A stretch of 34,062 bases of DNA from Syntrophaceae bacterium (GTDB lineage: Bacteria; Desulfobacterota; Syntrophia; Syntrophales; Smithellaceae), in contig PLGI01000080.1 of the NCBI GenBank assembly GCA_003139775.1, positions 1 through 34,062 on the forward strand, read 5' to 3'. Within the stretch, counting starts at the first letter, position 1, and each line of letters begins with the position of its first letter. Below the pieces are notes generated by a model. It was given only the letters and a program-made list of their open reading frames with translations, searched no databases and was not told where the DNA came from. Positions 1-34,062 of the stretch are shown in pieces. The translations under genes and the position numbers were made by a program.

Positions 1-50
1 CGACTATTAACCGGACAGTAATGGTATTAGATATATTCGAAACCGGATAA

Positions 51-119
51 AAGCAATCTCAATATAATGCAGGGAAATGTGAGGGCATGAGTTCAGATAT
101 TCAACTCATAAGATTGCTT
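51..119. other. Nested inverted-repeat structure at the window start
   Basis: An outer stem pairs AAGCAATCT (51-59) with AGATTGCTT (111-119). It encloses a second perfect stem, ATGAGTT (87-93) with AACTCAT (103-109). It lies upstream of a short ORF and the pseudouridine synthase gene, so it could be a transcript leader structure, the end of an upstream transcript, or another repeat. The first 35 bases also carry a short match (TAATGGTATTAGA) to the end of the inverted-repeat elements at 1251 and 12107. I do not recognise a known riboswitch. Confidence 0.35.
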
Positions 120-240
120 TGGGATTTATATCCGTGATTAAAAACTATTTAAATAATCCAACAGGCAAAAAACACTTCTCATTTTTTATCTCTTTTATGT
201 TAAAATCTTCTCCACATTTTATATTACAGGAGTGATTGAT

Positions 241-285
241 ATGCGCGGCGATATTAAAAAAATGATTTCGGAAAATAAAGTTTGA
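241..285 (+). CDS. Short leader-like ORF (14 codons), possibly a broken gene start
   Basis: An ATG preceded by a good ribosome binding site (CAGGAG, 9 bases upstream) opens a 14-codon frame, MRGDIKKMISENKV. A stop follows, and a perfect 12-bp palindrome GGCTGATCAGCC lies at 286-297. In a shifted frame, translation would continue as KFEADQPLKEHGNKNE and stop inside the start of the next gene (326-328). It may be a frameshifted remnant or a short leader translated ahead of the pseudouridine synthase. No function can be assigned. Confidence 0.25.
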   Translation: MRGDIKKMISENKV

Positions 286-320
286 GGCTGATCAGCCGCT
301 AAAGGAACACGGAAACAAAA

Positions 321-1220
321 ATGAGTGAAATAAATCACAACAACAAAGGCACTTATCAAAGCATTCTACACGCAAAGCGCGAGGCTAAGCTTCTTGAGTT
401 TCTCTGCGAGTCATTTCCTGAACGGAGCAAAAAATCGATAAAATCACTTCTGGAACAAAAACAGATAATGATCCTGAATCAGATTGTCACCCGATTCGAT
501 TATCCACTCGCGCCGGGGATGGATGTCATTATCCTGAAAAAGAAACTATCGCCGAACTTGACGTTGAGGAAAATGAATCTGCTTTATGAAGACGAGCATC
601 TTCTGGTCATTGAGAAGTCTGCGGGACTTCTTGCGGTTGCCACCGCAAAGGAAATTGGAGAAACGGCCTTCAGCATTTTAAAAGACTATGTCAGAAAAAG
701 CCACCATCGTGCAGAGCTTTATATTGTGCATCGTCTTGATCGCGACACCTCCGGCATCATGATGTTTGCCAAGAGTAAGGAGATTCAGCAGAAATTGCAG
801 GACAACTGGGAGAATGCTGTTACGAAACGGATCTACTATGCGGTGGTCGAAGGTCATGTCAAAAATGCGGTAGGGGAAATAGTTTCTAACCTTAAAGAAA
901 ATAAATCATTGATGGTTTATTCATCAAAAACTCCGGGAGACGGACAAAAAGCTGTTACCCGATACCGCGTTTTGAAAAGTAATGCCCGATATTCGCTGCT
1001 GGAAGTTTCTTTACAGACCGGCAGAAAAAATCAGATACGGGTTCATCTTCAGGACATAGGTCACAGCATTGCCGGCGATAAAAAATACGGGGCAAAAACC
1101 AATCCTCTGGGCCGTCTCGGGCTTCACGCGGGGATACTGGAATTTTTCCACCCGGCAACCGGCAAACGCATGCATTTTGAAACACCGGTTCCGGAAGTGC
1201 TGGAGAAGCTGTTTGATTAG
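321..1220 (+). CDS. RluA-family RNA pseudouridine synthase
   Basis: Predicted to isomerise specific uridines in rRNA (or tRNA) to pseudouridine in the cytoplasm. The 299-residue protein has an N-terminal S4-like segment (about residues 12-76, basic, with SKKSIKSLL) and then the RluA catalytic domain from about residue 86. The family signature HRLDRDTSG is at 137-145, with catalytic Asp140. The later RKNQIRVHL motif and the GDKKYG and LHAG motifs are also present. Length and S4-plus-catalytic layout fit RluC/RluD-type enzymes, but the target uridine cannot be told from sequence. The start is the first ATG after a weak AAAGGA site about 14 bases upstream. A partial decayed copy of residues 6-49 lies at 8229-8363. 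A terminal-inverted-repeat element begins about 30 bp after the stop. Confidence 0.92.
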   Translation: MSEINHNNKGTYQSILHAKREAKLLEFLCESFPERSKKSIKSLLEQKQIMILNQIVTRFDYPLAPGMDVIILKKKLSPNLTLRKMNLLYEDEHLLVIEKSAGLLAVATAKEIGETAFSILKDYVRKSHHRAELYIVHRLDRDTSGIMMFAKSKEIQQKLQDNWENAVTKRIYYAVVEGHVKNAVGEIVSNLKENKSLMVYSSKTPGDGQKAVTRYRVLKSNARYSLLEVSLQTGRKNQIRVHLQDIGHSIAGDKKYGAKTNPLGRLGLHAGILEFFHPATGKRMHFETPVPEVLEKLFD

Positions 1221-1250
1221 AATAAACCAGAGGGACAGTATACTTATTTC

Positions 1251-1383
1251 TTATGCCAATTCTAAATCAAAGCGCTATTTTTGTTGGCGTCGTTGTCGGC
1301 TTTCTCAACGTATAACCTGAAGGTCACGCGTGTACAATACGCCTCGTCGCCTCAATATCATCTTTGATTTAGAAATGGTATTA
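1251..1383. repeat. MITE-like inverted-repeat element, copy 1
   Basis: The ends are inverted copies of one another: the left end reads CCAATTCTAAATCAAAG and the right end, reverse-complemented, reads CCATTTCTAAATCAAAG. Internal words (GGCGTCGTTGTC near the left, ACAATACGCCTCGTCGCC near the right) form a second imperfect inverted repeat. A second copy is at 12107-12235 and a left-end fragment at about 8070-8115. It carries no ORF. Copy 1 has about 20 extra bases at 1312-1331 relative to copy 2. Confidence 0.75.
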
Positions 1384-1458
1384 AATTCCTGGAGGTCCTT
1401 TTTTCCTTTGACGTTGGGCATTAATTTGTTATAAAAATCTTCGGACAGGAGGTAGCTT

Positions 1459-1773
1459 ATGATTGTTACTGTTGTAAATATTATTGTTAAACCTGAAAAT
1501 ATTGATCAGTTTGTTGAAGCAACCATAGAGAACCATCAACATTCGATCAAAGAAAAAGGAAATCTCCGGTTTGATGTCTTACAGCACCGGGATAACCCGG
1601 CGGCATTCACTTTGTATGAAGCCTATGAGTCCGACGAGACGGCTGCCGCGCATAGAAAAACCGCTCATTATTTAAAGTGGCGGGATGCCGTTGAATCCTG
1701 GATGGCTAAGCCGCGTGAAGGTTTCGCCCACAACGTTGTCGCACCGGTGGAAAAATCGGCATGGAAACTATAA
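1459..1773 (+). CDS. LsrG-like antibiotic-biosynthesis-monooxygenase-fold protein
   Basis: A 104-residue single-domain protein of the ABM dimeric ferredoxin-like fold. Residues about 26-70 (NH..S..EKGNLRFDVLQ, then LYEAYES and AAAHRKTAHY) closely resemble, from memory, E. coli LsrG, the isomerase of phosphorylated autoinducer-2 breakdown products. Other ABM proteins are quinol monooxygenases, so the substrate is open. A strong AGGAGG site (1447-1452) fixes the start. Its end overlaps the alcohol dehydrogenase start by 13 bp, which implies translational coupling and a shared pathway acting on small carbonyl compounds. No lsrA/B/C/D/K/R/F genes are present, so a role in AI-2 processing is not supported by context. 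The fold is fairly certain and the activity is not. Confidence 0.85.
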   Translation: MIVTVVNIIVKPENIDQFVEATIENHQHSIKEKGNLRFDVLQHRDNPAAFTLYEAYESDETAAAHRKTAHYLKWRDAVESWMAKPREGFAHNVVAPVEKSAWKL

Positions 1774-3035
1774 ACGATTTTAATTTCCCCGGCCTGCCCA
1801 AAATAGTTTTTGGCGCCGGTACGTTTTCCGGACTTCCTGAAATCATACACTCGTATGGCCGTCATGCGCTCATTGTTATTGGCGGTGAATCGCTCGTAAA
1901 GTCCGGTCGATGGAATGTGCTGGCAAAGCAGCTTAATCAGACCGGCCTTCAATATAAGGCTGTATCCGTATGGGGCGAACCCACAACAAAAACTATCGAT
2001 GCCATTGCTTCTGAATTTCGTAAGACGCCGGTCAACGTCGTTGTGGCCATCGGCGGCGGCAGTGTCATCGACTATGGTAAAGCGATTGCAGCAATGCTGG
2101 CCGAGGATGGCACTCTTCGCGACTACCTGGAAGGTGTCGGAACCAAAAAACCTTCAGGAGCAAAAGTTCCGTTCATCGCCGTTCCGACAACCGCCGGTAC
2201 GGGAAGTGAAGCAACAAAAAATGCCGTCGTGTGCGACCGGAAAGAAGGCTATAAAAAATCTCTCCGGCATGATGCCTATATGCCCGATGCCGCCTTGGTC
2301 GATCCCGAACTGACACTGACAATGCCCCGGCTGCTTACAATCTCCTGCGGGCTGGATGCCGTCTCGCAATTGATCGAATCTTACACTTCAACAAAGGCAG
2401 ATGCCTCTCTCGATTCGCTGGCCTTAAAGGCGCTCTCCGGAGCTTCGGAGGGTCTGCTTCCGCTTTGCCTTGATCGTGGCAATGATATATCTCTGCGCGG
2501 CAAAATGTCGTATGCGGCGCTGGTTTCGGGGATAACGCTCAGCCGTGCCGGGCTTGGCGCAGTGCATGGCATAGCGGGACCTCTGGGCGGACTGTTCCCG
2601 GTGCCGCACGGCGTGGCCTGTGGAAAGCTCCTGTTTCCGGTCATGACCTTTGTTGTAAAAAAGATTATTGACGAAAAAAATCTTGTTGCCCAAAAGCGCT
2701 TTGCCGATATCGGAAGACTTCTAACCGATGATGCAGGTAGTGAAGATATCTTATGTCGTAAGACTCAAATTTCAAAAACGAAGTGCATTGAAATTTGTAA
2801 GTCGAACAATCCCGCTGCAAGCGGAGGATATAATAATGAGGATTATACCCGTGGCTGTAAGCAATTTTTAGATGTTCTTAATAAGTGGACACGGACGTTG
2901 AAGCTTCCTCAGCTTTCCTATTTTGGCATGACGGCTGCTGATATGGCAAAAGCCATCTCGCTTTCAGATAGCAAAAACAGCCCGGCCATTCTCTCCAAAG
3001 AAGAAATGAAAGTTATTCTGGAAATTATTCGCTGA
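1761..3035 (+). CDS. Iron-containing alcohol dehydrogenase, with a repeat-derived insertion
   Basis: A type III (iron-activated) NAD(P)-dependent alcohol dehydrogenase family protein of 424 residues. The Rossmann-like N-terminal half has GGGSVIDYGKAIAA and PTTAGTGSEAT; the C-terminal half is helical and metal-binding. By family knowledge the metal ligands are one Asp and three His. Here Asp199, His269 and His283 are present, but the second ligand position is Gln203 (DAVSQ instead of DAxxH), a variant I recall in some family branches. Residues about 334-364 (nt 2761-2853) are an insertion-like, cysteine-rich stretch whose DNA matches the hairpin repeat at 9594-9729. The reading frame is kept. 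The gene starts inside the LsrG-like gene (ATG 1761). The likely role is oxidation or reduction of a small alcohol or aldehyde; the substrate is unknown. Confidence 0.88.
   Translation: METINDFNFPGLPKIVFGAGTFSGLPEIIHSYGRHALIVIGGESLVKSGRWNVLAKQLNQTGLQYKAVSVWGEPTTKTIDAIASEFRKTPVNVVVAIGGGSVIDYGKAIAAMLAEDGTLRDYLEGVGTKKPSGAKVPFIAVPTTAGTGSEATKNAVVCDRKEGYKKSLRHDAYMPDAALVDPELTLTMPRLLTISCGLDAVSQLIESYTSTKADASLDSLALKALSGASEGLLPLCLDRGNDISLRGKMSYAALVSGITLSRAGLGAVHGIAGPLGGLFPVPHGVACGKLLFPVMTFVVKKIIDEKNLVAQKRFADIGRLLTDDAGSEDILCRKTQISKTKCIEICKSNNPAASGGYNNEDYTRGCKQFLDVLNKWTRTLKLPQLSYFGMTAADMAKAISLSDSKNSPAILSKEEMKVILEIIR
2761..2853 (+). repeat. Hairpin repeat copy inside the alcohol dehydrogenase gene
   Basis: This stretch aligns with the reverse complement of 9594-9729. 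The shared order is an (A)CTCxAATTxC-AAA-CGAAG-GCA block, then TTxGTAAGTxGAACAATCCCGC, then a GAAGCGGAGG or GCAAGCGGAGG block, then ATACCCGTG. Relative to that copy it lacks about 50 bases near its downstream end. It is translated as part of the dehydrogenase (residues about 334-364). See the matching findings entry. Confidence 0.7.
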
Positions 3036-3107
3036 TATATTCAGTTTTTAAAAAGAGAGGCCATGGGAGATTTTACGGACTTGCAACGATTGAAAATTCT
3101 CCTCAGC

Positions 3108-3332
3108 ATTCCCTCCTTTTCTAAAGGAGAACTAGGGAGGATTTGAATAAACTACCTCAATCCCCCTTTACACCCTGAATAGGGGGCACAAGTAAAGGGG
3201 GAAGTAAAAATATTGAATCCATCTTTTATATTCCCCTCTTTTTTCGTGTGCCCTTTAGGGTAAAAGAGGACTAGGGGAGATTTTAACTTCTCAAATCTCC
3301 CTCGCTCCCCCTTTATGAAAAGGGGGAAGAAG
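3108..3332. repeat. Cluster of REP-like C-rich/G-rich hairpins
   Basis: This gap lies between the convergent ends of the dehydrogenase and livF. It holds at least four related imperfect palindromes built from CCCTCC/CCCCCTTT followed by AAAGGAG/AAAGGGGG, at about 3109-3145, 3163-3207, 3232-3282 and 3296-3332. They may act as bidirectional terminators or be simple REP-type repeats. A related unit is at 6771-6810 between livK and livH. No gene is visible in the gap. Confidence 0.6.
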
Positions 3333-3340
3333 AAGTGTAT

Positions 3341-4060
3341 TTAGCCGCCTAGGTATACTTCCTTGACGCGGGGATTCCCTGTCAGTTCTTTGCCTGTGCC
3401 GGAAAGGACGATGCGGCCGGTTTCCAGAACGTAGCCTTGTTGCGCGATGTGCAACGACATGTTGGCGTTTTGTTCGACAAGCAAAATAGTTTTTCCAGCC
3501 TGATTGATGTCTTGAATGATCTTGAAAATATCGCGCACCAAAACCGGCGAGAGTCCCATCGAAGGTTCGTCGAGTAGTAGCATCGGCGCGTCGGTCATGA
3601 GCGCGCGGCCCACGGCCAGCATCTGTTGTTCGCCGCCGGAGAGCATTCCGCCCAATTGTTTTCTACGTTCCCGCAGGCGCGGAAACAGTGAAAATACATT
3701 TTCAAAATCCTTGATGATCTTTTCTTTATCTTTACGCTGCCATGTGGCGATCTTTAAATTTTCCAGAACGGTCAGATTGCCGAAGATGCCCCGGCCTTCC
3801 GGCACGTGCGCAATGCCCGCGGCGACAATTTTATCTGCCTCAATATTTTTTAAGTCTTTTCCCGAATAGGTGATGCTGCCGCTGTAGCCAATGAGGCCGG
3901 AGATCGCGCGCAGAATGGATGATTTTCCCGCGCCGTTGGCGCCGATGAGTGTGACAATTTCTCCCTTGCCCACGTCAAAAGAAATATCGTCAACCGCTTG
4001 AATGCTGTCGTAGGAAACCCTCAAATGAGAAACGGCAAGAATAATATCAGTGGGCGTCAT
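3341..4060 (-). CDS. livF: Branched-chain amino acid-type ABC transporter ATPase LivF
   Basis: The second ATP-binding subunit of a LivKHMGF high-affinity uptake system (HAAT family). The 239-residue form has Walker A GANGAGKSS at 40-48, the ABC signature LSGGEQ at 140-145 and Walker B LLLDEP at 161-166. The PEGRGIF segment is typical of LivF. A longer frame opens at 4123, but I chose the ATG at 4060. It has a GGAGGT site about 7 bases upstream and overlaps the livG stop by 4 bp (ATGA), the usual coupling in these operons. It is the last gene of the operon. The substrate may be leucine-type amino acids, but related systems carry amides or aromatics. Confidence 0.95.
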   Translation of the reverse strand: MTPTDIILAVSHLRVSYDSIQAVDDISFDVGKGEIVTLIGANGAGKSSILRAISGLIGYSGSITYSGKDLKNIEADKIVAAGIAHVPEGRGIFGNLTVLENLKIATWQRKDKEKIIKDFENVFSLFPRLRERRKQLGGMLSGGEQQMLAVGRALMTDAPMLLLDEPSMGLSPVLVRDIFKIIQDINQAGKTILLVEQNANMSLHIAQQGYVLETGRIVLSGTGKELTGNPRVKEVYLGG

Positions 4061-4827
4061 TGAACGACCTCCACACCCAAATAAGCTTCCAGCACTTTGG
4101 GGTTGTTTTGAATCTCTGAGCACAAGCCCTGCGCGATGGTTGCGCCGAAATCCAGCACCACCAGGCGTTCGCAGATGCCCATGACCAGCCGCATTTGGTG
4201 TTCAATCAGAATAATTGTTACCGAAAATGTTTTGCGAATCCACGCGATAAATTCCATGAGCTGAATAATTTCATTGGGGTTCATTCCGGCGGCCGGCTCA
4301 TCCAGAAGCAGAAGCTTGGGCCCGGTGGCGAGCGCGCGGGCAATTTCGAGCCGGCGCTGTAAACCGTAAGGCAAATTTTTAGCTTTTTCACCAGCCGAAT
4401 CGTCGAGCTTAAAGATCGACAATAAATCCAGCGCCTGATTGGTGATGCGTTTTTCTTCCTCGCGAAAACGACCCATGTGCAATAGCGCTTCCGCGGGTGT
4501 ATAAGCAATCTGGCCGTAGTGAGCGATGCGGACATTATCCAGCACGCTTAGTTCCTTGAACAGCCGGATGTTCTGAAAGGTACGGGCAATGCCCCGCTTG
4601 GTGATCGCATGTGGCGTAAGGCCTACCAGTTCTTGTCCGCTAAGCCGGATGCTGCCTTCGCTTGCCCGATAGACGCCGGTGATCAAATTAAAGACGGTGG
4701 TTTTGCCCGCGCCGTTGGGACCGATGATGCCGACGAGTTCTTGCGGCTCAACGGCGAAATTGAAATCAGATACGGCGCAAAGGCCCGCGAAGCGGTGCGT
4801 GAGTTTTTGTATTTCAAGCAGAGACAT
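4057..4827 (-). CDS. livG: Branched-chain amino acid-type ABC transporter ATPase LivG
   Basis: The first ATP-binding subunit of the liv uptake system, acting on the cytoplasmic face of the LivHM channel. The protein has 256 residues. Walker A GPNGAGKTT is at 36-44. The signature LPYGLQRRLE at 152-161 is the LPYGxQRR form typical of LivG. Walker B LLLLDEP is at 171-177. ARTFQNIRLF (81-90) is the Q-loop region. The start has an AAGGAGG site and lies 14 bp inside the end of livM; its own stop overlaps the livF start. Everything indicates one tightly coupled transcript. Confidence 0.96.
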   Translation of the reverse strand: MSLLEIQKLTHRFAGLCAVSDFNFAVEPQELVGIIGPNGAGKTTVFNLITGVYRASEGSIRLSGQELVGLTPHAITKRGIARTFQNIRLFKELSVLDNVRIAHYGQIAYTPAEALLHMGRFREEEKRITNQALDLLSIFKLDDSAGEKAKNLPYGLQRRLEIARALATGPKLLLLDEPAAGMNPNEIIQLMEFIAWIRKTFSVTIILIEHQMRLVMGICERLVVLDFGATIAQGLCSEIQNNPKVLEAYLGVEVVQ

Positions 4828-5857
4828 CGGGCGCCTCCTTTTTCTTGCGCCGCCACAGTTTTTCCGTCACTAAATCCCGCAGAGGCATAAACAGTCGGAT
4901 TTCTTTCATGCCCATGATGCCGCGCGGACGATAGATCATCAAAAGCACCAGCATCAGCGGCATGAGGACCATCCGCCAGACGCCCAGTGGACGCAGGATT
5001 TCCAGAAGGATCGTATAAACAACCGCGCCGATTATTGATCCGGCAATGGACGCGATGCCGCCTAGATAAACCATGATCAGAATATCGGTAGATTTGAGAA
5101 TGTCGAACATGCGCGGATTGATAAATTGCAGCGCGTGGGCGAACAGGCCCCCGGCAATGCCCGCGAAAAAAGATGAAACGACAAAGGCGATGATTTTGAC
5201 CTGGCGCGTGTTTACGCTCATCAGGTCACTGGCGATTTCATCTTCACGGATGGACAAAACGCCGCGCCCGAAATTGGAATAAACCAGGTTGCGGATCACC
5301 CAGACGCTGAGCGCCGTCCAGAAAAAGACCCACGGCAGCGTGGTGAGCTTTTCCATGCCCAAAAGCCCGCGCGGGCCGCCGACGGCGTCGATGTTTTCCA
5401 GAACTGATTTCACAATCATGCAGAAGGCCAGCGTGACAATGGCCAGATAATCGCCGCGTGTTTTAAAAGATGGTATGGCCACGAGAAATCCAACAAGCGC
5501 CGCGCCGATGCCGCCTGCCAGTATCGCCAGCGGAAAAAGCACGTTTTGATCGCCCGGCGGAAATACATGAACCGTTAAGAGGGAGGCAACGTAAGCGCCG
5601 ATGGCCATGAAACCGGCATGGCCGACGGAGAATTCGCCCATGTAACCGTTGATTAGATTCAGGCTGACGGTGAGAATAATGTTGATGCCCACATAAATTA
5701 AAATCAGTTGCAGATATAAATCCAGAAATTCAAAGGTCGAGGCGGCAATGCAAAAAAGCAATCCCGCGATCATGAAGACCGGCCAAAAATATTTGTTGCC
5801 GGTGAGCGTTTGCCATCGAGTAAGCAGTGTGTAATATGCGGCGGAGAGTTTGGACAT
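4814..5857 (-). CDS. livM: Branched-chain amino acid-type ABC transporter permease LivM
   Basis: One of the two inner-membrane permease subunits. The 347-residue protein is very hydrophobic, with about 9-10 likely membrane segments. The conserved family stretches NLINGYMGEFSVGHAGFMAIG (about residues 68-88) and TRGDYLAIVTLAF are clear, as is the cytoplasmic coupling-loop region (REDEIASDLMSVN). The C-terminus is charged (WRRKKKEAPD). It starts 2 bp after the livH stop and overlaps livG by 14 bp. Confidence 0.95.
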   Translation of the reverse strand: MSKLSAAYYTLLTRWQTLTGNKYFWPVFMIAGLLFCIAASTFEFLDLYLQLILIYVGINIILTVSLNLINGYMGEFSVGHAGFMAIGAYVASLLTVHVFPPGDQNVLFPLAILAGGIGAALVGFLVAIPSFKTRGDYLAIVTLAFCMIVKSVLENIDAVGGPRGLLGMEKLTTLPWVFFWTALSVWVIRNLVYSNFGRGVLSIREDEIASDLMSVNTRQVKIIAFVVSSFFAGIAGGLFAHALQFINPRMFDILKSTDILIMVYLGGIASIAGSIIGAVVYTILLEILRPLGVWRMVLMPLMLVLLMIYRPRGIMGMKEIRLFMPLRDLVTEKLWRRKKKEAPDVSA

Positions 5858-5859
5858 GG

Positions 5860-6735
5860 CTACACCTTTTGCGGCTGGGGCTTGCCCAGGATGCCGTAAG
5901 GCCTGACGATCAGCAGAATCAGCAGCAGCGTAAAGGCCACAAAGTCACGGTAGGTAGACGGGAAAAACGCGCCTACCATAATTTCCACCGCACCCAGAAT
6001 AAAGCCGCCGATCATTGCACCACGAACATTGCCGATGCCGCCGATCACGGCGCAGATAAATGCTTTCCAACCGACCATGATGCCCATGTAAGGATCAATC
6101 ACCGGATAAGCCAGTCCGTACATCACGCCGGCGGCTCCGCCCAGGCCCGTACCGATGGCAAACGTAAGCGAGATGATTTTATCCACCGACACTCCCATTA
6201 GCGGGACGATTGTCTTGTCCCAGGAAATGGCGCGCATGGCCATGCCCGCTTTGGTGCGCTGGACGATAAAATCCAGAATCAGCATCAGGACCAGCGAAAG
6301 GACAATGATGATTATCTGCAGCGAGGAAATGGAAAGCGTGCCGAACGTCCAGGTTGTATTTTCCAGAAGCGGCGGAATGTGTTTGGGATAGGGTGAAAGC
6401 GCCAGCGTGAAGTTTTCCAGAAAGAGGCCAACGCCCAACGCGGTGATGATAGCGGAGACGCGCGGGGCGTTGCGCAGCGGTTTGTAGGCCAGCCGTTCGA
6501 TGATCACGCCCAGGCAAGCCACGCCCAGCATGGATAAAAGCAGGACGGGGACAAAGGACAGGTGAAAGTAGACGGCCAGCAGAAAGCAGAAAAAAGCGCC
6601 GACCATGAATAGATCGCCGTGGGCGAAATTGATCATTGTCAGAATGCCGTAGACCATGGTGTAGCCCAGGGCGATCAGAGCATAGATGCTGCCCAGTTGC
6701 AGAGCGTTAAGGGATTGTTGAAATATATAGGTCAT
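5860..6735 (-). CDS. livH: Branched-chain amino acid-type ABC transporter permease LivH
   Basis: The first permease subunit, 291 residues, almost entirely membrane-spanning (about 8 segments). The N-terminal LGSIYALIALGYTMVYGIL followed by TMINFAHGDLFMVGAF is the LivH family hallmark. The later GIGNVRGAMIGG and YGILGKP near the end are also typical. No strong ribosome binding site precedes the ATG at 6735. The gene is separated from livK by 84 bp that contain a hairpin repeat (6771-6810), which may lower expression of the downstream genes relative to the binding protein. Confidence 0.95.
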   Translation of the reverse strand: MTYIFQQSLNALQLGSIYALIALGYTMVYGILTMINFAHGDLFMVGAFFCFLLAVYFHLSFVPVLLLSMLGVACLGVIIERLAYKPLRNAPRVSAIITALGVGLFLENFTLALSPYPKHIPPLLENTTWTFGTLSISSLQIIIIVLSLVLMLILDFIVQRTKAGMAMRAISWDKTIVPLMGVSVDKIISLTFAIGTGLGGAAGVMYGLAYPVIDPYMGIMVGWKAFICAVIGGIGNVRGAMIGGFILGAVEIMVGAFFPSTYRDFVAFTLLLILLIVRPYGILGKPQPQKV

Positions 6736-6770
6736 AGAGTGGTTACGCTATAAAAGTGACTTCCTTATTA

Positions 6771-6810
6771 TTCCCTCCTTTTTTAAAGGAGGGTTAGGTG
6801 GGATTTGAAA
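6771..6810. repeat. REP-like hairpin between livK and livH
   Basis: TTCCCTCCTTTTTT followed by AAAGGAGGGTTAGGTGGGA forms a strong hairpin (CCCTCCTTT with AAAGGAGGG). It matches the first unit of the cluster at 3108. In the operon it could act as a partial terminator or an mRNA stabiliser after livK. Confidence 0.6.
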
Positions 6811-6819
6811 AGCCGTCAC

Positions 6820-7986
6820 TCATGGTTTGGCGTTGGCAAACCACGTAAACTTCCCATCCTTTATTTTTAAAATCACAGCGCTTTTAACCGGATCGCCGGA
6901 GCCTTCCTTGAATTGCATGTTCCCGGTCACGCCTTCATATTGCGGAATTTTGGCCAGCGCGTCACGCACAGCCTGACGGTCATTCTTCCCGGCGGTTTTG
7001 AGCGCCTGCCACAATAGTCCGAATGAATCGTAGGTCAGAGCGGCCACGTCATCCGGCGTGGTTCCGTATTTCGTTTTATAACTCGCGATGAATTTCTTTG
7101 TCGCGTCAGTTGATGCGTCAGCCGCGTAATGCGTACTGAAATAATAATCGTTGCAGTCCTTACCGCAGAGTTTCACAAGTTCTTCGGAACCCCAGGAATC
7201 GGAACCGATAAACGGCACGGTGATGCCCAGCCGCTTGGCTTGCTGGATTTGCAGCGGTACTTCGCTGTAATAGTTGGGCAGGAAAATTACATCCGGCGCT
7301 GCTTGTTTGATTTTAGTGAGCTGTGAAGAAAAATCCTTATCGTTGGTGGTGTAGGTTTCAAACGCGACGATCTTGCCGCCGTTTTTCTCATAGACTTCCT
7401 TGAAAATTTCAGCGATGCCTTTGTTGTATTCGGAAGCAACATCATAAAGAACCGCCGCCTTCTTCAGTTTGAGGTTGTCCAGCGCGAATTTGGCGAGCAC
7501 GCCTCCCTGGAATGGATCAATAAAGCAGGCGCGAAAAACATATTTTTTGGAAGCCCCTGTTTTGGAATCCAGCGTGGCTTTTGGCGCGGTGGACCAGGGG
7601 GTGATCAGGACAACTTTAGCTGATTCAGCAATTTCCGCGGCAGGCAGCGTATACCGACTGACGTTCGGGCCAACAATTGCTGTAACCTTTTGTTGCGTAA
7701 TCAGCTTTTGGGCGGAGGATGCCGATTGGTCAGCCTTTCCGGCGTTGTCCTCGATAATTAATTTGATTTTATATTTCTTGTCGCCCAATTGAATGCCGCC
7801 GCTGTCATTAACTTCCTGCACGGCCATTTCCGCCGCGTTTTTACAGGAAGCGCCCACGGCCGGAACATCGCCAGTCAACTCAGCAATGACGCCGATTTTT
7901 ATTTGGGAAGAATCATCTTTGCTGCAGCCGCAAATGCCCAGCGAGAGAATCACCAGAAGGATAATCAGTATTGACGATTTTTTCAT
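6820..7986 (-). CDS. livK: Periplasmic substrate-binding lipoprotein of the liv transporter (LivK-like)
   Basis: The binding protein that delivers substrate to LivHM. The 388-residue form starts with a lipoprotein signal (MKKSSIL, a hydrophobic core, then SLGICGC) with the probable lipidated Cys21. The mature protein opens with IKIGVIAELTGDVPAVG, typical of the Peripla_BP_6 family; VGPNVSRYT and the NYYSEVPLQIQQAKRLG stretch follow. A frame open 12 codons upstream exists, but the ATG at 7986 has an AGGAG site at normal spacing and begins the signal peptide exactly. It is first in the operon, so it probably lies just after the promoter. Confidence 0.93.
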   Translation of the reverse strand: MKKSSILIILLVILSLGICGCSKDDSSQIKIGVIAELTGDVPAVGASCKNAAEMAVQEVNDSGGIQLGDKKYKIKLIIEDNAGKADQSASSAQKLITQQKVTAIVGPNVSRYTLPAAEIAESAKVVLITPWSTAPKATLDSKTGASKKYVFRACFIDPFQGGVLAKFALDNLKLKKAAVLYDVASEYNKGIAEIFKEVYEKNGGKIVAFETYTTNDKDFSSQLTKIKQAAPDVIFLPNYYSEVPLQIQQAKRLGITVPFIGSDSWGSEELVKLCGKDCNDYYFSTHYAADASTDATKKFIASYKTKYGTTPDDVAALTYDSFGLLWQALKTAGKNDRQAVRDALAKIPQYEGVTGNMQFKEGSGDPVKSAVILKIKDGKFTWFANAKP

Positions 7987-8069
7987 GGAATGTCTCCTGT
8001 TTTTCTTCGATATTTTGCCCACAGTTTATAAGGTAAGGTTATGGACGTGTCAATGGAAATATGTTGTTC

Positions 8070-8115
8070 CATTCCTTAATCAAAGCGCTATCTTTGTTGG
8101 CTTAGTCGTCGCCTC
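8070..8115. repeat. Fragment of the 1251/12107 inverted-repeat element
   Basis: TTAATCAAAGCGCTAT-TTTGTTGGC followed by GTCGTCGCCTC matches the left portion of the elements at 1251 and 12107, with internal bases missing. The right terminal repeat is absent. It forms the left edge of the gene-free stretch upstream of livK. Confidence 0.5.
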
Positions 8116-8148
8116 TTTCTTGCCCCACTGAAGCGGGACAGTTCCCAA

Positions 8149-8228
8149 TAGCCAAATGCTATTGGATACCACTGTATGCTTTGCATACGTGATAATTCCA
8201 ATGCGCTACGCTTTCGGAATTGGAGTTT
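8149..8228. repeat. Hairpin-array repeat, copy related to 9594-9729
   Basis: Three hairpins follow one another: AATAGC/GCTATT (8149-8165), GTATGC/GCATAC (8175-8189) and AATTCC/GGAATT (about 8195-8222). The last unit, CGCTTTCGGAATTGGAGTTTC, is nearly identical to 9704-9724. The element ends where the RluA-like fragment begins. Confidence 0.6.
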
Positions 8229-8363
8229 CACGATCACAAAGCCTCTTACCAAAGCATTCTCCGCGCAGCGCGCGAGGCTTTGCTTCATGAATTTCTCTAC
8301 GAATCATTTCCTGACCGGAGCAGAAAATCGATTAAATCTCATCTTGACCAAAAAAGGATTTGA
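8229..8363 (+). pseudogene. Decayed N-terminal fragment of an RluA-family gene
   Basis: Read in frame, 44 codons align without gaps to residues 6-49 of the intact RluA-family protein at 321-1220. By hand count about 30 of 44 residues agree, including YQSIL, EFLxESFPxRS and KSIKS. A TGA (8361-8363) ends the frame exactly where the intact protein continues with Met50, and the catalytic domain is absent. There is no start codon, since the upstream sequence is the hairpin repeat. Confidence 0.75.
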
Positions 8364-8496
8364 ATATAATCCGCCGATCCATAATTGCTGTAACTTTGCG
8401 GAAGAGGCCCTTAAATCTTGTGGATTAGTACATTGTTTTGATTTGGGGAAAAGCACTGGTCTTGATCACAAAGTGGCCCGCCGGCAAAATAACTAG
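8355..8496 (+). pseudogene. Protein-like remnant of unknown origin
   Basis: An open stretch in a different frame from the RluA-like fragment reads like real protein: FEYNPPIHNCCNFAEEAL, then SCGLVHCFDLGKS. It lacks its own start and ribosome binding site and sits directly after another gene fragment, so it is best read as the tail of a lost gene. The HNCxNFAEEA wording recalls cysteine-hydrolase-fold proteins with an NC motif, but this is only an impression. Confidence 0.3.
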
Positions 8497-8654
8497 TAGC
8501 TGAAAGAATTAAACTGATGTATCAATATATCTGTTTGCGATTCTGGGTAAAGAATCAGCCGCAAAAAAACTGTTGCGGTATAATAAATATTAATGAAGGG
8601 ATACGAACACTTATTCATCGCCTTGCCGTTAATAAGAAATAGTACCGAAATTAT

Positions 8655-9584
8655 ATGCTGAATCGTAAAAAAATTGTTGGGAGTTGTTGTCTTTTTTCTT
8701 GCCTGTTGTTTTTTGTATTTTTGCCTTCTCATGTTTTTTCTTACGATTCTTCTCCGGGTGATTTTAAAAAATTCATAAGCGCGCTGGAGCAGCAAAGCTC
8801 CCTTTATGGATGGACAGACATAAAACCGGGAGCGATATCCTGGGAATATTACCGGACAACAAAAAACAAGCATCCTCTTATCTTTGCTCATTTTGGTGGC
8901 AATACAACCGGCAATTGTATTTTGTTTTTTGGCAGCGTGCACGGCGATGAACTGCCGACAGTCTATCTCATGCTCAAGCTTGCCCAGTACGTTAAAGATA
9001 ATCCGGCCATGTTCAAAGATAAATGCATTGTTATCGCGCCTCTGCTCAATCCCGATGGTTTCTTAGCTTCCTCACCCACACGGGTCAATGCCAACGGCGT
9101 TGATCTCAACAGAAATTTTCCCACAAAGGACTGGCAGGCAAAAGCGATTCGTCAATGGATTGCCAAGGGGAAAATCAAGCGCTACTATCCGGGGGCCAAA
9201 CCGGCATCCGAACAGGAAACACTGTTTCAGATGGCTTTGATCAAGAGATTCAACCCGCAAAAAATATTATCGGCACATTCACCGCTTAATTTTTTTGATT
9301 ATGACGGCCCATCATCCGACTTGAATTCCTTCGAACAATGGATGGAACAAATATGTAAGGAAACAAATCATCCTTTGAATAAATTCGGATATTATCCCGG
9401 ATCACTCGGTAATTATGCCGGTCATGAACGCAACATTTTCACCCTGACTCTGGAACTGCCCTCATCCGATCCCCGGCGTGGCAGTGAGTATTTCCAAAAG
9501 TTTCAATCATCTCTTTTAAAATTTATTAACCTGCCCGTTGTCGGCTCACCGCCAAACGTCAAGATTATCAATAATGAAAAGTAA
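8655..9584 (+). CDS. Secreted M14-family zinc carboxypeptidase / murein peptide amidase (MpaA-like)
   Basis: A 309-residue exported protein. The N-terminus (KK, a hydrophobic stretch at about 8-25, and a possible cleavage near SHVFSYD) is a signal peptide. The M14 catalytic set is present: HGDE with zinc ligands His96 and Glu99, the NPDG segment (132-135), GVDLNRNFP (148-156) with the substrate-binding Asn-Arg, a third zinc ligand His208 in SAHSP, and general-base Glu267 in LTLELPS. Such proteins trim peptidoglycan peptides or other C-terminal residues; substrate recognition cannot be read here. No clear Shine-Dalgarno site precedes the ATG. The gene stands alone, convergent with the MtfA-like gene. 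Confidence 0.88.
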   Translation: MLNRKKIVGSCCLFSCLLFFVFLPSHVFSYDSSPGDFKKFISALEQQSSLYGWTDIKPGAISWEYYRTTKNKHPLIFAHFGGNTTGNCILFFGSVHGDELPTVYLMLKLAQYVKDNPAMFKDKCIVIAPLLNPDGFLASSPTRVNANGVDLNRNFPTKDWQAKAIRQWIAKGKIKRYYPGAKPASEQETLFQMALIKRFNPQKILSAHSPLNFFDYDGPSSDLNSFEQWMEQICKETNHPLNKFGYYPGSLGNYAGHERNIFTLTLELPSSDPRRGSEYFQKFQSSLLKFINLPVVGSPPNVKIINNEK

Positions 9585-9593
9585 ATCGTTAAT

Positions 9594-9729
9594 CACGGGT
9601 ATGAACTCCAAAGCAAGCTTTGGAAACAGATTCCGCAGCAAGCTGCGGGGTATTAAACCCTCCGCTTCGCGGGATTGTTCAACTTACCAATTCCGCTGCG
9701 CTTCGCTTTCGGAATTGGAGTTTCAACAA
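9594..9729. repeat. Hairpin-array repeat, full-length copy
   Basis: This lies between the convergent peptidase genes. It is a string of hairpins: CCAAAGCAAGCTTTGG (9607-9622), CCGCAGCAAGCTGCGG (9633-9648), CCGCTTCGCGG (about 9662-9672) and AATTCC...GGAATT (about 9689-9716). The outer parts read ACTCCAAA at the left and GGAATTGGAGTTTC at the right, so the ends are roughly inverted. Related copies are at 8149-8228 and, within a gene, at 2761-2853. Confidence 0.7.
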
Positions 9730-9775
9730 TAAATAGTGATTGTTTGATTTGAGGTCAAGCAACAAACAGCCTCTC

Positions 9776-10591
9776 TTAGCCTGTTTTTTCAATGTCAACA
9801 GCGCAAAAATTTTTCCCTGCGCGCAGGGCGGGATCCTGACGATAGTATTCTTTAAGAACACGATAAAGATCAGGGGCGTTTTTTATCATTAAAAAAGGCT
9901 GGTCGAAGAACTGCTCGGTAGCCACAGCGAAGAACTCAGCTTCATTGGTCGCACCGTAAGCATTGAGAAAAGATTTCCTGCCATGTTCGGCGTCATGCTT
10001 GAGGCGCAGATATTCACGGGAACACGTCTGTACCCAGTCACGGTATTCAGCTCTGTCCCGCAGCGGAGGCGTGCCGTCCGCGGCGCCGTCCAGCATATCG
10101 AGCTTGTGGGCAAATTCATGATAGACAACGTTATGGCCCAATTCGGGATGGCGGCCTCCATGCAGCGCCGCGTCCCAAATGATAATGACAGGGCCCTGCT
10201 GAAAGGCTTGCCCGATAATGGGATGGGAAGCTTCTATGGGCGCAAGAGCAGTTTCAAAAAAACCGGGTTTACGCTGTGGTGGAACCACGGTGGATGGATA
10301 GACTATGATTGTTTCGACATTCTGATAGTAATTGTGAGGCAGGCCAAGAAGAAGGAGGCACGCCTGAGCAGAGATGGTAACGCGGATTTCGTCGGTAAGT
10401 TCCAGCCCGCCGCATCCTTCCCAATCCTTTTCGGCAACAAAGACCTGGATAAGCTCACGCAGATGAGTGCGTTCAGCATCGTCCAGCATGCAGTAATGGG
10501 CAACATTACTGTGCAGGATATTTTCCCAGGCAGGAGGAAAGGGCTCCTGTATGAGTTGTTTCCGGCGACGATTGGCAAACCAGCTAAACAT
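9776..10591 (-). CDS. mtfA: MtfA-like zinc-dependent peptidase (M90 family)
   Basis: A 271-residue cytoplasmic protein of the MtfA / DUF980 family. The zinc motif HEFAH is at 158-162 in NVVYHEFAHKLDMLDG, followed by ATNEAEFFAVATEQFF (214-229), which supplies the third acidic ligand. In E. coli MtfA is an aminopeptidase that binds the glucose repressor Mlc. No PTS or Mlc gene is nearby, so that regulatory role is not implied here. The ATG at 10591 has an AAGGAA site. It appears to be a single-gene unit. Confidence 0.92.
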   Translation of the reverse strand: MFSWFANRRRKQLIQEPFPPAWENILHSNVAHYCMLDDAERTHLRELIQVFVAEKDWEGCGGLELTDEIRVTISAQACLLLLGLPHNYYQNVETIIVYPSTVVPPQRKPGFFETALAPIEASHPIIGQAFQQGPVIIIWDAALHGGRHPELGHNVVYHEFAHKLDMLDGAADGTPPLRDRAEYRDWVQTCSREYLRLKHDAEHGRKSFLNAYGATNEAEFFAVATEQFFDQPFLMIKNAPDLYRVLKEYYRQDPALRAGKNFCAVDIEKTG

Positions 10592-10690
10592 CGGGATTCC
10601 TTCTATCGATTAATTTCGTTCTACGAATTCCACAAAGGCTTCCAGATCTAATTCCGGAGATATCCATGGTATAATATCATTCTATTGCCA

Positions 10691-11140
10691 TCAAGCCCTC
10701 ACAATGAGTACATGAATAGTTTTATCATTGTGGATAACCCCATAGGAAACACTACCCAGGACTGTGGCTGATAAGGCGCTCCTTCCATGAGAGCCCATAA
10801 CAATAAGATCGGCTTTGGATCTCTTAGCCACTTTCACAATTTCCTCCACAGGATGTCCCGTCTTTATAGAAATCGTCGATGCGACACCGTTTTTATCGCA
10901 CAGTTTTTTTATTTCTCCGGTAAACCCTTCGGCAGCCTCTTTCAGATAATCGTCAATAGGCTCTACGATGTGTCTTGGCGTCTCCACTGCGGAAACTGTC
11001 TGGGCTATTAGTGAGCGCTGATCAATAACGCTCAGGATAATAATTGAGGCCTTCAACTGTTTGGCGAGGTCAACCGCATACGCGGCTGCTTTTTTAGCTG
11101 TTTTTGATCCGTCTGATGGCACAAGAATTTTTGAAATCAT
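10691..11140 (-). CDS. Universal stress protein (UspA family)
   Basis: A 149-residue single-domain UspA-fold nucleotide-binding protein. It begins MISKILVPSDGSKTA and carries the ATP-binding signature G-x2-G-x9-G-S in MGSHGRSALSATVLGSVS near residues 119-136, so it is the ATP-binding kind. A longer frame (start 11161) exists, but the ATG at 11140 has an AAAGGAG site at good spacing. It probably supports persistence under stress or energy limitation; the exact role is not known for this branch. The long upstream gap (11141-11421) likely carries its promoter. Confidence 0.93.
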   Translation of the reverse strand: MISKILVPSDGSKTAKKAAAYAVDLAKQLKASIIILSVIDQRSLIAQTVSAVETPRHIVEPIDDYLKEAAEGFTGEIKKLCDKNGVASTISIKTGHPVEEIVKVAKRSKADLIVMGSHGRSALSATVLGSVSYGVIHNDKTIHVLIVRA

Positions 11141-11269
11141 ACAATCTCCTTTAATCATCAAAAAATTGGGTTAAGCAATACGCTCTCTTTAATGAGAACT
11201 TCCTTTTACAGCCCTTATTTTTTAAGGGGCGTAGTCTCTTTGAATTTATTTACACTCTTATAAAAAAAG

Positions 11270-11298
11270 TTTTAAATTGATTGTTAACCGATTGACAA
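11270..11298 (-). promoter_or_regulatory. Possible sigma70-type promoter for the universal stress gene
   Basis: On the minus strand TTGTCA (11293-11298) is followed after 17 bases by TTAAAA (11270-11275). A small hairpin (CCCTTA/TAAGGG, about 11212-11228) lies in the leader. The match is modest and AT-rich sequence gives such matches by chance. Confidence 0.3.
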
Positions 11299-11360
11299 TG
11301 CCTTGTTCAAAGATGTTTCTTTATGGCCCTAATTAGTTAAAAAGTCAAGAATGTGTTTTA

Positions 11361-11393
11361 GTGGAGCCCCCTCCGACAGGAGCCGGCGCGGGA
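11361..11393 (+). repeat. Short copy of the GTGGAGCCCC repeat end
   Basis: GTGGAGCCCC followed by TCCGACAGGAGCCGG matches the start of the longer repeats at 11786 (same strand) and 16648 (opposite strand). Only this end is recognisable. Confidence 0.55.
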
Positions 11394-11421
11394 TTGATAA
11401 ACACCTGAAATCATTTTTATC

Positions 11422-11772
11422 TTAGGAGATTAATTTTCTGAGGAAAGATTGTATGATGTATCTTGCCATAATCCCCACGTAATGGGGCGCGCGTGAAAGC
11501 CAGGCACCGACAATAAAGACTACGCAGGAAAGAGCGTAGGTTGTCGGACAGCCGATGATGGCGATCAGCGGTTCCTTAAACCAGACTGCCAGAACGCTCA
11601 GGGCGGCTATGGCCGGCCAACCAATAATAAAACTCAAAACCATCAAGATCAATCCGATAATTAACCGCGGCGTCATACGTTCCTTGAATTCACTGATATC
11701 CGCCGGATGATCAAGCATCTCTTTGACATATTTCTTCCCGGCAAGATATTGGGCAATTTTTCTTCGAATCAT
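11422..11772 (-). CDS. Small two-segment membrane protein of unknown function
   Basis: A 116-residue protein not recognised as a named family. The first ~35 residues are charged (KKYVKEML, EFKERMTPR). Two or three hydrophobic segments follow (about 36-65 and 78-93), then a basic tail ending SFLRKLIS. The amphipathic, Pro- and Trp-containing loop suggests an inner-membrane protein. The start at 11772 has no strong Shine-Dalgarno site. It stands alone, bracketed by direct copies of the GTGGAGCCCC repeat at 11361 and 11786. Confidence 0.65.
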   Translation of the reverse strand: MIRRKIAQYLAGKKYVKEMLDHPADISEFKERMTPRLIIGLILMVLSFIIGWPAIAALSVLAVWFKEPLIAIIGCPTTYALSCVVFIVGAWLSRAPHYVGIMARYIIQSFLRKLIS

Positions 11773-11785
11773 AAAACCTTATCCC

Positions 11786-12047
11786 GTGGAGCCCCATCCG
11801 GCAGGAGCCGGAGGCTACCGATAATAATGAGACCCAAGCTTCAGAAACAAAGTGCATAACCTGAAGGTCATCTGCGACTGAAGCTTGCTGGTCGAATGAA
11901 ACTTAGATATTACAAACGCAGTGAAGTAATATCTGTCAGTTGAATTCATCCCGTGAAGCAGAGGATAAAGCGACCTCTCGCAAGTGCAGTCTGCCTTCGA
12001 CCTGATCGGGGGTTGTATTCCTCCCCCGGCTGGAGTTGAGAAATCCA
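11786..12047 (+). repeat. Remnant resembling an IS200/IS605-type right end, copy B
   Basis: It begins GTGGAGCCCC-ATCCGGCAGGAGCCGGAGGCT and runs through TAATAATGAGACCCAA, the GAAGCTTGCTGG word and GAAGCAGAGGATAA to CTCCCCCGGCTGGAGTTGAG. It matches 16480-16648 in the opposite orientation. The final C-rich/G-rich hairpin is eroded on one arm here. Two extra blocks (about 11856-11877 and 11892-11940) are absent from the other copy. No transposase ORF remains, and an open frame on the minus strand here looks non-coding. Confidence 0.55.
11905..11934. repeat. GATATTAC hairpin nested in the copy B remnant
   Basis: AGATATTAC (11905-11913) pairs perfectly with GTAATATCT (11926-11934) around a loop containing ACGCAGTGA. 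The same type of hairpin, with ACTGCGT in the loop when read on the other strand, is at 32042-32072. Confidence 0.6.
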
Positions 12048-12106
12048 AGTCGCGGGATGGAAACAAGCCGGTTGTTCTGAATTACCGGCACAAACGATAA
12101 CATACA

Positions 12107-12235
12107 TTATACCAATTCTAAATCAAAGCGCTATTTTGTTGGCGTCGTTGTCAGGCTTCCTCAACGTATATACAATACGCCTCGTCGCCTCCGCCTAGCC
12201 GCCTCAATATCATCTTTGATTTAAAATGGTATTAG
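12107..12235. repeat. MITE-like inverted-repeat element, copy 2
   Basis: The ends ACCAATTCTAAATCAAAG and (reverse complement of the right end) ACCATTTTAAATCAAAG are inverted. The interior matches copy 1 at 1251-1383, including GCGCTATTTTGTTGGCGTCG and ACAATACGCCTCGTCGCC. It has an extra CCGCCTAGCCG block near 12190 and lacks the CCTGAAGGTC block of copy 1. Confidence 0.75.
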
Positions 12236-12313
12236 ACATCTCTTTTCTGCTTACAGCCATTTCTTGACAGGAAATAAGGTTCATATTATAGGGTTAAACA
12301 AGGTGTTAGGCGA

Positions 12314-13045
12314 TTGCTTGATGATAAAGTGAAAAAAGAAACTAGCGGCTGGGATTTTTTTGATTGTTTATACTGCGTTTCTCTGCAAGAACGTGAAGAT
12401 CGTCGTGCGTCGGCGCTCAAAGAATTTTCCAAAGTCGGACTGGGTGATAGAGTTGATTTCGTGCTTGGTGAACACCATCCATCCGATATGGAGCAGGGAG
12501 TATATGAATCCCACATGATATGCCTGCGCAAAGGGTTGGAGGCAGGCGCGAAAAATATCGTTATTTTTGAAGACGATGTAGAATTTGACCGCTTTGATCC
12601 GGAACGATTAAGAAGTTGCACTGAATTTTTGAGACAACATCCGGAATGGAAAGTTTTGCTTCTCGGAGCTTTAATTCGCTCCAGCCGTAAAACTACTAAT
12701 CCGTGCGTACAGAAAGTTCGTTACCAGAGTCTGACCCATGCCTACGCTTTAAATCGGCGTTATGCGGAAACTTTAGCATATGAATCCTGGCAGGGTATTG
12801 TTAACGACACCCTCTTTCGGCCGCTGACTGATGATGTCTATGCAATTTATCCTATGTGCGCATTTCAAAAATATTTTACCTCGGATAATTACAAATATCC
12901 CAAGCTTGTGCTAATTCGACGCTTGTTAGGCGGACTTGAGCGGATTCAAAAGGCAAACGAATTCTACCAGCGCCATAAACTGGGTGTTATCGCCGCCCAT
13001 GTTATAATTATTTTATCTCTTCTGATTGTTCTATTCGCCCGATAA
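12314..13045 (+). CDS. Family 25 glycosyltransferase-like protein with a C-terminal membrane anchor
   Basis: A 243-residue GT25-like (LPS-type galactosyl or glucosyl transferase) protein. The start region FDCLYCVSLQEREDRRASAL is the family opening, followed by the GVYESHMICLRKGLE segment and the acidic metal-binding motif FEDDVEF (about 84-90). The final ~20 residues (VIAAHVIIILSLLIVLFAR) form one membrane segment, which is unusual for soluble GT25 enzymes. The start is a TTG with AAGGTG 8 bases upstream; an in-frame GTG six codons in is the alternative. It probably modifies a surface glycan. It is isolated, with no other LPS gene beside it. Confidence 0.8.
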   Translation: MLDDKVKKETSGWDFFDCLYCVSLQEREDRRASALKEFSKVGLGDRVDFVLGEHHPSDMEQGVYESHMICLRKGLEAGAKNIVIFEDDVEFDRFDPERLRSCTEFLRQHPEWKVLLLGALIRSSRKTTNPCVQKVRYQSLTHAYALNRRYAETLAYESWQGIVNDTLFRPLTDDVYAIYPMCAFQKYFTSDNYKYPKLVLIRRLLGGLERIQKANEFYQRHKLGVIAAHVIIILSLLIVLFAR

Positions 13046-13068
13046 ATCTATCGTACCGATTTTCTTGA

Positions 13069-13281
13069 AAGTGGATACTAATGCTTTGCGGAAAGGATGT
13101 TATAAAAAAGTGCTTTGGGCAACACGCCGTAAAGATGCGACTCCGTTTCTTTCTGAGTATTGTCTCTATTATCGCTTTCACCAACTCAGTTTCAATAGGA
13201 AGAGGTTGTCAAACTCGATGATTACCATTTGTAAATATGTTTTTTATATGGGATTGGTTTCTCTATTTTATGCAAGCTGAT
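13069..13281 (+). CDS. Doubtful short ORF downstream of the GT25 gene
   Basis: The bases after the glycosyltransferase stay open in one frame to about 13280 (the fullest frame starts at 13026, overlapping the gene end). The product is basic and then hydrophobic (RKGCYKKVLWATRRK, CKYVFYMGLVSLFY). It has no convincing ribosome binding site and slightly overlaps the HD-GYP gene end. It could be a remnant or chance. Confidence 0.15.
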
Positions 13282-14122
13282 AACCTTTCTCCCGGAATAA
13301 TTTCAGGCAGGCATCTACGACAGCATCGTCATAAAGAATTCCTTTATTTTTCTCGATCTCTTCAAGAGCTGCCTCAATACCCAGGGCCGGACGATAGGGT
13401 CGATAGGAAGCCATGGCCTCCACTACATCTGCCACGACCATAATGCGGGATTCAAGGAGAATTTCATCCCCTTTCAGATTTCTTGGATAGCCGGATCCGT
13501 TCATCCGTTCATGATGCTGGTAGACAATTTCCGCTAGGGACCAGGGAGATTCCACATTCTTCAACATCTCGTATCCGCTTAGTGAGTGTTGTTTAATCAG
13601 GGAAAATTCGAGGTTTGTCAGTTTGGTAGGTTTTATCAATATCTCCGCAGGAATCGTTATTTTCCCAATGTCATGGACGATACCTGCCATGTGGATTCCT
13701 TCAATTTTATCCTGATCTAATCCCATCTCCGTGGCGATAGCACAGGCCAGATTCGCAGACCGGGACTGGTGACCGGCCGTATAGGGATCTCTTGACTCCA
13801 CAGCACACACCAAGACCTGAATAGTCGTGCCGACCGCTCGCTTGAGGATTTCGAGGGTTTGTTCAAGTTTTTCCTCCGCCTCGCGTCGTTTTTTTGCGGT
13901 ATACTGAACATGAGAAGCGAAGATGAGGAGAAAACACAGCACAATCAACCGCTGCCAAAAACCTCTGGTATCGATGCCTATAAGCATGGAAAAAAAAGAG
14001 GAATCCGTGGAGGTAATGACCGTGAGGACGGAGTCAACGATCCAGAAGACTGCGCCCAGTCCCAGACTGACCCAAAAAATAGAACCGTAGATACTTCCCT
14101 GTTTGTTGATCTTTTCCTGCAC
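13268..14122 (-). CDS. Membrane-anchored HD-GYP phosphodiesterase domain protein
   Basis: A 284-residue protein with two N-terminal membrane segments (about 13-36 and 56-72), a short coiled linker (76-95) and an HD-GYP domain (about 98-284). Key residues are visible: His118, HD at 150-151 in GIVHDIGKI, His179, HHE at 203-205, GYP at 211-213 and Asp232 in ADVVEAM. The domain usually hydrolyses cyclic di-GMP, and the complete motif set suggests an active enzyme. There is no sensory domain beyond the membrane hairpin. The start is a GTG with a GAGGAG site 7 bases upstream. Confidence 0.93.
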   Translation of the reverse strand: MQEKINKQGSIYGSIFWVSLGLGAVFWIVDSVLTVITSTDSSFFSMLIGIDTRGFWQRLIVLCFLLIFASHVQYTAKKRREAEEKLEQTLEILKRAVGTTIQVLVCAVESRDPYTAGHQSRSANLACAIATEMGLDQDKIEGIHMAGIVHDIGKITIPAEILIKPTKLTNLEFSLIKQHSLSGYEMLKNVESPWSLAEIVYQHHERMNGSGYPRNLKGDEILLESRIMVVADVVEAMASYRPYRPALGIEAALEEIEKNKGILYDDAVVDACLKLFREKGYQLA

Positions 14123-14298
14123 CTGTTGCTCCTCGATCTTCGCCCCTTCTCTTGAAGTGTTATGAAAGGTGACGACAGCGCAACTAATGCATAGACTTAC
14201 AGGGGATGGATGTCAAGAGAAAAGGGTTGAACGGTAGCGTTGTGATGTCGTTTTTTGTTGCCGGAATAATAATAGTACAACCATTCCTGATTTTTTTC

Positions 14299-14604
14299 CT
14301 ATCGTATTATCCCAATATCACTCCCAACCTTTGTTTCCTTCTCGCGGATTTTCCGGATTGCTTTCCTGAAGTGCGCATAACGCCTCGCCGATTCGGCGAT
14401 GAGAAGAACGCCCAGAACAATAAAGACTAACCCGGCGCAAAAATAGAGCAGACCGCTCAGGAACTTCATGATAAAAAGACCGACTGACGTAAAGGCCAGG
14501 CCTGTCTGCATATATGAATGCATTGTCCTCTCGCGTGAAAGGAGGGTTTGCTCCTCCATAAGGAGCAGTTTTATCTCGTCGTTGCTCTCCATATCACGCA
14601 CCAT
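14299..14604 (-). CDS. DUF202-like small membrane protein
   Basis: A 101-residue protein. The N-terminal half has the ERTxxxxxxTGLAFxSxG pattern (SRERTMHSYMQTGLAFTSVG, about 23-42) seen in DUF202 / YidH-like proteins. Two membrane segments (about 33-49 and 52-68) and a charged tail follow. Function is unknown in the family. An internal ATG at 14592, with an AGGATGG-like site, is an alternative start. It follows the HD-GYP gene's promoter region on the same strand, with a 176-bp gap that shows no gene. Confidence 0.75.
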   Translation of the reverse strand: MVRDMESNDEIKLLLMEEQTLLSRERTMHSYMQTGLAFTSVGLFIMKFLSGLLYFCAGLVFIVLGVLLIAESARRYAHFRKAIRKIREKETKVGSDIGIIR

Positions 14605-14673
14605 CCTATGAGTTGGTTTTTACTCTATCAGCACATAGTGGGAAATGGCAAGTTGTAAGATGAATCGTCCGTT

Positions 14674-16395
14674 TTATTTGGCGTTCTTATTACCTATAAA
14701 GAGTCGCCGGAGCTTGCTGTTATAATCGCTGCCATAGTAAGCTTTTAACCACCGCTTAATGGTGACCCCCGCGTATGTCTTAACCAACAGATTTCTCCAT
14801 CTTCTTTTTATATCTCCCCAGGCATTAGCCAGAGGAACGGTGAAAATGGTATGCAACGGCAGATCATCGTGCAGCACGTTTTTTGCCCTCTGTTTTTCTA
14901 ACAAATTACGTATAAACCGCCGGAAATAAAACTCGACAAACTGGATCGGAAAGCCAATGGTGGCAATGTACACCCAGTTCAGCCAGTTGCCATAATTTAA
15001 TTTCCTGCTGATGAATCCTCCGAGGTACCTTTTTTTCATCAGTATTTTGGGCATGTTTTGCAGGTCATAGGCATCCAGCCCGTCCGGCCGGGGATCGTAA
15101 CAAAGGAATAGGCCGTCATATTTATCCCAGCCTACCATCGAAAGAGGCAAGATACGACCTTCGCTCTCTAGCCTCGCCCTAAGCTCGGAACCGGGCAGCG
15201 GAACGGCATTAAGTAGTTGGATAGTGTCTATCCCCGATTTTTTGAAAAACTTTTTAAAATATTTAGCTCGCTGCTTTATAGTGAAAAAAGCGCTCTTCTG
15301 CCCATCATTGCGGGCGGGATAGCCAAAAATGAACATACCGTGCAAATAAAAATAGTTGGACAGTTTTTTAGAACGGGCAATCAACTTTTCCACGGTCACG
15401 CCTTTGCGCATTGCCCGCAATTCTTCGTTGATCGGACTTTCGTAACCAATGGCCAGCGTGGTAACGCCGGCCCAGCGCATAGCCTCGAGCAGTTCGTCAT
15501 TTTCCGCCGCCTCAGAACGTACCTGGACAATAATATCGATTTTTTTCCGGAATTTCCTTTTATAATCGCCAATCCCCTTGCACAGCGCAATCGCCTCGGC
15601 CGGATTTTGAGCAAAATTATCGTCGGTGAAAAAGAAATTCTTGTATCCCAGATCAGTGTATTTAATCACCTGCCGCAAGGCCGTTTCAACCGAAGCGGAT
15701 TTATAACTTCCATATTGCCTATTGACTACACAGAATTCGCAATTCCAATTGCAGCCCCGGCCTCTGTTGATAGGGACGGCACTCCATCTTTTTTTCAGGA
15801 ATTTAACCAACGTCAAGTCAGTATCGACTAATACATTTAGATCGCGGATCGGCTGGCGCTTTCCGGTAAAGACATATGCACCGGTTTCGTCAAGAAAGCT
15901 GATCCCCGTAACTTGCGCTAATCCGGTCCGGTTCAAGGCAACATCGCCATTGTCCACCAGTACTGCCAGCAATTCTTTGATAGTCTCTTCCCCTTCACCA
16001 TGAACGACAATATCAATGCCGGAATGAAGCGCTTCCTGGGGCAGGGCATCTACATGGCTGCCACCGGCAATGGTTATGGCGCCAAACCCCTTGTATTGCC
16101 CGGCTATCGAAAACATGCGGGGTATCGAGTTACTCATGCCGCCATAGAATAGCGCCAGTTGCGCTGGTTGTCGTGCCTGTAAGAAAGAATGGTCCGGCAA
16201 GCCAAGAAAATCTTGCGGCCCGTTGTAATTGTTTTCATCAATCGCGTAAACTTCTTTGCAATGGAGATGATTATTGATCTGGCTGATGACGGACAAAATC
16301 CCCACCGGAGGCATTTTTATCTTGGCGTATATATTATGCTGTGAATGCTGAGGGTATTGGGGAATAATACCGATTATGGTCAATTCTTTTTTCAT
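14674..16395 (-). CDS. B12-binding-type radical SAM protein
   Basis: A 573-residue enzyme. Residues about 5-150 form a cobalamin-binding-like domain, including ITIAGGSHVDALPQEAL and the HGEGEET motif (132-138). The radical SAM core has the [4Fe-4S] cluster motif CNWNCEFC with Cys215, Cys219 and Cys222. A GYESPINEELRAMRKGV segment follows. The ~150-residue basic C-terminus (about 430-573) is rich in aromatic and Arg/Lys residues and may bind membranes. Such enzymes often methylate or rearrange lipids, antibiotics or RNA; I cannot name this one's product. The start has a GGGAG site. It stands alone. Confidence 0.9.
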   Translation of the reverse strand: MKKELTIIGIIPQYPQHSQHNIYAKIKMPPVGILSVISQINNHLHCKEVYAIDENNYNGPQDFLGLPDHSFLQARQPAQLALFYGGMSNSIPRMFSIAGQYKGFGAITIAGGSHVDALPQEALHSGIDIVVHGEGEETIKELLAVLVDNGDVALNRTGLAQVTGISFLDETGAYVFTGKRQPIRDLNVLVDTDLTLVKFLKKRWSAVPINRGRGCNWNCEFCVVNRQYGSYKSASVETALRQVIKYTDLGYKNFFFTDDNFAQNPAEAIALCKGIGDYKRKFRKKIDIIVQVRSEAAENDELLEAMRWAGVTTLAIGYESPINEELRAMRKGVTVEKLIARSKKLSNYFYLHGMFIFGYPARNDGQKSAFFTIKQRAKYFKKFFKKSGIDTIQLLNAVPLPGSELRARLESEGRILPLSMVGWDKYDGLFLCYDPRPDGLDAYDLQNMPKILMKKRYLGGFISRKLNYGNWLNWVYIATIGFPIQFVEFYFRRFIRNLLEKQRAKNVLHDDLPLHTIFTVPLANAWGDIKRRWRNLLVKTYAGVTIKRWLKAYYGSDYNSKLRRLFIGNKNAK

Positions 16396-17111
16396 GATTA
16401 AATTTGCTCCCTGTTTGTAATTAATCAGAAAAAATGCTTTACAAATAACTCTTTTGTAGAAAATTTAATCCCGCTGTTTGGAATCCCCCGGCTTCAGCCG
16501 GGGGAGGAATGCGGTGTAACCCGCGGGAGGTCGCGTTATCCTCTGCTTCGCGGGATAATTCATCCAGCAAGCTTCAGGGCACTGTGTTTCTGAAGTTTGG
16601 GTCTCATTATTATAAGGAGCCTCCGGCTCCTGCCGATGGGGGCTCCACTTCTTTCTTTTGAATAAGTAAGTTATAAAATCAGAAATGTCAATGCACTTAA
16701 TTGAAGTTTGCTTTACAGTCCATCTTTACGCTTAGATAATTTCGTCCTGCAACAGATGAGCCCACTTTCAGTAATAAAATACAGACAATGCCAGGCGCTC
16801 CTTGTAACCTCGCGAAACCCCGCGTGACCTCGTCGCCACCTTTAGGTGGTTAGGTTATTCAGGTTATCAGGTTGCGCTGCTTCGGATTGCTCAAAGAGCA
16901 CTCCCTTCCATATCCACCTCCGTCACTGATTCTGCCCGGCGCATGTTGGGTAACACCTCTCGGAAATTCTCCCGACCTCCGCCAGCGGAGGACTTGGAAT
17001 GATATTATGACACAGCCTCTTAACCGGAAAAAAGATACCAGGGCCGAGTGGTTTTTGGGCGAACTCAATTTATCGTTTGCGGCGGCAGATGTTTTTTGTT
17101 ATTCCTTCTTC
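16396..17111. other. Repeat-rich gap upstream of rsmG
   Basis: It contains the radical SAM promoter side, the IS-like remnant (16480-16648), an AGGTGGTTAGGTTAT / TCAGGTTATCAGGTTG stretch (16845-16875) and a palindromic CCTCCGTCACTG...CCTCCGCCAGCGGAGG unit (16918-16994) related to 28001-28037. The last part (16872-17111) is open in frame with rsmG but looks like repeat plus leader rather than protein. Confidence 0.55.
16480..16648 (-). repeat. Remnant resembling an IS200/IS605-type right end, copy C
   Basis: The strongest feature is a hairpin at 16485-16504 (CCCCCGGC and GCCGGGGG around TTCA) followed by GAGGAATG, a pattern I associate with right ends of IS200/IS605 elements and their guide-type RNAs. 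Beyond it come GAGGTCGCGTTATCCTCTGC, CAGCAAGCTTCAG, GGGTCTCATTATTAT and the GGCTCCTGCC...GGGGCTCCAC end, matching copy B in the opposite orientation. No TnpA or TnpB coding sequence is present. Confidence 0.55.
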
Positions 17112-17768
17112 ATGGATCAGGAAATACTTTCACTTAGTACAAACGCGCGTCAATTAGGCATCGAGCTAAACGAACAGCAGCTGGTTCAATTTGATATTTA
17201 TAAAAAAGAGCTTTTACAATGGAATGCCAAAACAAATTTAATCTCCGAAAATTCTTCGCAGGAAATTATCACGCGTCATTTTCTGGATTCGCTGACGGCA
17301 CTGCAATTTATTGGCAAGCCCAATGCCCGGATTATTGATGTCGGCTGCGGCGCCGGTTTTCCCGGCCTTCCCTTAAAAATTGCGCTGCCCACTTTAAAGC
17401 TTTATCTTCTGGAAACCAATCGCAAAAAAGTTTCCTTTTTAAAACACATTATTCGTCTTTTAAATCTTTCGGCAGCGGTTGTTCTGCATGACCGCGTCGA
17501 AAACATTATTAAGGCAGATACATGGAAGAAAAAATTTGATGTTTTAATTTCCCGCGCGGCCTTTAAATTATCCGAACTTCTGCCGCAAGGCGAATATTTT
17601 CTCGACCGTGGAGGCAAAATCATTGCCCTGAAAGGCCCCAATGTTGATGAGGAACTTGCGCAGTGCTCATCCGTCAAAAATCAATACAAAATATATCAAT
17701 TTATTCAGCATGATATAAACATACCTTTTTTTGAAGCACATCGTAAAATTATTATCGGGGAAAAGTAA
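17112..17768 (+). CDS. rsmG: 16S rRNA (guanine527-N7)-methyltransferase RsmG
   Basis: Methylates G527 of 16S rRNA using SAM. The 218-residue form fits the family length. ELLQWNAKTNLIS (33-45) is the RsmG opening motif. DVGCGAGFPGLPLKI (76-90) is the SAM-binding loop, with acidic Glu101 on the next strand (LLETNRKKV). SRAAFKL later is typical. The frame is open upstream to 16872, but that part covers repeat DNA. The ATG at 17112 lacks a clear Shine-Dalgarno site, and an ATG at 17007 is an alternative. rsmG directly before parAB is the classic origin-proximal order. Confidence 0.92.
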   Translation: MDQEILSLSTNARQLGIELNEQQLVQFDIYKKELLQWNAKTNLISENSSQEIITRHFLDSLTALQFIGKPNARIIDVGCGAGFPGLPLKIALPTLKLYLLETNRKKVSFLKHIIRLLNLSAAVVLHDRVENIIKADTWKKKFDVLISRAAFKLSELLPQGEYFLDRGGKIIALKGPNVDEELAQCSSVKNQYKIYQFIQHDINIPFFEAHRKIIIGEK

Positions 17769-17853
17769 AAAAACCTTCTAAAAAGATCTTTTTTATGTTA
17801 GTGCTAACGGCAGTTCTTGCAAAAGAATTTATTTTTATACGCTCAATAAAATA
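17769..17853. promoter_or_regulatory. rsmG-parA gap with two small palindromes
   Basis: AAAAAGATCTTTTT (17780-17793) is a perfect palindrome, and GTTAG/CTAAC (17797-17808) forms a second dyad. They could be a weak terminator or an operator ahead of parA. No parS-like sequence is present here. Confidence 0.3.
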
Positions 17854-18621
17854 ATGAATAAAATTATATGTATAGCAAATCAAAAAGGTGGTGTTGGCAA
17901 AACCACCACCGCGATAAATTTATCTGCCTCTCTGGCAGCTGCGGAAAAAAAAACTTTACTCATCGATGGTGATTCCCAGGGTAATTCAACCAGTGGGATA
18001 GGCTCGGAGAGAGATATTGTACAAAAAGCTAATTTATATCACGCCATGATCGGCCAGATGCCGCTGGGCGATGTGATTATCAACACGGTGATACCGCATC
18101 TCGATATAGTACCCTCTAATCAGGATCTCATTGGAATTGAGGTTGAGTTTGTCGGGATGGAGGAAAAAGAAAAACGGCTGCGTAATTTATTAAACGCTTT
18201 AGACAGGCATTATGATTTTATAGTAATTGATTGCCCGCCGTCGCTGGGCGTTATGACTGTCAATGCTCTTGTCGCTTCCGACTATTTGATTGTTCCTTTG
18301 CAGTGTGAGTATTTCGCTTTGGAGGGTTTGGGATATTTGCTCAATACTGTAAAACTGGTGAAAGCGCAATTAAACCCGCATCTCGTCTTGGGTGGTATCT
18401 TGCTGACGATGTTTGATCAGCGTAATTTACTATCGCATCGGGTCTCCGATGATGTTCGGAAACATTTTGGCGACAAGGTCTTTAAAACGGTGATCCCGCG
18501 CAATGTGCGGCTGTCGGAAAGCCCCAGCCACGGCTTACCTATTATTCTTTATGATATTAAATCGCGCGGCGCGCTGGCTTATATGGAAATGGCACAGGAA
18601 ATAATTCGAGGGGGAATATAA
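17854..18621 (+). CDS. parA: Chromosome partitioning ATPase ParA (Soj)
   Basis: A 255-residue ParA/MinD-type ATPase that moves ParB-bound origin regions. The deviant Walker A KGGVGKTTT begins at residue 11, with the signature Lys at its start. GDSQGNST forms the A'-type motif (about 39-46), and VIDCPPSLG near 124-132 is Walker B. It is short, without the N-terminal DNA-binding domain of plasmid ParA, so it is the chromosomal Soj type. The stop codon TAA abuts the parB start. Confidence 0.97.
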   Translation: MNKIICIANQKGGVGKTTTAINLSASLAAAEKKTLLIDGDSQGNSTSGIGSERDIVQKANLYHAMIGQMPLGDVIINTVIPHLDIVPSNQDLIGIEVEFVGMEEKEKRLRNLLNALDRHYDFIVIDCPPSLGVMTVNALVASDYLIVPLQCEYFALEGLGYLLNTVKLVKAQLNPHLVLGGILLTMFDQRNLLSHRVSDDVRKHFGDKVFKTVIPRNVRLSESPSHGLPIILYDIKSRGALAYMEMAQEIIRGGI

Positions 18622-19479
18622 ATGGCACAAAAAAACGTGCTCGGCAAAGGGCTTGGCGCCATTTTTCCGGATTTAGTGAATGACTTCGACAAGAAAAAAC
18701 CTGTTTTTTCCTGCGGAATTGAAGAATTACGGCCCAACCGTTATCAACCCCGCAAAAATTTTAATGACGGTACACAAAAGCAACTTATTGCTTCCATTAA
18801 AAGCACGGGTATTATTCAGCCGATTGTTGTCCGCAAAATTGACAATGGATATGAGATTATTGCCGGAGAGCGGCGTTGGCGGGCAGCTCAGGCCTCGGGC
18901 TTAAAAGATGTGCCTATCGTCATTCGCGAAGCGACAGATATGCAGGCGGCGGAAATGTCGCTGATTGAAAATATTCAACGGGAAGAATTAAATCCTCTGG
19001 AAGAAGCCACTGCCTATGTGACGTTAATCGAAACATTCAAACTTTCTCAGGAAGAAATTTCTTCCCGCGCGGGCAAGGATCGCTCGACAATTGCCAATAC
19101 CATCCGTCTTTTGAAATTGCCGGCCAAAGTAAAAGAGGCTCTGGTGGAAAAGAAGATTTCTGCAGGTCATGCCCGCTGTTTATTGGCATGTAGTTCAACG
19201 GAAGAACAAATCACGGCGCTTGCTTTAATCTTAAAAAAGGATTTAAACGTCCGGGAAACGGAACGCTTAATCCAAAACGCACAAAAGCGACTCTCGCAGA
19301 AAATACCAGATTCCAAAAAAGATCGGTTCCTGAATGATCTCGAAAAAGCCTTAGCGTCAAAATTTATGGCGAAGGTGCAAATTAAGGGTTCTGCTAAAAA
19401 GGGCTTGATAGAAATTAGATATACATCTATGGATGAATTAAACCGGTTATCAGGTTTTATTCTCGATGATTTAAAATAA
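18622..19479 (+). CDS. parB: Chromosome partitioning protein ParB (Spo0J)
   Basis: A 285-residue parS-binding CTP-dependent clamp. The N-terminal VLGKGLGAIFPD is the ParA-interaction peptide. The CTP-binding region has GERRWRAAQ (about 77-85) and ENIQREELNPLEEA (about 114-127). A helix-turn-helix follows (SQEEISSRAGKDRSTIANTI, about 139-158), with a C-terminal dimer domain. A GAGGGGG site overlaps the parA end; the ATG follows the parA stop with no gap. No parS site was seen in this window. Confidence 0.97.
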   Translation: MAQKNVLGKGLGAIFPDLVNDFDKKKPVFSCGIEELRPNRYQPRKNFNDGTQKQLIASIKSTGIIQPIVVRKIDNGYEIIAGERRWRAAQASGLKDVPIVIREATDMQAAEMSLIENIQREELNPLEEATAYVTLIETFKLSQEEISSRAGKDRSTIANTIRLLKLPAKVKEALVEKKISAGHARCLLACSSTEEQITALALILKKDLNVRETERLIQNAQKRLSQKIPDSKKDRFLNDLEKALASKFMAKVQIKGSAKKGLIEIRYTSMDELNRLSGFILDDLK

Positions 19480-19496
19480 TGGTAAGTTTTCCACTC

Positions 19497-19516
19497 CTAT
19501 CAACAACTGTTGATAA
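19497..19516. promoter_or_regulatory. Paired DnaA-box-like words upstream of dnaA
   Basis: CTATCAACA (19497-19505) and, on the other strand, TTATCAACA (19508-19516) form a perfect 8-bp inverted repeat with a 2-base gap. The second word differs from the DnaA box TTATCCACA at one base. This is a plausible site for DnaA autoregulation or part of a split origin. Confidence 0.5.
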
Positions 19517-19539
19517 GGTTGTTTATAAAGGTTGTTTAA

Positions 19540-20892
19540 ATGGATGCATTTTGGGACAAAACGAGTAAACTAATTCAAGAAAAAATAAGTAAGCAAAATT
19601 TTGATACATGGATAAAACCTATCAAAGTTGTTGCCATGGAAGACAAGTGTGTCCAATTGGCCGTCCCCAATAAATTCTTTAAAGATTGGCTTTTAGATAA
19701 TTATTCCTCAACGATTAAACAATCCCTGCAAGATGCCGCTGGTATTGCAGTTGATATTGATTTTGTCCTGTCAAAAAATAAAGAAAAGGGCCCGGAACCT
19801 GCGGCAGCGCACGCGACACACACCAAAAATGCTTCAGCTACAACAATCAGTAGAGGTAAAAACTTTTCTTTTCTTAATGATAACTATAATTTTGACAGGT
19901 TCGTGGTTGGCGCTTGTAATCAATTTGCTCACGCCGCTTCTATTGCCGTAGCCAAACAACCAGCCAAAAATTATAATCCTCTTTTTATTTATGGCGGCTC
20001 CGGTCTGGGAAAAACACATTTACTTAATGCCATCGGACTACTAACTACATCTACTCACCCGTCGCTCAACATTATGTATGTTTCCGCGGAAGAATTTATG
20101 AATGAAATGATTAATTCCATTCGTTATGACCGGATGCCTAAATTTAGAGAAAAATATAGGAATATCAGTTGTTTATTAATTGATGATATTCATTTTTTGG
20201 CGGGAAAAGACAGAACGCAGGAAGAATTTTTTCATACTTTCAACACATTACACGATTCGGGAAAACAAATAGTGGTCTCCAGCGATAAGTTCCCTAAAGA
20301 TATTCCTAATCTGGAAAGTCGATTGCGTTCCCGTTTCGAATGGGGGCTGATTGCTGATATTCAACCACCGGAAATAGAAACTAAAATTGCCATCATCGAA
20401 AAGAAAATCCAGGAAAATAAAATAGATTTATCACATAACGTCGTCCACTATATCGCGTCTCATGTGGAATCCAACATTCGTGAACTAGAAGGCTTTTTAG
20501 TTAGAATCGGCGCTTATTCATCTCTCACCGGCAGGGAAATTGATCTAGATTTAGTTAAAGAAGTATTAAGCAGTTTAGTTAAGCACAATAAAAAAGGTGA
20601 GGTAAGTATTGAAGAAATAATTAAAGTTATATCTGGAAAATTAAATATAAAAATATCAGATATAAAAGCTCATAATAAAAATAAAAATATTGTCTTCGCC
20701 CGGCAAATTGCTATGTATTTGGCTAGAAAATTAACCAATAATTCTTTCCCTGATATCGGTCAAAAAATTGGCGGGAGAGACCATTCGACGGTAATTTATG
20801 CCAATAACAAAATTTTGAATGGTATTAAAGCGGATCCTAAATTAAAAATTTTAATTCAGGAAATTGAGGATATTTTAATCCACAAATCATAA
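19540..20892 (+). CDS. dnaA: Replication initiator DnaA
   Basis: A 450-residue initiator. Domain I is about 1-75 (FDTWIKPIKV). A low-complexity linker (80-108) is domain II. The AAA+ domain III has Walker A GGSGLGKT at 152-159 and Walker B LLIDDIHF at 212-219, with the sensor/arginine segment SRLRSRFEWGL. Domain IV carries the DNA-binding signature GGRDHSTVIYA, with Arg413. The ATG has an AAAGG site. DnaA-box-like words lie on both sides of the gene, consistent with self-regulation. Confidence 0.98.
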   Translation: MDAFWDKTSKLIQEKISKQNFDTWIKPIKVVAMEDKCVQLAVPNKFFKDWLLDNYSSTIKQSLQDAAGIAVDIDFVLSKNKEKGPEPAAAHATHTKNASATTISRGKNFSFLNDNYNFDRFVVGACNQFAHAASIAVAKQPAKNYNPLFIYGGSGLGKTHLLNAIGLLTTSTHPSLNIMYVSAEEFMNEMINSIRYDRMPKFREKYRNISCLLIDDIHFLAGKDRTQEEFFHTFNTLHDSGKQIVVSSDKFPKDIPNLESRLRSRFEWGLIADIQPPEIETKIAIIEKKIQENKIDLSHNVVHYIASHVESNIRELEGFLVRIGAYSSLTGREIDLDLVKEVLSSLVKHNKKGEVSIEEIIKVISGKLNIKISDIKAHNKNKNIVFARQIAMYLARKLTNNSFPDIGQKIGGRDHSTVIYANNKILNGIKADPKLKILIQEIEDILIHKS

Positions 20893-21053
20893 ACTTTTTT
20901 ATACCATACTATAAACAGGTGATCGCTATTTTAAATTACTATAATTATTATAAAATAATTATTAATCAACATATCAACAACTCTTACTATTATTACTATT
21001 TATTTATATATATAAAAAAATAGGAAAAGAAAAAATAGGAACATGGAGGAAAT
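20893..21053. other. Probable replication origin (oriC) unwinding region
   Basis: A 161-bp gap between dnaA and dnaN, extremely AT-rich. AATCAACATATCAACA (20964-20979) holds two overlapping DnaA-box-like words (two mismatches each). A short spacer (ACTC) follows, then the triplets CTA-TTA-TTA-CTA (20987-20998), the complement of a DnaA-trio (3'-GAT-AAT-AAT-GAT-5'). After that comes TTTATTTATATATAT. This box-spacer-trio order is that described for bacterial basal unwinding systems. The dnaN ribosome binding site GGAGG closes the gap. Confidence 0.65.
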
Positions 21054-22163
21054 ATGGAATTTAAAATAAACAGAAACACCTTTCTTGATGGCATTCAAAA
21101 AACTTTAGGTATTGTAGAAAAAAAGACAACGATACCAATTTTAAATAATATTCTTTTAAAAGCGGAAGCCAATAAACTTAAAATAATTGCTACCGATAGA
21201 GAAATAAGTTTAATTTCCGATTATGATGTAGAGGTAGTGGAAAAAGGTGAAATAACGGTTTCAGCAAAAAAAATATATGAGATGGTCAGGGAAATTCAAG
21301 GTGAAGTTGTCTCTTTTACTCAAAAAAATAATATTGTAAAAATTTCATGTCAAAGAGCTTTTTATAAAATACCTGGTTTACCGGCAGAAGATTTCCCCAG
21401 TATTGTAGATGATCAGGAAATTCAACTTTATAAAATCAAGGGAATAGTAATTAAAGATTTAATTAATAAAACAGCATTTGCCATGGCTACAGACGAAACG
21501 AGAAAAAACTTAAATGGTGTTTTATTAGAAGCGGGAATGGATGGGGCGAATCATTTACTGCGGATGGTAGCTACTGACGGCCATAGATTAGCGCTGGCTA
21601 AGGGTTTTACCTCTGAATCTTCTTTGAAGATAGGAAAGGGAATTATTATCCCCCGTAAAGGATTAATGGAAATAAAAAGAATTATTGATGAAAATGAAGA
21701 TATTCAAATTGGTCTGCATAAAAATATGTTTGTTGTGAAAACGGAAAATACTCTTTTAAAAGTTGGTTTGGTTGATGCGGATTACCCTGATTATAAAAAA
21801 GTTATTCCTGCGGAAAAAGGAATTAGCGTTACTCTGGAAAGAGAATCTTTCCTGCATGCCTTAAAAAGAATGAGTGTTGTATCTTCTGAACGGTATGGAG
21901 GAGTGATTCTCTCTTTTTCGGAAGGTAAAGTTACACTTAATTCGACAAATCTGGATGTTGGTGAAGCAACGGAAGAAATAGATATAGCTTATAGTGGTGA
22001 GGTTATTGATAGTGGATTTAATGTGAACTACTTAATTGACGCTATATCGGTAATTAACAAAGATAATATCTTGTTTGAAGTTGGGGTGGGATTAAAACCA
22101 TCGATGATAAAACAGGATGAAGATGATAGTTATTTGTGTATAATTATGCCATTAAAAATCTAG
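21054..22163 (+). CDS. dnaN: DNA polymerase III beta sliding clamp
   Basis: A 369-residue ring clamp that tethers DNA polymerase III. The usual three repeated domains are visible by their openings: MEFKINRNTFLDGIQKTLGI at the start, the second near IVIKDLINKTAFAMATDETR (about 129), and the third near VTLERESFLHALKRMSVVS (about 258). The MVATDGHRLA motif is present. The C-terminus ends in the usual IIMPLKI. A GGAGG site lies 6 bases upstream of the ATG. It is followed by gyrB after 27 bp. Confidence 0.97.
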   Translation: MEFKINRNTFLDGIQKTLGIVEKKTTIPILNNILLKAEANKLKIIATDREISLISDYDVEVVEKGEITVSAKKIYEMVREIQGEVVSFTQKNNIVKISCQRAFYKIPGLPAEDFPSIVDDQEIQLYKIKGIVIKDLINKTAFAMATDETRKNLNGVLLEAGMDGANHLLRMVATDGHRLALAKGFTSESSLKIGKGIIIPRKGLMEIKRIIDENEDIQIGLHKNMFVVKTENTLLKVGLVDADYPDYKKVIPAEKGISVTLERESFLHALKRMSVVSSERYGGVILSFSEGKVTLNSTNLDVGEATEEIDIAYSGEVIDSGFNVNYLIDAISVINKDNILFEVGVGLKPSMIKQDEDDSYLCIIMPLKI

Positions 22164-22169
22164 TAATAG

Positions 22170-24596
<2,427 letters not shown>

Positions 24597-24729
24597 CAAG
24601 TAGAAATTATTCTCTGTGCTTTTCTACCCTTCAAGGAGGTACGGAAAAGAGTGGCAGAAAATAAATTTCGTTAACGCTCTTATCCCGTTTATCGGGATTA
24701 GAAAAAATTTTTAGATTAATGATTATGCC

Positions 24730-24753
24730 GGCTGAAAAATCAGCCAGCTTTTT
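24730..24753 (+). terminator. Rho-independent terminator-like hairpin between gyrB and gyrA
   Basis: GGCTGA and TCAGCC pair around AAAA (24730-24745), followed by AGCTTTTT. A smaller hairpin TCCCG/CGGGA is at about 24682-24696. The 178-bp gap contains no gene. The hairpin sits just ahead of gyrA, so it may separate the two transcripts or act as a leader attenuator. Confidence 0.55.
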
Positions 24754-24774
24754 ATTGAGAGAGGATTAAACAAA

Positions 24775-27291
24775 ATGGAACGTGATATCCACCACAAGCA
24801 AACACTGGTGAATATAGAAGATGAAATGAAAAAATCCTACATGGATTACGCCATGAGCGTCATCATCGGCCGGGCAATTCCCGATGTGCGTGACGGCCTC
24901 AAACCGGTGCATCGCCGGATTTTATATGCCATGTATGAAATGGGCAACCGCCATAACAAACCCTACAAAAAATCCGCCCGTATCGTCGGTGAGATCATGG
25001 GTAAATATCATCCGCACGGCGATGCGGCCATTTATGATACCATGGTGCGTATGGCCCAGGATTTTTCTCTGCGCTACATGCTGGTGGACGGACAGGGCAA
25101 CTTCGGTTCGATTGATGGCGATCCGCCCGCGGCCATGCGTTATACGGAAAGTCGTTTGGCGCGCATTTCTGATGAAGTGCTGGCCGATCTGGAAAAAGAC
25201 ACAGTCGATTATGTGCCCAACTATGACGAATCCCTGCAGGAGCCTTCTCTGCTGGCTTCGCGCATTCCACTTTTACTGCTTAACGGCACTTCCGGCATCG
25301 CTGTCGGTATGGCGACCAATATTCCGCCTCATAATCTGAAGGAAATTATCAACGGCACCATCGCCTGCATTAAGAATCCTGATATTACCATTGAACAACT
25401 TATGCGTCATATTCCGGGTCCTGATTTTCCAACTGCCGGATTTATCAATGGCCGGGAAGGAATTCTTTCCGCCTATAAAACTGGACGCGGTATCATCCGC
25501 ATCCGGGCGCGAGCACTTATTGAAAAGAACGCCCGCAACGATAGAGAAACCATCGTCCTTACAGAACTGCCGTATCAGGTCAACAAGTCTACACTGATCG
25601 AAAAAATAGCCGAACTGGTGCGCGATAAAAAGATTTCCGGTATTGCCGATTTACGGGACGAATCAGACCGCGAAGGCATCCGCGTGGTCATCGAGCTCAA
25701 GCGGGATGAAAATTCAGCCATCATCCTCAACCAGCTCTATAAATTCACGCAAATGGAAGTCTCCTTAGGCGTCATCATGCTGGCGATATCCGAAAACAGG
25801 CCGCAGGTTTTTAACCTCAAAGAAGTGCTCGAAAAATTCATCAGCTTCCGCAGGGATGTTGTTGTCCGCCGCACGCAGTTTGATCTGGCACGCGCCAAAG
25901 ATAGAGCGCATATTTTAGAAGGCTACATTATTGCCTTAAATAATATTGACGAAATCATTAAAGTCATCAAAGCGTCGAAGACTCCCGCGGAAGCGGCCGT
26001 GCAGTTATGCGCAAAATTTAGTTTATCGGAAATTCAGGCCAAAGCCATTCTGGAGATGAGGCTGCAACGTCTGACCGGTTTGGAACGAGCCAAGATCGAC
26101 GAGGAATACGCCGAGGTTAACGCCCTGATCGCCTATCTGAGCGCCATTCTGGCCGATCCGCTAAAAGTTCTGCAAGTTATCATTGACGAACTTAATGAAA
26201 TTAAGGAACGTTACGGCGATGAACGCCGCACGGAAATTGTCGCCAGCTCGGAAGATATCAATATTGAAGATATGATTGTGGAAGAAGACATGGTCGTGAC
26301 GATATCCCATTCCGGCTATATCAAACGCAACGCGGTGAGCCTCTACAAGAGCCAGCACCGCGGTGGTCGCGGCAAGATGGGCATGGGCACGAAGGAAGAA
26401 GATTTTGTGGAAAAAATCTTTATTGCCTCCACGCACCATTATTTACTTGTCTTCACCAGCGCGGGCAAGGTGCATTGGTTGAAAGTGTATCAAATACCTC
26501 AGGCTGGCCGTGCCGCTAAAGGCAAAGCTATGATCAATCTGGTTAGCCTGGCGCCGGGTGAAAGTGTCCGGGCAACATTGCCGGTAAAAGAATTTGTTGA
26601 AGATAAATTTATTGTGATGGTCACTAAAAAAGGAATCATCAAAAAAACGGAACTGGCCGCTTACGCCAACCCGCGTAACGGCGGCATCATTGCCGTTTCT
26701 ATTGATGAAGGCGATGAACTGGTTGATGTTCAATTGACCATGGGCAATCAGGATATCTTTTTAGCAACAAGGCTGGGCATGGCCATTCGTTTCAAGGAAG
26801 ACGATGTGCGGGATATGGGCAGAACAGCCCGCGGTGTGCGCGGCATCAATCTGGACGAAGGTGATGATGTTATCGGTGTGGATATTCCCGCCGAAGGCGC
26901 TTTCCTGCTCACGGTTTCCGAAAATGGATTTGGCAAGTGCACGCCGATTGATGAATACCGTGTGCAAACCCGTGGCGGCAAAGGAACGATCAATTTAAAA
27001 ACGGTGGCAAAAGTCGGCAATGTTTCCGGCGTGCTGCAAGTTGCCGGTGAAGAAAACGTCATGCTGATTAGCAATGCCGGCAAAGTGATCCGATTGAAGG
27101 TGCAGGAAATACCGGTGAATCATCGCGTCACGCAGGGAGTGAAACTTATTGAACTTGATCCGGAAGAAAAACTTGTCGGCGTCGCCCGCACTACTTCCGA
27201 GGCCGAAGGCCGAGATGACGAAACCAACGGCAATGGTGACGATGAAACAGATCTGACAACCGAAGAAAACGGAACACCAGAAGAAAATTAA
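24775..27291 (+). CDS. gyrA: DNA gyrase subunit A
   Basis: The DNA-cleaving subunit, 838 residues. The catalytic tyrosine is Tyr123 in [11 protein letters not shown]. The quinolone-region helix reads [19 protein letters not shown] (77-95): Ala84 stands where E. coli has Ser83, while Asp88 (E. coli Asp87) is kept. In the C-terminal beta-pinwheel, [11 protein letters not shown] is the GyrA-box used for DNA wrapping. The tail is highly acidic (last ~30 residues). A GAGAGG site precedes the ATG. A strong terminator follows the gene. The wrapping motif supports gyrase rather than topoisomerase IV. Confidence 0.97.
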
Positions 27292-27316
27292 ATTATCATT
27301 TCAAAAAGATATGGTT

Positions 27317-27345
27317 AAAAAAGGGCGCCGCAAAGCGCCTTTTTT
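27317..27345. terminator. Strong bidirectional-type terminator after gyrA
   Basis: GGCGC (27324-27328) pairs with GCGCC (27335-27339) around CGCAAA, flanked by an A-run on the left and TTTTTT on the right. It ends the gyrA transcript, so archease should have its own promoter. Confidence 0.85.
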
Positions 27346-27397
27346 AATCGTATGGCGTAAGCTTGTTGAATCTTTCATATTAGGTTATAATCTGCCC

Positions 27398-27835
27398 ATG
27401 TCCAATTACAAATTCTTTGACCATACAGCCGATATTGGCGTCGAAATCTCAGGACGGACTAAAAAGGAACTGTTTGCCAACGCCTCTAATGCAATGTTTG
27501 ATATTTTAATAGAGAGCAATGACAATAAAAGTACATCAGCCGAAAAGACACAAAAGCGGCAAAGAACAGTAACCGTGGATGGAAAGGATCCGGAAGACCT
27601 GATGATTAATTTTTTACGGGAACTTCTATACTGGTTTAACGGTACAGGTTGGATCGTCAGCCATTGCAAGATAATGGAGTGCGGCAATAAAAGATTGAAG
27701 GCGAAATTAATGGGCGAGCCATACAATAAAAAGAAGCATTCGATTAAAACTGAAATTAAGGCGGTAACCTATTCCGGCTTGAATGTGGAGCAACAAAAGT
27801 CAGGCTGGAGGGCGAGGGTGATTTTTGATGTCTGA
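27398..27835 (+). CDS. Archease (RtcB ligase activator)
   Basis: A 145-residue archease, the protein that speeds guanylylation and turnover of the RNA ligase RtcB. The start YKFFDHTADIGVEISG (4-19) is the family signature, with the conserved Asp12. The end KAVTYSGLNVEQQ...WRARVIFDV is the conserved C-terminal strand pair; the usual TYH is TYS here, a possible loss of a conserved His. A frame open from 27311 would run through the gyrA terminator, so I chose the ATG at 27398. It lies 242 bp upstream of rtcB on the same strand. Confidence 0.93.
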   Translation: MSNYKFFDHTADIGVEISGRTKKELFANASNAMFDILIESNDNKSTSAEKTQKRQRTVTVDGKDPEDLMINFLRELLYWFNGTGWIVSHCKIMECGNKRLKAKLMGEPYNKKKHSIKTEIKAVTYSGLNVEQQKSGWRARVIFDV

Positions 27836-28000
27836 TAAGAGACTTGAACTTGCGTCATGCCGATGCATGAGGCTGAGTCATAATTGTAAAAAATTGATTG
27901 TGCGTAATGAGTAATGGCCCCCACTGGCGGGAACAGGGAGTGAAAGTTTTTTAAAACATGCTTAATTGTGCTCATTTACGCATGACGTGCATTCATCTAC

Positions 28001-28037
28001 CTCCGTCACTGCGTGACACCTCCGCCGGCGGAGGAGA
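28001..28037. repeat. CCTCCGTCACTG / CCTCCGCCGGCGGAGG palindromic repeat
   Basis: CACTGCGTG and CTCCGCCGGCGGAG are adjacent palindromes. The unit is close to 16918-16994. It lies between archease and rtcB; the remaining bases of that 242-bp gap show no gene. Confidence 0.5.
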
Positions 28038-28077
28038 TTAAGCGGACATGCATATTTAAAATATTTTGAGTATTAAA

Positions 28078-29520
28078 ATGTCTGAAATTAAATTGGAAAA
28101 GATGGATGATAACCGCTGGCTGCTTCCCCAGACAGGGGGAATGAGAGTCCCGGGGATGATCTATGCCAATGAAAAAATTTATCAGCTTTTAAAAGGCGAT
28201 GAAAGTGCCCGGCAGGTGGCCAATGTCGCGCATTTGCCCGGCATAGTTAATTATTCGCTGGCGATGCCGGATGTTCACTGGGGTTATGGTTTTCCTATCG
28301 GGGGTGTGGCGGCCTTTGATCTGGATGGCGGCATTATTTCTCCGGGCGGTGTCGGCTACGACATCAACTGCGGCTGCCGCCTTATTGCCACTAATTTATC
28401 TTTGGGAGACATTAAAAACCGACTCAGTGATTTAACGACTGCCTTGTATCAGCGTATACCTTCCGGCGTCGGTTCTACTGGTTCTGTGAAATTGTCAGGC
28501 AAAGATCAAAAAAAGGTGCTGGAAGAAGGCTCTAAATGGGCGGTGAAAGCCGGTTTTGGCCTGCAGGAAGATTTGGAAACGACAGAAGACGGCGGCGCGA
28601 TGGATGGGGCTGATCCCGAGCAGGTATCGGCGCGCGCGTTGGAGCGGGGCAAGCAGCAACTAGGCACACTGGGTTCCGGCAATCATTTTATGGAAATTGA
28701 AGTTGTGCAGGACATATTCGATGAAACCGCGGCGCAGGTGTTTGGTTTGTGCAAAGGGCAGATCATTATCATGATTCATGCCGGTTCGCGCGGTTTGGGT
28801 TATCAGATTTGCGATGATTATCTGGCTTTGATGGTCAAGCATGCGAATGAAACAGGCATTGAACTGCCGGATAGACAACTGGCCTGCGCGTATCTCGATT
28901 CAGCAAGAGGAAAAAATTATCTGGCTGCCATGGCCTGCGGCGCCAACTATGCCTGGGCTAACCGGCAATTGCTAATGCATCGCACAAGAGAAATATTTGA
29001 AAAAACTCTGCGGATGTCGCCGCGAGAACTGGGAATGCGTTTGGTTTACGATGTCTGTCATAACATTGCCAAAATAGAAGAATTTAGCATTCAGGGGAAA
29101 ATGAAGAAACTTTGCGTCCACCGTAAAGGCGCGACACGCGCGTTTCCCGCCGGGCATGATGCTCTGCCTGCGCGCTATAAAAGTGTCGGCCAGCCGGTGC
29201 TTATTCCGGGAGATATGGGAACTGGTTCTTATGTTTTAGTTGGTCAGGAAAAAGCGATGGAAGAGACTTTCGGCAGTGCCTGTCATGGTGCGGGACGAGT
29301 GATGAGTCGGACGCAGGCAACCAAAGTGAGCCAGGGACGCTCCATTGCCCGCGAACTGGCTGATCAGGGAGTTTTAGTTATGGCTTCCAGTAAGGGAACT
29401 TTAAGGGAAGAAATGCCGGAGGCGTATAAAAATGTGCAGGACGTTGTGCAGGTGATGCATGAGTCGGGGATTGCGAAAAAGGTAGCGAAGCTAAAAGCAC
29501 TATCCTGCATCAAAGGTTGA
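28078..29520 (+). CDS. rtcB: RtcB-family RNA ligase
   Basis: A GTP- and manganese-dependent ligase joining RNA 2',3'-cyclic phosphate (or 3'-phosphate) to 5'-OH ends, for RNA repair or splicing. The protein has 480 residues. Metal- and nucleotide-site motifs are all visible: DVHWGYGFPIGG (65-76), GVGYDINCGCR (91-101, Cys98), GTLGSGNHFMEIE, HAGSRGLGYQ, VCHNIAK and the guanylylated-His motif ACHGAGRVMSRTQ near residue 400. I start at ATG 28078 rather than an upstream in-frame TTG. Its stop is abutted by a hairpin repeat. The adjacent archease is its activator, while the usual RtcR regulator is absent here. Confidence 0.96.
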   Translation: MSEIKLEKMDDNRWLLPQTGGMRVPGMIYANEKIYQLLKGDESARQVANVAHLPGIVNYSLAMPDVHWGYGFPIGGVAAFDLDGGIISPGGVGYDINCGCRLIATNLSLGDIKNRLSDLTTALYQRIPSGVGSTGSVKLSGKDQKKVLEEGSKWAVKAGFGLQEDLETTEDGGAMDGADPEQVSARALERGKQQLGTLGSGNHFMEIEVVQDIFDETAAQVFGLCKGQIIIMIHAGSRGLGYQICDDYLALMVKHANETGIELPDRQLACAYLDSARGKNYLAAMACGANYAWANRQLLMHRTREIFEKTLRMSPRELGMRLVYDVCHNIAKIEEFSIQGKMKKLCVHRKGATRAFPAGHDALPARYKSVGQPVLIPGDMGTGSYVLVGQEKAMEETFGSACHGAGRVMSRTQATKVSQGRSIARELADQGVLVMASSKGTLREEMPEAYKNVQDVVQVMHESGIAKKVAKLKALSCIKG

Positions 29521-29521
29521 T

Positions 29522-29642
29522 GACTCCGTAAAACGCCCATATGCTGCGTTGTGCGTCAGCCATCGTCGTTGCAGCGTACGCCAAAAGTACGCCTCACTCC
29601 TATGGCTTCGCACGCCTTGCCTCTGAACATTTTACGAAGCCA
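29522..29642. repeat. MITE-like element abutting the rtcB stop
   Basis: The ends CTCCGTAAAACG and (reverse complement of the right end) CTTCGTAAAATG are inverted. The interior GTCGTTGCAGCGTACGCC / AGTACGCCTCACTCC is a motif I have seen as a dispersed repeat in deltaproteobacterial genomes. No ORF. Confidence 0.6.
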
Positions 29643-29724
29643 TCAAAATTTAATAAATTCTGTTTTGTGGAAAAAAGATAGAAGCTGTTGTAAAAGGAGT
29701 TGAAAATATTTCCGGGAGAACAAC

Positions 29725-30036
29725 ATGACAGAAATCATTTTTGATAAGAACGAAGATTGGGAAACAAGAATCCTGTGCAGTGATGAATCATGTATCGGTA
29801 CCATCGGCCCTAATGGTAAATGCAGGGAATGCGGCAAACCTTACGAAGGTGAACTGCCCGCAGAATATGGCGCAAGCAGTGAACATGCTGTTATGGTGGA
29901 GGAGCAAAAACCAGTTTCTTCAACGACGGATACAGATTCTGACGAGTGGAGTAAAAGAGTTTTATGCAGTGACGAATCCTGCATCGGAACTATAGGAGAA
30001 GATGGCAAATGCAAGGAGTGTGGCAAACCGCTCTAA
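29725..30036 (+). CDS. Small tandem four-cysteine (zinc-ribbon-like) protein
   Basis: A 103-residue acidic protein of two near-identical units. Each has the pattern C-x4-C-x9-C-x2-C: CSDESCIGTIGPNGKCRECG at about 16-35 and CSDESCIGTIGEDGKCKECG at about 81-100. The spacing suggests zinc binding. The linker (about 40-70) is acidic and Ser/Thr-rich. There is no signal peptide or other domain. The gene has a GGGAG ribosome binding site. I do not recognise a named family. A decayed third unit lies at 31047-31127, beyond the acyltransferase gene. Confidence 0.8.
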   Translation: MTEIIFDKNEDWETRILCSDESCIGTIGPNGKCRECGKPYEGELPAEYGASSEHAVMVEEQKPVSSTTDTDSDEWSKRVLCSDESCIGTIGEDGKCKECGKPL

Positions 30037-30096
30037 ACATAAATGACAGGCAATGATTTTACGGAAAATAAGTTTTAATTAAGATGAAATAAACTT

Positions 30097-30978
30097 ATGA
30101 CTGTTGAAAAAACAAAAATAACTCAAATATTGCTATTTGTTTTCCGATATATCCCTAGAAGCATTCGTAAGGAATTGTTTATAACTTTATTCTCACTTTT
30201 TTACCGTCTAAGTTTCAAAAATCGCTTAATAACTCTGCACAATCTCCAGCGTTCTTTTCCGGAAAAAAATTTAAAAGAAATAATCAGAATCGCCAAAGGG
30301 GTCTATTGCCATTTTGCCATTGTGGCCGCTGAATTTTTCGATATGCCTTATATTAACAAAGAAAATATTCACAAATGGGTTGAGATCGAAGGTCTGGAAA
30401 ATTTTCAGGCTGCCATTGCCCGAGGAAAAGGCGTCCTTTCCATAGTTGCTCATTTTGGCAACTGGGAGCTAATGACTATCGCTGTTCCTATCTGCCTACA
30501 ACCAATGTACATAGTTTACCGTCCGTTGGATAATCCGGTTATTGATAACATGGTTGAATATGTGCGGACAATGAATGGGAATGTCCTGATTCCCAAAGGT
30601 GGATCAGGGAAACTGGTTATGGAATTACTAAAAGAGAATCAGGCGATAGGAATTCTCAGTGACCAGAACGTCGCTAAGGCTGAAGGTGTTTTTGTTGATT
30701 TTTTTGGCCGTCCAGCTTGCACCGGTGTCGGGCTTGCGGTTATGGCTATGCGCTCCGGCGCGCCCGTGGTTCCGGCTTTCATGGCCAGGCAGAAGTCGGG
30801 CAGATACAAGTTTATCCTAAAACCTGCCATTGAGGCTGTTTGTACGGACAATTATGAGGCCGATTTAGTGGTAAATACTCAGCGTTTCACAAAAATCGTA
30901 GAAGAAATTGTTCGCGAATATCCCGACCAGTGGTTCTGGTTCCACCAGCGCTGGAAAACGAAGAAATGGCAAACATAG
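30097..30978 (+). CDS. LpxL/HtrB-family lipid acyltransferase
   Basis: A 293-residue inner-membrane acyltransferase of the lipid A late-acylation type. The HxxxxE catalytic motif is AHFGNWE (His119, Glu124). YRPLDNP and SDQNVAKAEGVFVDFFG follow, with the typical WFWFHQRWK near the C-terminus. The hydrophobic start (10-35) is the likely membrane anchor. It would add a secondary acyl chain to lipid A or a related lipid, which implies a Gram-negative envelope. It follows the four-cysteine gene after 60 bp. No obvious Shine-Dalgarno site (AAGATGAAATAAACTT) precedes the ATG. Confidence 0.92.
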   Translation: MTVEKTKITQILLFVFRYIPRSIRKELFITLFSLFYRLSFKNRLITLHNLQRSFPEKNLKEIIRIAKGVYCHFAIVAAEFFDMPYINKENIHKWVEIEGLENFQAAIARGKGVLSIVAHFGNWELMTIAVPICLQPMYIVYRPLDNPVIDNMVEYVRTMNGNVLIPKGGSGKLVMELLKENQAIGILSDQNVAKAEGVFVDFFGRPACTGVGLAVMAMRSGAPVVPAFMARQKSGRYKFILKPAIEAVCTDNYEADLVVNTQRFTKIVEEIVREYPDQWFWFHQRWKTKKWQT

Positions 30979-31296
30979 ATGATCTGATTGTAGTGTAGTG
31001 ATAGCCAGCTTAATCTTTTCCTTAAAAAACAGGGCGCTGTCCCTAAGTTTTATGAAGTGATGAGTCCTGCATCGGCACTATTGGTCCCGATGGCCGGTAT
31101 CGTGAATGCGGTAAACCCGGTAAGTAATAAAATATAACGGATATCATGCAGCCCAATTCCAGACCAAACATAAAAAATCAAGACGATTGTATTTGCTGAT
31201 TGCACCACAGTTTGATGAAACGAGAAAACCGATCCTTGTAAAATAGGTCGCTGTTCCTAATTTCTGGCGGCATGGACATACAAGTGCAACGCTAAG
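30979..31296. other. Gap with a gene remnant and short repeats
   Basis: It holds the decayed four-cysteine unit (31047-31127) between two imperfect copies of a GGGCGCTGTCCCTAA word (31031-31046 and 31246-31261). No intact gene. Confidence 0.5.
31047..31127 (+). pseudogene. Decayed copy of the four-cysteine unit
   Basis: In one frame the sequence reads VL*SDESCIGTIGPDGRYRECGKPGK and then TAA. It matches both units of the protein at 29725-30036. The first Cys codon is TGA (31053-31055) and the third Cys is Tyr (TAT, 31098-31100); the second and fourth Cys remain. An in-frame TAA just upstream and the lack of a start show it is not translated as such. Confidence 0.8.
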
Positions 31297-31923
31297 TTAG
31301 GAGTTTCCCTCAGCAGCTGGGAGGCGTGCGACTATGTCTGGCTCCAAAAACAACTTCTCTAGCAATTTGCCATCACTATTTGCAACGTGCTTGTTGAGGA
31401 TGAAATTGAACGTTAGTCCGTAACCACACAATCTATCGTTGGACTGAATGATAGTATTAAAGTCTGCGGCCCTGTATACAAAAACTTTTGATAAATCTAG
31501 ATTGTCTATAGAACTGCGAGGGTCAACTAATAATACTGCGTCAGGCAAAGTTGGGCATTCACCCCAAGTCCAGTGAGCGAGCTTATTTCTATCCTTTTCA
31601 TTTGTTTTTGCAATAGCCAAAATCGCTCTAAGCACACGAAGTTCATCAGGACGAGCAGTTAATGCAGATGTGGCTGCGGCAGCAATGGCTGCGTTTTTCG
31701 CGGACTGTCCCTCTAGTGATAAAAAAACATCTGCTGCAAGGGAACCATGGCCACCGAACAAGTCAATGAACAAGCGAAGTAGGAATGCTTCTACGTTGGA
31801 CCAAGAGGCAAGAGCTTCGATCGCAAGAACAGCTAAATCAGGATGACGAGATAGGGGGCGATCACCTGCGTTGCCAATAATAACACCTGGATTTGAAATT
31901 ACTCGAGATAGGGGCTGTGGCAT
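31297..31923 (-). CDS. Uncharacterised protein with an Rx4H (HEPN-like) motif
   Basis: A 208-residue, mostly helical-looking protein not assigned to a named family. The segment EKDRNKLAHWTWG (109-121) contains R-N-K-L-A-H (Arg112 to His117), the Rx4H pattern of HEPN ribonucleases. The preceding region (30-107) is Ala/Leu-rich helix, as in HEPN folds. No second domain or membrane segment is seen. An excellent AGGAG site lies 6 bases before the ATG at 31923, so it is probably expressed. It is a lone gene, with gene-poor repeat DNA on both sides, and no small antitoxin-like partner is visible. Nuclease function is inference only. Confidence 0.7.
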   Translation of the reverse strand: MPQPLSRVISNPGVIIGNAGDRPLSRHPDLAVLAIEALASWSNVEAFLLRLFIDLFGGHGSLAADVFLSLEGQSAKNAAIAAAATSALTARPDELRVLRAILAIAKTNEKDRNKLAHWTWGECPTLPDAVLLVDPRSSIDNLDLSKVFVYRAADFNTIIQSNDRLCGYGLTFNFILNKHVANSDGKLLEKLFLEPDIVARLPAAEGNS

Positions 31924-32041
31924 TGCAACTCCTAATAATGTTTAAAGATGTACTTTGCACAAGGGGCAATTCCCTTTGCGCTTTTTATTGTCGGCGAGTC
32001 TCAAATCCCCATTCGCTTCGCTCAGGGGATAGTTCGACTAA

Positions 32042-32072
32042 CGAATATTACTGCGTATGCTTGTAATATTCG
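32042..32072. repeat. GAATATTAC hairpin
   Basis: CGAATATTAC (32042-32051) pairs perfectly with GTAATATTCG (32063-32072). Two more hairpins lie to its left (AAGGG..CCCTT at about 31959-31977 and ATCCCC..GGGGAT at about 32007-32032). The core resembles the hairpin nested at 11905-11934. It lies beyond the end of the ACT gene. Confidence 0.55.
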
Positions 32073-32079
32073 AGTCTCA

Positions 32080-32511
32080 CTAAAAGTCGTAGAGTTGTGC
32101 TCCCGGTACCACCTTGAAATTATGCTTCAGCAGTACCTCAATGGCCTTTTCCGGGTTGTCGAAGCGGAAGATGATGACGGCGTTCTGCCCGCTTTTCTCG
32201 ACAAAGGCATAAATATATTCGACGTTGATACCTTCTTTGGAAACAACTTCCATGATGCTGTGCAGGCCACCCGGTTTGTCGGGAACTTCCACGGCAACAA
32301 CAGGGGTTTTACTGACGCGAAAGCCATTATCCTTGAGCACCTTATTTGCTTTTTCGACATCATTGACGATCAAACGCAGAATGCCGAAATCAACTGTTTC
32401 CGCCAGCGACAGAGTTCTAATATTGATGTTGGCGTCCTTGAGCGCGCCTGTCGCATGCTCAAGTGAGCCAGGTTTGTTTTCCAGAAAAACGGATATTTGT
32501 TCTACTTTCAT
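32080..32511 (-). CDS. Tandem ACT-domain protein
   Basis: A 143-residue protein of two ACT domains (about 1-67 and 70-138), each beginning with a beta strand then a Pro-Gly turn: VFLENKPGSLEHATGAL and VEVPDKPGGLHSIMEVV. ACT domains bind amino acids. Stand-alone double-ACT proteins are often next to phenylacetate-CoA ligase genes, as here, and probably sense an amino acid or aromatic product. It is 18 bp downstream of the ligase with a GGGGG ribosome site, so it is in the same operon. The actual ligand is not known. Confidence 0.93.
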   Translation of the reverse strand: MKVEQISVFLENKPGSLEHATGALKDANINIRTLSLAETVDFGILRLIVNDVEKANKVLKDNGFRVSKTPVVAVEVPDKPGGLHSIMEVVSKEGINVEYIYAFVEKSGQNAVIIFRFDNPEKAIEVLLKHNFKVVPGAQLYDF

Positions 32512-32529
32512 AGTAACCCCCTTATTGAT

Positions 32530-33825
32530 TTAATAATGGCGTTTATCGATAATTTTCGCCCCTGCTTTCAGAGTATTGGGCTCAACAAGTTTAACACGTG
32601 CTGTTATGCCCAGATAGTCTGTCATGTCCTTGATAATTCTCTTTTCCATCTTCTGCAATTCCTTGACGCTGCCGGAGTCGCTGAATATTTTTTCGTTGAC
32701 CTCCACCTGCAGGTCGAGGGAATCCAGCGCGCCCACCTTATCAACGATTATTTGATAATTGGGCTGCAAGCCTTCGATATCAACTAAAATGGCTTCTATC
32801 TGCGATGGGAAGATATTGACGCCGCGGATAATCAGCATGTCATCGCTTCGTTTTAAGACTCTTTCCATTTTTACATGACTGCGGCCGCAGCGGCAAGGTT
32901 CGGTAATCAGGCGCGATATGTCGCCCGTACGGTAGCGGATGAGTGGACCAGCTTCCTTGGTCAGGGTTGTGAAAACCAGTTCGCCTTCTTCGCCCTCGGG
33001 TAGGACTTCTCCGGTTTTGGGATTTATTGTTTCGACAATAAAATGATCTTCAAAAATGTGCATTCCATTGCGGCCTTCCAGACATTCCATCGCCATGCCC
33101 GGGCCGATAACTTCCGATAGTCCAAAGAGATCCAGCGCGGTTATTCCGAAAGCTTTTTCAATTTCATCACGCGTCGCCTTGTTCCATGGCTCCGCTCCGA
33201 AAATACCCACGCGCAGTTGCAGGGATTTCATATCCACGCCCAGAGCGTTGCCTTCTTCGGCCAGATGCAGCGCGTATGAAGGAGTGGAGCAAATTACAGT
33301 CGGCCCGAAATCCTGCAAGATCATGATTTGCCTTTTAGCGTTTCCTCCGGACATGGGAATAACACTGGCGCCTATTTTTTCCGCGCCGTAATGCAATCCC
33401 AGTCCGCCGGTGAACAATCCGTAACCGAAGGCGTTATGAATAATATCGTTTTTTGTTATTCCCGCAGCAACAAGACAACGCGCGATAAGATCCGACCATG
33501 TTTCAATATCGCGTTTGGTATAACCGAAAACAGCGGACCGGCCGCTGGTGCCGGAAGAAGCGTGCAAACGAACGATACTGCTCATGGGCACGGAAAATAA
33601 ACCGAACGGGTAATTATCACGTAAATCCTTTCTGGTGATGAAGGGAAGTTTTTTCATATCGGTAATTGATTTTATATCGTCGGGTTTGATTTTGGCGGCA
33701 TCGAAGGATTTTTTATAAAATCCCACAGTATGGTAAACCCGCTCCAAAACCTGCTGTAGTCTTTTGACCTGCAAGGATTTGATTACTTCACGGGGCATGG
33801 TTTCAAATTCTTCGTTGTAGATCAT
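32530..33825 (-). CDS. paaK: Phenylacetate-CoA ligase-type AMP-forming enzyme
   Basis: A 431-residue AMP-forming acyl-CoA ligase. The phosphate-binding loop [15 protein letters not shown] is at 89-103. [12 protein letters not shown] and [10 protein letters not shown] are the other adenylate-forming motifs. [14 protein letters not shown] marks the small C-terminal domain. Length and the RCGRSHVK segment fit PaaK, which activates phenylacetate (or related aryl acids) to the CoA thioester. In anaerobes this usually sits with amino acid fermentation or aromatic breakdown, but those partners are not in view. A GGGAGG site precedes the ATG. It is first in the operon with the ACT protein. Confidence 0.93.
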
Positions 33826-33920
33826 AGAGGTGCCTCCCTTATATAGTGGATACCGGACGGAAAGAAGTCTAACAAAACTTTAGGTCTCTGGCAAGAAACT
33901 TTCCACGGCATAGGCTGGAG

Positions 33921-34046
33921 ACCTTTGCAAAACTTCTCTATTCGTCATACCGGCGAAGGCCGGTATCTAGGAAATGCTTGATAATACTGGATACCGGCCT
34001 TCGCCGGTATGACATAATTGTTGGTGTTATATAGTTTTGCAAAGGT
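33921..34046. repeat. MITE-like element with perfect terminal inverted repeats
   Basis: ACCTTTGCAAAACT (33921-33934) and AGTTTTGCAAAGGT (34033-34046) are perfect 14-bp inverted repeats. Inside, a perfect 24-bp inverted repeat pairs 33944-33967 with 33990-34013 (CATACCGGCGAAGGCCGGTAT core). There is no ORF. It lies upstream of the ligase gene, near the window end. Confidence 0.8.
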
Positions 34047-34062
34047 ATCGGCATTAGGAAAG

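Follow-up and report, generated by a model that had tools for sequence, protein, structure and literature searches.

How does the gene for an iron-type alcohol dehydrogenase (ADH) come to hold, in its reading frame, a segment that resembles a hairpin repeat lying between genes elsewhere in the same 34,062-nucleotide stretch of DNA (the whole of which was analyzed, and is hereafter called the window)? Very probably, a non-autonomous mobile repeat rich in hairpins placed a copy of itself in the gene, in a bacterium of the Smithella type, and translation runs through this copy. The insert is part of a dispersed repeat family, its hairpins are intact, and comparable in-frame copies are present in five other gene families.

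Palindromic repeats in frame are familiar chiefly from Rickettsia, whose members are host-restricted and in which the repeats are usually explained by weak selection. The present family is large and has several in-frame insertions in syntrophs that are anaerobic and presumably live free; it makes that explanation less compelling and widens the test bed, and the existence of both filled and empty sites in related species permits direct tests of gain, exact loss, exchange, and effect on the enzyme.

An in-frame insert that matches an intergenic repeat

Positions 2763–2815 align with 9669–9721 (inverted) over 53 nt, ungapped, at 81% identity. The local alignment of the ADH insert with the intergenic copy scores 72, as compared with a mean of 14.7 and a maximum of 31 among shuffles; none of 5000 shuffles reached the score, and chance resemblance is ruled out. 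A match between 2761–2853 and a minus-strand hairpin repeat at 9594–9729, first noticed in a sequence-only reading of the window, is therefore confirmed, with the unit refined to 9593–9728 (Table 1). A covariance model of the hairpin gives 79.7 bits at 2759–2812 (+) and 80.3 bits at 9672–9725 (−), values that are near-equal by construction, both copies being in the model's alignment. As DNA, the ADH insert folds stably (z −4.1); its best DNA match besides the gene in G008, a genome of the same genus, is 96% over 77 nt and lies elsewhere in the window's own genome.

Table 1. Positions of the ADH gene, its insert, and the repeat copies within the window
Feature	Position	Strand	Basis
Iron-type alcohol dehydrogenase (ADH) gene, 424 aa, holding the insert	1761..3035	+	translation; Pfam PF00465 E 5.6e-47, PF25137 E 1.6e-22
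In-frame ADH insert, 33 codons, residues 333–365	2757..2855	+	ortholog alignment
First hairpin module, 54 nt, stem intact within the ADH gene	2759..2812	+	hairpin model; fold
Second hairpin, 5-bp stem CCGCT/AGCGG	2812..2824	+	fold
Third hairpin (GGATATAAT / ATTATACCC), which closes the element's short form	2826..2850	+	fold
Diverged hairpin-module copy	8183..8230	−	covariance model, 28.6 bits
Intergenic long copy of the hairpin repeat	9593..9728	−	DNA match, hairpin model; boundaries inferred from listed copies
Intergenic copy, T-rich left flank (TTTAT)	9729..9733	−	sequence; flank frequencies
Diverged hairpin-module copy	11828..11895	+	covariance model, 28.7 bits
Hairpin-module copy adjoining the 11828..11895 copy	11897..11951	+	covariance model, 47.5 bits
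Hairpin-module copy	16553..16606	−	covariance model, 49.7 bits
Hairpin-module copy	32027..32079	−	covariance model, 57.5 bits

The insert is present in two of the 12 ADH orthologs spanning the site (the window and G008) and absent from the other 10; one of the 12 is partial and one has an internal stop. A host-coded loop common across the ADH family is ruled out by these 10 orthologs. Their lack of the residues, together with a DNA match far above chance, bears out the proposal that a selfish repeat became a protein segment. The sequence-only reading had further described a gain of about 30 cysteine-rich residues (334–364) without a frameshift; the extra residues and the retained frame stand, but the limits are 333–365 and only two of the 33 residues are cysteines. 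In G008 the insert is 36 residues long. The two inserts differ by four non-synonymous and two synonymous codons and by a 9-nt in-frame indel (counted by eye), and differences that are mostly non-synonymous give no sign of selection on the peptide itself.

A loss of sequence from the ADH copy after insertion, as had been suggested, is only one possible origin of its short length. Short forms of 82–88 nt occur at other loci (L016, L020, L075, L081, and L090), none of them within an ORF extending 90 nt past both copy ends. Because short forms exist outside such ORFs, the ADH copy may already have been short on arrival.

In a named deltaproteobacterial bin (L142), an ADH 91% identical to that of the window is matched only to residue 318, where the contig ends just before the insert site; this is perhaps an assembly break at a repeat.

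Copies, ends, and distribution of the repeat family

The hairpin model has seven matches in the window, two of them to copies that were used in building it. At least 51 DNA pieces matching the repeat were found in the window's own genome, from the best 40 of 216 candidates scored. DNA matches to the in-gene ADH copy occur in 16 of 17 genomes of the genus, and matches to the covariance model in all 17 of these and in 56 of 155 genomes of the order; the genomes compared are mostly fragmented drafts, and copy numbers from the model and DNA searches are lower bounds, the best 37 or 40 candidates per genome having been scored.

Units among the listed copies are 82–222 nt long, varying with the hairpin modules that have been added or are absent. 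Across 92 distinct copies the left flank is TTTAT-like (T at −1 and −4 in 92%, A at −2 in 75%); the repeat starts with TGTG in 62 of the 92 and TGTT in 17, and ends with CCCGTGA, after which come two T (92% and 86%). Unrelated genes contain copies, which occur in either orientation and have gained and lost modules.

Spread of the repeat by a virus or plasmid is unsupported: viral contigs contain no exact match to a 39-nt repeat pattern, and plasmids and phages gave no blastn match to one full repeat copy.

Other repeated sequences were seen in the window. A second interspersed repeat of 61 nt has three copies (1246–1306, 8059–8119, and 12102–12162), the latter two 77% and 70% identical to the first. 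A short pair, 3100–3147 and 6762–6809 (48 nt, 81%), is rich in CTCCTTT/AAAGGAG and is possibly a further palindrome family. Positions 8228–8359 are 81% identical to 335–466, near the beginning of a gene (321–1220, PF00849) for an RNA pseudouridylate synthase; this fragment, which adjoins the diverged repeat copy at 8183–8230, is probably a gene remnant.

In-frame copies in other genes

A search for further copies inside genes, proposed along with the original observation, found five more gene families. In TrmFO, the insert is present in three of 16 orthologs (G010, G006, and G012). The codon before the site in the 13 empty orthologs is TAT (11) or TCG (2), with the next conserved codon directly after it, and the filled orthologs contain no duplication. 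FdhE carries an insert in G006, one of 10 genomes with a close ortholog, and is empty in the other nine; nine of the 10 orthologs were aligned, that of G009 was read from two tblastn pieces, which skip the insert, and in G010 the protein has fewer residues near the insert site as well. A YfcE-like phosphoesterase is filled in G006 and empty in the other two of three orthologs. The 4'-phosphopantetheinyl transferase (PPTase) is filled in G002, one of 16, the 15 empty orthologs being read from unaligned tblastn pieces. Lastly, a GT2-DUF4922 fusion in the window's own genome holds a copy in reverse orientation; seven of eight aligned relatives are empty, and the eighth (G020) contains a different palindrome. 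This last palindrome, in the GT2-DUF4922 linker at locus L240, is in frame and seemingly unrelated to the present repeat (CATTCCCGCGCAGGCGGGAATCC type, judged by eye). Judging by these sequences, palindromes seem to use this linker as a landing spot.

In forward orientation there are eight in-gene inserts, of 90, 99, 99, 108, 120, 138, 153, and 153 nt; all are divisible by three and stop-free in the host frame. Among the remaining copies of the sample, length is divisible by three in 33 of 83, a set defined by locus that possibly includes the GT2 and HemD copies. This difference is the pattern expected from selection for an open frame. The in-gene copies come from 20 regions, picked mainly for long open frames, and from eight other loci, and do not constitute a census; the in-gene peptide search used a frame-1 query, so that the remaining frames are under-sampled. 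DNA similarity by itself yielded 65 copies, 10 of them inside an ORF extending 90 nt past both ends. Four of these were accepted (ADH twice, PPTase, and GT2-DUF4922) and six were set aside (L017, a secretin amino-terminal extension, and the ORFs L026, L065, L074, L076, and L077).

At four further loci, L124 (C168 of the window's own genome), L128, L131, and L133, the repeat codes for protein ends, including that of a HemD/CobA-type fusion. At these loci the repeat seems to replace or add carboxyl-terminal tails.

History of filled and empty sites

In the ADH tree, G007 is the sister of G008 (support 100), and its site is exactly empty; identity between the two genes, by codon position, is 97/99/92%. 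For TrmFO, the tree places G012 with four empty genomes, G008, G001, G009, and G004 (support 100), and away from the filled G010 and G006, whose grouping has support of 60. Because the filled lineages in both genes are separate and have empty relatives, at least two changes are required at each site; gain or exact loss has recurred at the ADH and TrmFO sites. No target duplication is found in the empty and filled pairs of ADH (G007/G008), TrmFO, or the phosphoesterase. The shared odd ends of the two ADH inserts, and a likeness closer than that of their host genes, suggest one source copy that was moved or exchanged. Conversely, the G012 TrmFO insert is without the extra hairpin common to the G010 and G006 inserts, which suggests a separate arrival.

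Occupancy of the same site could reflect independent insertions at a tolerant, T-rich site, a possibility that we consider less likely than not. It is consistent with the G012 TrmFO insert, which stands apart in the tree from those of G010 and G006 and is without their extra hairpin, and with the GT2-DUF4922 linker, where the window's genome has this repeat and G020 an unrelated palindrome. However, TTTAT-like sites are common, making a double hit in each of two genes unlikely unless few such sites are tolerated, and both ADH inserts resemble descendants of a single copy.

One old insertion, followed by several exact losses that restored the target, is another possible history, which we regard as doubtful. 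The window and G008 inserts lie at the corresponding codon, both have the GGxTATAAT/ATTATACCC stem and end in CGTGGC in place of CGTGAT, and G007, the sister of G008, has an exact empty site. Exact excision is a property of IS200/IS605-type elements, and speaks for this history. By inspection, several losses are required on either tree, and the inserts are more alike than the genes that hold them, which argues against an insert as old as the gene split: 91% of bases are identical in the insert (a 36-codon stretch including three flanking codons), compared with 80% in the genes around it, and 92 of 99 in the inserts alone. At third positions, the counts are ~31 of 36 in the insert and ~252 of 388 outside it (Fisher p 0.009, from counts rebuilt from rounded fractions).

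Exchange of an insert-bearing ADH allele between species by recombination would fit an insert that seems more recent than the split of the genes, and the window's insert is matched at up to 95% by copies in other species. In 90-base intervals, however, G008 is 0.89–0.99 identical to G007 along the insert-free gene, and in each interval the distances of G007 and G008 from G000 agree to within 0.03, leaving no G000-like tract; we consider exchange of the allele unlikely.

Constraint on the first hairpin

The first module is 54 nt long in 58 of 59 extracted copies. In a 57-row alignment, which omits L150 (53 nt) and two divergent modules, L026 and L027, 97.7% of cells are paired in the named stem, a percentage raised by the omission, and 12 of 15 pairs have changed on both sides. 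Double-change cells number 110, as compared with 27.8 ± 4.1 in shuffles (reached in 0 of 500). Kinship among copies can beat shuffles without any structure; slid controls, with at most 19 such cells, speak against that here. Further standard pair types show no excess on this measure (20, vs. 20.6 in shuffles, reached in 415 of 500). Run unguided, RNAalifold returned the same helices and one further pair. The first hairpin thus shows strong compensatory change.

Such covariation in a 54-nt module might mark the conserved hairpins as a functional regulatory element, of RNA or DNA, whose overlap with genes is coincidental. This is very unlikely given that copies in unrelated genes point either way and vary in their modules, and given that no Rfam family reaches its gathering score. 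A known RNA family was rejected on the latter result; two weak Rfam matches lie below the gathering score.

Predicted effect on the protein

AlphaFold2 modeling of the ADH from an 18-sequence alignment gave a confident fold (mean pLDDT 83), with values below 50 only at residues 1–5, 126–129, and 325–357. The last of these stretches lies between helices 308–322 and 359–380 and spans most of the insert together with the eight residues before it; it is thus offset by eight residues from the insert (333–365), the end of which joins the next helix. The earlier placement of the insert in the helical half of the protein agrees with this predicted structure. The insert is probably a disordered surface loop, with the dehydrogenase core kept; the TrmFO model reached a mean pLDDT of 44.5, and the disordered-loop reading comes from one protein, the ADH. 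The insert would be tolerated because it lies between two helices and most of it is predicted to be disordered, and from the model we infer that the insert-bearing ADH is made and working.

That the insert is instead left untranslated, cut from the RNA or bypassed by the ribosome, is extremely unlikely: although it is hairpin-rich, and translational bypass of palindromes is known from yeast mitochondria (PMC6649704), all eight forward inserts are stop-free multiples of three and an in-frame 9-nt indel separates the ADH inserts of the two species, a keeping of frame that counts against bypass since a bypassed insert would need no frame constraint.

The metal-site residues of this ADH are Asp199-Gln203-His269-His283; the Gln203 position is Gln also in 11 correctly framed ADH orthologs, and solved relatives have His there. 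The usual ligand pattern of iron-type ADH is Asp-His-His-His. From its sequence, the subfamily with Gln203 may bind metal differently or not at all.

Comparison with known repeats

Palindromic elements of Rickettsia and Wolbachia are units of ~100–150 bp that occur between genes and in frame inside conserved genes (PMC2229807, PMC10969869, and PMC3767692). The repeat described here resembles the Rickettsia palindromic elements (RPE) in being a hairpin repeat found both between genes and in frame within them, with listed units of 82–222 nt. It differs in its modular, multi-hairpin build and TTTAT left flank, and in its host, which is probably a member of the Syntrophales rather than the Rickettsiales; named ADH relatives are Smithella, Syntrophaceae, and deltaproteobacterial bins, and with one named ortholog coming from Smithella sp. 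UBA2180, Smithella is the probable genus. The insert peptide has no match up to E 1 in NCBIfam, which presumably includes RPE models. With no such match and a host probably outside the Rickettsiales, RPE membership is not supported.

REPs tagged with GTAG/CGTC are reported within genes of several species, including recB of two Xanthomonas at about one site (PMC3733652). These too are hairpin repeats inside genes; however, the units here are longer and have the ends TGTGAG...CCCGTGA, with no GTAG or CGTC tag. As for REPs accompanied by RAYT, the two Y1 genes of the window's genome have no repeat copy alongside. Bacterial MITEs (ERIC, Correia, QMITE) are small repeats, non-autonomous and able to form in-frame fusions with genes (PMC2229807 and PMC5896051). 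The present repeat shares these traits, but by eye its 5' TGTGAG and 3' CCCGTGA do not form an inverted pair, and target duplication is absent from the ADH (G007/G008), TrmFO, and phosphoesterase pairs, with FdhE and PPTase junctions indecisive.

The repeat works like RPE and REP but, to judge by sequence and end tags, belongs to neither. While in-frame palindromic repeats are known elsewhere, the open-licence literature matches listed include no description of this hairpin repeat family in Smithella or Syntrophales.

Proposed mobilization

IS200/IS605 elements have hairpins near their ends, a fixed T-rich left flank, and no target duplication. The repeat shares the hairpins near its ends and the fixed T-rich left flank, as well as the lack of duplication at three compared sites, which points to single-strand transposition of the IS200/IS605 type. 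In the window's own genome, no autonomous element with matching ends was found. The mobile repeat would enter 3' of a T-rich, TTTAT-like target without duplicating it, with exact exit possible, and its mobilizing enzyme would be supplied in trans; movement as folded single-stranded DNA, as in IS200/IS605, is more weakly inferred. Insertions that break frame or fold would be removed by selection. Exact exit and a fixed target would account for the empty sister species and for reuse of one site. In its fullest form, the proposal is that a self-folding repeat enters and exactly leaves genes at preferred, codon-phased sites, so that in enzymes of this order a disordered loop would come and go over evolutionary time, reversibly and without a scar; this we regard as unlikely.

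The window's genome encodes two Y1-type transposases (L217 and L218), with no significant repeat match within 1.5 kb on each side of either and with the repeat ends absent. As their ends differ from those of the repeat, they were rejected as the matching transposase. The hairpins at the ends of L217 resemble, by eye, a middle hairpin of long repeat copies.

At the G008 ADH copy (L062, 1498–1552), ATTGT at the left junction pairs with the ACAAT that follows the first hairpin; a tandem GA/GA mismatch remains. From this pairing, the target may be recognized by base pairing.
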